From: Ureibacillus acetophenoni | Lineage (GTDB): Bacteria > Bacillota > Bacilli > Bacillales_A > Planococcaceae | Assembly (NCBI RefSeq): GCF_900220965.1 | Contig: NZ_OBQC01000015.1 | Coordinates: 1 to 64,000, forward strand | DNA length: 64,000 nucleotides | Reading direction: 5' to 3' | Shown: piece after piece, positions 1 through 64,000 of the stretch | Position numbering within the stretch: the stretch's first letter is position 1 | Layout of the letters: every line of letters starts with the position of its first letter | Made by a program: the position numbers and the translations under genes | The notes under the pieces: generated by a model | Databases searched by the model: none | What the model was told of the DNA's origin: nothing | What the model saw: only the letters and a program-made list of their open reading frames with translations

Positions 1-476
1 TTTAAGTGCGCTTAAAAAAGGAAATTGAGATGTTGAATGCTTAATGAATTTCCAATTTTGATGTTTTTCTAGGTTGACATTTCACCACTGTGCTTATTAA
101 GTGATTGACTTTCAACTTTTGGTCTCGCCTATAAATTGCATAACTACTTCTATAAATTCAATAATAAAAGGCATTTCTCCTTTATAAAGAAATACCTTTG
201 CCTTACTTTTATGAATAAACTATGTTCTATTTCTTCGACACTCTCGCAAACTTCAAAAAAACTCCTAGCCCTGCCAAGAAAACACCTAAGCACAATAAAC
301 TCCCCGGGCTCCCCCAAACTATTTCACTAAACAGTAGAATTCCTCCTAAATAGTAATTAGTCATTTGCATACTAACTTATGCAACCGCCCCAATACTAAT
401 ACTACACATTATGATGGATCGAGGAAAAATAAAGCTACGCATATCATGACATTATGAAGAATGATTTTCCTTAAAA
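1..476. other. Intergenic region, no supported gene
   Basis: AT-rich stretch with no credible coding frame; the longest open frame (136-330, plus) has no ribosome binding site and a random composition. Around 168-225 lies a hairpin-forming stretch (GGCATTTCT/AGAAATACC) that resembles a second copy at about 1185-1240, so the two copies flank the P-loop kinase gene as weak direct repeats. Confidence 0.5.
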
Positions 477-1124
477 CTAAATAATCTTAAAAGTATTTCT
501 TTCTATATTAGTTACTTCATTGCTACTTTTAACAACAACATCAAAGTTCTTACTATATGGATGCATAAACAATTCATACTGGATACGGCGCTCATTGTGT
601 GATTGTTTTAAATACTCAACATCCATTCCTCTTTCCTTAATATCGCGACCTAGTCTTCTCTCCATTTCCGTATCTCCATCTGTATAGAAATAGATAAGCA
701 GATCGAATAGTTCTGGATTTGCAAAAGCAACGCACATTCCTTCTACAATAGTTACTTTTTTTTGTGACGTAAGGATTTTACTTTCTGAATAATGGGTATC
801 AATCGTGCGTAAATCCATTCCTTCCTTTAACATTTGTACATCTCTTTCTAAAGCTGGAATGTGATGAGCTGCGGGATGGCAAGCAGTCATTTTATAACGG
901 TGAAGTATTCCCTCATATGTATAATCGATCTGTGCGTGTTTTCGAATTGACGAGCTTACGATGTAAGGATCTGTATTAAGATAGTTTACATTCATCTCTA
1001 ACTCTTCCATTAACCTATGAGCAAACGTCGTCTTTCCTGCAGCTCCATGACCAGAAATTCCGATTATTAACTTCTTATCGGAATCTTGAATCCAACTCAC
1101 AATTTCTCGTATTAATGTGATCAT
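477..1124 (-). CDS. Uridine kinase-like P-loop NTPase
   Basis: This 215-residue soluble protein has a Walker A motif at residues 25-33 (GHGAAGKTT) directly after a hydrophobic beta strand, the layout of the uridine kinase/phosphoribulokinase family. Such enzymes transfer the ATP gamma-phosphate to a small metabolite; the substrate cannot be told here. A second strand ending in IVEGM (about residue 104) fits the Walker B-like/lid region seen in these kinases. The ATG start follows an AGGGTG ribosome binding site. It is monocistronic and is followed by non-coding sequence. A paralogous, frameshifted kinase lies at 10.1-10.7 kb. Confidence 0.8.
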   Translation of the reverse strand: MITLIREIVSWIQDSDKKLIIGISGHGAAGKTTFAHRLMEELEMNVNYLNTDPYIVSSSIRKHAQIDYTYEGILHRYKMTACHPAAHHIPALERDVQMLKEGMDLRTIDTHYSESKILTSQKKVTIVEGMCVAFANPELFDLLIYFYTDGDTEMERRLGRDIKERGMDVEYLKQSHNERRIQYELFMHPYSKNFDVVVKSSNEVTNIERNTFKII

Positions 1125-1248
1125 CGTTCACCCTCGTTTCTCAAATACTTAACATCTAACATTTCCCTAAATTCAATAGTCAAATGCATTTCTCCTTCTT
1201 AGAAAAATACCTCAGTTTCTCCCTTATGAAAAATAGGCTGAAGAAAAG

Positions 1249-1280
1249 TAAAAACGACCATGCTTTTACATGACCGTTTT
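1249..1280 (-). terminator. Rho-independent terminator of the first SLH/PPC gene
   Basis: An imperfect inverted repeat AAAACGACCATG/CATGACCGTTTT with a six-base loop lies just beyond the stop codon, with a T-rich tail on the minus strand. A closely similar hairpin follows the paralogous gene at 3024-3057, so the terminator was duplicated together with the gene. Confidence 0.7.
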
Positions 1281-1287
1281 AAAGTAA

Positions 1288-2913
1288 TTATTTTTTATTT
1301 ACAATTCGATGTAAGAAAGCAGAGAATTGCTCTCTTGTGACTGGGTCGTTAGGCATATAATTTCCATTTGACCCTACTGTAATGCGGTTACTTGCAAGTA
1401 TTTGAATATCATTATAAAAAATATCCGATGATTTTACGTCTTTAAAAGAGATTCCATTTCCGTTCATTTCCAACTTAAACGTATTCACTAAGATTTTAGC
1501 GAGTTCGCCACGCGTTACATTTAAATTAGGTCCCATATAAGTTCCATACCCATTAATAATACCAGCTTCATAAAACTTCTTAATTTCCGGGTAAAAAAGT
1601 TGGCTAGTGTTCACGTCTGTAAAGGATTTCATTTCACGAATTTTAGGGAATTCTATACCGTCCAATCGATCAATGAATGCGAAGACATGTTGCCTTTGTA
1701 TAGCCTCCTTCGGGTGAAAACTTCCATCAGGATACCCTTTATTGACACCTAATTGAGTAAGAGCTTCAATTTGTTCGTAATACGGATGGTTAGTTGGTAC
1801 ATCTTTAAAACTTTGAATTTGCATTTTCAAAGTGTAACCTTTATATTCATCTTTATTTTCACCGCTCGCCCTAAAGTTCACATAGTATCTACCTTCTACT
1901 AACTCTTTTTCTACACGAAATTTACTACTATTACTTATCAATTCTACGTTTATAGGCCGCAATAAGCTAAGTGCACCTAAACCATTTAATGTTTCACCAA
2001 AGAATATTACTTTGGCATCCTTTGCCAGTGTAAAACTAAACAAATCCGACTCTACTACACTATACCAAAACCCATTATACGTTTTGTTATTTTTAAGGAC
2101 ATCTGGTTCCCAATCTTCTTCAACTAGTTCTGTAAAACTAGTATTTAATGTGTAGTATGAGATGGCTTGCTCCGAATTTCCTAAAAAAATCTTAATATAG
2201 TAAGTTCCTGGTTCAAAGAGATGTTCAAATTCATTAGGAGTTCCATTATAACTCGTTAAGTAGAACCTATGTTGCTTACCATCTTTTCCTTTGGCTGACA
2301 GTAACAAATAATCCGGGCTATTCGTTCCTTCCGTTCGTTTCAGTTGAAACTTCATTTTCCCAAACTTTGTGACTTCTATTTTGTACATATCATGATCTTG
2401 ATTAATGCCAATACCATTTAATTCACCAGATACGGTATCGTCCATTTTTAGCAGCATGGCTGTTTGATTATTATTATTCGGCTCAATATCAGTTCCTATA
2501 ATTGGACTCGTTTGATAGCTAACACTATATTCAACTTCAGAGTCATAATTAAATTTAGTGATATTGACATCGTATGACCCTTTTTTTAAATTCACAGACT
2601 GTACTGTCTTAGCTGGATCACCATCATTTTGGCTAGTTGATATGTAAGCAAGACCCTCGTAATGTAAACCTATGACCTTTATTATATAATCTTTTCCACC
2701 CCTATTTTTATCATTATCGGGAAAGTCTTTTAAGGTAAAGGTTAGGCGTGCATCTTCATCAAGCGTAATCTTATATTGATTATCGTATTGATATTTTCCT
2801 AAGTCCCCTGAGATTACTTCACCTTCCTCCCAGATGTCGTCAGTCGCTTGAACTTCAATGATTGCCAGCGGAAAGAAAACCAAAAGAAAAATGAGAATGG
2901 CCAATTTTTTCAT
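1288..2913 (-). CDS. SLH-domain surface protein with PPC-like domains (copy 1)
   Basis: A secreted protein of about 541 residues. A signal peptide (MKKLAIL then a hydrophobic stretch ending near VQA) is followed by beta-rich segments with the 'F.L..DA.LTF' pattern of bacterial pre-peptidase C-terminal (PPC) domains, then three S-layer homology domains over the last 180 residues (FKDV/FTDV openings, GYPDGSF, TRE/TRG motifs). SLH domains bind pyruvylated secondary wall polymer, so the protein is wall-anchored. A longer reading from 2934 is possible. I prefer the ATG at 2913 because it aligns with the signal peptide and start of the downstream paralogue. No catalytic domain is seen; a binding or structural role is inferred. 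Confidence 0.85.
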   Translation of the reverse strand: MKKLAILIFLLVFFPLAIIEVQATDDIWEEGEVISGDLGKYQYDNQYKITLDEDARLTFTLKDFPDNDKNRGGKDYIIKVIGLHYEGLAYISTSQNDGDPAKTVQSVNLKKGSYDVNITKFNYDSEVEYSVSYQTSPIIGTDIEPNNNNQTAMLLKMDDTVSGELNGIGINQDHDMYKIEVTKFGKMKFQLKRTEGTNSPDYLLLSAKGKDGKQHRFYLTSYNGTPNEFEHLFEPGTYYIKIFLGNSEQAISYYTLNTSFTELVEEDWEPDVLKNNKTYNGFWYSVVESDLFSFTLAKDAKVIFFGETLNGLGALSLLRPINVELISNSSKFRVEKELVEGRYYVNFRASGENKDEYKGYTLKMQIQSFKDVPTNHPYYEQIEALTQLGVNKGYPDGSFHPKEAIQRQHVFAFIDRLDGIEFPKIREMKSFTDVNTSQLFYPEIKKFYEAGIINGYGTYMGPNLNVTRGELAKILVNTFKLEMNGNGISFKDVKSSDIFYNDIQILASNRITVGSNGNYMPNDPVTREQFSAFLHRIVNKK

Positions 2914-3023
2914 AGTAATACCACATACTTTCATTTTTATATAATTATTTTAATAGTCATGAGATACTAGATATAGTGGTATATATTGGGTCTCATCAGT
3001 TAAATCACAATCGCCTATAATGT

Positions 3024-3057
3024 AAAAAAACAACCATGGTTGAACATGATCGTTTTA
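3024..3057 (-). terminator. Rho-independent terminator of the second SLH/PPC gene
   Basis: The minus strand reads AACGATCATG, a short loop, then CATGGTTG followed by seven T, immediately after the stop codon at 3064. Confidence 0.7.
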
Positions 3058-3063
3058 AAGCGA

Positions 3064-4770
3064 TTATTTTTGATTCAAAATTCGATGTAAAAAAGCCGAG
3101 AATTGTTCTCTTGTTACCGGATTGTTAGGCATAAAATTTCCGTAGGCTCCAACTGTAATGCCATTACTTGCAAGGATTTGAATATCATTGTAAAAAATAT
3201 TCGATGACTTCACGTCTTTAAAAGGGATTCCATTTCCGTTCATTTTCAACTTAAACGTATTCACTAAAATTTTTGCAAGTTCGCCACGCGATACATTCAA
3301 ACTAGGTCCCATATAAGTTCCATACCCACTAATTATTCCGGCTTCATAAAACTTCTTAATTTCCGGGAAAAAAAGTTGGCTAGTACTTACGTCCATAAAG
3401 GATCTCATGTTACGGATTTTAGGAATATTCAGTCCTTCAATACGATTGATGAAGGCAAAAACGTGTTGCCTCTGAACCGGCTCTTTAGGGTGAAAACTTC
3501 CATCAGGATACCCTTTATTAATACCTACTTGTGCAAGAGCTTCAATCGATTCATAATATGGATGCATTGCAGGTACGTCTGTAAACCTTTGAATACGTAT
3601 CGTTAGATCGTATTCTTCATAGCGGTCAATTCCATATCTAGGGAGGAATTTTACATAATATGTACCTGCTTTTAACTGTTTTGTTTCTATAATTTGACCC
3701 GTATCACTTGTTACATATCCACCAGAAATCAGTTGTGTACCTCTTGCGTCATCATGGAAAGAAAGTGCCCCAAACCCTTCGCGGTAATTGGCAATAAACG
3801 TCACTTTTGCATCTTTCTCTAATGTAAACTTATAATAATCGCCACTTTCACTGTAACTATGGCTTCCTCCATATAAAAATCCTTTTACCTTTTTATTATT
3901 TTGAATTACATCCGCATTTTCTTTATTTTTATTGCGACCACTTTCCCAAGCATTTTTGTCTAATGGCTCAAGATGTGTTGATAGTGTGTAATTGACAACT
4001 GGTGTATTATCGGCTTCTATACCTATTTTAAAATAGTATGTTCCTGGCTGAATTAACACTTCAATTTCAGTTGGATAACCATAACTCTTAAATGCGAATG
4101 ATCTTTCATCTTCTATATCTTCTATATCCTTTTTATCTTTTATATCTTTTTCATTAATCGCTACCAGTTTTATATCTGTTTTATCGAGCCCCGTATCGTA
4201 CATCTTCAATTTTAGTTTGCCAAAGGTTGAAATCTCTACTTTGTATACATCAAAATCATTAGGACTCGTTTCACTATAAACCGAACCGTTTAAAACAGTA
4301 CCAATCTTATATGAATGTGCTGATGCATATTCATTGTTTGGCTCAATGTCTGGCCCATCTATTGAACTAGTTTCGTAACTTACTTCATAATCCCCTTTAG
4401 CCCAAAAACAAGCTGAAACGATTATTTGATAGGATCCCTTTCTCAAATTGATGGACTGTATCGTTTTTTCCAAATCTTTATCTTCGAAATTATTTGTTAC
4501 ATTTGCTATACGCTTACCACTCTTATCAAACAAGATGACGTTGTAACAATTAGGGTAATCGTATTCAAGATCAAGATCTTCATTATCTTTTAATATAAAC
4601 GTCACTTTTGCATCTTCTTCAAGTACTAATTGTTGTTGACCCCTTTCAGTATTTGAGTAATGACCTTTAATAACTTCTCCTTCTTTCCAGTCGGAGTCGG
4701 CTGCTTGTACTTCAAGCATTTGTATTGGAATAGAAAACAAAACTAATACTAAAATGGCCCATTTTTTCAC
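3064..4770 (-). CDS. SLH-domain surface protein with PPC-like domains (copy 2)
   Basis: A 568-residue paralogue of the adjacent gene at 1288-2913, with the same order: signal peptide (MKKWAILVLVLFSIP...VQA), PPC-like beta domains, and three C-terminal SLH domains that are almost identical to the neighbour's. It starts at GTG behind AGAGGTG. Between the PPC-like domains is a low-complexity acidic/basic run (about residues 210-225, KDIKDKKDIEDIEDER) encoded by a slippage-prone ATCTTCTAT-type repeat. The N-terminal parts have diverged far more than the SLH part, as expected if the wall anchor is conserved while the exposed part varies. Function beyond wall attachment is unknown. Confidence 0.87.
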   Translation of the reverse strand: MKKWAILVLVLFSIPIQMLEVQAADSDWKEGEVIKGHYSNTERGQQQLVLEEDAKVTFILKDNEDLDLEYDYPNCYNVILFDKSGKRIANVTNNFEDKDLEKTIQSINLRKGSYQIIVSACFWAKGDYEVSYETSSIDGPDIEPNNEYASAHSYKIGTVLNGSVYSETSPNDFDVYKVEISTFGKLKLKMYDTGLDKTDIKLVAINEKDIKDKKDIEDIEDERSFAFKSYGYPTEIEVLIQPGTYYFKIGIEADNTPVVNYTLSTHLEPLDKNAWESGRNKNKENADVIQNNKKVKGFLYGGSHSYSESGDYYKFTLEKDAKVTFIANYREGFGALSFHDDARGTQLISGGYVTSDTGQIIETKQLKAGTYYVKFLPRYGIDRYEEYDLTIRIQRFTDVPAMHPYYESIEALAQVGINKGYPDGSFHPKEPVQRQHVFAFINRIEGLNIPKIRNMRSFMDVSTSQLFFPEIKKFYEAGIISGYGTYMGPSLNVSRGELAKILVNTFKLKMNGNGIPFKDVKSSNIFYNDIQILASNGITVGAYGNFMPNNPVTREQFSAFLHRILNQK

Positions 4771-4856
4771 AAGAACACCTCTAATATATCAATTACAACT
4801 ATTCTACTATTTATACTTATTGATGAGGAAGAGGTATATATTGGTACATGTTGTAT

Positions 4857-4913
4857 TGGTGCTTGGCGCTCAGATAACTCTTAATTTCGCAACAGTTTGA
4901 GTGCCAGGCACTA
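4857..4913. repeat. REP-like palindrome (GTGCCAGGCAC type)
   Basis: An imperfect inverted repeat, GGTGCTTGGCGCTC pairing with GAGTGCCAGGCACT, with a long loop. Its arms resemble those of palindromes at 13653, 15639, 25012 and 25699, which suggests one dispersed family. Confidence 0.5.
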
Positions 4914-4937
4914 TTTTTAGTATAAGTATTTTATATA

Positions 4938-5510
4938 CCACTTCCAAAATTCGAGTTTCGATATTTTCGACAAGAATAAGATGTATATTACGACATTTCG
5001 TTTTAGTTTATTAGTTTATTTGTCAACTAGGTTGATGAATAACTTGAGAAATGAAGCCATATTACTAACACTCGTTCTATATTCATCACTTTTATGCAGT
5101 CATGTATACATTATTCTGGTAAACCAATAAAATTTAGGGATTATTCGACAAGTCATTTGTTAGATAGAATAAATTCGTAAACTAAGTTGATGAATTATTA
5201 TATTAGCTATCCAATAACATTGCTTTTAGCACAAGTTATAAAAGAATTTAACCCCTATGAAAAATTATATTTACATAAAAAAATCCAAAGTTCCTAATTT
5301 CATCCCAACTACTACTTTCCAATAATTATTAGGTCAACCTAGTTGACGAAAAATCCAACAATAAGGTATTATTAATCGCTTCTCGTAGATCATTTATCTT
5401 TTTTCAACTCATTTATGAAACTATTTGAGAAGACTTTATAATTACCAGACAATTTTTCGACATCCCCCTACTTACAGAACTATCAATTCGTAAACCTGGT
5501 TGACATAAAA
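4938..5510. repeat. Degenerate ~156-bp-period array A (GTMAAC-N3-GTTGAC sites)
   Basis: Within a 900-bp non-coding region, four copies of a near-palindromic 15-mer begin at 5022, 5177, 5333 and 5490 (spacing 155, 156, 157). The copy at 5333 is a perfect GTCAAC-CTA-GTTGAC dyad. A second motif, TTCGACAA, precedes copies 1, 2 and 4 by 56, 33 and 34 bp. The same arrangement recurs at 26.37-26.94 kb. No reading frame spans it. The function is unknown; a protein-binding or recombination array is possible. Confidence 0.75.
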
Positions 5511-5635
5511 CTAACAATCTCAGTTCATCATTCAAGTCTTCCTTTTAGAATCTTTTTCTATAAGTATAAAAAATGAGTTATTTTCAATTGCATAAAACTT
5601 CTCACGTAATTCGCCTTTAATCGCCCTATTTTTCT

Positions 5636-5670
5636 ATTAAAAAAGGCACTTCTCATCAGAGAAATGCCCA
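5636..5670 (-). terminator. Terminator of the SLH glucosaminidase gene
   Basis: On the minus strand GGCATTTCTC-TGAT-GAGAAGTGCC is followed by six T, 13 bp beyond the stop codon. Confidence 0.8.
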
Positions 5671-5682
5671 TTTCTTCTTTAT

Positions 5683-6942
5683 TTATCTATCTAACCCTTT
5701 ACTATGTATTCGATAAATAACAGCAGCCATTTGTCCTCTAGTGATTGGATCATTCGGGCCGAATTGATTGTCTGGATAACCAGTCATAATCCCTTCTTGT
5801 TTCATTGTTTCAATGGCAATATATGCCCAATAATCTTCCCCAACATCTGCAAAAGAATTCAACTCATTCGTTGCAGATTCACTATAAAATCCGGCATTAT
5901 AAAATGTCTGTGCCATTTGCGCTCTCGTTAATATGGCATCAGGTGAAAAATATCCTTCGCCAGTCCCATTCATTATATTATGTTGTGCCACTAAACTAAT
6001 AGGTTCCGATGCCCAAGATTCATTACGAACATCTTTAAAAGAAATGCTTTCATTCGTTGAAGTCAGCGCTAAAAAATTTCTGATAATTTCAGCGGCTTCT
6101 GCTCTTGTTAAAGTGCCGTTCGGTTTATATGTTCTGTTAGGATATCCGTTTATCCAACCCTTTTCTGCTAAAAACAAAATTTCATTTTTAGCCCAATGTC
6201 CACCAATGTCAATGAATTTTCTTTCATCATCAAATTGATATAAATCCCATTGGTCCATGATTAAACCTACTTTATTTTTGTAATATTCTCCGCCCAAATG
6301 GTTATATCCGGCATTGGCAATGTCGTAAAGATAATATTTAGATGCGTTCTTAAAACTCCATCCGCTTTTAAGTCTTTCATCATAATTTGTTTTTGCGAAA
6401 CGATACCTCTGATTTAAAAGCAAACCCCCTGCTAAATAATCTACCGCTCCTTTATAGGAATCGAAGGCACGATACCAGTTATCTCTTCTTTTGCTTTCAT
6501 CATATATCTTTCGATCTGCCCCATAATTAGCTATAACAGGAATCGCTTCATAATCTTCATCGGGTTGCCCTTGTAGTTGCCAAGCATTACTCGGACTATA
6601 TCCCCAAACTTTTATTCCGAAAATGTTGTTTGCATTAATTGCTATTCTAGTAGTTCCATATCCACTTTCAATCATTGCCATTCCAATAATTGCGCTAGCA
6701 GGAATCCCCCACTTTTTATTTGCTTCTATTGCATATTGAGAGATTTCGTTAACGAAGTCTTTTTTCATTTGTGTAGATGGATAGAATACAGGTAAATAGG
6801 CATTACTATTTTTCCCTATCTGAGGATCTTCAATTGGAACGGGGTTTATACTATTGGCATTTGTTATTTGCGGGTTACTATTTATTAATGTAAATAGTAA
6901 AAACATAGTTAGTAATATCCCGACTTTGGTTTTATCTGCCAA
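5683..6942 (-). CDS. SLH-anchored N-acetylglucosaminidase (autolysin)
   Basis: A 419-residue secreted wall hydrolase. After a signal peptide (hydrophobic residues 8-22), residues 45-215 form a glucosaminidase (GH73/LytD-like) domain with the expected IIGMAMIESGYGTT helix carrying the catalytic Glu and the NNIFGIK segment; the conserved Y-R-F-A and AGYN segments follow. Three SLH domains (about 240-419; GYPNRTY, GEGYFSP, GYPDNQF) tether it to the secondary wall polymer. It should cleave GlcNAc-MurNAc bonds during wall turnover. The start is TTG, supported by AAAGGAG at good spacing. It is monocistronic with its own terminator. Confidence 0.92.
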   Translation of the reverse strand: MADKTKVGILLTMFLLFTLINSNPQITNANSINPVPIEDPQIGKNSNAYLPVFYPSTQMKKDFVNEISQYAIEANKKWGIPASAIIGMAMIESGYGTTRIAINANNIFGIKVWGYSPSNAWQLQGQPDEDYEAIPVIANYGADRKIYDESKRRDNWYRAFDSYKGAVDYLAGGLLLNQRYRFAKTNYDERLKSGWSFKNASKYYLYDIANAGYNHLGGEYYKNKVGLIMDQWDLYQFDDERKFIDIGGHWAKNEILFLAEKGWINGYPNRTYKPNGTLTRAEAAEIIRNFLALTSTNESISFKDVRNESWASEPISLVAQHNIMNGTGEGYFSPDAILTRAQMAQTFYNAGFYSESATNELNSFADVGEDYWAYIAIETMKQEGIMTGYPDNQFGPNDPITRGQMAAVIYRIHSKGLDR

Positions 6943-7142
6943 ATTATCACTCCTTTATATTAATCTAGTAACTTTTAACTCTACCATCATAGCAGTTTAT
7001 TTCTTACCAATTGAGGGTTAATTCATGGGTATACTTCCAAGTTTTCCATACCTCGACTAAACAAAAAAAAACCACCATTCACCCCTTCGGACAAATAATA
7101 GTTTCATAAAATAGTAGGTATTAAAATTGGCATTTAACATCC

Positions 7143-7171
7143 TTTACATTTCCTGTAAGGCAACGTATAAT
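7143..7171 (+). promoter_or_regulatory. SigA-type promoter of the mutS2-like leader
   Basis: TTTACA and TATAAT are separated by exactly 17 bp. Transcription would start near 7178 and give a leader of about 360 nt before the mutS2-like start codon. Confidence 0.75.
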
Positions 7172-7231
7172 GGTGCAGTAAAGTTGATTTCAATGAGTAA
7201 ATCAATTTAATAATAAACGAGGTGCTTATTT

Positions 7232-7255
7232 GTGAGTGCGGTAGCTTCTAAATAG
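7232..7255 (+). CDS. Leader peptide uORF (7 aa)
   Basis: A GTG-initiated seven-codon frame, MSAVASK, with ribosome binding site AACGAGGTG seven bases upstream, lying between the leader promoter and the attenuator hairpins. Its likely role is to place a ribosome that senses translation speed; the peptide itself is not recognised. Confidence 0.5.
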   Translation: MSAVASK

Positions 7256-7434
7256 GAAAACATTAATAGGAAATAAGGAATTGTTAACAAATGGGGATTT
7301 TCATTAGAATCTTACCCCTTATTTCGTTATGGACTTATTTCCACCTATGAAGATACCTACCTAAACACTTTATAAACAAGCGCACCATTTCATTTTTATG
7401 GATGGGTTTATTTACTTATGCCTTGTAAAAGTCC

Positions 7435-7464
7435 AGCCACGGTATCTACCGTGGCTTTTTTATA
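7435..7464 (+). terminator. Intrinsic terminator inside the mutS2-like leader
   Basis: AGCCACGGTA and TACCGTGGCT form a strong hairpin followed by a T-run, 75 bp before the mutS2-like start codon. In that position it would stop transcription before the gene unless it is unfolded. Confidence 0.8.
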
Positions 7465-7540
7465 TTCAAATATCTCATTGAAATCTTAAAGAGTAGGTTT
7501 CTTCACTGTTGACTAAAATCACATTGAGGAGCATCCAATC

Positions 7541-9433
7541 ATGAATGAACATACATTTGAAAAATTACAATACAACGAACTAAAAGAAATTGTTAAATCC
7601 TATTGTGTGAGTGGACTTGGGAAACAACTGATTGATCAATTACTTCCTAGTTCAAACGTAAAAGTCGTCAAACACAGATTAAATGAAACATCAGAAGCCC
7701 GCGCAATCCTAGACGCAGGTGGAAATGTCCCTTTTTCTGGTGTTTCCAACATCGAACATATCATCACTAAGTTAGAAAAAGGAATGATTCTTGACCCATC
7801 GGAATTATTAAGTATCTCTGACTTTTTAAGAGGATGTCGAAGAATAAAAACGTTCATGTCAGGCAAAGAGTTTGATGCACCTACATTAGCATCTTACGCC
7901 CGGTCCATGACTGAGTTTTTAGATGTAGAAGAAGAAATCAATTTTTCTATTAAAAATAACCAGGTGGACTCAGCCGCTAGCAGTGAACTGAAACGTATTC
8001 GAAACCATATCCAAACGGCTGAACAAAAAATAAAAGATCGCTTAAATCAATTTTTGAACAGTAGCGCAAACAGTAAGTATATTCAGGAATTCATTATTAC
8101 ATTGAAAGATGATCGCTATACGATTCCTATTAAAGCATCATTTAAAAACCATGTTCAGGGGTCCGTCGTTGAAGTCTCTTCTAAAGGGGCTACGGTCTTT
8201 ATGGAACCGAATGTAGTAGGAAAACTAAGCGCAGAACTAGCAACATTGAAATCCGAAGAGGCCATTATTGAATATCAAATACTCGCTACGTTAACAGGGT
8301 TAGTACATGATCATCTCCACCCTATTAAAATTAATATTGAGCTCATTTCCCAGTACGATATGATTTTTGCGAAAGCAAAATATAGCCGACAAATCGATGG
8401 TATTGAGCCGAAAATCAATGATTACGGGAAAATGAATTTGAAAGCTTGTAAGCATCCGTTGTTATCAGGGCATGTAGTTCCCCTTCATTTTCAAATTGGA
8501 GAGGATTATCGAAGTCTAGTAATTACTGGACCGAATGCTGGAGGAAAAACCATCGTATTAAAAACGATTGGTCTTGTAACACTGGCAACGATGTCTGGTT
8601 TCCATATTACCGCATCTAAAGATACTGAAATCGCAATATTTGATAACGTATTTGTAGATATTGGTGACAATCAAAGCTTAGAAAATGCACTAAGTACATT
8701 CTCTTCTCATATGAAGAATTTGTCCGAAATCCTGCGTCTAGCAAACAACAATACGTTGCTATTATTTGATGAAATCGGCAGTGGAACAGAACCAAACGAA
8801 GGTGCGGCGATTGCGATCTCGATTTTAGAAGAGTTCTACCTTAAGGGCTGTATTACTGTTGCAACTACCCATTACGGAGAAATTAAACGTTTCTCTGAAC
8901 TGCATAGTGACTTTATGAATGCAGCTATGCAATTTGATAACGAAACCTTAGAGCCTTTATATAAATTGCTAATTGGGAAATCTGGAGACAGTAACGCATT
9001 ATGGATTTCACGAAAAATGAATGTCCCAGAACATGTGCTAAAACGTGCCGAAGATTATATGACAAGTAAAGAATATCGATTAGAACGACTAAATTCGAGC
9101 AAGATTCGTACACCTAAAGTCGAAAATACAGAAAATCAAGTCGATTATCAAAAAGGAGACCGTGTGAAACTGCTCGATCACAACGACTTTGGCATTGTCT
9201 ATAAAGAGAAAGATAAATATTCTAATGTGACTGTGTTTTATAAAAAACAATTCGTAGAAGTGAATGAAAAGCGACTGTCACTGGAGGAAAAAGCTACGGA
9301 ATTATATCCGGAGGGCTACGACTTAGAATCCCTATTCGTAGATTATAAAACACGAAAACTAAATCATGATATTGAACGAGGGTCGAAAAAAGCACTTCGG
9401 AAAATCAATAAAGAACTACGAAAAAATAAATAA
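7541..9433 (+). CDS. MutS2-like ATPase lacking the Smr domain
   Basis: A 630-residue MutS-family protein. Residues 1-300 match the MutS2 core/lever region, and the ATPase domain has Walker A GPNAGGKT (about 330-337), Walker B LLLFDEIGSGTEP (about 407-419) and the ATTHYGEIK switch. B. subtilis MutS2 is about 785 residues and ends with a nuclease-type Smr domain. Here the region after the ATPase is short: a KOW-like strand-rich part (about 532-565) and a basic tail (KKALRKINKELRKNK). It is therefore a paralogous subfamily without Smr. MutS2 has been reported to act on DNA recombination and on collided ribosomes; a ribosome role would fit the attenuator upstream, but is inference. ATG with GAGGAG ribosome binding site. 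Confidence 0.88.
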   Translation: MNEHTFEKLQYNELKEIVKSYCVSGLGKQLIDQLLPSSNVKVVKHRLNETSEARAILDAGGNVPFSGVSNIEHIITKLEKGMILDPSELLSISDFLRGCRRIKTFMSGKEFDAPTLASYARSMTEFLDVEEEINFSIKNNQVDSAASSELKRIRNHIQTAEQKIKDRLNQFLNSSANSKYIQEFIITLKDDRYTIPIKASFKNHVQGSVVEVSSKGATVFMEPNVVGKLSAELATLKSEEAIIEYQILATLTGLVHDHLHPIKINIELISQYDMIFAKAKYSRQIDGIEPKINDYGKMNLKACKHPLLSGHVVPLHFQIGEDYRSLVITGPNAGGKTIVLKTIGLVTLATMSGFHITASKDTEIAIFDNVFVDIGDNQSLENALSTFSSHMKNLSEILRLANNNTLLLFDEIGSGTEPNEGAAIAISILEEFYLKGCITVATTHYGEIKRFSELHSDFMNAAMQFDNETLEPLYKLLIGKSGDSNALWISRKMNVPEHVLKRAEDYMTSKEYRLERLNSSKIRTPKVENTENQVDYQKGDRVKLLDHNDFGIVYKEKDKYSNVTVFYKKQFVEVNEKRLSLEEKATELYPEGYDLESLFVDYKTRKLNHDIERGSKKALRKINKELRKNK

Positions 9434-9443
9434 AGGATCAATT

Positions 9444-9490
9444 GAAAAAGCCCAATTTCTCAGTAACTAGTAGAGAAATTGGGCTTTTAA
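9444..9490. terminator. Bidirectional terminator between mutS2-like gene and 9510-10055
   Basis: Arms AAAAGCCCAATTTCTC and GAGAAATTGGGCTTTT form a 16-bp perfect stem with A- and T-runs on both sides, between two convergent genes. Confidence 0.9.
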
Positions 9491-9509
9491 AAATTTTTAG
9501 TAAAAAATG

Positions 9510-10055
9510 CTATTCAACCTGAAGAGAATCTAACTCTTCCCCAGTATATTTATCTAATAATTTTATTTCCACACCACTAATTGGCGTTTCGCTTTCAAAA
9601 TACCATAAATATAGACCCTCTAACTGATTTTTTTCCACCTCATTCGGAGGCAACATTGCTAAATCTAGTATACGCGCTTCGCTTTCGCCAACTCGGATTT
9701 CTCGTTCATGACCATGCCTAATTAACCCATAAATTAAATAATCTCCATGACCTTTATATCCACTTAAACGCTCATAATCTCTATCAATAGCCATTGAGCT
9801 CCAAGCAAGCATATCCGTCTTCCATCCAAAAAATCCTTCATTCACATAGGTTGAACCTAAACTATTTCCATCCTTTATAAAAAAGAACAGTGCTTTATTA
9901 TTAAGTTTGTAGCCCGGTATTAACACTAGGTCCTCTTCAATTGCGAATATCGCCTCTTGAGGTTCATCATATGATTGTAATTTCTCAAATACACCCCAGA
10001 TCACTGAAATAGAAATAACAAAAATAAGTACCGGTATTAGTTTCCATCTTTTCAT
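9510..10055 (-). CDS. Membrane-anchored hypothetical protein
   Basis: 181 residues. A basic N-terminus (MKRWK) and one hydrophobic segment (about 6-23) point to a signal anchor, with the rest outside. The extracytoplasmic part is mixed alpha/beta with many aromatic residues and no Cys, and I do not recognise the family. Its start lies 20 bp after the stop of the kinase at 10075-10703, so 10709-11164, the kinase and this gene probably form one transcript. AGGGTG ribosome binding site. Confidence 0.75.
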   Translation of the reverse strand: MKRWKLIPVLIFVISISVIWGVFEKLQSYDEPQEAIFAIEEDLVLIPGYKLNNKALFFFIKDGNSLGSTYVNEGFFGWKTDMLAWSSMAIDRDYERLSGYKGHGDYLIYGLIRHGHEREIRVGESEARILDLAMLPPNEVEKNQLEGLYLWYFESETPISGVEIKLLDKYTGEELDSLQVE

Positions 10056-10074
10056 TGGACACCCTTCCCAACTC

Positions 10075-10703
10075 TCACAACACTGTGGGTTTATATATTG
10101 AATTTGCCTTTTTAAGAGGATTTACGGTTTTAAGATAATGTTCTTCCCCTAACCAGTACCTTCTCTTATACTTATCCAAAATCGCTTGTTCATTTCCTAT
10201 ATAACGATCTCGTTGTAGCACTCTTTCATACCTTACTTCCCTTGGACAATCAATAAAAACAGTAAAATCATAATAGGACTTCCATTCTTTCCTTTGTAGG
10301 AAAACCCCTTCAATGACAATCATGCTCTCGGGAGTAACGAGGAGTGTTTTATCAATGCTTTTATCCATAGACTTTTCATAATATGGGAGTGTTATCTTTG
10401 AGCTATTTCGATGAATTTCATTAAATAACTTATCTACCAACATATTAATATCCCATTGTAAATAATAATATTCATACCACTCTTCGTATCCGGTGTCATA
10501 TCGTTTATTTCTCTCCACGATATGATCATCAATATGGATAACAATAACATTGCATCGGTCTTTCATTTCAGATTGCAGTCTATTAACTAAAGTCGTTTTT
10601 CCAGCTCCACTTAAACCATCAATACCCACGACATAGGGGCGACTTTATCGATTCGTTCTTGAAAATTGGTAAACACTTCTTCTACTAATTCAATAAGGCT
10701 CAT
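10075..10703 (-). pseudogene. Uridine kinase-like P-loop protein with a 1-bp frameshift
   Basis: The gene should start at the ATG at 10701-10703, which has a GGGGGAG ribosome binding site and lies six bases after the upstream stop. That frame runs MSLIELVEEVF...DKVAP and then leaves the kinase frame. Adding one base to the run of four G at 10636-10639 (C on the minus strand) restores PYVVGIDGLSGAGKTTL, a perfect uridine-kinase-type Walker A. The rest, in frame from GTG 10629, encodes 184 residues including a HIDDH motif and IVIEGVFLQR. Either a real frameshift mutation or a homopolymer sequencing error. Start at 10629 alone would lack a ribosome binding site. Confidence 0.75.
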
Positions 10704-10708
10704 TTTTA

Positions 10709-11164
10709 TTAGCTCCCCCGTTTTTTTTCAAAAAACGTTAAAGATAATTGTTCATTTACGATTACTTCTTTAACTTTTTGAAAACCATTCTTTAAATAAA
10801 AACGAACTGCCGGAATATTTTTAGAACCTGTCGCTACTTTAATGGTCTCAAACTGGAAATCGGTCTCTATGAAATTTAACAGCAATTGAGCAATTCCTTT
10901 TCTAAAGTGGTTTGGATGTACAATTAACCTATGTATATCAACTTGGTCACGATCTACTTTTATAGAAATGACTCCACATAACTCTCCATTTTCATAATAA
11001 CCAAAGAAAGTTTCTCCACAATGTTGCAAAGTATTAACCGTATCCTTCAGTGGTGGTATTTCATATGAACCTATTATTTCAGCTTCTACCTTATATGACG
11101 GAATTTGAACGTTTAAAACCTCTTCAGCATCCTTACTTTGCGTAATGTCAATTTGTTTAATCAA
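10709..11164 (-). CDS. GNAT-family N-acetyltransferase
   Basis: 151 residues with the GNAT acetyl-CoA fold: beta4 (CGVISIKV), the VHPNHFRKGIAQLL motif A loop (about 93-106), then TGSKNIPAVRFYLKNGF, the typical C-terminal strand-helix. The substrate is unknown. TTG start behind a run of six G. The stop codon is six bases from the ATG of the following kinase gene, which suggests translational coupling. Confidence 0.88.
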   Translation of the reverse strand: MIKQIDITQSKDAEEVLNVQIPSYKVEAEIIGSYEIPPLKDTVNTLQHCGETFFGYYENGELCGVISIKVDRDQVDIHRLIVHPNHFRKGIAQLLLNFIETDFQFETIKVATGSKNIPAVRFYLKNGFQKVKEVIVNEQLSLTFFEKKRGS

Positions 11165-11368
11165 AACAATTCCCCCCTTTTATTTAGAATTTCATTATTT
11201 ATAAAAATTTACTTATTCAACATAATTTTCACTAAGTAATATAAATATAATTAATTATATAAAGAGTAAAAAATGGTGATAGCTACACTCAATAAGTTAC
11301 ATAATAAAGCACATTAATGGAAATGTTAATAAATGTGTTATCCATAAGTAAATTAAGGAGATGAAGCT

Positions 11369-11785
11369 ATGTCAGAGGTTTTATATACAGCAACCGCTAC
11401 AACTATTGGAGGTTTAGAAGGGCGAGTTCAATCAGACGATCAAGTGATTGATTTCGAAACAGCGTTACCAGGAAGTCAAAAATCCGAGGATTCAGAGGCT
11501 ACTAATCCCGAGCAATTATTCGCTGCTGCATACGCAACTTGCTTTGATAGTGCGTTACAAATTGTAGCAGATAAAGAACAGCTTGAATTCCAATCAGAAG
11601 TAACGGCGAAAGTGGATTTATTAGAAGATGGCGAAGGATATAAACTAGCAGTGCATCTTCAAGTGAAAGGCAATAACATTGAAAAAAGCCAATTGGAACA
11701 GCTTGTGCAAAAGGCCAACCAAATCTGGCCATACGCTGAAGCAAAACGAGCTACTATGGAGTTTACTATAGAAACACAAGGATGA
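11369..11785 (+). CDS. OsmC/Ohr-like protein lacking key Ohr residues
   Basis: 138 residues, the length and fold of Ohr organic hydroperoxide reductases (GG.EGRV, NPEQLFAAAYATCFDSAL). The peroxidatic Cys58 and the conserved Glu48 are present. In Ohr proteins the second Cys sits in a CPYS motif; here the same site reads WPYA (Trp120). The active-site Arg of the GGR motif is Leu16. A dithiol peroxidase mechanism is therefore doubtful; a one-Cys or non-peroxidase OsmC role is possible. GGAG ribosome binding site; monocistronic with its own terminator. Confidence 0.85.
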   Translation: MSEVLYTATATTIGGLEGRVQSDDQVIDFETALPGSQKSEDSEATNPEQLFAAAYATCFDSALQIVADKEQLEFQSEVTAKVDLLEDGEGYKLAVHLQVKGNNIEKSQLEQLVQKANQIWPYAEAKRATMEFTIETQG

Positions 11786-11830
11786 AATACCTAACGAACG
11801 ATTCCGTACACACTTGTGTGTGTCCCCAAC

Positions 11831-11878
11831 AAAGCCCACCTGAGGTTCCAGTTAATTAACAATCTCCGGTGGGTTTTT
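11831..11878 (+). terminator. Terminator after the OsmC-like gene
   Basis: AAAGCCCACC pairs with GGTGGGTTT, followed by a T-run, 46 bp beyond the stop codon. Confidence 0.75.
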
Positions 11879-12052
11879 CTTACTTTCCAACTTACCCTCC
11901 TAAGGTTAATGTCAGCGGTTGACGGTATTCATGTATTGGCTTTTAGATTAGAACAGTAAATTCACAGCAGCATGGAAGAACTCGCTGATAGTTTAGAGCA
12001 CCACCTTCTCTAAAGTACAGGTACGTATTAATTATGATTCGGAGGAATGCGT

Positions 12053-12709
12053 TTGAATTGGACGAAGCAACAACGTTTGATTGTACTTCTTAGCCCCTTT
12101 TTCATTATCTGTATGGTCCATTTTGTTGCAATTTGGGGTCTCGAAACAATTCCAGAATGGTGTTGGCTAGTAACAGCCCTCACTTACTGGGGATTAACTG
12201 GATTGTGTAAAGCCATTTTTGTTGATAAAAAGACGTTGACAGAGTGGTTTCAAAAGCCCCTTTATAAACCTAAATGGTTCGCTATAGCATTGGCTATAGG
12301 CATCTTTCCTGCATTAGGCATTTTACTACCTAACTCTTCTCTACTCTTTGAATACACCACACTTACTCTATTTTTAATTTTGTTCGCCCTCATTAACCCT
12401 TGGTTTGAAGAAGGTTATTGGAGAGGTCTCCTTTTAGATGCAGGGAGTCATTTTCCAAAATGGTTGATTGTTCTTTATTCCACTATTCTTTTTGTTCTTA
12501 GTCACCCACTAATGTGGGGAGTTTTTTCAATTGCCAATTGCTCTATTCAAATGTACGTTGCACTATTTGTTATGGGAATTGTCTGGTCATTCATTCGATA
12601 TAAAACAAATAGCCTCAGATGGTCAGTTTATTCACATATGCTCGTCGATGTTGGAAATCTATCAATTTTTGTTTTTCTTAATCTTTACATCCCCCCAGGA
12701 ATGGCTTAA
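12053..12709 (+). CDS. CPBP-family intramembrane metalloprotease
   Basis: About 218 residues with six or more membrane helices. It carries the three CPBP (CAAX protease/bacteriocin-processing) motifs: EEGYWR, the FVLSH helix, and HMLVD. Family members are glutamate-type membrane proteases; some process or give immunity to bacteriocins, others have no known role. The ATG at 12047 lies only one base after GGAGG, whereas TTG at 12053 has a spacing of seven, so TTG is preferred. No bacteriocin gene is next to it. Confidence 0.85.
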   Translation: MNWTKQQRLIVLLSPFFIICMVHFVAIWGLETIPEWCWLVTALTYWGLTGLCKAIFVDKKTLTEWFQKPLYKPKWFAIALAIGIFPALGILLPNSSLLFEYTTLTLFLILFALINPWFEEGYWRGLLLDAGSHFPKWLIVLYSTILFVLSHPLMWGVFSIANCSIQMYVALFVMGIVWSFIRYKTNSLRWSVYSHMLVDVGNLSIFVFLNLYIPPGMA

Positions 12710-12720
12710 TTTCGGCAACA

Positions 12721-12752
12721 AACCCATCCATGAGTTACCTCACGGATGGGTT
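12721..12752. terminator. Hairpin between CPBP and EamA genes
   Basis: AACCCATCC pairs with GGATGGGTT across a 14-base loop, between convergent genes; the T-run is weak. Confidence 0.5.
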
Positions 12753-12774
12753 ACTTAATTACACTATGTAATTA

Positions 12775-13620
12775 TTAAATCTTCGTCAACACAATCCCTA
12801 ATAATGCAGTAAAGATGCCAATGATTTGATACACCTTAAGTCTTTCCTTATAGAGCCAACAACTACCAATAACGACGACTAATGCGCTTAAACTAACGAT
12901 TGGAAATACAATACTTGCAAAGCCTGTATTTAAAGCAAAGAAATAGCTAATATAACCTACAAGATTAATACATCCCATGAATGCACCAATTTTCAACTCA
13001 GTAGGTAGCCAGTTTTCCTTTGTAATAAAACTATTAATTAAAAGATAGAGAGCACCTCCACCGTACATAGAAATAAGCATATTTACTGTATCTAATTGTA
13101 AATGGGTAGAAGTCTTCATGAGCACACCGAGTATACCAAGCGAGAAAAAGGCTATTAAAACATGTAACATCCACGGTTTATAATCGATTTCAATATCCCT
13201 ACCATTCTTACCTGGCACATATTGAATGACAGCCCCAGAAGCAAGCATCACGATAATACCAATCCACTGAATTAACGTAATATGCTCATGGAAAAGTAGA
13301 GCTGCGCTCAGTACCGGTATGACGGTATTTGTACTAATAAGTGGAGCCGTTATACTTGCTGGTCCTTTTTCAAATGCCTTAGTCATTTGGATATTTGCAT
13401 TAGCGTTTAATATTCCAACAAGCGAACCTAGTACAAAGGTTAATAGAGTAAACATTTCAAATCCTTGTACTAATCCATAACCTAATGTTAATAAAAATGC
13501 GGTGAGATAAAAGTAAAACTGCATATGTATTTTTGAAAGTCCTTTTCCTGAGGTAGCCTTCAAAATAAGATTATTCGTTCCTAAACATAACATCGTCAAC
13601 ACTGCTGCTAGAATCCACAT
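12775..13620 (-). CDS. EamA (DMT) transporter, copy 1
   Basis: About 281 residues with ten hydrophobic helices in two EamA-type halves, the drug/metabolite transporter layout. The substrate is unknown. It is roughly 75 percent identical by eye to the next gene upstream, starting from the shared MW.(L/I)AAV sequence, which is why I place the start at the ATG at 13620 rather than further upstream at 13671. The pair is a tandem duplication on one strand, separated by a perfect 25-bp inverted repeat. Confidence 0.88.
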   Translation of the reverse strand: MWILAAVLTMLCLGTNNLILKATSGKGLSKIHMQFYFYLTAFLLTLGYGLVQGFEMFTLLTFVLGSLVGILNANANIQMTKAFEKGPASITAPLISTNTVIPVLSAALLFHEHITLIQWIGIIVMLASGAVIQYVPGKNGRDIEIDYKPWMLHVLIAFFSLGILGVLMKTSTHLQLDTVNMLISMYGGGALYLLINSFITKENWLPTELKIGAFMGCINLVGYISYFFALNTGFASIVFPIVSLSALVVVIGSCWLYKERLKVYQIIGIFTALLGIVLTKI

Positions 13621-13652
13621 TTTAAGTCCAAGTCCACCTCTCTTTAAAATAA

Positions 13653-13706
13653 GTACCAGGTACACAAACAATTCGGAATAGTCCGAATTGTTTGTGTACC
13701 TGGTAC
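13653..13706. repeat. Perfect 25-bp inverted repeat (REP-like)
   Basis: Left arm 13653-13677 and right arm 13682-13706 are exact inverted copies with a four-base loop. They start GTACCAGGTACACAAACAAT. It lies between the duplicated EamA genes and may terminate transcription; relatives occur at 25012 and 25699. Confidence 0.85.
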
Positions 13707-13712
13707 CTTTTT

Positions 13713-14552
13713 TTAAATTTTCGTCAGCACAATCCCTAACAGCGCAGTGATCACACCAACGACTTGATACATTTTAAGTCTTTCTTTATACATCCAACAG
13801 CTTCCAATAACAACTACTAAACAACTTAAACTAACGATTGGGAATACAATACTTGCAACCCCTGTATTTAACGCAAAGAAGTAGCTACTATAACCAACAG
13901 TGCTTATACACCCAATCACTAAACCAAACTTCAACTCATTCGGCTGCCAGTTTTCCTTCGTAAGAAGACTATTAATAATTAAATACCCCGCACCACCTGC
14001 ATACATACAAACAAGCGTATTAACTGAATCGATATGTAATTGTGAAGATGTCTTCATCAGCACACCTAATACCCCAAAGGATCCAATGGATAATAAAATA
14101 TGGAACATCCAAGGTTTATAATCGATTTTCACGCCACCTTTTCCAGGTGTATATTGAATGACCGCTGCTGAAGCAAGCATGACTATAATGCCTAGCCACT
14201 GAATTAATGTAATATGCTCGTGGAAGATTAATGCAGCACTTAGTATCGGAATAATCGTATTCGTACTAATTAATGGCGACGTTATACTTCCAGGTCCCTT
14301 TTCAAATGCTTTTGACATTTGAATATTACCGTTTGCATTTAAAATACCAATGATGGCACCTAAGAAAATAGTTAATGCATTAAAAGCTGCAAACCCTTCT
14401 ATCAACCCGAAGCCTAACATTATTAAAAAGGCAGTTAGGTTAAAGAAAAATTGCATATGGACCTTTGAAAGTCCTGATCCTGAAGTTGCTTTAAAAATAA
14501 AATTATTGATTCCAAAACATAACATCGTCACTACTGCCGCTATGAGCCACAT
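13713..14552 (-). CDS. EamA (DMT) transporter, copy 2
   Basis: About 279 residues with ten membrane helices and two EamA repeats, closely similar to the downstream copy at 12775-13620. The start at ATG 14552 is supported by GAGAAGG eight bases upstream and by the alignment of both paralogues; a longer frame up to 14612 lacks this support. Recent duplication followed by moderate divergence is the simplest explanation. Confidence 0.88.
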   Translation of the reverse strand: MWLIAAVVTMLCFGINNFIFKATSGSGLSKVHMQFFFNLTAFLIMLGFGLIEGFAAFNALTIFLGAIIGILNANGNIQMSKAFEKGPGSITSPLISTNTIIPILSAALIFHEHITLIQWLGIIVMLASAAVIQYTPGKGGVKIDYKPWMFHILLSIGSFGVLGVLMKTSSQLHIDSVNTLVCMYAGGAGYLIINSLLTKENWQPNELKFGLVIGCISTVGYSSYFFALNTGVASIVFPIVSLSCLVVVIGSCWMYKERLKMYQVVGVITALLGIVLTKI

Positions 14553-14722
14553 TATTATGATCCTTCTCTCAAGTTGATAGAGATATTTTAATATAGATTC
14601 ATAACTTTTCAAATGTATTTTTAATTTTCTATAAAAAGATGTTATGAAATCGAATTCTATTAACTATAAACAGAAAATACCATTCTATAATAATACGCTA
14701 ACCGATTTTCAAAGATATGCAT

Positions 14723-14872
14723 TTATCCATTAAAAATATTCGAAATCATGGACTGAACTGATTCAGGTAACATTTGATAAAATAATCCTTCAAACTTTAG
14801 ATCGAGCAGACCTGCAATCACTAATATTATGATAACTACTATTAAAAGTAGTTTTTTATTTATTCTTTTCAA
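14723..14872 (-). CDS. Small single-pass membrane protein
   Basis: 49 residues from a TTG start preceded by TAGGAGG at ideal spacing; the frame continues upstream to 14992 but that part has no translation signal. The sequence is MKRINKK, then a 17-residue hydrophobic helix (LLLIVVIIILVIAGLL), then an amphipathic tail ending ISNIFNG. Function is unknown. Confidence 0.6.
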   Translation of the reverse strand: MKRINKKLLLIVVIIILVIAGLLDLKFEGLFYQMLPESVQSMISNIFNG

Positions 14873-14975
14873 GTAAATGCCTCCTACAAAAATTGAATTT
14901 CCATACTTAACTATAACCCAATGTATAACTACAATCCCACCAGAATAATTATTGTATAGGAAAGAGGTGTTATAA

Positions 14976-15635
14976 ACGAAAAAATTTTTCACTAAATTAC
15001 TATTAAATCTTTTATTTTATCCTTCTCCTAAAATTACCGCTAGTAAGGAAGAAGAAATTCGATTTAATCACTTATACGAAGCTGCTATCGAAAGCCCAGA
15101 TAAGAAGATTAACTACAACCTTCCAATCCCAAAATATAAATTTCTATATTATTTATCAATGAATAAACCAATTGTTTTCCACGGCTCCAATTATAAATAC
15201 ATTCAGTCCTTTGAACCACGTGAACAAACCCTCTATAACGGTAAGCCTGCAATTGCTGTCTTTGCTACGAAAGATCCGATATGGCCAGTGTTCTTTGCAA
15301 CTTTACAAAAGGACAAAGTAGAGGGAAATATTCGAAATGCCGCGCTTTCTACTGACGGAAGCAAAACATTTCACTTTTATTCATTAACAAAAGAAACGAA
15401 GTTAAATCATCCTTGGGATTCGGGAACGGTTTATATTCTACCAAAGGATTCATTTACCTATATAGGACAAGGTCCATTCCAATTCGATGAATGGATTTCT
15501 TATGAACCCGTCTCCCCTATTGCCAAACTCGAAGTAAACCCAAGCGATTTCTATTTTTATAACAAAGTCGCGACCCATCGTTCTGGCGAGTCAATTTTTA
15601 AATCCTGGCTGTTTTACAAACTACGTACAAAGTAA
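14976..15635 (+). CDS. Hypothetical protein with HGS motif; start codon ACG
   Basis: The reading frame is open for 61 codons upstream of the first ATG (15159) and has clear coding character (KITASKEEEIRFNHLYEAA). It begins after a stop with AAAGAGGTG, six bases, then ACG AAA AAA. So the full 219-residue protein appears to start at ACG, or has lost an ATG by one base change. FHGSNYKYI (about residues 68-76) and VFATKDPIW with a following A-type helix recall the H-G-S and 'FAT.D' elements of small ART-like proteins, but this is a weak match. Convergent with the ABC operon. Confidence 0.6.
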   Translation, partial: TKKFFTKLLLNLLFYPSPKITASKEEEIRFNHLYEAAIESPDKKINYNLPIPKYKFLYYLSMNKPIVFHGSNYKYIQSFEPREQTLYNGKPAIAVFATKDPIWPVFFATLQKDKVEGNIRNAALSTDGSKTFHFYSLTKETKLNHPWDSGTVYILPKDSFTYIGQGPFQFDEWISYEPVSPIAKLEVNPSDFYFYNKVATHRSGESIFKSWLFYKLRTK

Positions 15636-15638
15636 AAA

Positions 15639-15674
15639 GTGCAAGGTACACAATCGAACTTGTGTATCTTGCAC
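15639..15674. terminator. Bidirectional hairpin between 15635 and the ABC permease gene
   Basis: GTGCAAGGTACACAA pairs with TTGTGTATCTTGCAC around TCGAAC, between two convergent genes. The sequence is related to the REP-like palindromes of this window. Confidence 0.7.
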
Positions 15675-15683
15675 CAATTTTAA

Positions 15684-16379
15684 TTAGACAGGTATTGCCG
15701 ACAGCTTCTTTAAACTTAAAGTAACTATTACATAAACTAAAACTCCAATTAGACCAATCACACTACATAGTGACCAGAATGACTGGTCTCCGATAAAACG
15801 AAAGACTGGTTCATACCATTTCAGCATAATTCCTAAAAGAGGTATAAACGCCATTACCCCAATAAACGTATAACCTCCAACCATTCCAAATTGGAAAAAG
15901 ACATAGTTCAATAAGAGGCCGCTCACTAAGAAGAAAAACAAAATCACAAAATCAAACAAAAATACTAAATGAAAAGGTAATGTTGAATCTATGAAAAGCA
16001 TTGGATGGAAAATCGTAAAATAATCAATCTCCAAAACTCTATTGATAAAGAAAATCCCTTGATGTAGGCTTGCTGTAAAAATCGCTGTAACTAGACTCCA
16101 AGCAATAAAGAACAACCCCGTCATCCCTGCATACTGTATGCGACTAACCCCAAATCTTATGAAATAAGAGAAAGTATTCGTCAACCATTTAGAGCCCATA
16201 ATTATGAAAAAAACATACACAGGAATAGATACCATTAGATATACTGTAAATCCATCGACAAGTGTTAGAACCATGAAAATTGAAAATAACACAATGGCTA
16301 ATAAAATTGTCCAGAAAATGAGATATTGCCTTTTATAGCTTTGATAGAATACATAAAAGCTTCCCTTGATTAGATTCAT
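15684..16379 (-). CDS. ABC transporter membrane subunit
   Basis: 231 residues with six hydrophobic helices and short loops, the size of permease subunits in YtrA-type GntR/ABC operons. It follows the ATPase gene with an ATGA-type 4-bp overlap, so the two are co-translated. The substrate is unknown; related operons in Bacillus respond to cell-wall-active antibiotics. Confidence 0.85.
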   Translation of the reverse strand: MNLIKGSFYVFYQSYKRQYLIFWTILLAIVLFSIFMVLTLVDGFTVYLMVSIPVYVFFIIMGSKWLTNTFSYFIRFGVSRIQYAGMTGLFFIAWSLVTAIFTASLHQGIFFINRVLEIDYFTIFHPMLFIDSTLPFHLVFLFDFVILFFFLVSGLLLNYVFFQFGMVGGYTFIGVMAFIPLLGIMLKWYEPVFRFIGDQSFWSLCSVIGLIGVLVYVIVTLSLKKLSAIPV

Positions 16380-17239
16380 AACGCATACCCTTCTTTCTGC
16401 TGTTTGCTCAAGTAAACGAGTAAATCTTGCAGTGACACACGTTCTGCTTTTACCTCTTCATTTAGTACAGGATTTTTCAAATAAAGAACAGCCATCTTTT
16501 CATTCATAAACGTTTGTTCATAAATTACTTCATGACCAATCGCAGCATTAGCAACCTCTTCCGACGAACCTCTAATTGCAAGGATCGTTTCATCCCACTC
16601 CAAATAATCCTTTTGTAATAGAAGTTCCCCTTCATTTAAGATTAGCACTTCATCAAATAAGTTACTTACTTCGTCAATAAGGTGGGTTGATAATATGAAT
16701 AGTCGAGGGTCTATTTCCTGTTCTTCAATTAACAAATCATAAAATTTGCTGCGACCTGCCACATCAAGTCCAATATAAGGCTCATCAAAAATTGTAATTG
16801 GTGCACGACTGGCTAGACCTGTAATGATACCTAAAGCTGAACTCATCCCCTTCGATAGACTTTTCACCTTTGCTTTCGGTGGAAGCGCAAATACTTTCAG
16901 GAGCTTTCTCGCAAGTTCTTCATCCCAATTCGGGTAAAAATATCGATTTGCCTTTAAGGATTGATCCACTGTCATCTCCATTTGAAAATTCCCTGTTTCT
17001 GCAACAAAACAAATATCTCGTAAAACTGTAGCCGTATTAAATACATGCATGCCATTTACTCGAAGTTCTCCATTTGTTGTAGGCAGTATACCTGATAACA
17101 TATTGAGGAAAGTTGTTTTTCCCGCTCCATTATGACCTAAAAACCCAACAATCTTTGGTCCTTCAATCGTAAAGCTTACATTGTTTAACGCCACTTTATC
17201 CTTATACTTTTTCGTTACATTGCTCACCTGGATTTTCAT
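16376..17239 (-). CDS. ABC transporter ATP-binding subunit
   Basis: 287 residues with Walker A GHNGAGKTT (about 35-43), a Q-loop-like segment (AETGNFQMEM), signature LSKGMSSALGI, Walker B ITIFDEPYIGLD and the switch HLIDE. The signature carries LSKGM in place of LSGGQ, as in YtrB/YhcH-type ATPases. It is cotranscribed between the GntR regulator (10 bp upstream) and the permease (overlapping). The ATG at 17239 has better spacing to GGGG than the TTG just before it. Confidence 0.92.
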   Translation of the reverse strand: MKIQVSNVTKKYKDKVALNNVSFTIEGPKIVGFLGHNGAGKTTFLNMLSGILPTTNGELRVNGMHVFNTATVLRDICFVAETGNFQMEMTVDQSLKANRYFYPNWDEELARKLLKVFALPPKAKVKSLSKGMSSALGIITGLASRAPITIFDEPYIGLDVAGRSKFYDLLIEEQEIDPRLFILSTHLIDEVSNLFDEVLILNEGELLLQKDYLEWDETILAIRGSSEEVANAAIGHEVIYEQTFMNEKMAVLYLKNPVLNEEVKAERVSLQDLLVYLSKQQKEGYAL

Positions 17240-17251
17240 CAAGTTACCCCT

Positions 17252-17602
17252 TTATAACATTTTTCGTAAATCCTCTTCGGTAATGCCTAAACGTTTTGCC
17301 TCTGTCTTTAATGGTTCAATATATTGCTCTACAAAGTTTTCTTTGCGCTCATTGATTAAAATTTTGCGCGCATCTAGACTAACAAACATACCAACCCCAC
17401 GCTTTTTGTAAATGACCCCCTTATCCACTAATTCATTGACCCCTTTTCCTGCTGTAGCAGGGTTAATTTGATATTCCTTTGCAAATTCATTCGTTGATGG
17501 AATCCGATCCTCTGGTTGTAAAATACCATCCAAAATCGCTTCCTCTACGCGCTCACGAATTTGCTGGAAAATCGGCTTCTGATCCGATAATGAATGTTTC
17601 AC
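17252..17602 (-). CDS. GntR-family (YtrA-type) transcriptional regulator
   Basis: 116 residues: an N-terminal winged helix (PIFQQIRERVEEAILDG, IPSTNEFAKEYQINPATAGKGVNELV) and a short C-terminal dimerisation tail, which is the YtrA subfamily layout. GTG start with GGAGG at seven bases. It is first in an operon with an ABC ATPase and permease and most likely represses it by binding the palindrome at 17643-17664. Confidence 0.92.
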   Translation of the reverse strand: MKHSLSDQKPIFQQIRERVEEAILDGILQPEDRIPSTNEFAKEYQINPATAGKGVNELVDKGVIYKKRGVGMFVSLDARKILINERKENFVEQYIEPLKTEAKRLGITEEDLRKML

Positions 17603-17642
17603 ACGGTTTCCTCCAAAATTTCAGTCCATTCTAGGTTGTTTG

Positions 17643-17664
17643 GTTAGTTACTTGTGTAACTAAC
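17643..17664. promoter_or_regulatory. Operator palindrome of the GntR-ABC operon
   Basis: A perfect 9-bp inverted repeat GTTAGTTAC-N4-GTAACTAAC overlaps the -10 element of the operon promoter, the usual place for autorepression by GntR regulators. Confidence 0.8.
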
Positions 17665-17691
17665 TATAGAACAAAGGGGAAATATTGTCAA
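17663..17691 (-). promoter_or_regulatory. SigA promoter of the GntR-ABC operon
   Basis: On the minus strand TTGACA and TATAGT are 17 bp apart, upstream of the GntR start codon. Confidence 0.8.
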
Positions 17692-17781
17692 CAATAACAA
17701 TAAAAATCTATACGCCAAAAATCGACTTGGTGATTCCAAGAAGGAAATAGCACAATTAAACTCAACCCGTGTTTGGGAGGT

Positions 17782-17934
17782 GGTCTCGTGGACACTTTTT
17801 CGTCTTTTTCTGGATTTCTGTCCTCGAGAAGTGGTCTCGTGGACACTTTTTCAATTTTTTTAGATTTTTATTCCTTTAGAATCCGTCTCGTGGACACTTT
17901 TCCAATTTTTTCTGGAATTTTGTCCTCGAGAAGC
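17782..17934. repeat. Minisatellite of three 51-bp units
   Basis: Units begin at 17782, 17833 and 17884 with (G)GTCTCGTGGACACTTTT and contain a T-rich middle and, in units 1 and 3, TGTCCTCGAGAAG. An open frame crosses it in the plus strand only because the unit is a multiple of three; it has no ribosome binding site that I trust. A different array with a nearly equal period lies at 55.7 kb. Confidence 0.8.
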
Positions 17935-17990
17935 AATCGCGGGGCCAAATCCATGAAAAAAGAACACTAACAATCCAAATTAATTTTATA

Positions 17991-18031
17991 AAAATAAAAA
18001 ACCTCCAACATGTATAAATCATGTTGAAGGT
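17991..18031 (-). terminator. Terminator of the gamma-glutamyltransferase gene
   Basis: On the minus strand ACCTTCAACATG-N7-CATGTTGGAGGT is followed by a T-run. Confidence 0.85.
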
Positions 18032-18068
18032 CTATCCTATTTACAAGTTTCATTCCTGAAATTCACCA

Positions 18069-19676
18069 CTACCAAGCAGCTACCATACCATCCGTTCGAG
18101 ACTCCGTTCCTCCGGCAAGAACACCAGTCTTAGGGTTTCGCCAAATAATTTGTCCTCGTCCAAAACTTCCAGGATCGGCTAGTACTTCAATCTCATGTCC
18201 TTTTCGCTGCAATGCTTGAGCAAGGTAATTTGGAAACTCCGATTCCACATGGACTTTCTTTCCACTAATCCATTGCCATCTCGGCGCATCAAGAGCTGCT
18301 TGTGGATTTAATAGATAATCAACTGTATTGATCACCACTTGGTAATGCCCCTGTGGCTGCATATACCCACCCATCACTCCAAACGGGCCAACAGCATCTT
18401 TTCCTTTCGATAAAAATCCAGGAATAATTGTATTATAAGTACGTTTCTTCGGTTTCAAATAATTAGGATGGTTTTCATCTAAAGAGAAATCTGCTCCCCT
18501 ATTTTGCAATGCAATTCCTGTTCCAGGAACGACCACTCCAGACCCGAATCCCATATAGTTACTTTGAATATAAGAAACCATATTCCCTTCGCTATCCGCT
18601 GTTGCAAGGTAAACTGTGCCGCTCTTTGCTAACTCGATCGGCTTCGGTTCAATCGCAAATTCACCGATTTCCTTTACACGGTATAAAGCATGTTCCTTTG
18701 ATAGTAGTAGTTCCGTGCTAATCGGCATGTCCGCTTCTTCTGTAATAAATGCCTTTCCATCAGCAAAAGCTAGCTTCATAGATTCAATTTGTTGATGTAT
18801 CGTCTCAGCCGACTGCCACTTTGGTGGATCAAGCTGTTCGAAATTATTTAATGCCATCAACGCAATCATTCCTTGTCCATTCGGAGGAATCTCCCACACA
18901 TCATATCCACGATAATTTGTGGAAATTGGCTTTACCCATTCTACTTGATATGCGGCAAGATCTGATTTTCTAAGGAAACCACCATGCTCCACCATAAATT
19001 TATCGATTTTGTCAGCAAGTTCTCCTTCATAAAAACTTCTCGCACCCGTTTCACCAATTTTACGAAGCGTATCTGCGTGATCTTTAGAGCGCCAAACTTC
19101 TCCAATCTCAGGTGCCTTTCCATCAATACAGAACGTTTCAAACCACGCTTCAAACTCTCGCCCTTCTTGCTTTTTATATATTTCATACGCCCTTTTCCAA
19201 TACTTCCCTAAAATCGGCGTTAGAGGATACCCTTCCTCAGCATAACGAACGGCTGGCTCTAATGTTTCCTTTAAAGAAAGTTTTCCAAATCTTTTTGAAA
19301 GGCTAGCCCATGCAGCTGGCACTCCAGGTACTGTAACTGGTACTAGACCTAGTCTTGGCATTTGTTCGTGGCCAAGTGCTCTTACCGCTTCAGCTGTTAA
19401 TAATTCTGGAGAAGGTCCTGAAGCGTTCAAACCATAAATCTCACCTTTAACCCAAACAATAGCAAATGCGTCCCCACCTATACCATTAGAGGTTGGTTCT
19501 AGAACAGTTAAAGCAGCTGCCGTCGCTATAGCAGCATCGATTGCATTTCCACCCTTTTTCATAATCTCAATTCCTACTTGTGCAGCAAGTGGTTGAGACG
19601 TCGCCACCATACCATTTTTCGCGAATACCGTATGTCGTTTTGAAGCAAATGGATGATTTAAGTAATCAACCTTCAT
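18069..19676 (-). CDS. Gamma-glutamyltransferase-like protein (YwrD type)
   Basis: 535 residues from the ATG at 19676, which follows GGGGAGTGAG; a longer frame to 19706 is unsupported. It is an N-terminal nucleophile hydrolase: the family opening GGNAIDAAIA (about 40-49), the GGDAF segment, and the catalytic Thr in SGTVYLATADSEGNMVS near residue 360, where autocleavage gives two subunits. There is no signal peptide, so it is cytoplasmic like B. subtilis YwrD and unlike secreted Ggt. It probably acts on gamma-glutamyl compounds such as glutathione. Confidence 0.9.
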   Translation of the reverse strand: MKVDYLNHPFASKRHTVFAKNGMVATSQPLAAQVGIEIMKKGGNAIDAAIATAAALTVLEPTSNGIGGDAFAIVWVKGEIYGLNASGPSPELLTAEAVRALGHEQMPRLGLVPVTVPGVPAAWASLSKRFGKLSLKETLEPAVRYAEEGYPLTPILGKYWKRAYEIYKKQEGREFEAWFETFCIDGKAPEIGEVWRSKDHADTLRKIGETGARSFYEGELADKIDKFMVEHGGFLRKSDLAAYQVEWVKPISTNYRGYDVWEIPPNGQGMIALMALNNFEQLDPPKWQSAETIHQQIESMKLAFADGKAFITEEADMPISTELLLSKEHALYRVKEIGEFAIEPKPIELAKSGTVYLATADSEGNMVSYIQSNYMGFGSGVVVPGTGIALQNRGADFSLDENHPNYLKPKKRTYNTIIPGFLSKGKDAVGPFGVMGGYMQPQGHYQVVINTVDYLLNPQAALDAPRWQWISGKKVHVESEFPNYLAQALQRKGHEIEVLADPGSFGRGQIIWRNPKTGVLAGGTESRTDGMVAAW

Positions 19677-20099
19677 TCTTCTCACTCCCCTATTTAGTGA
19701 AAACAATCTCTTAATAAAATAGATTCACTTTATAATTCAAAATTTTACGAATATTCAACAGATATGTAAACCTATTTCTATAAATTGTAAACTAATGCTT
19801 CCAACATTTATAATTGACCTCCAAAAAATAAACCCAAAAACGAGTCGCTGGGTTATCCATTATTCTATAAAATTAATAAAATACTACTTTACATTAAACT
19901 GTGTTACCTCATCTAAAAGGTCATCCGCTAATTTACTAGGTGATTTGCTCTATATAAAATGCCCTCCATTGATGAGTTAGATTCTACATTAGAAGCCGTC
20001 GTTTCCTCCACTCCAGCCACTAATAAAAATTTTCTTAATATTCCCCATATTACTTATGCACGACATTGAATATTCCCTTATGTATTTCTATTAAAAAGT

Positions 20100-20272
20100 G
20101 ACAAATTAAAACGAGGAGAATTTCAAAAAGATGAAGTAACTATTTCTTATATATGGATAGGATTTTGTCGATTCATGACAACGTTGAAATTGGAGTATTA
20201 AGAGAAGAAACAATGGTTACAATAGATAAAGTTACAGACCTAATTGAGAAATTGAAAAATAAAAAACAATAG
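20100..20272 (+). pseudogene. Possible remnant of an unrecognised gene
   Basis: A frame ending HDNVEIGVLREETMVTIDKV...KNKKQ (stop at 20272) looks protein-like and is preceded, in another frame, by RGEFQKDEVTISYIWIG, as if a frameshift split one ancestral sequence. There is no ribosome binding site. The parent family is not recognised. Confidence 0.25.
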
Positions 20273-20448
20273 TTTTTTCATCTATTTTTTTCAATTAGGT
20301 TCTAATAGTTATGATTCTCTTTGTTCTTGGAAAATATATAAAAATTACTAAGGAAAATTAATATGACGTTTTTTCGTAGTTTATCCACACGTTTTATTTC
20401 CAAAGTAAGCTTTCTATATTGTTCATACAATATACACATATCATTTAG

Positions 20449-20477
20449 TTGACAAAAGACGACATCTACTAGAGAAT
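20449..20477 (+). promoter_or_regulatory. Candidate promoter of ahpCF
   Basis: TTGACA at 20449-20454 is followed after 17 bp by GAGAAT, a weak -10. The PerR-like box lies just downstream, a position suited to repression. Confidence 0.45.
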
Positions 20478-20487
20478 TATAACTATA

Positions 20488-20502
20488 TTAGAATTATTAT
20501 TA
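20488..20502. promoter_or_regulatory. PerR-like box upstream of ahpC
   Basis: TTAGAATTATTATTA matches the Per-box consensus TTATAATNATTATAA at 13 of 15 positions. PerR represses ahpCF in B. subtilis until peroxide oxidises the regulator, so the match is in the expected place. Confidence 0.6.
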
Positions 20503-20526
20503 TTAAACTAATGGAGGTTTTTGATT

Positions 20527-21090
20527 ATGTCATTAATCGGAAAAGAAATTTTACCATTCAAAGCACAAGCTTACAAAAACGGAGAGTTTATCGAAGTATC
20601 AGATCAAGATCTAAAAGGTAAATGGAGTGTTGTATGCTTCTACCCTGCTGACTTCACTTTCGTATGTCCAACTGAACTTGAAGATCTTCAAAACCAATAT
20701 CCAGCATTACAAGAACTAGGTGTTGAAGTATATTCAGTATCAACTGACACTCACTTCGTACACAAAGCATGGCACGATTCTTCAGAAGCAATCAGCAAAA
20801 TTACTTATACAATGATCGGTGACCCTTCACACGTTATTTGCCGTAACTTCGACGTATTAATCGAAGAAGAAGGTGTTGCTGACCGCGGAACTTTCATCAT
20901 CGATCCAGATGGCGTAGTTCAAGCTATGGAAATTAACGCTGGTGGTATTGGCCGTGACGCTAGTACATTAATTAACAAAATTAAAGCAGCACAATATGTA
21001 CGTAAAAACCCAGGTGAAGTTTGCCCAGCTAAATGGGAAGAAGGCGGAGAAACGCTTAAACCTAGCCTTGACTTAGTAGGTAAAATTTAA
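20527..21090 (+). CDS. ahpC: Alkyl hydroperoxide reductase subunit C (peroxiredoxin)
   Basis: 187 residues of a typical two-Cys peroxiredoxin: peroxidatic Cys in [11 protein letters not shown] (about 47) and resolving Cys in GEVCPAKW (about 167). It reduces H2O2, organic peroxides and peroxynitrite and is recycled by AhpF, encoded 13 bp downstream. The ATG at 20527 follows GGAGG; a TTG six bases earlier is less likely. Codon use is strongly biased, as expected for a highly expressed gene. Confidence 0.97.
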
Positions 21091-21103
21091 GGAGCGATAT
21101 TAA

Positions 21104-22633
21104 ATGGCACTCGATGCAGAAATTAAATCACAATTAAATCAGTACCTTCAACTGCTTGAGAACGATATCGTCCTTAAAGTGAGTACAGGTACTGATAAAG
21201 CTTCAGAGGAGATGCTAGCTCTAGTAAATGAGCTAGCTTCTCTTTCATCTAAAATTACGGTAGAAAAAGCTGAACTTGAAAGAACACCGAGCTTTAGTGT
21301 AAACCGCGTTGGTGAGGATACTGGTATTGTCTTTGCTGGTGTTCCACTAGGACACGAATTTACATCTTTAGTACTTGCACTTCTTCAAGTTAGTGGCCGT
21401 GCTCCAAAAGTAGATCAAAGTATCATCGATCAAATTAAATCTATTGAAGGTGAATACAACTTTGAAACTTATGTGAGCTTAACTTGCCACAACTGTCCGG
21501 AAGTTGTACAAGCTCTTAATATCATGAGTGTGCTTAATCCAAATATTAAACACACAATGGTTGACGGTGCAGTCTTCAAAGAAGAAGTTGAAAGTAAAGA
21601 TATTTTAGCCGTACCTGCTGCATTTGTAAATGGTAAAGAATTCGGTAATGGTCGTATGACACTTGATGAAATCCTTGCAAAATTAGGATCTGGTCCAAGT
21701 GCAGAACAATTTGCCGATAAAGAACCATATGATGTTCTTGTTGTTGGTGGCGGTCCTGCTGGAGCTAGTGCAGCAATCTATGCAGCACGTAAAGGAATCC
21801 GTACAGGTATTGTTGCGGAACGCTTTGGTGGTCAAATTTTAGATACCCTTTCTATTGAAAACTTTATTAGTGTAAAAGAAACAGAAGGTCCAAAACTTGC
21901 AGCTGCTCTAGAAGAACACGTAAAGCAATACAACATTGATGTTATGAATCTACAACGTGCTACACGTTTAGAGAAAAAAGATCTTGTTGAAATTGAATTA
22001 GAAAACGGTGCAGTTCTTAAGAGTAAATCTGTCATTATTTCAACTGGTGCTCGCTGGAGAAACATTAATGTTCCTGGTGAAGCAGAGTTTAAAAACAAAG
22101 GTGTTGCTTACTGCCCACACTGTGACGGTCCTCTATTTGCAGGAAAAGATGTTGCAGTAATTGGTGGAGGTAACTCTGGTGTTGAGGCTGCAATCGACCT
22201 TGCAGGAATTGTAAATCATGTAACTGTTATTGAATACAACGACAGCCTAAAAGCTGATGAAGTATTACAAAACCGTTTACATACACTTCCAAATGTAACT
22301 GTTGTAACAAACGCTCAAACGAAAGAAATTACTGGTACTGACAAAGTGAACGGTCTTACATATGTAGATCGTGAATCTGGCGAAGAAAAACATATCGAAT
22401 TAGCAGGTGTTTTTGTTCAAATCGGTCTTGTACCTAACACAGAATGGTTAGAAGGAACTCTTGAACGTTCTCGTTTCGGCGAAATCATCGTTGATAAACG
22501 TGGAGCAACAACAATTCCTGGTGTATTTGCTGCTGGTGACTGTACTGACAGCGCTTATAAGCAAATCATCATCTCCATGGGATCTGGCGCAACTGCTTCA
22601 TTAGCAGCGTTTGATTATTTAATTCGTAACTAG
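21104..22633 (+). CDS. ahpF: Alkyl hydroperoxide reductase subunit F
   Basis: 509-residue flavoprotein disulfide reductase that transfers electrons from NADH to AhpC. An N-terminal tandem thioredoxin-like domain carries CHNC (about 129-132), then come FAD binding ([19 protein letters not shown], about 212-230), the redox-active CPHC (about 344-347), and NAD binding ([12 protein letters not shown]). It forms an operon with ahpC and ends at a strong terminator. Confidence 0.97.
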
Positions 22634-22653
22634 TTTTAGTACTAGTCTTATAG

Positions 22654-22687
22654 AAAAACACTATCCTTTTAGAGGATAGTGTTTTTT
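22654..22687. terminator. Terminator after ahpF (bidirectional)
   Basis: AAAACACTATCC pairs with GGATAGTGTTTT with flanking A and T runs, between convergent ahpF and the GGDEF gene. Confidence 0.9.
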
Positions 22688-22692
22688 CATTA

Positions 22693-24114
22693 CTATATTT
22701 TTGACTGGCTATTTACATAGATTTGATCTTTGCCACGTTTTTTTGCTTCATAGAGTGCCATATCTGCGAGGTGGAATAACTCTTGGAAAGAGGTAATTTT
22801 CCCTTTTTGATTATCTGCTACACCCATACTAATCGTAATTGAGTAGGACTTGCCGCTAGACTTTATTTCCAAATTACGTATAGCTTCGGCAATTTGAATA
22901 GCTTTGTTCTTCCCTTCTTCAAGGGACCTGCCTTTTGTAATGATGACAAATTCATCTCCACCAAATCGCCCAATCATTTCATCTTTCTGCATGAGACCTT
23001 CACAAGTTTTGCTAACAAGTTTAATGACTTCATCACCAAATAAATGTCCATGCTCATCGTTGTACAATTTAAAATCATCTATATCAAATAAAATACAAAC
23101 AATATTTTCTTGTTTGTTAGTCACATTATTTAATAGTTCACTAACCTTGCTCTCCAAATAATTACGATTGTATACCCCTGTTAAAAAATCAGTATTTGCC
23201 TTCTTTTCAATGGTTCTAAGGCTATGCTTCACTTCAAGCTTTAAAGCAGTTAATGCAACTTCTCTTTCATTTATATCTTCCAACAGTTTAATATATTCTT
23301 TTTGCACGATATATCCTTTTTGTATATCCTTCATTAGTTCACAAAGCTTCATTCTCTCTTCTTGAATGTTCTTTAATAGATACAAATCATTATAACTTTC
23401 GACAAGTTGTTTCGAAATCGTATAAGCATTAAATGCATCCTCAAATAATTCTAACTTTGTGTGCCATAAACCTAGTAAATGAAAGTATTGGGATTTTTCC
23501 CTTATAAATGAATCTAAAATGTTGGTACGAATAATCTCATCCATTATTCTTCTAGACTCTACAAATTTATGAAGCCCAATATAGGCTTTAGCCATATTTA
23601 ACACAACTCTTATTTCCAAGATTTCACTTTTAGGTTGATGTAACTTTGCCATTTCTAATCCAAGTTTGGCCATTTCTAATGCTTGATCAAAATTTTCATC
23701 CACTATATATAAGTGACTTAAATTGCTATAGGCATTGCTTACGATATTATATTTCAGCGTTTTTTCGCCTAATTCAATCGTGCGATGTAGCGTTTCTTCT
23801 GCCTTTTTATAATCCTTTTGAAACTCATATAATAAGAATCTCACATTATAAAAACTTAACCAATCCACATCATCTCCGTATTGTAAACATACTTCACTAT
23901 ATGCATCAATACTATGAAAAGCAGCTTCTATATCTCCAATACAATAAAAAGATGCTGCTTTATTTAAATGAGCAATTAAAACGGATTTAAAATCGTTAAA
24001 CGCTAGCCCAAGTTTTAAAAGCTCCTGACTTGATTCAATCGCATCTTTATACTTTCCTTCTGCCCTTAGTGAGGTAACACGTTGTTGTAGTAATTTTAAT
24101 TCCTCTAACTTCAT
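22693..24114 (-). CDS. TPR-containing diguanylate cyclase (GGDEF)
   Basis: About 473 residues. The first 280 form tetratricopeptide-like helical repeats (for example YSNLSHLYIVDENFDQALEM), a short coiled coil follows, and the last 165 are a GGDEF domain with an intact GRFGGDEFVI active site and the YNRNYLE opening. It should make cyclic di-GMP from GTP. An RxxD inhibitory site is not seen in front of the active site. No membrane segment, so sensing is cytoplasmic, perhaps through protein partners of the TPRs. ATG at 24114 with AGGTG; GTG at 24123 is less likely. Confidence 0.9.
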   Translation of the reverse strand: MKLEELKLLQQRVTSLRAEGKYKDAIESSQELLKLGLAFNDFKSVLIAHLNKAASFYCIGDIEAAFHSIDAYSEVCLQYGDDVDWLSFYNVRFLLYEFQKDYKKAEETLHRTIELGEKTLKYNIVSNAYSNLSHLYIVDENFDQALEMAKLGLEMAKLHQPKSEILEIRVVLNMAKAYIGLHKFVESRRIMDEIIRTNILDSFIREKSQYFHLLGLWHTKLELFEDAFNAYTISKQLVESYNDLYLLKNIQEERMKLCELMKDIQKGYIVQKEYIKLLEDINEREVALTALKLEVKHSLRTIEKKANTDFLTGVYNRNYLESKVSELLNNVTNKQENIVCILFDIDDFKLYNDEHGHLFGDEVIKLVSKTCEGLMQKDEMIGRFGGDEFVIITKGRSLEEGKNKAIQIAEAIRNLEIKSSGKSYSITISMGVADNQKGKITSFQELFHLADMALYEAKKRGKDQIYVNSQSKI

Positions 24115-24375
24115 ACTATACACCTGACTCTAACTTGTTAATGGAAATTCCAACATACAATACTTTTAGTATATAACAAAATGAAAAATTAGGAGGTTTT
24201 AGTTCCTTTTATTAAAAAGCGTTTGAATAAATTCCTCATAATAGAATAATATAGATGGTGCTGATGATTTAGATTTATGAAGGCAGCAAGAGCAAGATTC
24301 GCATTTTGATAGTCTACTGATTGAGCGGCTTCAATTTTTGATCGTTTATTAAATTTTAGAATTTAGGAGAATAAA

Positions 24376-25008
24376 ATGAAACTCTATTACACTTTACCGT
24401 TGCTACTAGCTGGATTAGTCGCATTATCCGGATGTTCATCATCCACTACGGAACAACCAGTTGAAGAGATTGAACAACAAGCTAGTAAAAAAACAGACTC
24501 TTCTAATTCGGAAGAAACATCTGAGGAAAGTACAGAAGAAAAAGATTCTACGGAAATGGTAGAAACAACTACCGCTGACATTCAATTTGTTGAAACCAAT
24601 TTTGAATGTATCTCATTTGTTCTACCAGAAAATGCAGAGCCGATTGATGTAGGAGAGCAACCTCTTCCAGTTCTTGCGGTTTACTTGAATCCAACAACAA
24701 AAGCAAACTTAAATGTCGTTGCTGAAGAGCTGCCTGAACCGATGAATGTAGAGGAATACATTGACTATGTAATTGAAATTACAGGTGAAGAATTCGTAAG
24801 TAACAAAACGTATGAATCTAATGATCTTCAGTGGAATGAAACAATCAGTGTGATTGATATTGGCACAGGTGATGCTCACCTCGTACAACGAACAATCATC
24901 CACGATGATATAGCTTATATATTCTCATTTTCTGCAAGAGCCGAAACAGTTGATAGTGATATTGAAATTTTTGACCACATTACTTCTTCCGTTACTATTA
25001 TTGAATAA
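24376..25008 (+). CDS. Lipoprotein
   Basis: 210 residues with a lipoprotein signal peptide ending in the lipobox LSGC (Cys20), then a Ser/Glu/Thr-rich linker (about 21-60) and a compact C-terminal domain of alternating strands. It would be anchored to the outer face of the membrane. No known family is recognised; the domain resembles small PsbP-like/DUF folds only in general pattern. RBS AGGAG; followed by a REP-like palindrome. Confidence 0.85.
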   Translation: MKLYYTLPLLLAGLVALSGCSSSTTEQPVEEIEQQASKKTDSSNSEETSEESTEEKDSTEMVETTTADIQFVETNFECISFVLPENAEPIDVGEQPLPVLAVYLNPTTKANLNVVAEELPEPMNVEEYIDYVIEITGEEFVSNKTYESNDLQWNETISVIDIGTGDAHLVQRTIIHDDIAYIFSFSARAETVDSDIEIFDHITSSVTIIE

Positions 25009-25011
25009 ATC

Positions 25012-25066
25012 GGTACCTGTCACCCAAACAATTCGAAATATTCGGAATTGTTTGTGTACCTGGTAC
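25012..25066. repeat. REP-like palindrome downstream of lipoprotein gene
   Basis: GGTACCTGTCACCCAAACAA is inversely repeated, with a few mismatches, by TTGTTTGTGTACCTGGTAC. Same family as 13653-13706. Confidence 0.7.
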
Positions 25067-25142
25067 TCACACAATAATGGCATCTTCATCTATGGATAAC
25101 ATATAATTAACTAGTAAGAAGAGTCGTAAAGGAGCCGATCAT

Positions 25143-25463
25143 ATGATTATTGTTACTACTGAAAAAATACCAAATTATGAAGTAAAAGAAGTGTTAGGAC
25201 CAGTTTTTGGACTAACTGTACGAGCAAGAGGTCTTGGAAAAGATATTGTAGCCTCATTAAAGGGGCTAATTGGTGGGGAAATTAATCAATACACTGAAAT
25301 GCTTGAGGACGCTAGAAAACAAGCAATTGACCGCATGGTTCAAAATGCAACAACAATGGGGGCCAATGCGATTATTATGATGCGCTTTGACTCAGGAGAA
25401 ATCGGCCAAAACATGAGTGAAATTATCGCTTATGGTACTGCGGTTATTGTAGAAAAGGTATAA
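25143..25463 (+). CDS. YbjQ family (DUF74) protein
   Basis: 106 residues matching the YbjQ/UPF0145 family throughout: ITTEKIPNYEVKEVLG, RARGLGKDIVASLKGLIGGE, ARKQAIDRMVQNA, GANAIIMMRFDSG. The fold forms pentameric rings; the cellular role is not established. It precedes 25467-25691 by three bases and is surely cotranscribed with it. AAAGGAG ribosome binding site. Confidence 0.93.
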   Translation: MIIVTTEKIPNYEVKEVLGPVFGLTVRARGLGKDIVASLKGLIGGEINQYTEMLEDARKQAIDRMVQNATTMGANAIIMMRFDSGEIGQNMSEIIAYGTAVIVEKV

Positions 25464-25466
25464 GCT

Positions 25467-25691
25467 ATGGAATGGATTTTCGGAATTTACGGTATCTCGT
25501 TTATAGTCTTTCTTATTTTAGCTTTTGGCTCTTGGTTCATTTGGGACCAACGTTTCTCCAAAAAACATGGACAACAAGTACCGCCTGGATTTAGGAGAAC
25601 AAATGAAGTCTCAATCGATCCAACAACTAAGAAAAGATTGGTAGTTTACTTTAACCCAGAAACTGGCGAGCGATTCTATAAAGAAGATTAA
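25467..25691 (+). CDS. Small membrane protein downstream of ybjQ-like gene
   Basis: 74 residues with one N-terminal transmembrane helix (about 4-25) and a polar tail containing VPPGFRRTNEVSIDPTTKKR and ETGERFY. Function unknown; its pairing with the YbjQ-like gene suggests a membrane partner. Ends just before a REP-like palindrome that can act as terminator. Confidence 0.8.
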   Translation: MEWIFGIYGISFIVFLILAFGSWFIWDQRFSKKHGQQVPPGFRRTNEVSIDPTTKKRLVVYFNPETGERFYKED

Positions 25692-25698
25692 AAAAACG

Positions 25699-25752
25699 GT
25701 GCCAGGTACAGAAACAATTCCGAATATTCAGAATTATTTCTGTACCTGGCAC
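25699..25752. repeat. REP-like palindrome between convergent genes
   Basis: GGTGCCAGGTACAGAAACAATT is mirrored with few mismatches by AATTATTTCTGTACCTGGCAC. It probably ends transcription from both sides. Confidence 0.75.
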
Positions 25753-25762
25753 TCGAACAATT

Positions 25763-26254
25763 TTATCTTCTAGTATTAAACATACTTAACAACGAGCCTA
25801 CTTGCCTCATTATATTAATCCCTTGTGTAATCGTTCCCATATGACCTGCTAGGGTGTTTAATTGCTCTGGTAACCTGGATGGAGGACGTCGATTTTGAGG
25901 TTGATTTGGTCCTGCCATCGGAGGCTGATTTGGCCCCGGCATGCCATTGGGATGAAAATACGCTTCATCCTGCCTTCTCATCTGATTTTGGTAGTATAAT
26001 TCTTCTTGCCTTCTTCTATGGTCAGGATACATATACCCTTCCCCTTGCCTTCTCATTTGATTAGGGTAAGGATACGCTTCTTCTTGCCTTCTCTGATTTG
26101 GATAAAAGTACGCTTCATTTGGTCTTCTCATTTCATTCGGATAAAAATATGCCTCATCTTGTCTTCTCATTGGAGGAACAGGTCCGGGTCCCCCCCTTTG
26201 TGAATACATTGGAGAACGTGGTCCACCATAAGGATCTCGAGGATAAAATACCAT
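25763..26254 (-). CDS. Repeat-rich YppG-like protein
   Basis: 163 residues. A Gly/Pro N-terminus is followed by six imperfect 12-13-residue repeats of the type RRQDEAYFYPNEM (about residues 30-105), a Pro-rich linker, and a C-terminal helix (LNTLAGHMGTITQGINIMRQ...LLSMF) like that of Bacillus YppG proteins. Such Tyr/Arg/Pro-rich repeat proteins are often spore-coat or surface components, but no experimental role can be read here. The repeats are still similar at DNA level, which suggests recent expansion. GGTGG ribosome binding site. Confidence 0.7.
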   Translation of the reverse strand: MVFYPRDPYGGPRSPMYSQRGGPGPVPPMRRQDEAYFYPNEMRRPNEAYFYPNQRRQEEAYPYPNQMRRQGEGYMYPDHRRRQEELYYQNQMRRQDEAYFHPNGMPGPNQPPMAGPNQPQNRRPPSRLPEQLNTLAGHMGTITQGINIMRQVGSLLSMFNTRR

Positions 26255-26370
26255 TCATTCACCACCTATCCAAATAAACTAATCTTCAAAGTAGTATATG
26301 GTCTTATTCTCTAATAACTTAGACGTTTGAATAGTTTACATATAAATTATCTAACTCAACATCCCCTACA

Positions 26371-26936
26371 AAATTCGAGTTATGCCACCTTCGACAAGAA
26401 TAAAGTACTAATTGCGACTTTTGATTATGATTTTCATAACATTATCGTCAACCCAGTTTACAAAAAACTAAGTTAATAGATTCAGTAAATATACAATTAA
26501 TAAAGATTTGCTAAATTTATGCACCTACGCATAAATTTTATATCCTAATAATAATAATTTATTTACTATATTCGACAAATCCTTTGAGTACAATAACGCT
26601 ATCGTATACTAAGTTGACATAAAACATTCCATCTATTGTAATATACTTCTTTTTAAAACCCCTTAAGATTTCAATCGCTCATCTATATAACCTATTTTCA
26701 AATAATAAATAGATAAAAGCCCCTAAATTACCCACAAGAACTATACGATAACTATCTTGTCAATCCAGTTGACAGAATAATATAAAGCTAGTACTAATAA
26801 AGCAAACTCTTATCCATGTTTTTCATTCTTACTAGTCTTTTTTATATCTATCTTAGTAAAACATCCATTTTCAGTTACTTTTATCGACAAAACGATAACA
26901 AGCCAACCCTACTTCCGTAAACCAAGTTGACAAAAA
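26371..26936. repeat. Degenerate ~156-bp-period array B (GTMAAC-N3-GTTGAC sites)
   Basis: Four near-palindromic 15-mers begin at 26447, 26604, 26759 and 26917 (spacing 157, 155, 158). TTCGACAA-type motifs precede copies 1, 2 and 4 by 57, 33 and 34 bp. Both arrays also open with AAATTCGAGTT followed by TTCGACAAGAATAA. It thus shares its whole architecture with array A at 4.94-5.51 kb although the spacer sequences have diverged. The surrounding 950 bp (26255-27209) hold no gene. Confidence 0.75.
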
Positions 26937-27209
26937 ACCCTTTTTTGGAACATTCATATTCTATGTTAGAAGCGATTTTATTTTCTAATCCTCCAATGGT
27001 TTGTGAGTTTCGATGTGTATAAAATTCTGTTGCATTCTTTATCATTATTCGACTTGAATATGAATAAGGAAATCTAAAATAGCACGCTACCTCCTCTATT
27101 AGAGGGGCATTTCAGACCTTTTCAACAGCTCTTTGTTCCATTAAAAATTTCTTTACCAAACTTATCCTACTCCTTAAAATTAGTGTATTAATATAAAGGG
27201 AGCTCATTT

Positions 27210-27770
27210 ATGGAAAAAGGGTTAATAATAGTACTTAATGGCGTTTCAAGTTCAGGTAAATCATCGTTAGCTCACGAATTAACAAAATTACTGCCAGACT
27301 TTTTTACTTTTAGTATTGATAACTATGACATCGTGATCGATAAAATGGAAGATCGGGAAAATGAACGACTAATCCCCATTGAAACAGAATATTTCTATCA
27401 TAAAAATGTAGCAATGTTTGCAGACAGAGGAGTTAATTTAATACTCGATCAAATCATCCATGACACTAAAACAATGCATACATTTTATGAAACCTTAAGT
27501 GAATATACTATTCTTTTCGTAGGCGTACATTGTTCGCCTGAAGAACTAACCCGAAGAGAGCTATTAAGAGGTGATCGCCACATCGGATTAGCAATCTCAC
27601 AACTTGAATTTGTCCATAAGCAAGAAGTATATGATATTGAAGTAAATACAGAACAACAACCTTTGTCAGTATGTGCTAACCTCATTGTAAATCGATTAAA
27701 TAACGCCGTTCCGTTTACAGGTTTTCGCCAATCTCTTGCAAATAATAATAAAAACGCCAAGCTTCTTTAA
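27210..27770 (+). CDS. Chloramphenicol phosphotransferase-like kinase
   Basis: 186 residues. Walker A is NGVSSSGKSS (10-19), Asp37 in FSIDNYD sits at the position of the catalytic base of Streptomyces CPT, and the RRELLRGDRHIGLA segment matches the CPT lid (ARGDR). Streptomyces CPT phosphorylates chloramphenicol; most Firmicute members have unknown substrates, so resistance is not implied. GGGAG ribosome binding site; terminator follows. Confidence 0.85.
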   Translation: MEKGLIIVLNGVSSSGKSSLAHELTKLLPDFFTFSIDNYDIVIDKMEDRENERLIPIETEYFYHKNVAMFADRGVNLILDQIIHDTKTMHTFYETLSEYTILFVGVHCSPEELTRRELLRGDRHIGLAISQLEFVHKQEVYDIEVNTEQQPLSVCANLIVNRLNNAVPFTGFRQSLANNNKNAKLL

Positions 27771-27787
27771 AAATGAAGCTTGGCGTT
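27753..27787. terminator. Hairpin after the CPT-like gene
   Basis: AACGCCAAGCTTC and GAAGCTTGGCGTT form a 13-bp perfect stem between convergent genes, partly overlapping the stop codon region. Confidence 0.75.
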
Positions 27788-27847
27788 CTATTATTGCTGA
27801 CATTCTAATTCTTGATACTCTTGCATGTATCGGCCATTTTCTTCTAT

Positions 27848-28789
27848 TTACTTCAGTAACAGTTGATCAATCCATTGTTGAACTTTTAACCCCTCTTCAA
27901 ACGAAACTGTTAATACTTCATCTCCATTATTTAATCCATGACACGCATCAATTAGTGACAATGGTTTTGATTCCGGTATTACTTGAATTGCCTCTTCTCC
28001 CTCTTCACTTACCCAAAGCTCTGACCAGTTGCGAATCGTCATTACTTTTGTTGTGCCGAATACTTTAAACGCAAGTCTTTCTTTTTGCCCGATTCCTGAT
28101 AATCCATTCAATAAAACGGGAACACCAGATTCCGTTTTCGCTAACGCTGTCACACCTGTTTCACATAATTCTTCGTTTTCTGGATATGTTATCTCATGAG
28201 ATTGAATCTCTAAATCCCCAAACAGATGATGCATCAATTGCAAGTAATGTGGGAACACCTCTCGAATAAATCCACCTTGTTCACGTGTTCCGATCCATGG
28301 ATTTTGTTGCCAAGGACGTGGCCAAACAGGAAAATATGTATGTAGTTCTACACGTACAATTTTACCCAAATCTTCATTAGCAATTGATTCCTTCAACTTT
28401 TGAACAACGGGACTATACATCATTGGAAAATGCATCGCTGTATGTACATTTGCTTCTGCAGCTGAATGAACCATTTTCTCTCCATCTTCGGTATTATGAG
28501 CAAGCGGCTTTTCAGAAAGAATGTTTAAACCGAAACTTGCTGCTTGTTCTGCTAAACTAGCATGGCTCACAGGAGGTGTACCAATATAAACCCAATCCGG
28601 TTTCATCTTAAATAGTTCTTCTACATTTTGTACGACTGGTAACTTATATTTAGATGCTACTTCTTCTAGTCTTGTTTTATTACCATCATAAATTGCTAGA
28701 ATTTCACTTGCTTCATTATTTAGTAACTGATTAATAATTCTCTCCCCTACAACACCTACTCCAATTAGTGCAAACGATGTTTTTCTCAT
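27848..28789 (-). CDS. Gfo/Idh/MocA-family oxidoreductase
   Basis: 313 residues. An N-terminal Rossmann fold (ALIGVGVVGERIINQLL) binds NAD(P), followed by the family's EKP signature (LSEKPLAHN, about 93-101) and an alpha/beta C-terminal domain with FIREVFPHYLQLMHHLFG, where the catalytic His-type residues lie. It probably oxidises or reduces a sugar or polyol; the substrate is unknown. AAGGGGAA ribosome binding site. Monocistronic. Confidence 0.9.
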   Translation of the reverse strand: MRKTSFALIGVGVVGERIINQLLNNEASEILAIYDGNKTRLEEVASKYKLPVVQNVEELFKMKPDWVYIGTPPVSHASLAEQAASFGLNILSEKPLAHNTEDGEKMVHSAAEANVHTAMHFPMMYSPVVQKLKESIANEDLGKIVRVELHTYFPVWPRPWQQNPWIGTREQGGFIREVFPHYLQLMHHLFGDLEIQSHEITYPENEELCETGVTALAKTESGVPVLLNGLSGIGQKERLAFKVFGTTKVMTIRNWSELWVSEEGEEAIQVIPESKPLSLIDACHGLNNGDEVLTVSFEEGLKVQQWIDQLLLK

Positions 28790-28924
28790 ATAACGTTCCC
28801 CTTTGTCTTACTTGTATTTTTCATAAACATATAAAACTATTTATCTTATTATGTTGCTTATTAACAAATCTTTCTATCATTATTCTAATAATTCCAATTA
28901 AAAAAACTAAATATTTAATTATGT

Positions 28925-28938
28925 TGAAAGCGTTTGCA
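28925..28938. promoter_or_regulatory. CcpA cre site upstream of the aldehyde dehydrogenase
   Basis: TGAAAGCGTTTGCA fits the catabolite-responsive element consensus (TGNAANCGNTNNCA). It lies 110 bp upstream of the start codon, so carbon catabolite control is likely. Confidence 0.7.
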
Positions 28939-29047
28939 ATTTTGTCGAAAGTGTGGCATAGTAGATTCATAGGGAAAATTGTCGAAAACATAAACATCCC
29001 TATAATGGCAAAGTGAAGCAAAATATATAATTATGGGGGAAATAATT

Positions 29048-30568
29048 ATGATATATGCAAATCCAAATACAGAAGGTTCTTTAGTTCAATTTAAAGAACA
29101 ATATCAAAACTTTATTGGTGGCGAATGGGTAGCACCAGTTAAAGGTCAATATTTAGAAGTAATCTCACCAGTGACAGGTAAAGTATTTACAACTGTACCT
29201 CGTTCTTCTGCTGAAGACGTTGAGTTAGCACTTGATGCAGCTCATGCAGCAAAAGATGCTTGGGGTAAAACAACAGTTGCTTACCGCGCACAAATTTTAA
29301 ATAAAATCGCAGATCGTATTGAAGAAAACTTAGAAATGATCGCTGTTGCAGAAACTTGGGATAATGGTAAAGCAGTTCGCGAAACATTAAATGCAGACTT
29401 ACCATTAATCGTGGATCACTTCCGTTACTTCGCAGGTGTAATCCGTGCACAAGAAGGCGGCATCAGTGAAATCAGTGGTGATACTGTAGCTTATCACTTC
29501 AATGAGCCACTAGGTGTAGTTGGACAAATTATTCCTTGGAACTTCCCATTATTAATGGCTGCTTGGAAAATCGCTCCAGCATTAGCTGCAGGTAACTGTA
29601 TCGTAATGAAACCAGCTGAGCAAACACCAGCTTCAATGTCTGTATTAATCGAGTTAATCCAAGATTTACTACCAAAAGGTGTTTTAAACATAGTTCAAGG
29701 TACTGGTCTTGAAGTTGGTAAACCACTTGCAACTAACCCACGTATCGCGAAAATCGCGTTTACTGGTTCAACTGCAGTAGGTCGCTCAATTATGCAATAT
29801 GCAACTGAAAACATTATTCCTGTAACATTAGAACTTGGTGGTAAATCACCAAACATCTTCTTCCCAGATATTATGGATCAAGACGATGAGTTCTTAGATA
29901 AAGCAATTGAAGGTTTTGTATTATTCGCTCTTAACTCAGGTGAAATTTGTACAGCTCCAACTCGTGCATTAGTACATGAGTCAATCTATGACAAATTCAT
30001 GGAAAGAGTTATGGAACGTATTAAAGCGATTAAAATTGGTAACCCATTAGACACTGAAACAATGATGGGTGCTCAAGCTTCAAAACAACAATTAGATAAA
30101 ATCTTATCTTACATTGAAATCGGTAAAGAAGAAGGCGCTGAACTTTTAATCGGTGGTCACCGTAACGAATTAGAAGGTGAACTTGCGGAAGGTTACTATG
30201 TAGCTCCAACTGTATTCAAAGGTACAAACAACATGCGTATCTTCCAAGAAGAAATTTTTGGTCCAGTATTATCAGTAACTACATTCAAAGACTTTGACGA
30301 AGCAATCGAAATCGCAAACGATACAGTATATGGTTTAGGTGCTGGTGTATGGACTCGTAATGGCGAACTTGCTTACCGTGCTGGTCGTGCTGTACAAGCT
30401 GGTCGTGTTTGGACAAACACTTACCACCAATACCCTGCTCACGCAGCATTCGGTGGTTACAAACAATCAGGTATCGGTCGTGAAAACCACTTAATGATGC
30501 TTTCTCACTACCAACAAACAAAATGTATCCTAGTTGGTTACAACAAAGGATCAATGGGCTTCTTCTAA
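29048..30568 (+). CDS. NAD-dependent aldehyde dehydrogenase (AldA-type)
   Basis: 506 residues of the ALDH superfamily: [12 protein letters not shown] (cofactor), ELGGKSPN with the general base Glu (about 260), the nucleophilic Cys in NSGEICTAP (about 300), and the EIFGPVLS motif. It oxidises aldehydes such as acetaldehyde to acids. The start at ATG 29048 has GGGGGA seven bases upstream; the ATG-less extension to 29033 is not needed. Strong codon bias suggests high expression. It is followed, one base after its stop, by a DUF779 gene, a common pairing. Confidence 0.93.
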
Positions 30569-30569
30569 G

Positions 30570-30899
30570 ATGGGAAAAGTCATTGCGACAGAAGCAGCTA
30601 CAAAACTAATTCAACAGTTGCAAGCACAACATGGTGAGCTCATTTTCGTTCACTCTGAAGGTTGCTGTGATGGAACTTCACCCATTTGTATGACAAAGGG
30701 TGACTTCTATCTCGGTAGCCGAGATGAACAAATTGGTGAAGTTGCTGGTGTGCCCTACTATATGCACAACTCAAACTTTTCCTACTGGAAACACTTGCAG
30801 ATCGTCATTGATGTGTCAGACGGGATGGGAAATTCCTTTTCTCTCGAAAGTACGGAGAATAAATCCTTTATCATCGGTGCGAAAGCACTTCAAGACTAA
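30570..30899 (+). CDS. DUF779 family protein
   Basis: 109 residues with the family's SEGCCDGTSPIC motif (about 30-41) and a conserved acidic stretch. DUF779 genes often lie directly downstream of AldA-type aldehyde dehydrogenases; the Cys pattern hints at metal or redox chemistry but the role is unknown. ATG overlaps the end of the dehydrogenase gene (TAAGATG), so coupling is likely. Confidence 0.88.
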   Translation: MGKVIATEAATKLIQQLQAQHGELIFVHSEGCCDGTSPICMTKGDFYLGSRDEQIGEVAGVPYYMHNSNFSYWKHLQIVIDVSDGMGNSFSLESTENKSFIIGAKALQD

Positions 30900-30903
30900 C
30901 AAA

Positions 30904-30936
30904 AACCTTCCACTCAATTGGGTGGAAGGTTTTTTG
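30904..30936 (+). terminator. Terminator after the ALDH-DUF779 operon
   Basis: AACCTTCCAC pairs with GTGGAAGGTT followed by TTTT. Confidence 0.9.
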
Positions 30937-30954
30937 TTTAGATCTGCACGGGCA

Positions 30955-31491
30955 TTATACAATACACGCCATTTCTAATCTTACTTCTTTATTCTTCACA
31001 TCATCATTCGTGTATGACATTGTATTAAACCCAATGATCTCAAAACCGTTTTTCAAATAAAATTGGATTGCTGAAAAATTGGATGTTTGCGTTTCTAACG
31101 TAATAAGTCGAACTCCTAGTTTGACCGCCCGTTCCTTAGCCTTTTCTATTAATCTAGTACCAATTCCATTTTTCTTAAACTCTTGCTTTACATACAAATC
31201 ATGAAGCAATAAAGTATTGTTCCACTCCATTTTTTGAATGACCATAATTGCAGCTTCTTCCCCATTGATTTCTGCAACATAAACTTCCGCTCCCTCTTTA
31301 TATGGCTCAAAGATCTCTTCTTCTAGCTCTTTTACAAAGGGTGTTTCAAAGTTCTCTTCCACTAAGGAAAAGTTCCAACCTTTATCGGTTCTTCCATATA
31401 TGATTTCGTAATATTTCTGTGAAGTGTATTGATAAGAAACCTTTTTTCCTGCAGGATAATCTTCTTTATATATTTGTCGAATCGATAGCAT
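30955..31491 (-). CDS. GNAT-family N-acetyltransferase
   Basis: 178 residues; the acetyl-CoA motif A reads LYVKQEFKKNGIGTRLIEKA (about 114-133), and TQTSNFSAIQFYLKNGFE is the C-terminal motif B. The N-terminal part (YKEDYPAGKKVSYQY) is typical of the Bacillus GNATs annotated as YkwB-like; the substrate is unknown. ATG preceded by GGGGG. Confidence 0.9.
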   Translation of the reverse strand: MLSIRQIYKEDYPAGKKVSYQYTSQKYYEIIYGRTDKGWNFSLVEENFETPFVKELEEEIFEPYKEGAEVYVAEINGEEAAIMVIQKMEWNNTLLLHDLYVKQEFKKNGIGTRLIEKAKERAVKLGVRLITLETQTSNFSAIQFYLKNGFEIIGFNTMSYTNDDVKNKEVRLEMACIV

Positions 31492-31611
31492 TGACTCGCC
31501 CCCAATCTAGTAATCACTTTACACTTTCCCAATTTTCAGTCTATTATAATGAGGACAAGATTCATAGTGGGAAAGAAGAGTACATAAGTCAAAGTCGTTA
31601 GGAGAATCCCA

Positions 31612-32820
31612 ATGAGTTATCCTCGAAATTATATTTTACTATTATTCGGTTTTGGTGTTTCAAACCTTGGCAACTGGATTTACCTGATTGCATTAAACTT
31701 AGCTGTTTGGCATTTAACTCATTCACCTGCAGCCGTTGCAGGACTGTACTTAGTTGGACCGATTGCTCGAATATTATGTAGCTTTTTTGCAGGCTCCATT
31801 ATTGACCGGTCAAATAAGAAACAGATTTTAATATGGACAGATATTATACGAGGGATTATCGTTTGTATCATGCCTTTTATTTCTTCCATTTGGTTAATTT
31901 ACACATTCATATTTTTTGCAAATATAGCAAGTTCATTTTTCGGTCCAAGTAGTACGTTTATGATTACTAAAATCGTTGAAGAAAAGGATCGTAAACGATT
32001 CAATGCGATTAATAGTATTCTTAGTTCAGGTTCCTTTATGATTGGGCCCGCTTTAGGTGGAGCTATTATTATGATGACGAATACGTCCATTGCTATGTGG
32101 ATTAATGGTATTACCTTCTTCATCTGTGCACTGGCTCTATCATTTTTACCTAATATAGAAACTTCCGAAAGCAATACGAGACAAATGATAACGTTTCAAA
32201 TACTACGTTCTGATTTTCAACATGTTATCCAGTTCAGCCGCGAACATAAAATATTGCAAACATTTTTTATTGTCTTTTCCATTGCGTTAACGATTACATT
32301 CGCCCTTGACTCACAAGAGTTAACCTTTCTAAAAGACCATCTTCATGTGTCCGATTCCATCTATGGAGTTGTTGTCAGTGTTGCAGGTGTTGGGGCAATT
32401 TTAGGTGGAGCTGCAGCAGCCATCTATGTTAAAAAGATTTCTCTTGTTTCCTATATAGGTGCTGGATTTTCTATCACATTATTAAGCTACGTTATTTTTT
32501 ACATGTCTCAAAGCATTATCGTAGCGGTCATTTCATTTGTCGCACTGGGGTTCTTTATGGCATTTTGTAATACTGGTTATGCCACACTCTATCAAAAATC
32601 AATCCCTCCAGAAATCATGGGGAGATTCGGTAGCATACTAAACTTATTACAAGGCATTCTACAAATTGTCTTTACATTCGTACTTGGTTTAGTGGCAGAG
32701 TGGTATTCTGTACAAGCTATGACAAGTATATTTGCATTTATTGCTCTGTTACTTGCGATCTATCTATATATCCATCTAGTTAAACATAAACCGTATTTCC
32801 AATCAGGAGAAGATATGTAA
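31612..32820 (+). CDS. Major facilitator superfamily transporter
   Basis: 402 residues with twelve hydrophobic helices; the loop after helix 2 holds DRSNKKQI, a form of the MFS motif A. Related to the enterobactin exporter/macrolide efflux-type MFS group (MefA-like) by the SNLGNWIYLIAL opening. Export of a small molecule is likely; substrate unknown. GGAG ribosome binding site, own terminator. Confidence 0.9.
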   Translation: MSYPRNYILLLFGFGVSNLGNWIYLIALNLAVWHLTHSPAAVAGLYLVGPIARILCSFFAGSIIDRSNKKQILIWTDIIRGIIVCIMPFISSIWLIYTFIFFANIASSFFGPSSTFMITKIVEEKDRKRFNAINSILSSGSFMIGPALGGAIIMMTNTSIAMWINGITFFICALALSFLPNIETSESNTRQMITFQILRSDFQHVIQFSREHKILQTFFIVFSIALTITFALDSQELTFLKDHLHVSDSIYGVVVSVAGVGAILGGAAAAIYVKKISLVSYIGAGFSITLLSYVIFYMSQSIIVAVISFVALGFFMAFCNTGYATLYQKSIPPEIMGRFGSILNLLQGILQIVFTFVLGLVAEWYSVQAMTSIFAFIALLLAIYLYIHLVKHKPYFQSGEDM

Positions 32821-32845
32821 TTCTTCTACTCCCCTTCAAATAATA

Positions 32846-32871
32846 AAACCCTCCAAAACAAAGGAGGGTTT
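32846..32871. terminator. Terminator after the MFS gene
   Basis: AAACCCTCC and GGAGGGTTT form a stem between convergent genes. Confidence 0.8.
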
Positions 32872-32886
32872 CCTATACTTAATCTT

Positions 32887-33582
32887 TTATTTTCGTACTT
32901 CATTTATGATTTCAATATACTGCAAATCCCCGTACCCGAGCGTAGGGAATAATGTAATTAACTGTTTCACTAATTCTCCAGTCGATAAGTGCTCGTTATT
33001 CTTAATAAATTTTGTTACATCATTAGGTTCCGTTTGCATACTCAAGTACAGCTCTACTGCTTGATACATCACCGGTAATAGATTTGCTTTCGGCTTTTGA
33101 TGGTGAAGAAGTACCTCTTCATACACTCCACGATAATTGCCTAATTGAAGCTCCGTTTGACTTACTTTAAATTCATCATCTCGGAAAGTGTTTAAAAATA
33201 CTCTCCCTGTATATTGCGCCTGTTCTAAATAAGCCAATATTGTTAGCAAGTTCATCTGACAAAATACATCTTCTCCAAACCATAAGACAATGTAGTTATA
33301 TTGTTTATGAAACAGTGGAGTTAATGAGTCTATCACTAACTCGGTATAATGCCGAGTAGTGTCGTGGTGGCCAGCAGCACGAATTCGAATAAATTCATCG
33401 TCAAAGATTTGTCTCGTCGTTGGATGAACACACATTGCTTCATTAAAAGGAACGTAATCCGAATTTCCCATGAGCTTTTTAGTCTTAAACTCTTCATACA
33501 TCATCTGACCGTTTAAAATATTTAAGACATCCTCATCAAATAATTCACCATTTGATCTTTGCAGTAGTTTGACTTCATTCAT
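32887..33582 (-). CDS. DUF1835-like protein
   Basis: About 231 residues from the ATG at 33582, preceded by AAGAGTGG; a longer frame to 33630 lacks a ribosome binding site. VPFNEAMC near the N-terminus and LWFGEDVFCQMNLLTIL in the middle are the hallmarks of DUF1835, a domain of unknown function common in Bacillus. No catalytic role can be assigned. Confidence 0.75.
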   Translation of the reverse strand: MNEVKLLQRSNGELFDEDVLNILNGQMMYEEFKTKKLMGNSDYVPFNEAMCVHPTTRQIFDDEFIRIRAAGHHDTTRHYTELVIDSLTPLFHKQYNYIVLWFGEDVFCQMNLLTILAYLEQAQYTGRVFLNTFRDDEFKVSQTELQLGNYRGVYEEVLLHHQKPKANLLPVMYQAVELYLSMQTEPNDVTKFIKNNEHLSTGELVKQLITLFPTLGYGDLQYIEIINEVRK

Positions 33583-33776
33583 TACATCCACTCTTTCGGC
33601 ACTCTCCCTTTGGTTAACAATAATTTTCACAAATGACTGTCATTTGCTGTATATATTCTTTCATAAACTACACCTCTAATTTAATTATAATGAGATGTTT
33701 TCTAGTTTATTTGATAATTGTTGTGATTTCTAATAAGAAAGCGCCATTCTCTCTGCTTGGAATGGCACTTCACCGT

Positions 33777-33902
33777 TTACCTCATTCTCGGAAGTTTTAT
33801 TTTAATAATAAACCACTTACCCTCTAACTTCGCATCCATTTTCCCATTCATCTTCTCAACTAATTTCTTCGATAAATATAGTCCTAACCCGCTTCGATTC
33901 AT
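33777..33902 (-). pseudogene. Remnant of a histidine kinase C-terminus
   Basis: The minus strand encodes NRSGLGLYLSKKLVEKMNGK...KLEGKWFIIKIKLP and a stop. GLGLYLSKK..EKMNG is the G2 box region of a HATPase_c domain, and the IKLP ending is the usual terminus of such kinases. Everything upstream (sensor, H-box, N-box) is missing: the fragment begins directly next to the stop codon of the alkA-like gene. It is a decay product of a deleted two-component gene. Confidence 0.75.
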
Positions 33903-33910
33903 AATCTACT

Positions 33911-34828
33911 TTATATATTTTCGTCATACAATGACCTCCATAGATAAAAGGTTGCGTAGGCCTGCCAACCTTTCCAACCTGCAGCATAACCTTCTATTTC
34001 TTCAATCGACGGTTTCTTCTCAAGACCTAATACATTTTTAAGACCATTATGAAGTCCTACATCCGCTATTGGGAAAGCAGTCGCTTCATGTAAGCATTTC
34101 ATCAATACATAATCTGCTGTCCATGCCCCAATTCCTCGGATTGACATTAATGATTTTTTCATTTCATTATAATCTTCTCTCTGTAGCAATAATTCTTTCG
34201 AAAGTTTACGAGTTACCATTTCTTTAGCAATGCCAATGATATATTCTGCCTTCCTTGTAGAAATTTGAAGTTTCGTTAGATCTTCTACAGACAAAGTTGC
34301 AATCTCCTCAAAGGAAGGAAAGACCCAGAATTCATCTCCTTCGAAAGTAATCGATTCCCCAAATTGTTCAACAAACCGTTTCTTTAATGTATAAGCAAAT
34401 GTTAAATTAATTTGCTGTCCCATTACTGCCCACACAAGTGCCTCAAACAAATCTGGAATGCACATAATCCGCAAACCCTCATATTTTTGGACAAGCATCT
34501 TTAACACTTTATCACGACTTGCTAATCGATAAAATTCCCCTAAATCCTGATCCAAGTCAAACCATTCCCAAACGTACTCTCCTACTTTTTTACGCTCTAC
34601 AATAGAGGGAGGCCCTAAAGGAAACTCAACTTTTATACTTTCATCAACATTTTTCAATGTGAATAAAACCAAAGAATCATTCACTTTTAATAGTTTGTAC
34701 ACTACTCCCTCTTTAATTTGATGTAGGATTTCATGATTAGCCCTCCCTAAAAAGACTAAGCATTCCTCAAAATTAAATTCCTGGGGAGGACAAATTTCAA
34801 TATACGATTTGTGATCAATCCAATTCAT
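33911..34828 (-). CDS. DNA-3-methyladenine glycosylase II (AlkA/YfjP type)
   Basis: 305 residues. The helix-hairpin-helix-GPD motif is RGIGAWTADYVLMK (about 230-243), followed by the catalytic Asp in PIADVGLHNGL; WAVMGQQINLTFA is the usual preceding helix. It removes alkylated purines from DNA during base excision repair. Size and order match B. subtilis YfjP. ATG with AAAGGA. Its stop codon abuts the histidine kinase remnant. Confidence 0.92.
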   Translation of the reverse strand: MNWIDHKSYIEICPPQEFNFEECLVFLGRANHEILHQIKEGVVYKLLKVNDSLVLFTLKNVDESIKVEFPLGPPSIVERKKVGEYVWEWFDLDQDLGEFYRLASRDKVLKMLVQKYEGLRIMCIPDLFEALVWAVMGQQINLTFAYTLKKRFVEQFGESITFEGDEFWVFPSFEEIATLSVEDLTKLQISTRKAEYIIGIAKEMVTRKLSKELLLQREDYNEMKKSLMSIRGIGAWTADYVLMKCLHEATAFPIADVGLHNGLKNVLGLEKKPSIEEIEGYAAGWKGWQAYATFYLWRSLYDENI

Positions 34829-35038
34829 TTCGGAATTCCTTTCTTTAAAAGCTTCCTTATATTTGAATTCATTTTAGCAAGTAACTCACACGAATTGCAT
34901 CCTTATTCTTGTTCTTACGTTTTGTTTAATCCATCATTCCGGTTACACTCGAATTAACATCACAATTATTGTAAATGTTACTAACATTTGTTTACAAATA
35001 AACTAACATTATATTATTATGTTTATGGAGGTGATAAT

Positions 35039-35767
35039 TTGAAATTTCAAAATATATCAACAAAAGAGTTAGTGAAGGGCTATCAGTTACAGGATTCTGA
35101 ATATCACTGTCTATTTTGTAGCGAATCCTATCACACCGATGAAATTTACCCCTATGAAGATAAGCTATTAACTGCTGAAGGAAGAATGAAAAAACATATT
35201 TTAACTGCCCACGAATCCTCTTTTCACGCCATCATTCAATTAGACAAAAAAACGACTGGACTAACTGACGTGCAAGTCGAAATGCTACAACATTTCTATG
35301 AGCAAATACCTGACCTGGAAATAGTAAACAGAAGTAGTGTAAAAAGTATTTCTACTGTAAGGCAGCACCGCTTCAAATTACGGGAAAAGGAGCGACAAGC
35401 TAAGATGTTCTTAGCACTGATGCAATTAATTAATGATCCCGAAAAATACAAGATTCATAAAGGAGCAAAACAAGTGGATGAACGTTATAGTATCGACCGA
35501 GAGGAAAGAGAAAAGGTTCTAAATACGTATTTTAAAAATGGTTTAGACGGTGGTATTGACTTAATTCCAAGTAAAGAGAAGAAAAAGTTAATCATTCTTC
35601 AACATATTTTAAAGCGATTTGAAATAGGAAAAACATACAATGAAAAAGAAGTAAATGAAATTTTAAAAACAGTCAACGCGGATTTTGTATCATTACGACG
35701 TCATCTAGTAGAGTATGGCTTTATAGACCGGAGTAATGATGGTTCTTCTTATTGGGTTAAAGAATAA
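35039..35767 (+). CDS. DUF2087 protein with N-terminal Cys/His cluster
   Basis: 242 residues from TTG at 35039 (ATGGAGGTG ribosome binding site at good spacing). Cys24/Cys27 (CLFC) and the later KKHILTAH could form a C2H2-type zinc site. A middle helical region (RQHRFKLREKERQAK) is likely DNA-binding, and the C-terminus is a DUF2087 winged-helix-like domain (KKKLIILQHILKRFEIGKTYNEKEVN...LRRHLVEYGFI). A transcriptional regulator is inferred. Confidence 0.82.
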   Translation: MKFQNISTKELVKGYQLQDSEYHCLFCSESYHTDEIYPYEDKLLTAEGRMKKHILTAHESSFHAIIQLDKKTTGLTDVQVEMLQHFYEQIPDLEIVNRSSVKSISTVRQHRFKLREKERQAKMFLALMQLINDPEKYKIHKGAKQVDERYSIDREEREKVLNTYFKNGLDGGIDLIPSKEKKKLIILQHILKRFEIGKTYNEKEVNEILKTVNADFVSLRRHLVEYGFIDRSNDGSSYWVKE

Positions 35768-35854
35768 AAAAGAAATTGTACCATCTTGAGAAAAGGAATT
35801 CCAAACTGTCATATAGAATAGTAGTGTTGCAAACTTACTTAAAGGAGTAACTAC

Positions 35855-36418
35855 ATGTTCTTAAATGCAAAATTAGAAACGGATCGGTTGATCATCCGCC
35901 CGTACAAAATTGAAGACATTGACCAAACCTATGCCGTTGTAAGTGAAAAAGATTTCTATCAGTATATACCAGAGGAAATTCCAGATCGAGAAGGCGTTCG
36001 GAAGATTATTGAGTGGTCAATTACTCAGAATCAGAAGAATACAGCTGATAAAATCTACAAATTTAATCTCGCTATCATTCACAAAGAGGATGGCAAAATT
36101 ATAGGTTACTGCGGGCTTGGACCGGATGACTTAGGAATGGGCGAAACGGAGATTTATTACGGAATTTCTTCTCAGTATAGAAAGCAAGGGCTTGCCCTCG
36201 AAGCAGCAAAAGCTACTTTGGAATATGGCTTTGAAGTTATTGGATTAAAAAAGATAATGGCTTTTGCGGATTATAGAAACCTTCCTTCCCTGAAAATATT
36301 AGAAAATCTCGGGATGAAGTACCACTTCAGAATTAGCCACCTTCAAGAAGAGTTAAGCGATTTTGAGGGTCAGTGCTATTATTCGCTTACAGCCGAAGAG
36401 TATCTTAAATCGTTGTAA
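35855..36418 (+). CDS. GNAT acetyltransferase, RimJ/RimL type
   Basis: 187 residues opening with LETDRLIIRPYKIEDI, the standard start of RimJ/RimL-like ribosomal-protein or amino-acid acetyltransferases; motif A is YYGISSQYRKQGLALEAAKA and motif B NLPSLKILENLGMKY. The substrate is unknown. AAAGGAG ribosome binding site. Confidence 0.92.
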   Translation: MFLNAKLETDRLIIRPYKIEDIDQTYAVVSEKDFYQYIPEEIPDREGVRKIIEWSITQNQKNTADKIYKFNLAIIHKEDGKIIGYCGLGPDDLGMGETEIYYGISSQYRKQGLALEAAKATLEYGFEVIGLKKIMAFADYRNLPSLKILENLGMKYHFRISHLQEELSDFEGQCYYSLTAEEYLKSL

Positions 36419-36425
36419 TCCTAAT

Positions 36426-36460
36426 TGCAGGAGATTCATCTGATCACAAATCTCCTGCTC
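36426..36460. terminator. Terminator between two GNAT genes
   Basis: GCAGGAGATT pairs with AATCTCCTGC between convergent genes. Confidence 0.75.
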
Positions 36461-36469
36461 ATACCTTTT

Positions 36470-37318
36470 CTACCCGTTTATTTTCTTCATTTGATACTGT
36501 TCAGTAGAGACCTTTAACCCCTGCTCTATAAAGTAATTAGATACCGGATTAGACGCAGAGAAATTAATCGTTGTAATATTCACAGGTTCAGTTGTAATAC
36601 TCGCAATAAATTTAGGAATGTACTCCACTTTCTCTTTATCTAACAACTCTAATTGATGAAAAACGATTCGATCTAATTTCTTTTCATCATTCCAAACTCT
36701 TCGATAAATTGCATATCCTAACGGCTTATCTACATCATTATAAAACACCTTAGCTTCACCTTGTTTTGCACTTTGCCAACCGCATTGCCATGGCACATCT
36801 TCTTTATAAAACGATAATCCTGAAAGCTGTTCTGGTCGGATTAAGTCATCTTTTATCCCAAGAGAGCCGCTTACTTCTGGCTTATATTCACCTGATATAA
36901 ACAATAAATGATCAGTAATCTCATAACCATACTTTTCATACAGTTTTATTGCTCGTTCATTTTCTTTAATTACTTCAAGGGTCGCAACTTCAACATTCTC
37001 TTGCTTATAAATTTCTAATGTTTCTTCCATAATAGCTCTCGAAACGCCTTTTCCACGATAGTCCGTTGCAACACCTGTACCGCCATTCCAAGCAATCTTT
37101 TTGCCATCCACCTGTCTAAACCCATTCAAAACGATTCCTACAGGGTTGTTTTCGTCAAAAGCAACAATTGATTGGCTTGGAGATAAACCTTCTCCTACAA
37201 GTCGATTTAGAAATGCCTCTGCATTTAATTTTATCTGGACAAAATAACCTTCAAATCCCTCATTCCAGGCTGTTAGCACATCATCCAAAGTACATTGAGC
37301 CAACTTTTTAATGTTCAT
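36470..37318 (-). CDS. Two-domain GNAT acetyltransferase
   Basis: 282 residues. The N-terminal half has motif A (GTGVATDYRGKGVSRAIMEE, about 79-98) and motif B (NERAIKLYEKYGYE); the C-terminal half is a second, degenerate GNAT-like domain ending in NPVSNYFIEQGL. Both halves fit the double-GNAT proteins common in Bacillus. Substrate unknown. Monocistronic. Confidence 0.9.
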   Translation of the reverse strand: MNIKKLAQCTLDDVLTAWNEGFEGYFVQIKLNAEAFLNRLVGEGLSPSQSIVAFDENNPVGIVLNGFRQVDGKKIAWNGGTGVATDYRGKGVSRAIMEETLEIYKQENVEVATLEVIKENERAIKLYEKYGYEITDHLLFISGEYKPEVSGSLGIKDDLIRPEQLSGLSFYKEDVPWQCGWQSAKQGEAKVFYNDVDKPLGYAIYRRVWNDEKKLDRIVFHQLELLDKEKVEYIPKFIASITTEPVNITTINFSASNPVSNYFIEQGLKVSTEQYQMKKING

Positions 37319-37459
37319 TCTCTTTTCCCCAATTCTATGAATATGTCTTACAAAACTAGCAAATTCTATATTAAAATGCCGAATTCCTTCTGCTTAAGTA
37401 TGTAATACAAAGTTTTTTATATCCCAATGTACTTCTCATTTACAATTATCATAGAATAA

Positions 37460-37491
37460 AAAGCGACAGTTCTTTATGAACTGTCACGCTT
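37460..37491 (-). terminator. Terminator overlapping the end of 37484-37915
   Basis: On the minus strand GACAGTTC-N5-GAACTGTCGC is followed by TTTTT. Confidence 0.8.
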
Positions 37492-37915
37492 CTTTTTTAC
37501 GTTTAACATATTTACTAATGACACCCACTATTTGTTCAATAGCTTCCTTCGATTGTTCGGTTAGTTCCTCAAACTTAAATGCAATCGATTGAGCATTTAA
37601 ATTTATATTAAGACCCGCATTCGTATCCCTACGGAATGCTAATATAGCCTCAAGCTCTGTTCTTAAATCATCTGGCAGTAAGCGTCGATCAAATCGCCAA
37701 TTCACCAAATTTGGTTCTAGCTGTGTAGAATTAATCCCCTCATATTGTATAGCCCCAACACGTATTGCTCGATCTTCGAGAAGCTCATGGTCTAAAAATA
37801 ATTGAATGGATTCTTTGTTTTTTGCATTTTCAGGATATAAGCCTGCTTCCCTTGCTTTTTCTCGAATGTAATTGAAAAGTGGTGTGATTTGAAATTCATT
37901 CCATACTTCGTACAT
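37484..37915 (-). CDS. Hypothetical cytoplasmic protein
   Basis: 143 residues, mostly helical, with charged surface and no membrane segment. The C-terminus (EQSKEAIEQIVGVISKYVKRKKEA) is an amphipathic basic helix. I do not recognise the family. The ATG at 37915 has AAAGGGGG six bases upstream; the ATG at 37921 would be too close to it. Strong terminator at the end. Confidence 0.75.
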   Translation of the reverse strand: MYEVWNEFQITPLFNYIREKAREAGLYPENAKNKESIQLFLDHELLEDRAIRVGAIQYEGINSTQLEPNLVNWRFDRRLLPDDLRTELEAILAFRRDTNAGLNINLNAQSIAFKFEELTEQSKEAIEQIVGVISKYVKRKKEA

Positions 37916-38136
37916 ATCCATTCCCCCTTTGTTTGATTAAAAAATAAGTTGTTAATCTTTTATATATGTTCGTTTTTTCGTCACAATTACCCTTTAATGA
38001 AAAAAAATTTTTATATTAATAGCAATTATCATATGAAATTACGATGATAATATTCTTTAAACTGAGTTTTCAATAATAATTAATCAAATAAACAAAAAGA
38101 GAAAACACTGTAATTCGTGCTCTCTCTTCCATTTTT

Positions 38137-39096
38137 CTACTTTTCAACGGGTTCATTTAATTTTTCTAATTCTCTACCTAATAATTTTGCTAATTCCAAC
38201 ATACCAAATTTTTGTTCTAATTCTTCCGCGTCTGAATTGTAGTTTGTATTTGTATTAACGTCGTACGTATATACAGTTCCTTCTGCATCAACGATAAACT
38301 CAATTCCTGCGACATCAATGTCGTTCCCTTTTAAGAACTGTTTATATTTTCCAATAAGTTCCGTACGAGGATTGTCGTATATACGGAATTTCAATAGATC
38401 TTTTGGTTCTTCACCAACTGGGCAGTATAAGTCGCCGATTTGACAAGCATCTGCAGGACATAATTCAAAACCTTCCGATGTATCAACTCGTACTGAGTAA
38501 ATATATTCGCCACCAACAAACTCTACACGAGTAATCGATGAATCAGGTGATTGAACATATTCTTGTACAAGTGTGATTCCATCAACAGAATCTTCAAAAG
38601 TCGGTTTATCTAGATGTTCTTGAAGTGCTTCTAGTGAAAAGAACAATTGAACACCTAACCCTTTTCCAGCACGGTTATGTTTCGTAATGAAAGGAACTTT
38701 ATTCAACGCTTTAGCCGCTTCCATAATCTGCTCTTTCCCAACAGCTGCAACAGTTTTCGGAACGCGTATTCCGTATTTTTCTAATTGTGTATATTGTTTC
38801 ACTTTACTAACCTCAAGGCGTAATGCATTGCTACCATTTAACACTTTTCGCCCATAGAACTCTAACCAATCAATAACAGCCGTCGCTAGTTCTGGAGCAA
38901 ATCGATGGTTACGTGTATGCGATGAGGCACTCATTCGATTATAAAAAATACCTTCAGGTGGAGCTTCATTTAAATTTACAATGCCCTCGTCTAAATGCCA
39001 AGATTCATAAGGGATATTTAGTTCATCTAATCTTTTTGTTAAATGCACAGTCCAATCATCATTTTCGTGAATGATATAAACTTTTTTCGTCATCAT
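38137..39096 (-). CDS. ATP-grasp ligase (RimK-like)
   Basis: About 319 residues. The N-terminal domain leads into an ATP-grasp fold: PFITKHNRAGKGLGVQLFFS is the ATP-binding loop, VEFVGGEYIYSVRV follows, and GIEFIVDAEGTVYTYDVNTNTNYN carries the metal ligands. RimK-like ligases join an amino acid to a carboxylate; the substrate is unknown. CGAGGTG precedes ATG-ATG at 39096/39093; the frame to 39120 is unsupported. Confidence 0.88.
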   Translation of the reverse strand: MMTKKVYIIHENDDWTVHLTKRLDELNIPYESWHLDEGIVNLNEAPPEGIFYNRMSASSHTRNHRFAPELATAVIDWLEFYGRKVLNGSNALRLEVSKVKQYTQLEKYGIRVPKTVAAVGKEQIMEAAKALNKVPFITKHNRAGKGLGVQLFFSLEALQEHLDKPTFEDSVDGITLVQEYVQSPDSSITRVEFVGGEYIYSVRVDTSEGFELCPADACQIGDLYCPVGEEPKDLLKFRIYDNPRTELIGKYKQFLKGNDIDVAGIEFIVDAEGTVYTYDVNTNTNYNSDAEELEQKFGMLELAKLLGRELEKLNEPVEK

Positions 39097-39170
39097 TAAA
39101 TCACCTCGTATTTCCATCATATCTTATCTTATTAATCATATCAATTTAATAAACATTAAATTTAATCAAC

Positions 39171-39206
39171 AAAAAAACTCTGTAGTTGTAATGAACTACA
39201 GAGTAA
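39171..39206 (-). terminator. Terminator downstream of 39258-39554
   Basis: On the minus strand ACTCTGTAGTTC-N5-AACTACAGAGT is followed by a run of T. Confidence 0.85.
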
Positions 39207-39257
39207 AAATAGGTGCTACTCTAATGGCGCTTTGTGTTACAAAGTATAACAATTCAA

Positions 39258-39554
39258 TTATTGCTGTTCTTCTACAATTTGTTCAACTTCGTCTAATTGT
39301 TGCTTAATTGTTTCTAGGTGATCTTTATTTTGTTCGACCATGTCTAGATGTTCATTATGCTCCAATGCATTTTGAAATGCATTTTCCGCGTGTTCGATGG
39401 AATTAAAAGCATGTTCGATGGCGATCTCCTGTGGATGGGACATCGCTTGTTTTACCGCGCGCTCTGCTCTTTGAACAGAGTTTCCAAACAAAGTACTTGG
39501 ATGATCCTGTTTCCAACTTCCACTTGAATGTTTCGGTTTCGTCAATTGCCTCAT
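39258..39554 (-). CDS. Small coiled-coil hypothetical protein
   Basis: 98 residues. After a basic, Ser/His-rich head, residues 30-98 are a continuous amphipathic helix rich in Glu, His, Asn and Gln with repeats of the type IEHA.N (EHAFNSIEHAENAFQNALEH). It is probably a soluble coiled coil. Not recognised; small proteins of this kind occur in Bacillus spores, but nothing here proves it. The start has weak signals (GAAGGG). Confidence 0.65.
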   Translation of the reverse strand: MRQLTKPKHSSGSWKQDHPSTLFGNSVQRAERAVKQAMSHPQEIAIEHAFNSIEHAENAFQNALEHNEHLDMVEQNKDHLETIKQQLDEVEQIVEEQQ

Positions 39555-39759
39555 CCCTTCATTATCATTTTCTTGACTTACTATGGTTAGTATTCAGTGA
39601 ATGATATCGAAATATGTAATGACGATTTAGCCAATACTTAGCGGAATGAACAATTGATTCTTGTACATAGTTTTAGTTGTTGGATTCATACTATTCATAG
39701 TTAATTTAACCGAGGATTTAATTAAAAACCATACCAAAAGATCAGATGTTTAGCAAAAT

Positions 39760-40311
39760 TTACTCTAAATTGTCATTCATCCAACCCATAAAGTTTTTAA
39801 GTAAAAATTCTTTCCCCACTTCGTTGTAAACAACCTTTTGATATTCGCGACCATTAAAGCTTCTCGCTATACTTTCAATGCCATATCCTTCAGAGTTTTC
39901 ATTAGTAACCGTATTCGTTTTGCCCTCTTCATCAACCATTTCACTTAGTATTCCAAGTTCTTTAAGCTTTTTATTAATCATTTGGCCAGTTAATTTTTTA
40001 CTAACTTGAGGATCGATGACTTTGTTGATTGCTTTTGCAAATTCATTAATACCTATCTTTCCAGTAGGAAGTTTTACGCTCTCAAGTTGTTCTTCAGTTA
40101 TAACGAATTTTTTAGGTTTAACAGGCGGAAGAGTTTTTTGTTCAATTTGAGTTGTCAGATGATCTACGAGGAAATAAAACGATCGTAAAATTTTCGGGTT
40201 ATTTAAGAAACTTTCATCATGGATTGGTATACCTGATAGTGGATTTTCACCATTTGCTAGTTTTTCTATTAATCTTTTGGATTCTAAAAGCTTTTGAGTA
40301 TCTGTGGTCAT
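39760..40311 (-). CDS. Hypothetical protein, second gene of an unknown pair
   Basis: 183 residues. The middle (TGKIGINEFAKAINKVIDP...KKLTGQMINKKLKELGIL) looks like a small helix-turn-helix or Bro/antirepressor-like C-terminal module, followed by SFNGREYQKVVYNEVGKEFLL. No membrane segment. It starts three bases after the stop of the zinc-ribbon gene 40315-40794 with a good GAGAGGTG site, so the two form an operon. Function is unknown; the module hints at phage or plasmid ancestry. Confidence 0.7.
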   Translation of the reverse strand: MTTDTQKLLESKRLIEKLANGENPLSGIPIHDESFLNNPKILRSFYFLVDHLTTQIEQKTLPPVKPKKFVITEEQLESVKLPTGKIGINEFAKAINKVIDPQVSKKLTGQMINKKLKELGILSEMVDEEGKTNTVTNENSEGYGIESIARSFNGREYQKVVYNEVGKEFLLKNFMGWMNDNLE

Positions 40312-40314
40312 TTT

Positions 40315-40794
40315 TCACCTCTCCAATTTCCATAATGGACGCAATATATATGGCTGTATTGTATTTTCAGAATAAGTAAAGAAGTCTTCTGGCAAGGTCC
40401 CAATGATGACTTTAAATTCTCCTTCTTCATAACGAACAAGGTAACTTCTTTCTTGGTCAGTTTCTTCCGAGAAGTAAAGTTTTTTAAACTCGTCAATATG
40501 TTTATTTGTAATCCTACAATTGTATAAGTTTGTTGTCTTATAACCATCTTTTGTTCTCAATACGTAAACACCAAAACCTTCCTGTTCATCGATGATTAGT
40601 TCATCATCTTCGTGAGCATCTTCTATCTCACTAGCACAATTAAAGAAATGATCTCTGTTCCATTTAAAATATCTATTATAGTTGTAACCGCAACGAGGAC
40701 ATTTGATAATAACTTCATCAGTACGATAATAATAATCCGCAATCGCCATCAAGCTACATTTAGGACATGTTACATCTTCTATAATTGAGCCCAA
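40315..40794 (-). CDS. Zinc-ribbon hypothetical protein
   Basis: 159 residues. Cys10/Cys13 and Cys32/Cys35 (CPKC...CPRC) form an N-terminal zinc ribbon; the rest is acidic, with EDAHEDDELIIDEQEGFG followed by strands. TTG start behind AGGAGG. First gene of a two-gene operon with 39760-40311. A nucleic-acid or protein-binding role is plausible but not established. Confidence 0.75.
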   Translation of the reverse strand: MGSIIEDVTCPKCSLMAIADYYYRTDEVIIKCPRCGYNYNRYFKWNRDHFFNCASEIEDAHEDDELIIDEQEGFGVYVLRTKDGYKTTNLYNCRITNKHIDEFKKLYFSEETDQERSYLVRYEEGEFKVIIGTLPEDFFTYSENTIQPYILRPLWKLER

Positions 40795-41305
40795 TACATA
40801 TTACCTCCTACATTTTTTCAAATGATACGTACATTATTAGTTTGGATTAACAGTTTGAGTGGGGAAGGGGAAGTATTGAAGTGAAGGTAATTCTATTTTA
40901 TTTCCTTTACTGTTTTTGTCAAATTGCTCATATTTCTCATTTAATTGGAAAAGTTAATTTTTAGCACCTCAAAAGATGAAAGTGGAATTTTCGATAGGCT
41001 TTCAAATCCTTTGGTGGAACAAAAAAATATTTTCACAGTCTTTTCGCATATGAAAGGTTAGTTTATATGGCTCTATAGGGTTGATATCGGAAATTTACTA
41101 TCCATATCATAAAAACACAAAATAATTATAGAAATCAAAATGTTGGAATATTATTAAGTTATTATTTTTTTGCTCTTCATTATTAGAGAAAAAAAAGCCG
41201 AATCCCTTTATTATTGGATTCGACCTACTTTCTCTATCAATTTCAATGTCTTGCAACCTATATTACGGACAAGTTTTTCAAGTCTTTTTACCTACTGTTA
41301 AATTA
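40795..41305. other. Intergenic region before the type I toxin
   Basis: AT-rich, no coding frame. At 41193-41227 a hairpin (GCCGAATCC/GGATTCGAC) has a T-run on the minus strand, a terminator shape with no obvious gene upstream on that strand. The stem resembles that of the terminator at 43541-43573. Confidence 0.5.
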
Positions 41306-41334
41306 TTCAAATAAAGGAACTTTTGTGCTAAAAT
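41306..41334 (+). promoter_or_regulatory. Promoter of the type I toxin mRNA
   Basis: TTCAAA and TAAAAT are separated by 17 bp, placing the transcript start near 41341 and giving a 57-nt 5' leader. Confidence 0.55.
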
Positions 41335-41397
41335 AAAATTGTAATAGTTTTTGGGCTCAAGGGTGGTTGGCTCACTCCAGTAGAAAGGAGTGATGCC

Positions 41398-41481
41398 ATG
41401 ACAGTCTCAGAAGCACTAATGTTGGCAATTTCATTTTCAACATTAGTCATCGCGATCCTGTCTTTTAACGTAAAAAAATAA
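41398..41481 (+). CDS. Type I toxin, small holin-like membrane peptide
   Basis: 27 residues, MTVSEALMLAISF... then a hydrophobic helix and a VKK tail. This is the signature of the putative holin-like toxin family of Bacillales (related to TxpA). The 5' leader can hide the ribosome binding site: CACTCC (41372-41377) is complementary to GGAGTG (41387-41392). GGTTGGCTC in the leader can also pair with GAGCCAATC beyond the stop codon, folding the mRNA ends together as in other type I toxin mRNAs. An antisense promoter faces it from downstream. Overproduction should depolarise the membrane; this is inferred from the family. Confidence 0.85.
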   Translation: MTVSEALMLAISFSTLVIAILSFNVKK

Positions 41482-41617
41482 CCCACCTTTGAGTTGGTAG
41501 CTCAGATGGGTTAGGTAATACCTTCTTTTCTGGAGCCAATCCCTTGTTGGGACCGACTATTGCAAGGACTGTTTGATGTTGCAGCATCAAGCAGTCTCTT
41601 TTATTATTTATGTTGTT
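41472..41617 (-). ncRNA. Antisense antitoxin RNA (RatA-like)
   Basis: A minus-strand promoter at 41624-41652 faces the toxin gene. The transcript from about 41617 would cover the toxin mRNA's 3' half and end at a hairpin AACCCATCTGAG/CTCAAAGGTGGGTT (41481-41513) followed on that strand by ATTTTTTT. The length of about 145 nt and the overlap with the toxin 3' end match known antisense antitoxins. Confidence 0.65.
41567..41606 (+). terminator. Terminator of the toxin mRNA
   Basis: GACTGTTTGATG pairs with CATCAAGCAGTC followed by TCTTTTATT. Confidence 0.75.
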
Positions 41618-41623
41618 AACCTA

Positions 41624-41652
41624 ATTATACTAATTTTCGACAGATTTAACAA
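41624..41652 (-). promoter_or_regulatory. Promoter of the antitoxin RNA
   Basis: On the minus strand TTGTTA and TATAAT are 17 bp apart, a stronger promoter than that of the toxin, as usual for type I pairs. Confidence 0.75.
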
Positions 41653-41760
41653 GATTGTATCCCCAATGCATATTGTATGCACTTGGATTACAATACATTC
41701 CATATATTTTACTCTTTTTCTTAATTTTCTCTTAAACTACTCATCCAGAGTGAAAAATAG

Positions 41761-42231
41761 CTAATTTATTCTTCTGAATGCTCCTCCCTTTTGTAAACGA
41801 TGATTAGTTACTTCAACAATATGTGCCACAAATCGATCTTTCTTTTTCCATTTCATTACTTTCTTTGCAGGATCCATTCCGAATTCTGAAACGATGTCTT
41901 TTAACTGATCTACTTCTAATTGGTTTAGTGAATCAAGAAGTGTACCTTCTCCATGTTCTTCTAAAATCGTTTCTGGGTTGAAAAGCGCAGCATTTCGTCT
42001 ACGTGTTTTCCTTTTAGAAGTAACGCTTGGAAGAGCGGTATTCGCATGTTCAGTTGGGTTTGCTGCAGAAAGTTCTCCAGCCCCTCTGCCGCCCCACCCT
42101 CTACTAGTTTGATGTGGCTTTTTCTCATTTGCATTGAAAATCCCCCTAATCTTCTTTGCAAATTCATGATTCGCATTTACTTCTTGCACAATAATTTTAA
42201 ATAGTTGTTCCAACTGTGTTTCAATTTTCAT
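41761..42231 (-). CDS. Hypothetical partner of the ParA-like protein
   Basis: About 156 residues. N-terminal helix, a Gly/Arg-rich linker (SRGWGGRGAG) and basic KRKTRRRN stretch, and a C-terminal helical SAP-like part (LNQLEVDQLKDIVSEFGMDP). It overlaps the end of the ParA-like gene by about 10 bp, so it is translated with it. Basic DNA-binding features suggest a ParB/centromere-binding-type partner, but no known ParB motif is seen. The ATG at 42231 has GAGAGG at useful spacing. Confidence 0.75.
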   Translation of the reverse strand: MKIETQLEQLFKIIVQEVNANHEFAKKIRGIFNANEKKPHQTSRGWGGRGAGELSAANPTEHANTALPSVTSKRKTRRRNAALFNPETILEEHGEGTLLDSLNQLEVDQLKDIVSEFGMDPAKKVMKWKKKDRFVAHIVEVTNHRLQKGGAFRRIN

Positions 42232-43081
42232 TTCGTTCATACCTCTCTACGATTTCATTTGCTAGGTTATAGAAAGCATCGAATTGACCACCATACCCCC
42301 ATTTCTGTCGGAATGTTGCATATTCCATTGTGAAGTCTGCTGCACTTGCCATTTGGTTGTTTTCTTTAAATACTGCATTAAACAAAGGAGCGTCGATCTC
42401 TCTTTGAAGTTTTGCACGATTTGTTTGATGTACATTGGAATTTTCCTTAAATTTTGTAATTACAATCCCTAATGTTTCTATTGGATAGCTAATCTCCCAT
42501 GCAAAATCGTTCACACGATTAATAATTTGCGGAATGCCATATGTAGAAAGAACATCAGGGATCGTTGGAATAATATAACCATTTGCAATGCGTAGCCCAT
42601 TAAGTGTGATTAAACCTAAATTTGGCGGACAGTCAATAATAATATAATCGTAGTGATTGAAAATAGGCTGGATGCCTTTTCTTAAAATGTCATATGGATG
42701 ATTCGTATAAAATCTTCCTCTTGGAATTCTTGTTAAATCGTCTTGAAGGTTAATTAAATCGAGGCTTGAAGGGATTAAATCTAAATTCATAACGGACAAA
42801 ATATTAGATACATTCCGTTGAAGTGTTCTGTTCAAGTCAAATGTGAACTCTTCTGGATGAAGTGCACTTTCAAATAGCCTTGCTAACGTGTAGCCATTAT
42901 CATTTAAGTCCTTCCACCGATGTTCTCCGATCAACATCGTCGTACCATTGGTTTGAGGGTCAAGGTCTATGAAAAGTACCTTCTTCTTAAATTCCGATGA
43001 CAACATCTCTGCTAGCCCTACACTAGTCGTCGTTTTCGCTACTCCACCCTTTAAATTAATGACTGGTATTACAATCGCCAA
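42221..43081 (-). CDS. ParA/Soj-family ATPase
   Basis: 286 residues. Deviant Walker A KGGVAKTT at 11-18, the switch DLDPQTNGTT, Walker B IIIDCPPNLGLIT. ParA ATPases move plasmids, chromosomes or protein clusters over DNA. It is not next to an origin and has no recognisable ParB; the partner gene 41761-42231 overlaps it. TTG start with AAAGGGG. The operon may descend from a plasmid or mark a cargo-positioning system. Confidence 0.9.
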   Translation of the reverse strand: MAIVIPVINLKGGVAKTTTSVGLAEMLSSEFKKKVLFIDLDPQTNGTTMLIGEHRWKDLNDNGYTLARLFESALHPEEFTFDLNRTLQRNVSNILSVMNLDLIPSSLDLINLQDDLTRIPRGRFYTNHPYDILRKGIQPIFNHYDYIIIDCPPNLGLITLNGLRIANGYIIPTIPDVLSTYGIPQIINRVNDFAWEISYPIETLGIVITKFKENSNVHQTNRAKLQREIDAPLFNAVFKENNQMASAADFTMEYATFRQKWGYGGQFDAFYNLANEIVERYERNEN

Positions 43082-43308
43082 ATAATCAGATCCCCTTTCA
43101 AAGCAATGTCTCTATTAATATATGGCTAGATTCAAAGACTATGTATAATCGAAAATCTCGTTTTTCTTGTGGAATTACTATCAGTTTTAAAGGATACCTG
43201 TGATAAACGGAGAATATGTAATACATTAAACAGATTATGGTCGGATTCTCTAAGACATGCAAGAAAGCTTAAACGAGAAGTTAAACTTTGAATGTTTGGG
43301 GTGTTTAG

Positions 43309-43524
43309 GTGAAATATTTTGCGATTTCGTTCATTGCAGGTGTGTTTTTATTTCTGTATATTATTTTCCCAATTATGGATGCCTTAGAGGTTCCAAGACC
43401 CTTTGAATTTCTTGGAATATTTATTGCTCAAAACCCATTTTGGATCGGTGTTTTCGGTTCATTATTAATATTAATTTTTCTAGTTTTTTTATATAAGCTG
43501 ATTAAGAGAAGGAAGTACGTTTAG
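43309..43524 (+). CDS. Small two-helix membrane protein
   Basis: 71 residues with two hydrophobic helices (about 4-24 and 42-62) and a basic KRRKYV end. GTG start behind GGGGTG. It converges on the YcaO gene with a shared bidirectional terminator, so it is not part of that operon. Function unknown. Confidence 0.65.
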   Translation: MKYFAISFIAGVFLFLYIIFPIMDALEVPRPFEFLGIFIAQNPFWIGVFGSLLILIFLVFLYKLIKRRKYV

Positions 43525-43540
43525 TTATAGGATTACAATA

Positions 43541-43573
43541 AAAAAGTCGAATCCATAAAGGATCCGACTTTTT
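43541..43573. terminator. Bidirectional terminator between 43524 and the YcaO gene
   Basis: AAAAAGTCGAATCC and GGATCCGACTTTTT form a stem with A and T runs on both sides. Confidence 0.9.
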
Positions 43574-43602
43574 CTATTTTAATCTCCCACTTCCCCAAGT
43601 GT

Positions 43603-44811
43603 TTACGGAAACGGATGAGGTTTTAAATTTAACTCTACTCCGTCCGATAATCTTTGTAGTCTCTCCGACTCTAAAAGCGCTTCTTTTTCATATGGTAAAA
43701 TTAATAAACTCGGAGTAACCACTCTCAAACTGACTAAATTTAATTCTCGAATATCAACTGTTGTTAAATCTTTATAATAAATATCCGTTTGACTCGCGAC
43801 AGACTGAATCATCTCTGTAAACGTATATTCTTGTTCAATTGATTCAAAATTCTTCACTTCTATTTCAGGGCTAATTACTTCTGATAACACACTGTCATCA
43901 AACCCTTTGAAATAGTAATAAGTAGATCCTTCTTTCGACATGTCTAAGTCAGAATTTGAATGATAGACACTCTTTTCTTGCAATGTGACGTATCCACTAA
44001 TCGCTTCTTCAATCGACTTTTTAATAGCTTTACTTAATTTTCGGTTCGTTGATGCTGTCATATAAAAACCTATTGAATCATTCGCCTTAATTACAGTCAA
44101 TATTGTAAAGGATTTTATTTCTGGTTGAGATATATCATAAATCCGAAGCGAGTAATTCATATTTTCCATTGACTGTATTAATTTATTTAGTTTCTTAGTT
44201 TTTAAACTATCTAATGAAATTTCATAGTTTACTTTTCTCAATAACCATGAAAGCATAAATGCATCTTTTTCTATACATTCATTCAAAGCATTTTCAAACG
44301 CAGCGTCAAAACATGGCCCAGATGCTAAACCTGTTGATACAACATCTCGAAACCTTTTGTATTGATTTGGTATTAACAAGTAAACCGTTTCGATAGGTAA
44401 ATAAACTGTATCACCTGTCATATAGTTGTTGGCTAGAACCCAATTATGTTCACTATTCTTATTATACTGTTCAAACTTGTCTTGATTTGCATATTGCTCA
44501 TTTGTATATCGATTGAAATGTAGTGGCGGAATGCATGGATAGTCCAAATCATTAATTGGTCGCTTTACAATATCTATTGGGTTCATAATTCCAGCACAAT
44601 AGCGCTCGATCGCTTCCCCTACTGCATGGGATTTCGCTACATGGTAATCCATAGAAAATCCTGTTCCTGGAAAGATCCTTTGACCACTTTTTTGTTTAAT
44701 TATGGCCATATATCGATGAAATTGGTTGTTCATCATACTTATAGGAACACTTTCTATCGTATGGATTAGCTTTTCTTGATACTTTTTAGAACCGTTTACA
44801 TGATTCATCAT
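43603..44811 (-). CDS. YcaO-domain cyclodehydratase (TOMM D protein)
   Basis: 402 residues. YcaO proteins activate a peptide backbone amide with ATP to make azolines or thioamides in RiPPs. The ATP/Mg motifs are present: SHAVGEAIERYCA (an SxxxExxER block) and ALNECIEKDAF (ExxxExxQ-type), and the protein ends in PHPFP, the PxPxP-type C-terminus characteristic of azoline-forming D proteins. ATG at 44811 follows AAAGGGGTG; the same frame continues upstream through 21 codons to the stop of the E1-like gene. It is second in an operon with that gene, divergent from an NprR-like regulator. Confidence 0.92.
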   Translation of the reverse strand: MMNHVNGSKKYQEKLIHTIESVPISMMNNQFHRYMAIIKQKSGQRIFPGTGFSMDYHVAKSHAVGEAIERYCAGIMNPIDIVKRPINDLDYPCIPPLHFNRYTNEQYANQDKFEQYNKNSEHNWVLANNYMTGDTVYLPIETVYLLIPNQYKRFRDVVSTGLASGPCFDAAFENALNECIEKDAFMLSWLLRKVNYEISLDSLKTKKLNKLIQSMENMNYSLRIYDISQPEIKSFTILTVIKANDSIGFYMTASTNRKLSKAIKKSIEEAISGYVTLQEKSVYHSNSDLDMSKEGSTYYYFKGFDDSVLSEVISPEIEVKNFESIEQEYTFTEMIQSVASQTDIYYKDLTTVDIRELNLVSLRVVTPSLLILPYEKEALLESERLQRLSDGVELNLKPHPFP

Positions 44812-44874
44812 TAGCACCCCTTTTGCTTTGAAATAGATTTGCCCAAAAACAAGCGACCTCTTTTCTTCAGTCAA

Positions 44875-45378
44875 TCAACATGGCTTTTGCGATAAATAGA
44901 CAGGACCCATAAATAAACTACCGTCTGCTATACCAAATTGAATCAACGGTACGTTTATTTCCCTTGATAGTTCTGATACTTCATTAAAGAAAATAGTCTC
45001 ATAGTCAAAATCAAATGCAATAATGATATCTACTTTAAAATTCGTTTTTTCGATGTTTTCTATATGATTAACTCGTATATCGTGAGCAAAATTCTCACTA
45101 CTAATACATTGCTGTATTTCTTCTGAAAGGTTTTTAGTTATAATTAATACACTTTTATCCTCTTTCGAATGGAACTTATTGAGTAGACCTTGAGTAAAAA
45201 GTTTATTTAAGGTGTTGTTAATTAGTGAAATTGACTTTTCTGATAATGTTTCAATATTCTTTTCGTTATTTAACTTTGAAGCAAATCCACTTGTTCTTAC
45301 CTTATTATATGAAGTTACTTTTGATCGGAATATTACATTACCAGATTCAATTTTTCTCTCTTGAAGTTTTGCAAACAT
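44875..45378 (-). CDS. TOMM C-like (ocin-ThiF/E1-like) cyclodehydratase partner
   Basis: 167 residues from an ATG with GGAGGG. The C-terminal half (VDIIIAFDFDYETIFFNEVSEL, then IQFGIADGSLFMGPVYLSQKPC) matches the bacteriocin cyclodehydratase / ocin-ThiF-like domain, which binds the precursor leader and activates YcaO. It is shorter than full C proteins and ends exactly at the Cys of the usual G-P....C(L.C) motif, at a TGA that is in frame with the following YcaO frame. It may be a short natural form or a C-D fusion broken by one nonsense codon. Confidence 0.75.
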   Translation of the reverse strand: MFAKLQERKIESGNVIFRSKVTSYNKVRTSGFASKLNNEKNIETLSEKSISLINNTLNKLFTQGLLNKFHSKEDKSVLIITKNLSEEIQQCISSENFAHDIRVNHIENIEKTNFKVDIIIAFDFDYETIFFNEVSELSREINVPLIQFGIADGSLFMGPVYLSQKPC

Positions 45379-45464
45379 ACTCATCCCTCCATTTCTTATA
45401 GGAACACTTGATTTTATCTTTATGCAAATTATTGAAATCAATTCATCTACCTGTGTTACTATTA

Positions 45465-45492
45465 ATTATAGGACATTTCTGAATTTTTCAAA
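45465..45492 (-). promoter_or_regulatory. Promoter of the YcaO operon
   Basis: On the minus strand TTTGAA and TATAAT are 16 bp apart, with start near 45458. The poor -35 suggests dependence on an activator. Confidence 0.6.
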
Positions 45493-45516
45493 TCGAACAA
45501 ACTTTATCAACAACCC

Positions 45517-45529
45517 CCACTTAAAGTGG
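45517..45529. promoter_or_regulatory. Candidate operator CCACTTAAAGTGG
   Basis: A perfect 13-bp palindrome centred about 65 bp upstream of the YcaO-operon start site and within the divergent intergenic region. A related AAGTTAAAGTG lies at about 45601. It is a candidate binding site of the adjacent NprR-like regulator. Confidence 0.45.
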
Positions 45530-45648
45530 TGTTATAAAACAAATTTGAGGAAAGTGAGTCTACCTTTCTCTCTTTTTATGAAAGTTTGACTAAATAATAT
45601 AAGTTAAAGTGCCAAAAAAAATCCCGTTTGTGAAAACATTGAATGAGA

Positions 45649-45676
45649 TTTAACTTTTACCAACTTTATGTAATAA
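45649..45676 (+). promoter_or_regulatory. Candidate promoter of the NprR-like gene
   Basis: TTTAAC-16 bp-TAATAA, 25 bp before the regulator's start codon. Confidence 0.35.
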
Positions 45677-45701
45677 TGAGATTAATTCGGAGGGATTTAA
45701 T

Positions 45702-46973
45702 ATGAAAATAGGAGATATTATTAAATTCAAACGGATTGAACAAGGAATTAGCCAAGAAGAACTAGCACAAGGAATATGCACCAATTCCTATTTAAGTCGT
45801 ATTGAAAACAACCACGTCACACCAGACGAAGAGATCTATCGTCTGCTACTTGGAAAACTTGGAGCGGACTATGATGAGGTTATCTACAGCTCCATAGAAA
45901 TGGAAAAAGATCTCGATGACTGGTACGCGCATTTAACTAAAAAAACTCCTTTAAAAAAGGAGTTATCACATTATTTAAACCTCGAGAGTCAACTTAACCA
46001 AGGTTTAGTTATTAAATATAAAATCATCTATTCGCGTTATCTTTTAACTATTGAAAAATACAATCAAGCGAAAGAGATTTTGGATGATGTGTATCAAGTT
46101 TTACCTAGTCTAAATAATTATGAAAAATTTATTTTCATCAATACTTATGTAGTTTGTTTTACTATTTTAAATAAAAATGAAGATGCAATTCAAATTTTCG
46201 AAGAGTATACGCAAGACCACAATATCAATTACGGTACAAAAGAAGAACATGGAAATTTATATTACAATATCGCTCTTTGTTATAGACGTATTCGTTCCTA
46301 TAAAGCTTGTATTGATTACGCAAAAAGAGCTTTAAATGAATATAGTGACCAATATCATCTTAACCGAATGGTGCAGACTCTGGTACTTTTAGGTATTGCA
46401 TATAACAATATCTACGAATGGGACAAATCGATTAAATATTATAAACAAGCCTTACATATTGTGGAACAGCTTAATATTTTTTCTGATTATGAAAAAATTA
46501 TGATTTATAACGACTTAGGTTATTGCAGCGAGTGTCAGAATCAATATTATGATGCTATACATTATTATCAATCTTCCTTAAAAATTGAGCCAAATAACTT
46601 TAATATATTATCGAATTTAGCAAGAACTTATTATAAAATTGGAGATTTTAAAGAAGCAAAAGTTTACTTAAATAAGGCAAATCAGGTTATGGAATCTACG
46701 AAAGTGAATGATTCATATATCATTTCTAATAATCTACTGAATTGCTTATTATTTATAGATTACAAAGATATGGATGAAATATTCACAACCTTAAATTCTA
46801 ATTTTCCACATATCGTAAAAAACCGTATCTATGAATTAATCATATTCTACTCAAAAGAATTTGGTGCGATATTAGAAAAACATAAGTTTTATAAAAAAAG
46901 TAATGAGCTCTATAAATATGCCTTTGATGCTTACGCAAATCTCTTAAAGGGAGGTGAAAAGAACAATGTCTAA
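45702..46973 (+). CDS. NprR/PlcR-like quorum-sensing regulator (HTH + TPR)
   Basis: 423 residues. The N-terminal HTH_3 domain (IKFKRIEQGISQEELAQGI...YLSRIENNHVTPDEE, 1-60) is followed by nine or so tetratricopeptide helix pairs to the C-terminus. This order and length match the RRNPP regulators, especially NprR, which bind a re-imported signalling peptide in the TPR groove. A secreted-peptide gene overlaps its 3' end, the standard RRNPP arrangement. It is divergent from the YcaO operon, its likely target. GGAGG ribosome binding site. Confidence 0.92.
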   Translation: MKIGDIIKFKRIEQGISQEELAQGICTNSYLSRIENNHVTPDEEIYRLLLGKLGADYDEVIYSSIEMEKDLDDWYAHLTKKTPLKKELSHYLNLESQLNQGLVIKYKIIYSRYLLTIEKYNQAKEILDDVYQVLPSLNNYEKFIFINTYVVCFTILNKNEDAIQIFEEYTQDHNINYGTKEEHGNLYYNIALCYRRIRSYKACIDYAKRALNEYSDQYHLNRMVQTLVLLGIAYNNIYEWDKSIKYYKQALHIVEQLNIFSDYEKIMIYNDLGYCSECQNQYYDAIHYYQSSLKIEPNNFNILSNLARTYYKIGDFKEAKVYLNKANQVMESTKVNDSYIISNNLLNCLLFIDYKDMDEIFTTLNSNFPHIVKNRIYELIIFYSKEFGAILEKHKFYKKSNELYKYAFDAYANLLKGGEKNNV

Positions 46974-47127
46974 CAAAATGAAAAAAATAGTTCTAGCACT
47001 TGCTTTAGTATGTGGATTCGCAGTTTATACTGCTTCTCCTACAGAAGCTTCAATCCATGAAATCGATCCAAAACCAGCTCTTAAACCAATGAGTATCGGA
47101 ATTGGTGGATTCACATTGGATCGCTAA
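46966..47127 (+). CDS. Secreted small peptide, candidate signal or RiPP precursor
   Basis: 53 residues, starting within the last codons of the regulator gene (8-bp overlap) with GGGAGGTG at good spacing. Residues 1-28 are a signal peptide (KMKK, hydrophobic core, TEA). The exported tail (about 29-53) reads IHEIDPKPALKPMSIGIGG followed by FTLDR. Length, overlap and signal peptide fit Phr/PapR/NprX pro-peptides, whose C-terminal 5-10 residues bind the regulator. The tail has Ser43 and Thr50 that a YcaO enzyme might cyclise; that is speculation. Confidence 0.8.
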   Translation: MSNKMKKIVLALALVCGFAVYTASPTEASIHEIDPKPALKPMSIGIGGFTLDR

Positions 47128-47171
47128 TTATTGTAAACCTTCTAATTTAACCATATTTCGTTAAAATGCCA

Positions 47172-47209
47172 CTTTGGTCTGAACTTGCATTGTTCAGATC
47201 CTTTTTTTA
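47172..47209 (+). terminator. Terminator of the regulator-peptide operon
   Basis: GGTCTGAAC pairs with GTTCAGATCC (one bulge) followed by seven T. Confidence 0.85.
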
Positions 47210-47277
47210 TTTTGGAAGATAAATACGATTGTTATTTAATATATTTATATTACATCATCTATTAAGGGAGCCTTGTA

Positions 47278-47667
47278 TTGAAAGTTAAAATAATGCATGT
47301 CGCTAGAGTTTTCTTGGGAATTATCTTTTTAGGTGCTGGCATTAATGGGTTCATAGTAGGGTTCGGCTTTGACCCAATCGCCCCTACTAGTCCTGCAGCA
47401 ATGGCCTTATTTGAATTTGACTATTTGTTATTTGCGGAAAAAGGACTTGAAATCATTTGTGGGATATTATTATTAGCTAATCGTTTTGTCGTTCTCACAC
47501 TTGCTGCATTATCTGCAATTATCGTAAATATTTTACTCCTTCATATTTTCTTAGATTGGTCGTTACTACCGCTAGCCATTGTGATGTGTATAGCTTATGG
47601 TTATTTGGTTTATTACTACTGGCATTACTTTAAACACTTATTTGATATGAAGGCGAAACAATCTTAA
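47278..47667 (+). CDS. DoxX-like membrane protein
   Basis: 129 residues, four transmembrane helices with the DoxX-like layout (RVFLGIIFLGAGINGF; EKGLEIICGILLLANRF). Members are linked loosely to thiol/oxidative stress or quinone chemistry; the role here is unknown. TTG start behind AAGGGAG. It lies after the terminator of the peptide operon and is probably separate. Confidence 0.85.
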   Translation: MKVKIMHVARVFLGIIFLGAGINGFIVGFGFDPIAPTSPAAMALFEFDYLLFAEKGLEIICGILLLANRFVVLTLAALSAIIVNILLLHIFLDWSLLPLAIVMCIAYGYLVYYYWHYFKHLFDMKAKQS

Positions 47668-47677
47668 TCGTTCAACT

Positions 47678-47744
47678 AATAAAACGCTTGAATTATGCGA
47701 GTACCCTCTTTAATAAAGGCAACCATTCTTCAAGCGTTTTATTT
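47678..47744. terminator. Long-loop hairpin after the DoxX-like gene
   Basis: AATAAAACGCTTGAA and TTCAAGCGTTTTATT pair across a 36-base loop between convergent genes. Confidence 0.6.
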
Positions 47745-47788
47745 CTGGAGCATCTTATTTAGATCTTCCCTACTTCAATCAATAATGC

Positions 47789-48355
47789 TTAACGAGCTTG
47801 GTAAACCCGTAACTTTTCATTCAACTTACGATACACAACCTTCATTTCAGGCTCTGTGCTCGCTTCCACCGCTTCATCTATCTCCATCCAAGCGATATCG
47901 CTATTTTCATCAGGTTTAATTTGCGTTAATTCATCTTCATCAGCTTCTAGCAAGTATGTAACATTTAAGTGGACATGTGTTGCAACATGCTGCCCTCGCT
48001 TTTCGTGGGCTGGGACTCCTAAAATTTCGATAGAATAAATATCACTTGAAACAGGCTCTACATTTACTAACCCTGTTTCTTCTTTCGCCTCTTTTATGGC
48101 TACATAAAGTAAGTTCTCTTCCCCATCTGCATGTCCACCAACCCACGACCATGAATTATAGATGTTATGATACGCCATTAATACTTTCGTTCGTTCTTTA
48201 TTTACTAACCAAGCAGACGCTGTAAAATGAGCAAACTCATTTTCCCTCGTTAACAAGTTATCAAATGTATCCATATAACGGAGGATGATTTCTCGGTCCT
48301 TCTCTTCTTGTGCATTGCACGGGGTATACTCTTGAAATTGTTTTTTTAGATTCAT
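47789..48355 (-). CDS. NUDIX hydrolase
   Basis: 188 residues with a Nudix box GGHADGEENLLYVAIKEAKEETG (Arg of REUxEE replaced by Lys). N-terminal helices precede the box, as in the larger NUDIX proteins of Bacillus. It would hydrolyse a nucleoside diphosphate derivative; the substrate is unknown. AAAAGGAG ribosome binding site. Confidence 0.9.
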   Translation of the reverse strand: MNLKKQFQEYTPCNAQEEKDREIILRYMDTFDNLLTRENEFAHFTASAWLVNKERTKVLMAYHNIYNSWSWVGGHADGEENLLYVAIKEAKEETGLVNVEPVSSDIYSIEILGVPAHEKRGQHVATHVHLNVTYLLEADEDELTQIKPDENSDIAWMEIDEAVEASTEPEMKVVYRKLNEKLRVYQAR

Positions 48356-48410
48356 ACAGTACTCCTTTTGTTACTTCTAATAATTGCTTCGTTTTAATTA
48401 TACATTATCT

Positions 48411-48450
48411 TAAATAATAAAAGCCTACCCACAACACGTGGACAGGCATT
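48411..48450 (-). terminator. Terminator of the VOC gene
   Basis: On the minus strand GCCTGTCCACG pairs with GTGGGTAGGC, followed by TTTTATT. Confidence 0.75.
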
Positions 48451-48462
48451 TAAACCAGCTCA

Positions 48463-48789
48463 TTATTTTTCTACAATCGCAAAGTAGTTTCCTTCTTCAT
48501 CAGCAAAATTAAATACTTTTCCTTCTGGTACATTAACTATTACACCAACTGTAATACCTTTACTCTTAAAATCTTCATAAACTTGCTCAAGATTGTCTGC
48601 ATAAAACAATAAAGAAGGTGTACCTACGTTTACTTCAGGCTCCAGTTTTGCAACTAGTTCCTTGTTTTGTAGAACAAAACTCGTTTCCGCGCTCTTTGTT
48701 GGAGCGATTTCATACCAACTCATCCAAAACTTTATGGCAGCCTCTTGGTCATTCACATAAATCATCACTTGTCCTAGTTTTCTAATCAT
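48463..48789 (-). CDS. VOC/glyoxalase-family protein
   Basis: 108 residues with the beta-alpha-beta-beta-beta pattern of one vicinal-oxygen-chelate module pair (MIRKLGQVMIYVNDQEAAIKFW; GKVFNFADEEGNYFAIVE). Metal ligands are not obvious, so a binding rather than enzymatic role is possible. GAGAGGGTG ribosome binding site. Confidence 0.88.
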   Translation of the reverse strand: MIRKLGQVMIYVNDQEAAIKFWMSWYEIAPTKSAETSFVLQNKELVAKLEPEVNVGTPSLLFYADNLEQVYEDFKSKGITVGVIVNVPEGKVFNFADEEGNYFAIVEK

Positions 48790-48882
48790 CTGCTACACCC
48801 TCTCATACCAAGCATTAGTATCAAATGATTATTATTTTGACAAACTCATTATGCTTTCAACCGTCATTGTATATACAGAGAT

Positions 48883-49326
48883 TTATTCATACATAAACTG
48901 ATAAATAAATCGTCGGTGGCTTCCAACCATTTGTTCTGGCAATTCATTACTCTTAAAATATTGAACATCTACCGTTTCAGGTGTTTCGAACTGAATTTCT
49001 CCTTTGACTTGGTCTGTTATAAACACAGCAGTTACCGAATAAAACTCGTCACCGTTTTCACCTTTCACATAGGTATCTTCACCAGAAAACACCGCTAACA
49101 ATCTTAAGTTTTGAATATGTAAGCCAGTTTCTTCTAATACTTCTCGAATAGCCACTTGTTCAAAACTTTCACCTAGATTCATCAACCCACCTGGTAATCC
49201 CCATCTTCCTTCGGGTCGTTTTTGTAGTAATACTTCACCTTTGTTATTGCGAATAATTACAACAGCCCCTGGTAAAATTAACGGCTTTGTCCCTACGTGT
49301 TGCCTTAAATACTTATAATATTCCAT
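48883..49326 (-). CDS. NUDIX hydrolase (MutT-like)
   Basis: 147 residues with a canonical Nudix box GGLMNLGESFEQVAIREVLEE (about 45-65). The opening IILPGAVVIIRNNKGEVLL is typical of B. subtilis YtkD/MutT-like proteins. Substrate unknown. AAAAGGGG ribosome binding site. Confidence 0.92.
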   Translation of the reverse strand: MEYYKYLRQHVGTKPLILPGAVVIIRNNKGEVLLQKRPEGRWGLPGGLMNLGESFEQVAIREVLEETGLHIQNLRLLAVFSGEDTYVKGENGDEFYSVTAVFITDQVKGEIQFETPETVDVQYFKSNELPEQMVGSHRRFIYQFMYE

Positions 49327-49583
49327 TTGTCCTATAGACCCCTTTTATTTATCTTCAAATTTATCATTTTGTATTATATTTAGAGCCAAAAAATCTTTCT
49401 TAGCATTTGTCCTTGTTTCACATCTATTTCATTCTAACAGTTAATATGTATGGTGCAATAAACTAAAAACAATAAGTGAATGTCCCTACAGTAAATAATT
49501 TTCAAGAATATAATAAAATGATACAAAATTTGGAGTAATTATTTTTAGTATGTAAGCGTATACAGTAATATATGTCGCTTGTG

Positions 49584-49709
49584 ATGTTCACTGTGTATGT
49601 CTCTTCTTGGATCGCTATTGCAGTGGCTCTTAGATTTTTTGATAATAGTTGTTCTAATAAGAAAAAAGTTGTTAGTTATTATAACCCTTTTCATACACCT
49701 CACTTTTAG
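49584..49709 (+). CDS. Possible small membrane peptide
   Basis: 41 codons: a hydrophobic stretch (VSSWIAIAVALRFF) followed by a basic SNKKKVVS segment, then a stop overlapped by an intrinsic terminator (49709-49740, GTCGATTCC/GGGATCGAC + T-run) on the same strand. The shape recalls short type I toxin peptides, but there is no clear ribosome binding site. Low confidence. Confidence 0.3.
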   Translation: MFTVYVSSWIAIAVALRFFDNSCSNKKKVVSYYNPFHTPHF

Positions 49710-49742
49710 TCGATTCCTTATTCTAGGGATCGACCTTTTTAT
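49709..49742 (+). terminator. Terminator in the 49.3-49.9 kb gap
   Basis: GTCGATTCC-N8-GGGATCGAC followed by CTTTTTATT shows that a plus-strand transcript ends here although no firm gene precedes it. Confidence 0.7.
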
Positions 49743-49917
49743 TTTGTTCTTCATTGTTTCGTGAATTTTTGACATGTTATGTGGTATTCTGTGAATTATT
49801 TCCTTGGAAATAATCGGATTTTGTTACTGAGTGGTCAAAAATAAGAATTAATATATCAAATTCCGACAATTTAAAAGTTTAAAACGCACGGAAATTGACA
49901 CCATGCGTTGCATTAAT

Positions 49918-50541
49918 TTATTGTTCAAATGACTTGAAAATTTTTTTAATTCGCTTTCTTTGAGGTTCTGTCATGTACGGTTCTCTTTCTTGTAAAACTT
50001 GAATGAACTCCTCTTTATTTTTTTCATTAACTGCAATCAACGTACTTTCTGCATGTTGTGGCACTTCTTTTGTTCTGCAGTTTTTTAAGTGTTCAATTAG
50101 GAACGGAAATATTTGCTCGTTATTTTCTTCGCTAGAAGCAGCCAATTTTGCTAGTGTAATTATCCCTTTATCCACTGTTATAACCGAACCAATTTTTATA
50201 GCAAGTTGAATTTCGTGTAATTGTTCCATAAGTAATTCCGTCTTTAACTCAGCAATGGTTGTTATTGCCTGCATTGCTCCCCACACCATCCGATTGTCTC
50301 GACTTCTCAACAGCTCAACAAATACAATCGCATGATCACTAATTAATTCTGGCTTTACTTGTCCAATTTCGTAAGCAACTTTTATACAATCATGTCGTAT
50401 TTTTTTGTCTTTGTTGGAGAGGTTCTCAATAATTTCATGAATCCCTGTTTTATTCTCACTTGCAAGTTCCTGTGCGAGCTCAATATTCGGTTCTTCATCA
50501 CGGCGATCAAGCTGTGATGCTAATTTGTTTATTATTGTCAT
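49918..50541 (-). CDS. HEAT-repeat-like protein
   Basis: 207 residues from the ATG at 50541 (AAGGAG six bases upstream). All-helical; about five helix pairs of HEAT type (for example GIHEIIENLSNKDKKIRHDCIKVAYEIG, MVWGAMQAITTIAEL). HEAT solenoids bind other proteins or DNA; DNA glycosylase AlkD-like proteins share such helices but no catalytic site is seen. Function unknown. Confidence 0.78.
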   Translation of the reverse strand: MTIINKLASQLDRRDEEPNIELAQELASENKTGIHEIIENLSNKDKKIRHDCIKVAYEIGQVKPELISDHAIVFVELLRSRDNRMVWGAMQAITTIAELKTELLMEQLHEIQLAIKIGSVITVDKGIITLAKLAASSEENNEQIFPFLIEHLKNCRTKEVPQHAESTLIAVNEKNKEEFIQVLQEREPYMTEPQRKRIKKIFKSFEQ

Positions 50542-50593
50542 TCCAAGCTCCTTCTTTATTTTATTCAAATAGTAAAAACCTGTCTTTCTCCTG

Positions 50594-50627
50594 AAAAAGG
50601 AGGCAGTGAAGATTTCACTGCCTCTAT
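50594..50627 (-). terminator. Terminator of the surface-protein pair
   Basis: On the minus strand GAGGCAGTGAA-TC-TTCACTGCCTC is followed by a T-run. Confidence 0.85.
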
Positions 50628-50686
50628 TTATTGCAATTATATATTAAATTTCATTTTACAAATGCTTTAATTGGTTCTTCTTATTA

Positions 50687-51316
50687 TCAAATCATAAGTA
50701 TTTGAAGTGTAGGTTTCGAATAACTATTACCCTCTGAAACTTCTGCATCAAGTTTCACTATATCCCCTTCCATTAAAGGAACCAATTGACTTGAAAAGAG
50801 ATGTTGAGAAGTATTTGTCTCTAATACTGAAGTCGATGGTATGAATGAATCATTCACTACAATTTTGAATTTTACTGGATTCGCTGCCCCATTTAACACT
50901 TTGCACGAAACTGAATAGCTAACTTGGTAAACCCCAGTTTTACTAACTTGGAGCCCTCCATCTTTATTGATTATATCTTCATGACGAGGACTAAACACTT
51001 GGAACTTAACATTGCCACTTACACTACTATCAGCGTCAGAATAAGCAAAGCCATATAACCGATCTTCAGTTGGATCAGGTTCAGGTTCAGGGGATGGACT
51101 TTCACAAGGACATTTACACGACGGATCATTCATAGCATCTAGAATATACTTTAACTCTTTATTCTTAAGTGTTAGTAAGCTTTTAATTTCGTTTAAATCA
51201 TTTTCTATCTTTTCAATACACGGATCACATATTCTCTTTCGATTGCTAACTACCCTTTTTAACATATGATTTAGGATGCTTTCCTGTTTTTTAATTTCTG
51301 ATATTAATCGGTACAT
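50687..51316 (-). CDS. C1q/BclA-C-terminal-like protein with coiled coil
   Basis: 209 residues from the ATG at 51316 (AGGAGG nine bases upstream). An N-terminal coiled coil with CDPC, a Cys-rich CKCPC and a Pro/Glu spacer (SPSPEPEPDP) lead to a beta-sandwich of about 120 residues (GNVKFQVFSPRHEDI...VYQVSYSVSC...IKIVVNDS pattern) like the C1q/TNF-type C-terminal domain of exosporium BclA. No signal peptide, as expected for spore-surface proteins made in the mother cell. Overlaps the end of the large upstream gene by 26 bp. Spore-surface role is inferred. Confidence 0.7.
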   Translation of the reverse strand: MYRLISEIKKQESILNHMLKRVVSNRKRICDPCIEKIENDLNEIKSLLTLKNKELKYILDAMNDPSCKCPCESPSPEPEPDPTEDRLYGFAYSDADSSVSGNVKFQVFSPRHEDIINKDGGLQVSKTGVYQVSYSVSCKVLNGAANPVKFKIVVNDSFIPSTSVLETNTSQHLFSSQLVPLMEGDIVKLDAEVSEGNSYSKPTLQILMI

Positions 51317-53291
51317 TGACCAGCACACCTCCTGAACTGGATTGAATTGAAATTGCTCGTGTCGCGTCTGGTTGAACGGTTGAAGGTTCTACTCGATATT
51401 CCCATTCACCTAGCGCATCTGTAACAACTTGGGCCAATACAGTACCATTTAACGTGTTTCCTATATAGATTGTAATTGTTGCACCGTTTACGTTAGAAGT
51501 TCCTGCTATTCTCCATTCACTATCACCTGTTCTAAATTGAACTCGAGTAACTGTGATGACATCCGCAATTGAAGAAATTTGAACTGTATCAGTAGATGTT
51601 CCACCTGGACCTGTGACAGTTAATTGGAATATTAAAGTCGCATTTTGATTTGGGAAAGTGAATGAAGCCGTTGCTGAATTCACATTATTTAATTGAACTG
51701 TAGGGCCGGATATTTGTAGCCATTGATATGTCGAGACAACCCCGGTAGCACTACCAGTTAGCGTCACTAATGAACCTTGTTGAACCGTTTGATCTAGTCC
51801 AGCATTGGCACTAGGTGGTGGCCCAATATCGACTACATTTATTACTACTGTATCTGAAGATGATCCTCCTTCTCCAGTTACTGTTAATTGAAAAGTTAAC
51901 GAAGTATTAACGTTCGGTGCGATGAAAGTTGGGTTAGACGTATTCGCCCCTGTTAATGTGACTACTGGATCCCCTGAGATTTGCACCCATTGATAACTAG
52001 TTACTGTACCACTTGAGTTAGCTCCATTTAATTGAACAGTGGATCCAAAAAATACCGTTTGATCTGGTCCAGCGTTAGCTACCACCCCTGTTGGAGGCGT
52101 TACTTCGCCGTCTATTGTCACAGGTACCGTCCGACTTCCTCCCCTAGAAGATACAATTGTCACATTTGCAGGAACAATATCTGTTAATAAAGATAAAGGG
52201 CCTGTTGTCGGTAACTGTAAATCGAATTCAGTTACAGTTAAAGTGACTTCATGAATTGAGTCGCTTGATGTAGCAGTAATTGTAAGGGTTTCAGTAATCG
52301 TATTGTAGTTTGCAGCCGCAGTGATGAAATCAACTGGTTCCACTTCTTGAACGCTGGTCGGGTCGTTATCACCGAGATTTGTAACTGTTATACTACTTGG
52401 TGGTTCTGCCCCTTCATATGACACTCGTGCAAAATAAAGTCCATTTCCACCTACTAATAAAGTAGGATTCAATCCACTACCAGTTACTTGAATACTCTGT
52501 GGAGTCACATCTGAAATTGCGAATACATCAATCACCCCACCTGTTGCATCACTTTGTGTATACGTTGCCCTCGTTACTTCAACACCAGAAATCGTTGAGA
52601 TTTTTCCAGATACATTAAAAAGATTTGTTTCAATCGTGTTTATTGGATCTAAGGGTGATGCAAATGGTGAACCAATACCAATGCCCGGACCTTGAATTCT
52701 AAAAATATTCTCCACAGGGCTACCAGTAATTTCGTGTTCTATAGTTGGATCACCAATATATCCTTCTGGCGCAAGTGGTTCAATGGATGGATCCCAAGTT
52801 ACAAAGGGGAAAACTTTAGAATCCAACGCCATCTCAAAGTTACCACCATTCATTCCACCAATATCTTCTGTAAAATTGATTTCACCGCCACCATCACCAT
52901 CATCTTCTGCTACAAAAGATTGGATTCCGTAAGGGTGTGTGACAGTATATGTCTCACCAGCTACTAACCCATCCACTCGAATTCGAACACGACCGAATAC
53001 AATTTGCTCTCCATGATCCGGGATTTCATTTACAAACGCAGCTTCTAACGCCAAAACTAAGCGTGCTCTCATTGCGTCTGTTCGCATTTCTGCTTCTGCA
53101 GTAAAATAAAATAACTCTCCAGGAAAATTATCTGGAAACGAAATTGGTGCAGATGGATCTGGTAAATCTGCACGAGTTACGATATTAAATGGATCGTCTA
53201 CATCGGTATTTAGCATTAGCCGTAATCCATTATCATCTTTATACCAAACGGGAAATCCGTTTAATGCATTTATAGGACCAACTGTAGGCAT
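51291..53291 (-). CDS. Large multi-domain beta-rich surface-type protein (PKD/Ig-like)
   Basis: 666 residues. The N-terminal 330 are unique; about 335-400 is strand-rich; then two PKD/REJ-like modules (ANAGPDQTVFFGSTVQLNG, SYQWVQISG, then ANAGLDQTVQQGSLVTLTG, TYQWLQISG) and a C-terminal Ig-like domain (GDSEWRIAGTSNVNGATITIYI). No signal peptide or wall anchor. AAAGGAG ribosome binding site. Cotranscribed and overlapping with the C1q-like gene. Probably exposed on the spore or delivered by an unusual route. Confidence 0.75.
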   Translation of the reverse strand: MPTVGPINALNGFPVWYKDDNGLRLMLNTDVDDPFNIVTRADLPDPSAPISFPDNFPGELFYFTAEAEMRTDAMRARLVLALEAAFVNEIPDHGEQIVFGRVRIRVDGLVAGETYTVTHPYGIQSFVAEDDGDGGGEINFTEDIGGMNGGNFEMALDSKVFPFVTWDPSIEPLAPEGYIGDPTIEHEITGSPVENIFRIQGPGIGIGSPFASPLDPINTIETNLFNVSGKISTISGVEVTRATYTQSDATGGVIDVFAISDVTPQSIQVTGSGLNPTLLVGGNGLYFARVSYEGAEPPSSITVTNLGDNDPTSVQEVEPVDFITAAANYNTITETLTITATSSDSIHEVTLTVTEFDLQLPTTGPLSLLTDIVPANVTIVSSRGGSRTVPVTIDGEVTPPTGVVANAGPDQTVFFGSTVQLNGANSSGTVTSYQWVQISGDPVVTLTGANTSNPTFIAPNVNTSLTFQLTVTGEGGSSSDTVVINVVDIGPPPSANAGLDQTVQQGSLVTLTGSATGVVSTYQWLQISGPTVQLNNVNSATASFTFPNQNATLIFQLTVTGPGGTSTDTVQISSIADVITVTRVQFRTGDSEWRIAGTSNVNGATITIYIGNTLNGTVLAQVVTDALGEWEYRVEPSTVQPDATRAISIQSSSGGVLVNVPINIRN

Positions 53292-53341
53292 TACGTTTCT
53301 CCTTTCATAATTCAGTTAAATGTAGATGTCTTACATACTCT

Positions 53342-53350
53342 TAATCTATG
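53342..53350 (-). promoter_or_regulatory. Candidate SigE/SigK -10 element
   Basis: CATAGATTA on the minus strand fits the CATANNNTA -10 of mother-cell sigma factors, about 55 bp upstream of the large surface gene; no clear -35 was found. Confidence 0.3.
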
Positions 53351-53493
53351 AAAAAAATTTTAGTGAAGCTAAGCCTTTGACTAGTATGCCGTTTGCCAAA
53401 TTCTTCATTTTCAAAATTTAAATTAATATGTTGTCACAATCCATTAGCTATCCTCGTTATGAATATGAAAACAAATTTAGGGGGTACATTAAA

Positions 53494-54777
53494 CTGACGA
53501 AACAATGGGATGTTGTAATTATTGGCGGAGGTTTAGCTGGGTTAGTCTCAGCAAATTTTCTTGCAAAGTCGAACTTATCTGTTTTGGTTTTAGAAAAAGG
53601 AAAAACGGTTGGAGGTCGAGCAAAAACAGACCGGATTAGTGATCAGCTCTTTAATATTGGTCCTCATGCTCTTTATAAAAAAGGAAAAGCAAAACTGATT
53701 CTCGAACAAGTAGGTATCAAGATACATGGCAAATCTCCGAAACTAGATGGAATATTGGTAGACAAAGAAACCCATTACAGAGCTCCCTTTAATCTAGTTG
53801 GGGTTTTCACGACTCGCTATTTCAATATGAAAGATCGTTTTCATTGGTTAAAGGCTTTACTTACTATTTTAAAAATGAAGTCTGATTCTCTATCACAACT
53901 AACTTTCTCACAATGGGTGGAACAAATAACACCTTCAAAAGCAGTACAATCTGTACTCTTACTACTTGCAAGATTATCAACTTATTGCAATGCACCAGAT
54001 CAAGTGAGTGCGAAAATCGTCGTATCGCAATTAAAATCCGTTATGAGTGGTGTACTTTATCTGGACGGTGGATGGCAATCTATGATTGATCAACTACACA
54101 ACAAAGCTGTTTTGCTAGGTTCGGAAATTCGTTCTCATCAAACCGTAAAACAGATTATTCCATCTAAACAAGATAACGCTTTTGAAATTATTCTTGCTAA
54201 CGGTGAAAGCATTTCTACTAAAAATATACTCTCTACAATTAGCCCACTAGAGTTACTAGGACTACTTGGCGAACATGCACCTACTGCAATGAAAGGAATC
54301 TTCTCAAAATTTACACCTGTAAAAGGCGCTACATTCGATGTGGCATTAACCCAACTTCCAGACCCCACAAAACTTTTCGCATTGGATTTAAATGACCCAC
54401 TTTACTATTCTGTTCATTCAACTTATGCTCGTCTATCTAACGATCCAAAAAACATCATTTTACATGTATTTAAATACCTTCAGCCTGATGAACAAGTAGA
54501 CGCTAAAGTTGTCAAATTAGAACTTGAACAATTTCTAGAGAAGGTTCAACCCGGCTGGAAAAGATACGAAATTACAAGCCGCTTCATTCCGCATATTACA
54601 GTGAATGAACGCTTGCCATTGCCTGAAGATGAAACGCGACTAAATAGTTCTAAATCTGCAATTCCCGGACTATATTTAGCTGGAGACTGGGCCTCCCCCG
54701 ACAGCATTCTTTCAGAAGCGGCCGTCACAAGCGCAAAGCAAGCGGCATTAGAAATCATTCAAAAAGAAAAGAGCTGA
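53494..54777 (+). CDS. FAD-dependent amine oxidase/desaturase-like protein
   Basis: About 428 residues. The dinucleotide fold VVIIGGGLAGLVSANFLA with the KGKTVGGRAKT extension is that of phytoene desaturase/protoporphyrinogen oxidase-like flavoproteins; the C-terminus SAIPGLYLAGDWASPDSILSEAA is the matching FAD motif. The frame is open back to an ATG at 53428 without ribosome binding site. GGGGG at 53480-53484 is nine bases before CTG 53494, where homology would start (LTKQWDVVI). A CTG (or ATT 53488) start is therefore likely. It is followed five bases later by an ECF sigma gene. Confidence 0.85.
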   Translation: MTKQWDVVIIGGGLAGLVSANFLAKSNLSVLVLEKGKTVGGRAKTDRISDQLFNIGPHALYKKGKAKLILEQVGIKIHGKSPKLDGILVDKETHYRAPFNLVGVFTTRYFNMKDRFHWLKALLTILKMKSDSLSQLTFSQWVEQITPSKAVQSVLLLLARLSTYCNAPDQVSAKIVVSQLKSVMSGVLYLDGGWQSMIDQLHNKAVLLGSEIRSHQTVKQIIPSKQDNAFEIILANGESISTKNILSTISPLELLGLLGEHAPTAMKGIFSKFTPVKGATFDVALTQLPDPTKLFALDLNDPLYYSVHSTYARLSNDPKNIILHVFKYLQPDEQVDAKVVKLELEQFLEKVQPGWKRYEITSRFIPHITVNERLPLPEDETRLNSSKSAIPGLYLAGDWASPDSILSEAAVTSAKQAALEIIQKEKS

Positions 54778-54782
54778 TTCTT

Positions 54783-55649
54783 TTGCAAATTAGTAATGAT
54801 GAATATAAACAATTAAAACCTTTACTATTTTCTATTAGTTACCGGATGTTAGGTTCAATTTCTGAGGCAGAAGATATTGTGCAAGAGACTTTCTTAAAGG
54901 CTTATCAAGTGGATATGGAAACGGTGGAGAGTAAAAAAGCATATTTATGCAAGATGGTCACAAACCGTAGCCTTGATGTGCTAAGATCTGCGCGATTTAG
55001 GCGAGAACAGTACATTGGTCCTTGGAATCCAGAACCTCTACTGAAGGAATTGGATAGAGACGATGATCCCTTGAAAATATTTCTCCAAAAAGAAGGTTTA
55101 AGTATCGCCTATTTGCGAATGATGGAACATTTGACACCTAATGAGCGTGCTGTTCTTGTATTACGGGAAGTTTTTGAGTTTTCTTATAAAGAGCTTGCTA
55201 ATATTATTGAAAAAAGTGAGGATAACTGCCGTAAGATTTTTAGTCGTGCGAAGTCTAAAATATCACGTGTAGATGGAGAAAGTCTTCATTACGAGAAAAA
55301 TAAATCTATCGTAAACCGCTTTATTGAAGCATTCCAACAACAAAAAACGGATACCCTTCTTGAGCTTCTATCCGAAAATGTGACGTTATACTCTGACGGA
55401 GGTGGAGTTGTTCGAGCAGCGATTCGACCAATTTCTACACTTCCGAATGTTTCTGCCTTTTTACTTGGTATCTTAAAGAAAGCCCCTGAAGATTTCGCAG
55501 TTGAGGTGAAAAACGTGAATGGCCAACCAGGTATTATCATTTATCTTAATGGTCAGCTAAGTAATATTATTAGCTTCTTTATTGTTAATGAGCGGATTGA
55601 AGACATTTATATGACATTGAACCCTGATAAACTGCCGATTGGAGATTAA
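54783..55649 (+). CDS. ECF41/SigJ-like RNA polymerase sigma factor
   Basis: 288 residues. Sigma region 2 (ISYRMLGSISEAEDIVQETFLKAY, about 17-40) and region 4 (LTPNERAVLVLREVFEFSYKELANIIEKS, about 117-145) are followed by a 110-residue SnoaL-like domain, the ECF41 hallmark that controls activity without an anti-sigma factor. ECF41 genes usually lie next to an oxidoreductase-type gene, as here. TTG start. The inducing signal is unknown. Confidence 0.9.
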   Translation: MQISNDEYKQLKPLLFSISYRMLGSISEAEDIVQETFLKAYQVDMETVESKKAYLCKMVTNRSLDVLRSARFRREQYIGPWNPEPLLKELDRDDDPLKIFLQKEGLSIAYLRMMEHLTPNERAVLVLREVFEFSYKELANIIEKSEDNCRKIFSRAKSKISRVDGESLHYEKNKSIVNRFIEAFQQQKTDTLLELLSENVTLYSDGGGVVRAAIRPISTLPNVSAFLLGILKKAPEDFAVEVKNVNGQPGIIIYLNGQLSNIISFFIVNERIEDIYMTLNPDKLPIGD

Positions 55650-55710
55650 GATAGTTAATGATGCCGAGTTGCGAACGAGATTTAGTTTAAAACGGATTTC
55701 ATAACACTGG

Positions 55711-56119
55711 TCAGGACCACTTTTGTACGAAATTCAACTCAAAGTGGTCTTGATTATGCCAATCAGAACCACTTTCGGGCCAAACTTTACTCAAAATGGG
55801 CTTGATAACGCCGATCAGAACCACTTTCGGGCCAAATCCTACTCATAATGGTTCTGATAACGCTCATCAGGACCACTTTCGGGCCAAACTCTACTCAAAA
55901 CGGGCTTGATAACGCCGATGAAGGACTTTTCAAAACAAAATCCTACTTAAAATGTCTTTCATAACACCGATGAAGGACTTTTCTGAGCGGAATCCTACTT
56001 AAAATGTCTTTCATAACGCCCATGAAGGACTTTTCAAAGCGAAATCCTACTTAAAATGTCTTTCATAACACCGATGAAGGACATCTCAAACCTAATTACT
56101 TACCCAAATGTCCTTCATC
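55711..56119. repeat. Minisatellite of eight ~52-bp units
   Basis: Units begin at about 55711, 55762, 55814, 55865, 55918, 55969, 56021 and 56073. The first four carry TCAG(G/A)ACCACTTTCGGGCC and the last four TGAAGGACTTTTC, all joined by CTACT(C/T)AAAA...ATAACGCC-type spacers. No reading frame covers it. The period is the same as in the array at 17.8 kb although the sequence differs. Confidence 0.85.
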
Positions 56120-56305
56120 CCCAACTAATTTCACGAATCACTATCAATTCAATCAATCCACTCACTCAACTTCTCCCCTCCATATCCAATATCTGAATGA
56201 TTCCAATATGGTGCATGTTTCGTTATAATAGAAACTATGCGCTTTGAATTTATGCATGGAAAATGCTTCATTCATATATTAGAAATTTAGAAGGAGGAAC
56301 CTTCA

Positions 56306-57703
56306 TTGACTATCATTAAAGGTGAAATTTTTGAAACAGAAATTCGTCAATTAGATCCAAAAGGTTCTGGACAGGCCGTAGTTTGGAGAGAAACAGGCGA
56401 AGTAAATCCAAAAAAAATAAAGCTCACAATTCCCCAAACTTTACCTGGCGAAAAAGTGAAAGTATCGATTGAACGTCCTGACAAAAGAAGAGTAAAAGCT
56501 TTAGCAGAAGAAATCCTAGAAGCTAGCCCTGAAAGAATCGGACCGGAATGCCCTCACTTTGAACTTTGCGGAGGTTGTGTATGGCAACACTGGCAGTACG
56601 AAGGCCAATTAAATCACAAAACAGCATACGTTAAAGAAGTTGTAGGAGCACAAGGTTTTGACCCTTCCCTAGTAAGAGATACAATTGGTATGGACAACCC
56701 TTGGCGCTATCGTAATAAAATGGAGTTCACTTTTTCAAAAGAAGGAGAACTTGGTTTACATGAGCAAGGTAACTTCCGAAATGTTATTTCTCTTGAGACT
56801 TGCTTAATTGCGAGAGAAGAAATGGTTGAAGCAGCTCTAGAGGTTGGGAAATGGGCGAAAGATCACAAACTTCCTGGCTACAACAAAGACGAGCACGAAG
56901 GATTACTTCGTCATCTAATGGTTCGTCAATCATTTGCAACAGAAGAAATCATGCTTGCTCTATTTGTAACAGAAGCTCCTGAAGGTGAATTAGAAGAAGC
57001 GGTTAAAGATTTAATTGCCCGCATTACAGAGAAATTCCCTAAAGTGCAAAGCTTATTATGGCTTGAAAATCGCGACTGGGCTGACAGAACTCAATCTGAA
57101 AAAACACATGTGTTAGCAGGACGTGACTTTATTTACGATGAAATGTTAGGTTACCGCTACAGACTTTGGTTTGATACATTCTTCCAAACAAATCCAACAC
57201 AAGCACAAAAGCTAGTTGAATTAGCATTGGAAATGGGTCAACCAAAAGAAACGGAAAGTATGATTGACTTATTCTGTGGGGTTGGTACATTCTCCCTTCC
57301 ATTCGCTAGCCGAGTTGGAAAGTTAGCAGGTATTGAAATCGTAGAAACTTCCATTGAATCTGCTAAACGTAATGCAAAGGATAATGGGATTGATAATACG
57401 TTCTTCTTAGCAAGAGATGCTAGACATGGCTTAGTTGAAGTATTAGAAACTTTTGGTGTTCCTGATTTATTAGTAGTTGACCCACCGCGCTCAGGTGCAG
57501 GTGGTAAAGTAATGCGTAGAATTGGCCGTACACAACCATCACGCATTGTCTACGTTTCTTGTAACCCAGATACATTTGCTACAGATATTAAAGAATTAGC
57601 ACCATTTGGTTATGAGTTAGTTACAGTTCAACCAGTGGATCTTTTCCCACATACAGTACATGTTGAATGTGTCTCACTATTAGTTAGGAAAGAAGAAAAT
57701 TAA
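56306..57703 (+). CDS. rlmD: 23S rRNA (uracil-5)-methyltransferase RlmD-like
   Basis: 465 residues: TRAM-like N-terminus, the [4Fe-4S] cysteines CPHFELCGGC (about 79-88), SAM-binding LFCGVGTFSLP, DPPRSG, and the catalytic Cys in YVSCNPDTFATD. RlmD/RumA-type enzymes make m5U in 23S rRNA using SAM; in Bacillus one enzyme serves both U747 and U1939 (RlmCD), so the exact site is not certain. TTG start with AAGGAGG. Own strong terminator. Confidence 0.93.
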   Translation: MTIIKGEIFETEIRQLDPKGSGQAVVWRETGEVNPKKIKLTIPQTLPGEKVKVSIERPDKRRVKALAEEILEASPERIGPECPHFELCGGCVWQHWQYEGQLNHKTAYVKEVVGAQGFDPSLVRDTIGMDNPWRYRNKMEFTFSKEGELGLHEQGNFRNVISLETCLIAREEMVEAALEVGKWAKDHKLPGYNKDEHEGLLRHLMVRQSFATEEIMLALFVTEAPEGELEEAVKDLIARITEKFPKVQSLLWLENRDWADRTQSEKTHVLAGRDFIYDEMLGYRYRLWFDTFFQTNPTQAQKLVELALEMGQPKETESMIDLFCGVGTFSLPFASRVGKLAGIEIVETSIESAKRNAKDNGIDNTFFLARDARHGLVEVLETFGVPDLLVVDPPRSGAGGKVMRRIGRTQPSRIVYVSCNPDTFATDIKELAPFGYELVTVQPVDLFPHTVHVECVSLLVRKEEN

Positions 57704-57710
57704 TAATTTC

Positions 57711-57763
57711 GGGGTCCAGTATTGGAAGTAAAATCTCTTCCAATGCTTGGACCCCTTTATTTT
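57711..57763 (+). terminator. Terminator after rlmD
   Basis: GGGGTCCAGTATTGGAAG pairs with CTTCCAATGCTTGGACCCC, followed by TTTATTTTT. Confidence 0.9.
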
Positions 57764-58026
57764 TATAATAACGAATAAATAATTAACCAAATCGCTGGAA
57801 TTAAATTAATCGCAATAGATATGCTTCTCTTATTTATATGAAAATACCATGCAATAATGGTGCAAATAATTACTGCAACTGGGTAGAGTGTAATAATCAT
57901 AAAATATAATGTATTTTGAGAAGTCGGGTCATGCATTATCAATATAAAGGCCAACACCCAGAAAAAAAGCCAAGGTATTAAAGATACAAAATAAATGCTT
58001 TGCGTTGCAATTAAATAAAGCTTCAT
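57763..58026 (-). CDS. Small multi-helix membrane protein (paralogue 1)
   Basis: 87 residues with three hydrophobic helices (about 5-30, 38-59, 68-86). It shares layout and the NLIPAIWLII/NTVPILWIIAHS ending with the next gene, so they are tandem paralogues. Function unknown. Ribosome binding site GGGGGAG. Confidence 0.75.
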   Translation of the reverse strand: MKLYLIATQSIYFVSLIPWLFFWVLAFILIMHDPTSQNTLYFMIITLYPVAVIICTIIAWYFHINKRSISIAINLIPAIWLIIYSLL

Positions 58027-58131
58027 CCTTCTCCCCCAAGGTATGTGATGTCACAAGCAAATCAAAAAGTTATCTCATAATATAATCTACGTTCAACTTA
58101 GGACGAGTATGTTTAATTTTAACGTAACGAT

Positions 58132-58187
58132 AAAAACCGTATTTGGTGTACTCAAATCATTGAGTTATCTTTCCAAATACGGCTTTT
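58132..58187 (-). terminator. Hairpin downstream of 58190-58489
   Basis: CCGTATTTGG and CCAAATACGG with a nested ACTCAATGATTTGAGT hairpin. Its outer stem resembles that of the hairpin on the other side of the gene (58605-58668). Confidence 0.7.
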
Positions 58188-58189
58188 AA

Positions 58190-58489
58190 TTAAGTTGAAA
58201 GATTTAGCCAAAGAACCGAATGAGCAATAATCCAAAGTATTGGTACAGTATTCATAATGAGGGATCGAATAGGTTTTTGATTATGACTTTTCCAACTATA
58301 AAATGCACAACTAACGATTAGAAGAGGATATCCTAAGACTGGTAAGAATAAAATCCATAGAACAATATCGAAGGTCAGATTATTTTCTAAAACTGCTAAA
58401 GCTAGCATTGCCCAACGGAACCATGTTAGCAAAGTGAAAATGTATATTATTTGAGTTATAACTAAATAGATTCTTAAGAGAATTTTCAT
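58190..58489 (-). CDS. Small multi-helix membrane protein (paralogue 2)
   Basis: 99 residues from the ATG at 58489, which follows GGAGGTTCGT; a longer frame to 58525 is unsupported. Three hydrophobic helices and a WIIAHSVLW end. Paralogue of 57763-58026. Both ends of the gene are flanked by hairpins with ACCGTATTT arms. Function unknown. Confidence 0.75.
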   Translation of the reverse strand: MKILLRIYLVITQIIYIFTLLTWFRWAMLALAVLENNLTFDIVLWILFLPVLGYPLLIVSCAFYSWKSHNQKPIRSLIMNTVPILWIIAHSVLWLNLST

Positions 58490-58604
58490 ACGAACCTCCA
58501 ACAGGAAGACATTTTTCCTTTTCAATGATTTATTGTAATTTACGAAACTACGAGATCCAGTATGTTAATATTCTAAAATTCTTTAGCAAAAACTTTACTA
58601 ACTT

Positions 58605-58668
58605 AAAAAAACCGTATTTTAAAAGAGAATCCCTACTAAGAGATTTCTTAGAAAATACGGTTTTTTAT
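58605..58668. terminator. Hairpin with ACCGTATTTT arms
   Basis: AAAAACCGTATTTT pairs with AAAATACGGTTTTTT, 36-base loop, in the 320-bp gap between divergent genes. No gene on the plus strand ends here, so it may be part of a repeat rather than a normal terminator. Confidence 0.6.
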
Positions 58669-58808
58669 ATAAAACTTTTATGTATTTTTATACTTTTTTA
58701 ATCTATTACTCATATTTTATATTTTTTTTGCATATATGAAGAATAGAATTCATTATTAACTAACATACTAAAGATAAATATATTTTCATTGAATGGGAGT
58801 GAGAACAT

Positions 58809-59435
58809 TTGGAAACTTGGAATCAATTACTAATTAGACTAGTGCAACAAAACCCTATAGAAACTGCTATTCTTTTATTTACAATTTTTTTACTAGTCAT
58901 TGTCTGGGTAAGATTAAATAAATTGGTCAAAATCGATTTAGCAAAGGATAAGCGTGATGCAACAGAAAAAGCGATTACGTATGCCGATCGTTTCACCGAA
59001 ACAATTATCCCGCATCTACGAAAGTATAAGGCAAATGTCTTTGATTTAGCGTACTATGACAATTCTTTTGTATCGGATGTAAAGGGAATTCATAATTTCA
59101 GATACGATTTCCCCTTAACTAGAGATCAAGTAGCGACTAGAGAAGAGTTTGATATTCACGAAGCACTGTATCACCTGAAGACAATTTCTACAGGAATTCA
59201 ACACGGTCGTGTCGATAAAGATGTTTGTTGCAAATTGTTTGGTCAAGAATATTGTGAAGCAGTAGAAGTTTACTATGATATGATTCTACATGTTCGTAAA
59301 GAAGATAATAAAGCTTACGATCAAGTTATTTCTTTATACCAAGATTGGCGTAAGAAATTCACTAAAATTAAACCTAGTAAAAGTTATGAATATTATCCAG
59401 AAAAACGTATGAATGAAAATCCCCTTTCCGTTTAG
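58809..59435 (+). CDS. Membrane-anchored hypothetical protein
   Basis: 208 residues; one transmembrane helix (about 18-36, AILLFTIFLLVIVWVRL) then a cytoplasmic helical domain with HIRKYKANVF, CCKLFGQEYCEAVEVYY and many charged residues, similar in outline to DUF4760-type proteins. Function unknown. TTG start with GGGAG. Own terminator. Confidence 0.75.
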   Translation: METWNQLLIRLVQQNPIETAILLFTIFLLVIVWVRLNKLVKIDLAKDKRDATEKAITYADRFTETIIPHLRKYKANVFDLAYYDNSFVSDVKGIHNFRYDFPLTRDQVATREEFDIHEALYHLKTISTGIQHGRVDKDVCCKLFGQEYCEAVEVYYDMILHVRKEDNKAYDQVISLYQDWRKKFTKIKPSKSYEYYPEKRMNENPLSV

Positions 59436-59450
59436 GAATGGGGATTTTTT
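59417..59450 (+). terminator. Terminator after 58809-59435
   Basis: AAAATCCCC pairs with GGGGATTTT followed by TT, overlapping the stop codon. Confidence 0.85.
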
Positions 59451-59746
59451 ACATTATATTATGAGTTAGATAATTAATATTTTTAATATAACAATTAATA
59501 TATTTCATAAAATAGTAATTAACTATTCCTCATTCTCTCATATACTCAAAAACTTAATAATAATCACTGTTAGAAAATGTTTATTTATTAGGAAAAACAT
59601 GTTAATATGTAATTATTATTGAACCACTCTAAATTTTCATATAATTTATGCATCCTTTACAAGTTTATACATAGTAATAAATTTAATTTTCAGAATCTTA
59701 TAAATGTTGATTTTATGATATTCATATGAATGCGAGGTGCTAGTTT

Positions 59747-61045
59747 TTGGTTCTCCCTGCTTTACCTCTTATAGAGGTCATAGTTCTTTTCTTTACACTT
59801 TTTTACACATTACATATTATTCCGACATATAAAATGATCTTTATATGTGCAACTTTTATATTCATCCCATCCATAGGGCTACAATTTTTAGGTTATGAAT
59901 TTATAACTATAGCCTATATTTCAATCTGCACATTAATCTTTTTTAACTATGCTTCTAAATCTATTAGAGCTTTTGTCGATATGTGTTCACTAGTCTTCGG
60001 AGGAATTATTACTGAACACATAGCCTTTAGATTATCGTCCTTATTAGTTTTAGAAGGACTAATGTTTTCGTACATATATATTTCTCTTTATTTAGTTACA
60101 TTTTTCACTTTCACATACTACTATAAAAAGTTTATATTAAGAGTAAATCCTACTATAGTTGTTTCGGTGAAATCGCGTCTATTTATCGTTTTCACATCAG
60201 CATTAACTATCACACTTTTATGTTTAAATAGTATAAGTCTTGAACTTAACCAAGAGCTCATTATTTCAAGGGTTAAATTTGTATTAGAAGGAGTATATTT
60301 TTTTAGTATGATCGTTTTGTATAGAACATCTACAAAACGTATTGAAATTAAAGAAAGATTAGAACGACTCGAAATAGAAAATAAACAACATATGAATTAC
60401 ATGAATTCACTAGAAAAAATTAATAAAGAAATGCAAAAATTCCAGCATGACTATTCAAATATTTTACTATCGATTCGAGGTTACTTAGAAACTGATAACC
60501 TACCTGGATTAAAACACTATTTCCAATCGCATATTTTAAAAGCAGAACAAAATACACTTTTTAAGAATGAAGCTTTTAATAATCTAGACAATTTAAAACT
60601 CGTTGAATTAAAAGGTTTGCTAGCTACAAAAGTAATCCAAGCAGACCAACTTGGAATTAGGTTAGTTGTTGAGATTCCTGAACCGATAGATTCAATTGAC
60701 ATGGATATCATTGATTTAACTCGTATTATTGGAATACTAACTGACAATGCAATAGAGGCTTGCAGCAATCAAACGGACCCTCAAATTAGCATTGCATTCA
60801 TGAAAACAAATAATAATTCGACTTTAATTTGTATTGATAATACTGTTGAGGAATTTAAGATTCAACTAGATGATATTTATAAAGAAAACTTCTCTACTAA
60901 AGGAAAAAATCGAGGTATTGGATTAAATAATGTGAAAGACATTCTGAAAAACTACGATGCTGTCGATCTAACTACTCAAGTTGAAGATGGTTGGTTTATG
61001 CAGGAACTAGAAATTTCTATTAAGAAATTCGCTCTCTCTATATAA
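59747..61045 (+). CDS. AgrC-like sensor histidine kinase (GHKL/HPK10), orphan
   Basis: 432 residues. Six hydrophobic helices fill residues 1-200, then a coiled linker, the dimerisation box with phospho-acceptor His in FQHDYSNILLSIRGYL (about 228-243), the N-box LTDNAIEAC and G-box KNRGIGLNNVKDI. This is the peptide-sensing AgrC/ComD/BlpH group. No LytTR response regulator, AgrB or AgrD lies within the window, so its partner is elsewhere or it works alone. TTG start with GAGGTG. Confidence 0.88.
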   Translation: MVLPALPLIEVIVLFFTLFYTLHIIPTYKMIFICATFIFIPSIGLQFLGYEFITIAYISICTLIFFNYASKSIRAFVDMCSLVFGGIITEHIAFRLSSLLVLEGLMFSYIYISLYLVTFFTFTYYYKKFILRVNPTIVVSVKSRLFIVFTSALTITLLCLNSISLELNQELIISRVKFVLEGVYFFSMIVLYRTSTKRIEIKERLERLEIENKQHMNYMNSLEKINKEMQKFQHDYSNILLSIRGYLETDNLPGLKHYFQSHILKAEQNTLFKNEAFNNLDNLKLVELKGLLATKVIQADQLGIRLVVEIPEPIDSIDMDIIDLTRIIGILTDNAIEACSNQTDPQISIAFMKTNNNSTLICIDNTVEEFKIQLDDIYKENFSTKGKNRGIGLNNVKDILKNYDAVDLTTQVEDGWFMQELEISIKKFALSI

Positions 61046-61071
61046 GACATTTCATTTATATTTAATCAAAA

Positions 61072-61105
61072 TACGCTTATCCAAACTTGCTGGATAAGCG
61101 TTTAA
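61072..61105. terminator. Terminator after the AgrC-like gene
   Basis: ACGCTTATCC pairs with GGATAAGCGT followed by TTTAAT. Confidence 0.75.
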
Positions 61106-61151
61106 TATGTCTACTAGGACAGTTCTCCCCTATCCAAAGTAAACAATTTCC

Positions 61152-61736
61152 TTATTCTTCACGTTTTAAGCTAAAAGTGGTCACAATCTCACTAGATTTT
61201 TTTCGTTCACGCGCTTTAGGTATATCATCAAAATAACCTAATTGAAGCATTGAAATAATCCTCTCTCCTGATTTAGCCCCAATCACCGAGCGAAACTCAG
61301 GCGCATCTAAGTATTCTGGTGTTTTCCAACATGATCCTATTCCTAAATCCCAAGCAAGTAGTTGCATGTTTTGAATCATAGTACTTGCAGCAGCATAATC
61401 CTCTAACCGAATCTTTTGACGCACATCCTCAGGGACAATTACAAACACATAGGCACCAGGTGTCGTAAACTTTTGCATCTGTTTTTCTAGCGATTCAGCA
61501 GTTAGTTCTCTCCATTTCGGTATTGCAGTATCTCTAAGTAATTGCTGTAGATCCTTCAATTCATCTCCACACGCCACTACCATTCGCCATGGCTCACGAT
61601 TTTTATGATTTGGCGCCCATACGGCATCATCGATTATTTGCATTAATTTTTCACGCTCAACCGGCTGACCATTGAACTTCTTTATAGAACGCCTTTCTAC
61701 AATTGCTTTTCTAATCGATAAAGATTGTTCACTCAT
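61152..61736 (-). CDS. Nitroreductase-family protein
   Basis: 194 residues with the FMN-binding RRSIKKFNGQPVEREKLMQIIDDAVWAPNHKNREPWRMVV opening and GSCWKTPEYLDAPEF in the second half; DIPKARERKK precedes the C-terminal arm. It probably reduces quinones or nitro compounds with NAD(P)H. No ribosome binding site stronger than GGAG. Confidence 0.9.
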   Translation of the reverse strand: MSEQSLSIRKAIVERRSIKKFNGQPVEREKLMQIIDDAVWAPNHKNREPWRMVVACGDELKDLQQLLRDTAIPKWRELTAESLEKQMQKFTTPGAYVFVIVPEDVRQKIRLEDYAAASTMIQNMQLLAWDLGIGSCWKTPEYLDAPEFRSVIGAKSGERIISMLQLGYFDDIPKARERKKSSEIVTTFSLKREE

Positions 61737-61920
61737 TTTATTTTTCTCTCCTTAACAACGTTGTTGTCTCCAACAAGTTTATCCACTTTCATATTACAGA
61801 ATTTCTGTAATAGTATCCAAAGTTATTACTTTATTTTTTAATAAGTCCGTTCACTATGCATCTTTAGACCATTTCTACATCCAAACATCTAACAGTAGAT
61901 AAAAACGTTAGTTAAAGAAA

Positions 61921-62451
61921 TTAATTAAATACATCATCAATTTTATAATAATAGTAAATCGTGTTTGGCGTATATGCCCTTGAGTTTCTGTAGTCGTAAA
62001 GTCGATCTGCACTATTCACTGTATGTGCATGAATATACGGAACACCATTTACCATACTTGTCACAATCGTTGTATGGTTAATTCTACCGTCCCCTTCAAA
62101 ATCGTAACAAATGACATCACCAATCGTTAATTCTGAAGGTGAGTTAACCCTTTTTGCTGTTAGTCCTGATTTTGAATTATCTAAGTGTAATTTAAATGCA
62201 TGCGACACAGACCAACTATAACTCCAAGTTTCTCTAGCAAAAACACCGGGTCGATTGGATTGCCAACCATCTGTAATCCACCATCCTCTACCACGGTTTG
62301 GCATTCCTGTCATAGGCGCTCCACCTGCCCTCAAACATTGAGAAATAAAATTCGTACAATCATCTGTAAACGCCGGGTACCTTGGATTTCTTCCGTTCCA
62401 CCACGTTCTTGCATATTGTACAGCTGCTAGACGATTATAAACTGTTGGAAT
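61921..62451 (-). CDS. Amidase-domain protein (Amidase_6), start codon ATT
   Basis: 176 residues. TVYNRLAAVQYARTWWNGRNP and DDCTNFISQCLRAGG form the N-terminal half of an Amidase_6 domain with catalytic Cys, INHTTIV carries the His, and YYYYKIDDVFN is the end. The part before LRAGG is missing if the first normal start (TTG at 62334) is used. The full domain begins after GGAGGGACGAAG at an ATT codon (62451), directly after a stop codon upstream. No signal peptide, so a cytoplasmic or spore role is likely. Peptidoglycan amidase or other amide hydrolysis is inferred. Confidence 0.72.
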   Translation of the reverse strand: MPTVYNRLAAVQYARTWWNGRNPRYPAFTDDCTNFISQCLRAGGAPMTGMPNRGRGWWITDGWQSNRPGVFARETWSYSWSVSHAFKLHLDNSKSGLTAKRVNSPSELTIGDVICYDFEGDGRINHTTIVTSMVNGVPYIHAHTVNSADRLYDYRNSRAYTPNTIYYYYKIDDVFN

Positions 62452-62550
62452 CTTCGTCCCTCCTCTCTAACATCGTATGCATGTGACACATTTAATCTGC
62501 TAAATCGCGCTAATTTTTTCGTATTTATTGCTAAAGCTTAAATCTGCAAT

Positions 62551-62709
62551 GCTAACGCTATCCTCGAAGCAAAGAAATAACTCAAACGTTCTTTATTTGT
62601 TATATCATTTAAAATTAATGTTCCATTCTCATTTCTTTGCTTCTGCGACGCTAACGCTATCCTCGAAGCAAACAATTCAGTCAATCAGAGTTTGACTGAA
62701 TTGTTTGTA
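62551..62709. repeat. Composite inverted/direct repeat element
   Basis: A 23-bp direct repeat (GCTAACGCTATCCTCGAAGC plus AAA) occurs at 62551 and 62650. Between the copies GAAGCAAAGAAAT (62566) is inversely repeated by ATTTCTTTGCTTC (62631). After the second copy CAAACAATTCAGTCAA and TTTGACTGAATTGTTTG form a hairpin (62670-62709). No coding frame. It looks like a composite REP or MITE-like element. Confidence 0.75.
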
Positions 62710-62924
62710 ACCAAAATGAAACATTAAATTTCATATAAAATTTACCTTTCTCGCTAAAATAGATGATATATTATCTAGATATAAATCATATTTTAAGTTG
62801 CAAATGTAAAGTGTAAAATTAAAGATGTTAAGCATCCGTTTACTCCCTCTTTAGCTTCTTTTTTCCTATGTTAAATTGGGTGATGTTTTCTAAACGGTTG
62901 CTACGGGGTAAAGGAAGAATTGAT

Positions 62925-63965
62925 GTGAAAGGGTGTTTTGAATTGGCGCAGCACGCTGAACGAGAAATTATGGAGCGCACCCGTTTATGCGATAAAAATG
63001 GGAATTTAAATCCACTAGCTATTGGCTATGCTCGGAAACCATTAATTGATTGTAATTTATCAGGCCATTTTATGCGGAAGAAGAAATGGAACTATTGGTG
63101 CATTTTTGGGGAGGAAATTTTATTCTCTGTAACAGTTAGTCATTTAGACTATGCTGCGGTTTGTTTTGTTTATTTCTTAGAATACGAAACACAACGGTTC
63201 ATCGAAAAAACGATCACTATTCCACTCGGCGGTAAATTAAAAATGCCTACGAATGTTTTGGAACCCGTTCAATTCTCCAATTCGGAACTAACAATAAGCA
63301 TTACACACTTGCAATCGACTACCTATTTATCCGTCTCTTCCAACAACTTTGAAAATGACTCCCTCCAAGCAGAGTTAATCATTCAACATCCATTAGAAGA
63401 CGAAACATTAAATGTAGTCATTCCAAGAAATCGTAAAGTATTTCAATTTACTGCAAAGCACCATACATTACCGACAGCTGGGTTTGTTAAACTAGGAAAT
63501 CGTACTTATAAATTCAGCGGAGAAGAATGTTTTGCTGTTTTGGACTTTGGTCGTGGAATTTGGCCACGTGAAGTGACTTGGAATTGGGCAATGGCTTCAC
63601 AATTTGTAAGAAATCATCGTGTTGGTTTGAATTTTGGCGGGCAATGGACTGACGGGACTGGAATGACGGAAAATGCGATCTTCATTGATGGAAAAATGAC
63701 AAAAGTTCATGAAGATGTTGTGTTTACTTATGACCGAACGGATTTTATGAAACCTTGGTATGTGACTACAAAATTTTCAGATCAGGTGATGCTCACTTTC
63801 CATCCATTTTTCGAACGTGTTGCAAAAAATGAACTGAAAGTCGTAAATTCTGAAGTCCATCAGTTAGTTGGCTACTATAACGGACAAGTAAAATTAGAAG
63901 ATGGTAGCACATTTTTAATCCAACAAATGCTTGGATGTATTGAAGAACATGTGGCAAAATGGTAA
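62925..63965 (+). CDS. DUF2804 family protein
   Basis: About 346 residues. Family motifs include RTRLCDKNGNLNPLAIGYARKPL, LSGHFMRKKKWNYW and DFGRGIWPREVTWNWAMASQF, and the GLNFGGQWTDGTGMTENA block. A beta-rich protein of unknown function. The GTG at 62925 has AAAGGAAG seven bases upstream and starts close to the conserved part; earlier ATGs (62868, 62883) have poor signals. Confidence 0.85.
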   Translation: MKGCFELAQHAEREIMERTRLCDKNGNLNPLAIGYARKPLIDCNLSGHFMRKKKWNYWCIFGEEILFSVTVSHLDYAAVCFVYFLEYETQRFIEKTITIPLGGKLKMPTNVLEPVQFSNSELTISITHLQSTTYLSVSSNNFENDSLQAELIIQHPLEDETLNVVIPRNRKVFQFTAKHHTLPTAGFVKLGNRTYKFSGEECFAVLDFGRGIWPREVTWNWAMASQFVRNHRVGLNFGGQWTDGTGMTENAIFIDGKMTKVHEDVVFTYDRTDFMKPWYVTTKFSDQVMLTFHPFFERVAKNELKVVNSEVHQLVGYYNGQVKLEDGSTFLIQQMLGCIEEHVAKW

Positions 63966-64000
63966 AAACATTCCCCTTGCTCTATTCATAGTATTGAAGT

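Follow-up and report, generated by a model that had tools for sequence, protein, structure and literature searches.

In the 64,000-nucleotide stretch of Ureibacillus acetophenoni DNA analysed here (the window), the leader in front of a MutS2-type gene that lacks the Smr domain appears to be a ribosome-controlled dual attenuator, which would govern both the transcription and the translation of this MutS2 paralogue; we put the probability of this reading, deduced from sequence comparison, at about 0.8. The parts of the leader (Table 1), their conservation, their complementarity and their covariation are observed. The earlier note on this DNA had read the region as a translation-sensing attenuator, a reading largely upheld on comparative evidence alone, with induction by translation inhibitors staying an inference; it had also fixed beforehand that a lack of conservation of the pairing and of the uORF would refute it, and both are kept in relatives. 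Regulation of such kind is known (vmlR, hflXr and cplR); as far as searched, the MutS2-type target gene and the leader families are undescribed. None of the titles and abstract openings searched describes a leader with a uORF in front of a MutS2-type gene (subscription papers and preprints were outside this scope), and the term 'mutS' was not found in the portion consulted of one ncRNA survey (PMC8632094).

Table 1. Leader elements and gene in the window.
Feature	Position	Strand	Details
Sigma-A type promoter	7143..7171	+	TTTACA-17-TATAAT; 11/12 matches, promoter scan
E1	7186..7197	+	GATTTCAATGAG; 5' end of transcript, complementary to E1'
uORF Shine-Dalgarno	7219..7224	+	GAGGTG
uORF	7232..7255	+	GTG AGT GCG GTA GCT TCT AAA TAG; 7 codons, MSAVASK-stop
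P1/P2 5' strand	7241..7256	+	within uORF and stop codon; P1, GTAG 7241-7244 and TCT 7247-7249; P2, TAGG 7253-7256; partner 7344-7360
P3 5' strand	7269..7277	+	GGAAATAAG; partner 7334-7342 (conserved) or 7317-7325 (alternative)
P2 3' strand and switch strand M	7344..7360	+	CCTA 7344-7347, then M
Switch strand M	7349-7360	+	GAAGAUACCUAC (GAAGATACCTAC)
Intrinsic terminator	7435..7462	+	AGCCACGGTATCTACCGTGGCT; hairpin 7435-7456 and T run
E1'	7474..7485	+	CTCATTGAAATC; complementary to E1
M'	7493..7505	+	GTAGGTTTCTTCA; 11/12 complementary to M; 3' part complementary to the gene's Shine-Dalgarno
Shine-Dalgarno of MutS2-like gene	7526..7531	+	GAGGAG
Smr-less MutS2 paralogue	7541..9433	+	630 aa

The elements described in the earlier note were recovered. 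The consensus promoter lies where it had been placed and is the top of 14 scanned sites, although shuffled sequences yield about as many sites (11.8, sd 3.3); from its spacing, transcription is inferred to start near 7177-7178, and the leader is about 360 nt long. The seven-codon uORF with its ribosome binding site is also present, so that a Shine-Dalgarno sequence (SD) and a translatable frame stand near the start of the leader as an attenuator requires, translation itself not being shown. The strong terminator does exist, but it ends 79 nt before the gene and not 75 bp, and the AGATACC said to be complementary to it (7351-7357, within M) indeed matches GGTATCT at 7441-7447. As for the two alternative pairings that had been proposed, both are possible, but among the targets of the uORF it is M that is conserved and not the GGAAATAAGG alternatives. 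The P3 strand GGAAATAAG pairs with CTTATTTCC (7334-7342) in a manner conserved in relatives (helix 4, 97.0% of cells paired), and its alternative pairing with CCTTATTTC (7317-7325) is drawn from the window sequence only. M' with the M:M' pairing, and the E1:E1' pairing, were missing from the earlier note. Since the leader folds only modestly better than its shuffles (z -1.90, 6/200 shuffles as good), the strength of the case rests on conservation and not on one fold.

The Smr-less MutS2 gene is present in 50 of the 200 family genomes, and uORF, M and the order of the elements were kept in 49 of these 50 leaders, as well as in 79 of 80 named orthologues (by script, four loci by eye) from Bacillaceae, Caryophanaceae (Planococcaceae), Paenibacillaceae, Jeotgalicoccus, Aerococcus and Turicibacter. 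The sole exception is Chryseomicrobium (L049, L122), whose degenerate leader carries the uORF MSV-stop. These 130 leaders overlap between the two sets and leave 114 distinct ones, in which, apart from the degenerate one, the length of the uORF and its spacing to M are constant: the uORF has 7 codons in 103 leaders, 8 in 6, 6 in 4 and 5 in 1, the last being a spurious script pick (MSNRF) at the Chryseomicrobium locus L049. Two leaders from Viridibacillus contain an insertion that moves the uORF's end but leaves its length at 7 codons (MSAVVCF). The peptide consensus is mostly MS-x-V-G/V-x-x. Moreover, two covariance models of the leader, R1 and R2, were searched separately against 398 class genomes with strict filters that may have dropped weak matches. 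They matched 10 and 2 genomes, respectively, and all 12 matches precede a Smr-less MutS2 gene; the window's own genome gave one match. The leader tracks its gene, whose patchy spread is probably horizontal. As an observation apart, Psychrobacillus psychrodurans (L097/L036) has an early in-frame stop in the Smr-less MutS2 gene behind an intact leader, and another copy (G559) has five stops.

The clade of the window's gene is preceded by two leader types, the window belonging to type 1, and in both of them the uORF pairs with M. In type 1, P1/P2 pair the stretch from codon 4 of the uORF to its stop with CCTA..AGATACCTAC, 97.7% of cells being paired vs 39-47% when the strands are slid; because the P1 pairs hardly vary there, P1 gives no covariation in this type. 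In type 2, the uORF pairs directly with M (GTAGGTAT with ATACCTAC; 98.5% of cells paired vs 28-46% slid), and two-sided changes were found in 9 of 31 pairs, two of them in P1, i.e., between uORF codons and M. In Brevibacillus daliensis (L093, with L142 identical) and in L141, all of type 1, the uORF carries GTATCTTC, complementary to GAAGATAC of M, and in Paenibacillus sp. D2_2 (L124), M (GAAGAACCCTAC) and M' (GTAGGGTTCTTC) are altered together.

The pairing of M was then scored against dinucleotide shuffles in 109 of the 114 leaders, the 5 left out being type-2 leaders in which the script found no intrinsic terminator. It should be noticed that these counts are not independent events, since the leaders are related. 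For type 1, M matched the zone behind the terminator in 74/80 leaders (p≤0.01) and the terminator in 62/80 (p≤0.05), vs 4/80 for the spacer control, and only 14/80 beat the shuffles for M with the uORF (p≤0.05). For type 2, the uORF was matched in 27/29 leaders and the terminator in only 15/29 (both p≤0.05); the post-terminator zone, with 3/28, gave no M' signal. E1 matched the post-terminator zone in 65/80 type-1 leaders (p≤0.05; spacer control 3/80), and no E1' signal was obtained in type 2. An antiterminator strand common to the uORF helix and the terminator is thereby supported in types 1 and 2, and judging from these complementarities M can pair with three partners, namely the second half of the uORF, the terminator and the SD-sequestering M'. 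The conserved multi-helix structure between the uORF and M would also be expected of a riboswitch that binds a small molecule and in which the uORF is incidental. We consider this very improbable, as M pairs in all types with coding sequence of the uORF itself, types 1 and 2 have different inner helices, and the window's leader has no Rfam match at the gathering score nor a credible weaker one.

A second level of control is suggested by M', which looks like an anti-SD that M could strip off, because holding it unpaired exposes the gene's SD in type-1 leaders. In the 64 of 80 type-1 leaders suited to this analysis (post-terminator zone of 40-130 nt, SD found by pattern), the median probability that the SD is unpaired was 0.03 in the free leader, 0.36 with M' held unpaired and 0.72 with both E1' and M' held, vs 0.04 when other stretches of equal length were held; with M' shuffled it was 0.33. 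The exposure rose by more than 0.1 in 49/64 leaders and in 2/64 of the control. In the window itself, the SD-sequestering fold is no better than in shuffles (z -0.39). The complementarity of E1 and M to E1' and M' in the mRNA could also mean that the terminated leader acts chiefly in trans on the MutS2-like mRNA. We find this scarcely probable, since the same pairings are possible in cis, a role in trans does not require the uORF to be conserved, and type-2 leaders show neither the E1' nor the M' signal.

The dual attenuator acting in cis has a close parallel in the vmlR leader of B. subtilis, a 219-nt leader of an ABC-F factor gene with the uORF MIN (3 codons) located in an anti-antiterminator, a terminator, and an SD-sequestering hairpin that is undone when induced (PMC9226507). 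Both leaders have the uORF inside the anti-antiterminator and combine attenuation of transcription and translation; an SD-sequestering structure opened by the antiterminator strand is found here in type 1 only, and the anti-SD role of M' is what the vmlR paper proposes for SL-4 (PMC9226507). In contrast to vmlR, the window has a uORF of 7 codons, a leader of about 360 nt, an additional element at the 5' end and a MutS2-type gene, and no sequence relation between the two leaders has been shown. Our analysis refines the earlier reading in that the switch, like that of vmlR, probably controls exposure of the SD in addition to termination; it would work like vmlR, and it is not called a vmlR leader because its gene belongs to the MutS2 family and not to the ABC-F factors.

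Under the dual attenuator, when the uORF is translated briskly or not at all, its second half would pair with M through P1/P2 and make M unavailable, the terminator would form, and transcription would stop upstream of the gene; in transcripts that read through without induction, M' would pair with the gene's SD and keep translation low. If a ribosome halted on the uORF, it would cover the 5' strand of P1/P2 and free M. M could then pair with the 5' arm of the terminator, which gives antitermination, and also with M' in the mRNA that has been read through, aided by E1:E1', so that the SD would be freed. The product would then target stalled ribosomes, probably splitting them at the expense of ATP, and would shut off its own synthesis when the uORF is clear again. 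In the absence of expression data, it is inferred in which order the RNA folds, that the ribosome is the trigger, that translation inhibitors are the natural inducers and how the protein acts.

Within this same switch, the nature of the signal is less settled, and opinion could fall equally on either side of the proposal that the uORF senses slow translation in general (arrest at initiation or in early elongation) and no particular drug class. The translated part measures just 24 nt, so that P1 would be blocked by any ribosome present there; from its known footprint, a ribosome with the start codon in its P site already reaches the P1 strand. The second and middle codons of the uORF vary among the leader types, and E. 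coli toiL reportedly responds wherever in its uORF the ribosome stalls (PMC12121999). Stalling by PLSA drugs on the very short uORFs of ABC-F genes is believed to depend little on context (PMC10201436). Against general sensing, position 2 is Ser throughout types 1 and 2 even though its codon is AGY in 79 leaders and TCN in 35; only this codon switch is informative and not Ser itself, because the search pattern required Ser. Chloramphenicol and linezolid favour Ala, Ser or Thr as the penultimate residue. We do not claim that these drugs are sensed through Ser2, since 16 of the 43 more distant type-3 leaders have Leu at this position and 24 have Ser.

The gene itself, on contig C26 of the 3.98-Mb genome, matches the NCBIfam MutS2 model (TIGR01069) with 597 bits vs a cut-off of 400, over model positions 1-521 of 790 only, and its nearest named relative is a Ureibacillus manganicus protein (92%). 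The earlier note's Smr-less MutS2-like gene is confirmed: the ATPase motifs are intact, no Smr domain was found in the 630-aa protein by Pfam or in sequence alignments, and a separate canonical MutS2 of 788 aa is encoded in the same genome (36% identity over about 520 residues). We file the protein as a paralogue and not as MutS2 itself because the C-terminal Smr is absent. In a tree, a branch (100/100) separates the canonical MutS2 proteins from the Smr-less rows (a mis-extracted Turicibacter row, L125, was disregarded), and the predicted model (mean pLDDT 83.6, pTM 0.68) retrieves MutS2 structures first in Foldseek. Walker A GPN.GGKT (A or T at the dot) and Walker B D-E are invariant in a 28-protein alignment; C-terminal of the core follow a shortened linker, a five-stranded barrel (541-583) aligned with the KOW region of MutS2, and a basic tail, LYP..YDLD..F...RK, which replaces Smr. 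The database family names (endonuclease MutS2, DNA mismatch repair) would favour a DNA-repair or anti-recombination paralogue whose leader serves something other than ribosome rescue. This remains unlikely in our opinion, as Pfam finds only MutS domain V and, below its curated cut-off, domain III, with Smr absent, and as the leader follows the gene through its patchy spread.

A role of the paralogue as an inducible defence against stalled ribosomes is likely but untested. In B. subtilis, MutS2 splits ribosomes that have collided, and cells that lose MutS2 become more sensitive to chloramphenicol, tetracycline and erythromycin; its ATPase domain is the most critical functional domain for erythromycin survival, its KOW domain binds uS10, and deletion of Smr strongly reduces ribosome binding (PMC10897456). 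The paralogue shares with it the lever, clamp and ATPase core, the Walker motifs and a KOW-like barrel, and differs in having no Smr, a shorter linker, no QxxILK motif (which binds uS10 in MutS2) and its own C-terminal tail (PMC10897456). It would therefore need another route of recruitment, because Smr is absent and the uS10 motif is not kept. In Listeria monocytogenes, a ribosome-splitting factor has a second copy, hflXr (rli80), whose transcription is attenuated under the control of a uORF (PMC6310831); here too, a paralogue of a housekeeping splitting factor stands under an attenuator, with a MutS2 ATPase in place of the GTPase HflX, 7 codons in place of a 14-aa uORF, and no RLR motif (PMC6310831). 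The cplR, lsaA and vmlR2 leaders resemble ours in their very short uORFs before chromosomal ribosome-protection genes, and differ in the uORFs themselves (MR[I/M], MAGN and MK[L/Q]) and in their ABC-F genes (PMC10201436).

Altogether, we slightly favour the broader hypothesis that Smr-less MutS2 paralogues across Bacillota are unrecognised inducible ATPases of ribosome rescue or drug tolerance, the MutS2 counterpart of HflXr, each with its own uORF dual attenuator; the loss of Smr would direct them to single drug-stalled ribosomes rather than to collisions, and E1:E1' would be a 5'-end clamp that locks the induced mRNA open. Regulation here points to function, as a gene filed as a DNA-repair endonuclease appears wired to ribosome stalling across many genera. 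If true, these proteins would join ABC-F proteins and HflXr as a third kind of inducible resistance factor aimed at the ribosome, and they would test the abilities of MutS2 when Smr, the domain that senses collisions, is missing. The drug specificity of the uORFs of the leader families (MSxVGxN/K and M[S/L]xxVLN) could be directly read with reporters.

More distant Smr-less paralogues, which share 34-50% identity with the protein of the window, are preceded by type-3 leaders of other sequence and like design. Their uORFs (e.g., MSAVVLN, MSVSVLN and MLGVVLN) contain GTTCTTAACTAA, whose complement lies about 100-150 nt downstream; this complement spans 9-13 nt, reaching at least 9 nt in 43/43 leaders vs 13/430 shuffled ones, and no canonical MutS2 leader among four had a uORF complement of at least 9 nt. 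By script, the type-3 uORF has 7 codons in 38/43, five picks (e.g., MLYVRCRS and MCLRRLF) being overlapping frames. A strand shared with the terminator is unsupported in type 3: M matched the terminator in 5/41, a poor test in which the script often took the gene-proximal hairpin and internal uORF starts. Family f16, with the uORF MSEVVSA, shows a 7-nt pairing and, before a GAGGAG SD, a GGTATCTC (L191 by eye, L199 similar). Among seven further distant loci (L184-L190), no candidate was seen in L185, L186 and L189, and the rest were mostly weak.

Several minor observations were made alongside. In type-2 leaders (e.g., L037 and L039), a second terminator-like hairpin adjoins the gene and contains GGTAGG, whose pairing with CCTACC of M is a possible second termination checkpoint. 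Five leaders (L010, L035, L038, L041 and L045) carry long inserts between terminator and gene that share a motif near GCCTCCGG..GGATGTCACAGA, apparently a repeat element spread within the leader. Elsewhere in the window, three large consecutive ORFs lie on the minus strand between 1288 and 6942 (1288-2934, 3064-4770 and 5683-6942), of which the first two are mutually similar and all three end in repeats resembling S-layer homology domains (by eye). Finally, 41340-41593 (+) matches the Rfam BsrG family, a type I toxin-antitoxin RNA, with 101.9 bits, BsrG being linked to SPbeta-like prophages.

Follow-up and report, generated by a model that had tools for sequence, protein, structure and literature searches.

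The window analysed here, a 64,000-nucleotide stretch of contig NZ_OBQC01000015.1 of Ureibacillus acetophenoni, carries a short cassette in which the genes for a YcaO protein and its E1-like partner lie back to back with the gene for an RRNPP-type regulator, which is followed by that for a small propeptide (Table 1).

Table 1. Genes and candidate regulatory elements of the YcaO/E1 cassette and its flank (positions in the window)
Feature	Position	Strand	Remarks
mem71, 71-aa two-helix membrane ORF	43309..43524	+	tail to tail with ycaO
YcaO (azoline-type D protein)	43603..44811	-	402 aa from ATG 44811
Truncated E1-like (C-protein-like) YcaO partner, 167 aa	44875..45378	-	
Divergent regulator/E1 intergenic region	45379..45701	.	
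TATAAT, -10-like hexamer of the E1-ycaO operon	45465..45470	-	consensus match only
Near-palindrome CCACTTTAAGTGG, candidate operator	45517..45529	-	kept in all three species
HTH-TPR regulator, 423 aa, RRNPP/NprR-like	45702..46973	+	Pfam HTH_3 + TPR
Propeptide, 53 aa (MSNKMKKIVLALALVCGFAVYTASPTEASIHEIDPKPALKPMSIGIGGFTLDR), candidate pheromone precursor	46966..47127	+	Sec-type N-terminus

A sequence-only reading of this DNA had recognized the YcaO protein by SHAVGEAIER, ECIEKDAF and a C-terminal PHPFP, and this identification holds: SHAVGEAIER, NECIEKDAF and PHPFP are all present in the translation, which scored 138.5 bits against a Pfam YcaO cut-off of 25.7. The SagD-family model TIGR03604 was covered over its whole length (positions 1-377/377) at 180.8 bits, below its cut-off of 219.25. 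In a 10-sequence alignment, the protein shared with those of complete clusters the invariant residues E66, E69 and R70, E178, E181 and D183, E269, and PHP.P, and its matches in the PDB were MJ1094, MusD, TruD, LynD, and McbD. An alternative start at TTG 44874 would give a 423-aa protein (43603-44874, minus strand); the better ribosome-binding site belongs to ATG 44811. This is the only YcaO gene in the whole genome. A phage or viral origin was considered and rejected, as viral contigs and phage records contained no YcaO relative.

Regarding the upstream gene, which had been read as ocin-ThiF-like, the assignment to an E1-like YcaO partner stands on its homology to E1-like "TOMM leader-binding" proteins (hhalign 97.6%, E 4.5e-12), while the ocin_ThiF label was not retained because no NCBIfam model of that type matched at E<=1. 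The Foldseek matches of the partner include MusD (7u58, the best), MccB, LynD, and McbB. Its alignment to full E1 proteins stops just before the GPCxxC zinc motif, and the CxxC...CxxC cysteines, kept in all seven full E1 partners, are absent from the Ureibacillus protein; the partner is a TOMM E1-like protein cut short, with its zinc-binding cysteines lost. Considering this absence and the pLDDT below 50 over the first 41 residues of its model, leader binding by the partner is uncertain. VIA-align was discarded as an identifier of E1 proteins because methyltransferase and phosphoribosyltransferase folds dominated its ranking (Z<8). YcaO and its partner are thus supported as a modification pair of the YcaO/E1 type and are a candidate RiPP maker.

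The divergent gene had been described as encoding an HTH-TPR protein of NprR length, and its HTH_3 and TPR domains, its 423 residues, and its closest fold all bear this out. The protein matched NprR by phmmer (E 1.6e-8), and its AF2 model (pLDDT 89) placed NprR 5dbk first in Foldseek (E 3.7e-9), followed by Rap and further NprR chains. The N-terminal HTH and C-terminal TPR superhelix expected of an RRNPP receptor were found with Pfam and in the AF2 model, and no other full-length member of this type is encoded in the genome. The adjacent propeptide gene, also predicted beforehand, has the ribosome-binding site GGGAGGTG and overlaps the regulator stop codon by 8 nt; the propeptide is suggested by its sequence to be secreted. 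It is co-conserved in three species, with 75% and 55% identity to the versions in G010 and G016, and the three C-termini read GGFTLDR, GGYTLDR, and TSYTFDY. Weak propeptide matches in G019, G024, and G017 were set aside, those in G019 and G024 reflecting signal-peptide similarity in other contexts. The arrangement resembles NprR-NprX (RRNPP) of the Bacillus cereus group in its 423-aa HTH and TPR receptor, for which NprR is the best fold match, and in a secreted propeptide that overlaps the receptor stop; it differs in that the identity is approximately 18% in the Foldseek alignment and the neighbour in Ureibacillus is a peptide-modifying pair.

Among the 25 compared genomes of Ureibacillus, a genus of soil bacteria, the four genes are kept together in three, namely, the window genome (G000), G010, and G016, and together with mem71 they retain the same order and orientation; mem71 is 38-60% identical over the aligned parts in G010 and G016. 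In G022 the site is empty, doxX adjoining parA, and mem71 was not found there. Purifying selection acts on ycaO across the three species, with dN/dS of 0.10-0.15, and the ratio for the E1-like partner is 0.24-0.34 (NG86; dS is near saturation). Conservation of the four-gene block in two more species, under purifying selection, shows that it is not a product of chance. The divergent intergenic region is 69-81% identical between species, compared with 32-48% for the spacers flanking mem71 and 56-65% for PEP-doxX. The centre of the near-palindrome within this region lies approximately 53 nt upstream of the TATAAT hexamer, for which no good -35 was found, and an exact copy of its CCACTTNAANTGGNGGT form occurs once in the genome of each of the three species, at the cassette locus. 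A genome-wide operator regulon was rejected, near-matches to the palindrome not being enriched over a reversed control.

Searches with the YcaO protein yielded six further independent loci, each of them a complete azol(in)e cluster in which precursor, E1, and SagB are linked, and these full clusters in relatives point to an azol(in)e ancestry of the Ureibacillus pair. An HTH-TPR regulator of PlcR or NprR size is divergent from the operon or one gene away from it at four of the six (OF4, G077/G071, G245, and G092), and three of these four have an adjoining secreted propeptide; no clear pheromone gene lies beside the OF4 regulator, and the complete clusters of G235 and G409 have no adjacent HTH-TPR regulator. 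Consistent separation of YcaO homologues from regulator-peptide pairs would have spoken against the sequence-only reading; an HTH-TPR gene was instead found beside the operon at five of seven independent loci, Ureibacillus included, which strengthens that reading. The pairing of YcaO with an RRNPP-type regulator is thus recurrent and looks real, because full clusters of relatives also carry similar switches next door. The branch to the Ureibacillus YcaO clade is long (1.32), and the tree does not single out any complete cluster as the nearest.

The cluster on plasmid pBpOF4-01 of Alkalihalophilus pseudofirmus OF4 (NC_013792.1), an azol(in)e RiPP (TOMM/LAP) cluster with discrete C and D proteins, illustrates both the likeness and the difference. 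Its YcaO is 35-36% identical and has the PHPFP tail, an E1-like gene lies just upstream, and an HTH-TPR regulator is divergent; however, OF4 has a linked precursor with a QAGCCCGGG core, a full-length E1 with zinc cysteines, SagB, a NAT homologue, a Zn protease, and an MFS protein, and its regulator is of PlcR size (300 aa). Neither a transporter or exporter, nor a protease, a dehydrogenase (SagB), or a Cys-rich precursor was found in the Ureibacillus cassette or its neighbourhood, in agreement with the gaps noted from the letters alone. No precursor ORF was found upstream of E1, its usual place in most relatives, in three frames in the three species, and no conserved small Cys/Ser/Thr-rich ORF occurs in 38-52 kb. 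Since every homologous cluster found (six of six) has a linked precursor and SagB, the genes missing from the cassette reflect reduction. The loss of precursor, SagB, protease, and transporter, together with the truncated E1 and the long branch of the YcaO clade, might also describe a decaying cluster remnant with no current function, but this is very unlikely given that the ORFs are intact in three species at near-saturated dS, that ycaO has a low dN/dS, and that the promoter region is highly conserved.

No substrate of the pair was found, and the lack of a linked precursor, dehydrogenase, protease, and exporter and the truncation of E1 suggest that it is either unlinked or non-classical. A classical azol(in)e RiPP with a short precursor elsewhere in the genome is plausible, if somewhat short of probable: unlinked precursors are documented for many heterocycloanthracins (PMC4603692), and selection maintains both the E1-like partner and YcaO. 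However, the GCCC core pattern of the family was absent from G000, G010, and G016 (the last a 76% complete assembly), a chance match in coaE of G000 aside, so that an unlinked precursor with this core was rejected; the lack of a linked exporter, protease, and SagB and the truncated E1 also argue against this reading. Modification of a host protein or another non-precursor target under density control, as by free-standing YcaOs, would fit the lack of precursor, exporter, and protease, an E1 truncation suggestive of altered leader recognition, and the matches of YcaO to MJ1094 and, below cut-off, to the McrA-glycine thioamidation model TIGR03266. It is nevertheless unlikely, as a SagD-type YcaO with a PHPFP tail and an E1-like partner is typical of cyclodehydratases, no TfuA-like partner was seen, and no target was identified.

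No other gene for a short secreted peptide occurs in the cassette, and in all three species the propeptide keeps a Thr four residues from its C-terminus, features that could make it the YcaO substrate and yield a backbone-modified quorum signal. This is most improbable, because its predicted mature part has no Cys, and pheromone and precursor are separate genes in full clusters. In addition, similarly placed propeptides, one ending in FSYTIEK, belong to RRNPP pairs of G232 and G195; neither genome gave a hit in the YcaO search at E<=1e-60 or showed a YcaO in the flanks that were read. More broadly, loss of the RiPP precursor may have left the YcaO/E1 pair, under quorum control, to act on a non-classical target, such as a host protein or, at the most extreme, the pheromone itself. 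This is a rather doubtful proposition; if true, a RiPP synthetase would have become a modifier regulated by cell density.

Readings that invoke an unlinked precursor, a host protein, or the pheromone differ in substrate and are sub-cases of the explanation that we favour and consider likely, namely, that a reduced, azoline-forming YcaO/E1 synthetase is most likely under the direct control of the NprR-like RRNPP pair with which it lies back to back. In this scheme, after secretion and trimming of the 53-aa propeptide, its C-terminal end (about GGFTLDR) would be re-imported to bind the TPR regulator, the candidate direct controller, which may then switch the divergent E1-ycaO promoter via the conserved near-palindrome. 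The short E1-like partner would present a substrate encoded elsewhere, or one that is not a classical precursor, and YcaO with ATP would cyclise its Cys/Ser/Thr residues. Because neither dehydrogenase nor exporter is present, the pair would be expected to yield an azoline instead of an azole, and this product would either serve within the cell or be dealt with by general machinery.

An RRNPP receptor and propeptide also adjoin RiPP-modifying genes in streptococcal Rgg/SHP-regulated RaS-RiPPs (e.g., tryglysin, PMC8092268) and in RRNPP-adjacent biosynthetic clusters (PMC10075063). RaS-RiPPs rely on radical-SAM chemistry, whereas the Ureibacillus cassette has an azoline-type YcaO and no precursor. 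Our literature search found no paper naming both YcaO and RRNPP; the present comparison shows that RRNPP quorum-sensing receptors repeatedly accompany azol(in)e (YcaO) synthetases in several genera of Bacillales. It also supplies candidate inducing peptides for clusters that are likely silent in the laboratory, and the minimal, precursor-less YcaO/E1 pair offers a test case for YcaO action without the usual RiPP parts.

The YcaO protein claimed in the sequence-only reading was confirmed by an HMM scan, in which the YcaO domain scored 138.5 bits and the SagD-family model matched the full-length protein below threshold; the protein has also kept the PHPFP tail, together with the residues of the invariant columns. 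The claim of an E1-like partner held in part: HMM scans gave no significant family match, whereas alignment with the full-length partners of related clusters extends up to the GPCxxC zinc motif and ends just before it. Fold matches of the partner, based on a low-confidence model (pLDDT 62, residues 1-41 unmodelled), include MusD (best), MccB, LynD, and McbB.

Features of the Ureibacillus cassette and of other loci mentioned in the text
Feature	Sequence	Coordinates	Strand	Remarks
BsrG-type (type I toxin-antitoxin) RNA	window	41340-41593	+	Rfam RF01412, 101.9 bits
BsrG-type toxin ORF	window	41398-41481		27 aa, MTVSEALMLAISFSTLVIAILSFNVKK
mem71, membrane ORF	window	43309-43524		71 aa; tail to tail with ycaO
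ycaO	window	43603-44811 from ATG, or to 44874 from TTG	-	after the E1-like ORF
E1-like short ORF	window	44875-45378	-	upstream of ycaO
HTH-TPR regulator	window	45702-46973	+	divergent from E1-ycaO
Sec-type propeptide	window	46966-47127	+	53 aa; strong RBS; overlaps regulator stop
Conserved stretch ATTTCGTTAAAATGCCACTTT	window	47128-47190		just 3' of peptide stop
G245 cluster	L065	8773-17031
G409 cluster	L069	7270-16455
Tandem repeat CCACTTGAAATGTCGTT	G010 contig C21	18719-19359		regular array, 52-base spacing

The regulator, which had been described as an HTH-TPR protein of NprR length, consists of HTH_3 and TPRs in the HMM scan, and phmmer matched NprR over its TPR part (E 1.6e-8). With an AF2 model built from a 19-row alignment (pLDDT 89), the best Foldseek match was NprR 5dbk, followed by Rap and further NprR chains. 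Distant homologues in other members of the family are likewise overlapped by secreted propeptides; examples are the NprR-like regulators of G232 and G195 (L029, L030), whose propeptides have 49-51 aa and which adjoin other genes. No YcaO was found in the flanks read, and the regulator-peptide pair thus shows the anatomy of RRNPP systems whether or not a YcaO is nearby. The G232 propeptide ends in ...KTFSYTIEK, and the FSYTIEK end resembles GGYTLDR of Ureibacillus.

Among 25 genomes of the genus, YcaO is present only in the host (G000), which has a single YcaO, and in G010 and G016. Among the relatives are U. manganicus DSM 26584 and one Ureibacillus MAG. The E1-like partner, the peptide, and a close regulator (78-84% identity) occur in the same three genomes in identical order, and the four genes are co-conserved. 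The block is flanked by doxX-like and parA-like genes, which adjoin each other in G022, and the nudix-parA stretch of G011 and G015 lacks any such block; the genes thus form a discrete cassette that is acquired or lost as a whole. A dead remnant is unlikely because of the evidence for selection: with dS near saturation, the NG86 dN/dS values were 0.10-0.15 (ycaO), 0.08-0.13 (regulator), 0.24-0.34 (E1), and less than 1 (peptide).

Between species, the regulator/E1 spacer shares 69-81% identity, compared with 32-48% for the two spacers flanking mem71 and 56-65% for the peptide-doxX spacer. A near-palindrome, CCACTTTAAGTGG, is conserved in the regulator/E1 spacer approximately 53 nt upstream of TATAAT; within each genome the pattern is matched exactly only once, at the cassette locus, and near-matches were not enriched in a genome-wide count. 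The ATTTCGTTAAAATGCCACTTT stretch is invariant in three species (L037/L038 equivalents), is conserved better than the C-terminal codons of the peptide itself, and has GTTAAARTGCCA in common with the divergent promoter region.

Searches that started from YcaO, from the E1-like protein, or from alignments of either, and in which regulators were not used, yielded six further independent loci: a plasmid of Alkalihalophilus pseudofirmus OF4 (pBpOF4-01), G071/G077 (counted once), G245, G235, G092, and G409. All six are azol(in)e RiPP clusters with a full-length E1-like partner (CxxC...CxxC), YcaO, a SagB-type dehydrogenase (by HMM in G245 and G092, annotation in OF4, and similarity in the others), and a precursor (...IQAGCCCGGG... 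in OF4, ...LLQAGCCCGGG... in G071/G077, tandem ...LLQAGCC... in G245, ...LLQAGSCGATSGGC... in G235, ...GCCCGGG... in G409, and ...GGCAACCVACCTTCSTK in G092); exporters of the MFS or ABC type occur commonly among them, as do DUF2268-type proteases. The G245 cluster, which adjoins an RRNPP-type pair, also encodes a split LanB-like dehydratase (762 + 282 aa), and its product may possibly combine azole and dehydroamino acid; a large NRPS-like gene comes immediately after the G409 cluster.

An HTH-TPR regulator adjoins the YcaO/E1 operon in five of the seven loci, a small sample to be read against one full-length regulator of this type in the G000 genome. Besides Ureibacillus, these are OF4 (300 aa, divergent), G071/G077 (292 aa, one gene away, PlcR-like at 77 bits, followed in G077 by a 54-aa secreted propeptide), G245 (458 aa, divergent, with a 42-aa secreted propeptide directly after its stop), and G092 (420 aa, divergent, NprR at 58 bits, its stop overlapped by a 62-aa propeptide); G235 and G409 have no adjacent HTH-TPR regulator. 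The OF4 and G077 regulators (35% identical to each other) match those of NprR size in the HTH only, so the loci include two or more types of receptor.

The best reading places a reduced synthetase of the azoline type under the control of the RRNPP pair; we infer direct control by the regulator, the pheromone sequence, and the chemistry. The substrate may be a precursor encoded elsewhere, as Cox et al. (PMC4603692), in their account of TOMM families, describe for heterocycloanthracins, but none was found with the core pattern of the related clusters; a host protein is another candidate, and the pheromone itself is the least likely of the three. No paper naming YcaO together with RRNPP was found in the literature collection searched, and RaS-RiPPs are the nearest functional precedent (PMC8092268). 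The RRNPP_detector study gives 196 biosynthetic clusters adjoining RRNPP, RiPPs being the commonest, and some of the complete clusters found here may be among them (PMC10075063).

The BsrG-type toxin is identical across all three cassette-bearing species, and U. manganicus carries the CCACTTGAAATGTCGTT tandem repeat.
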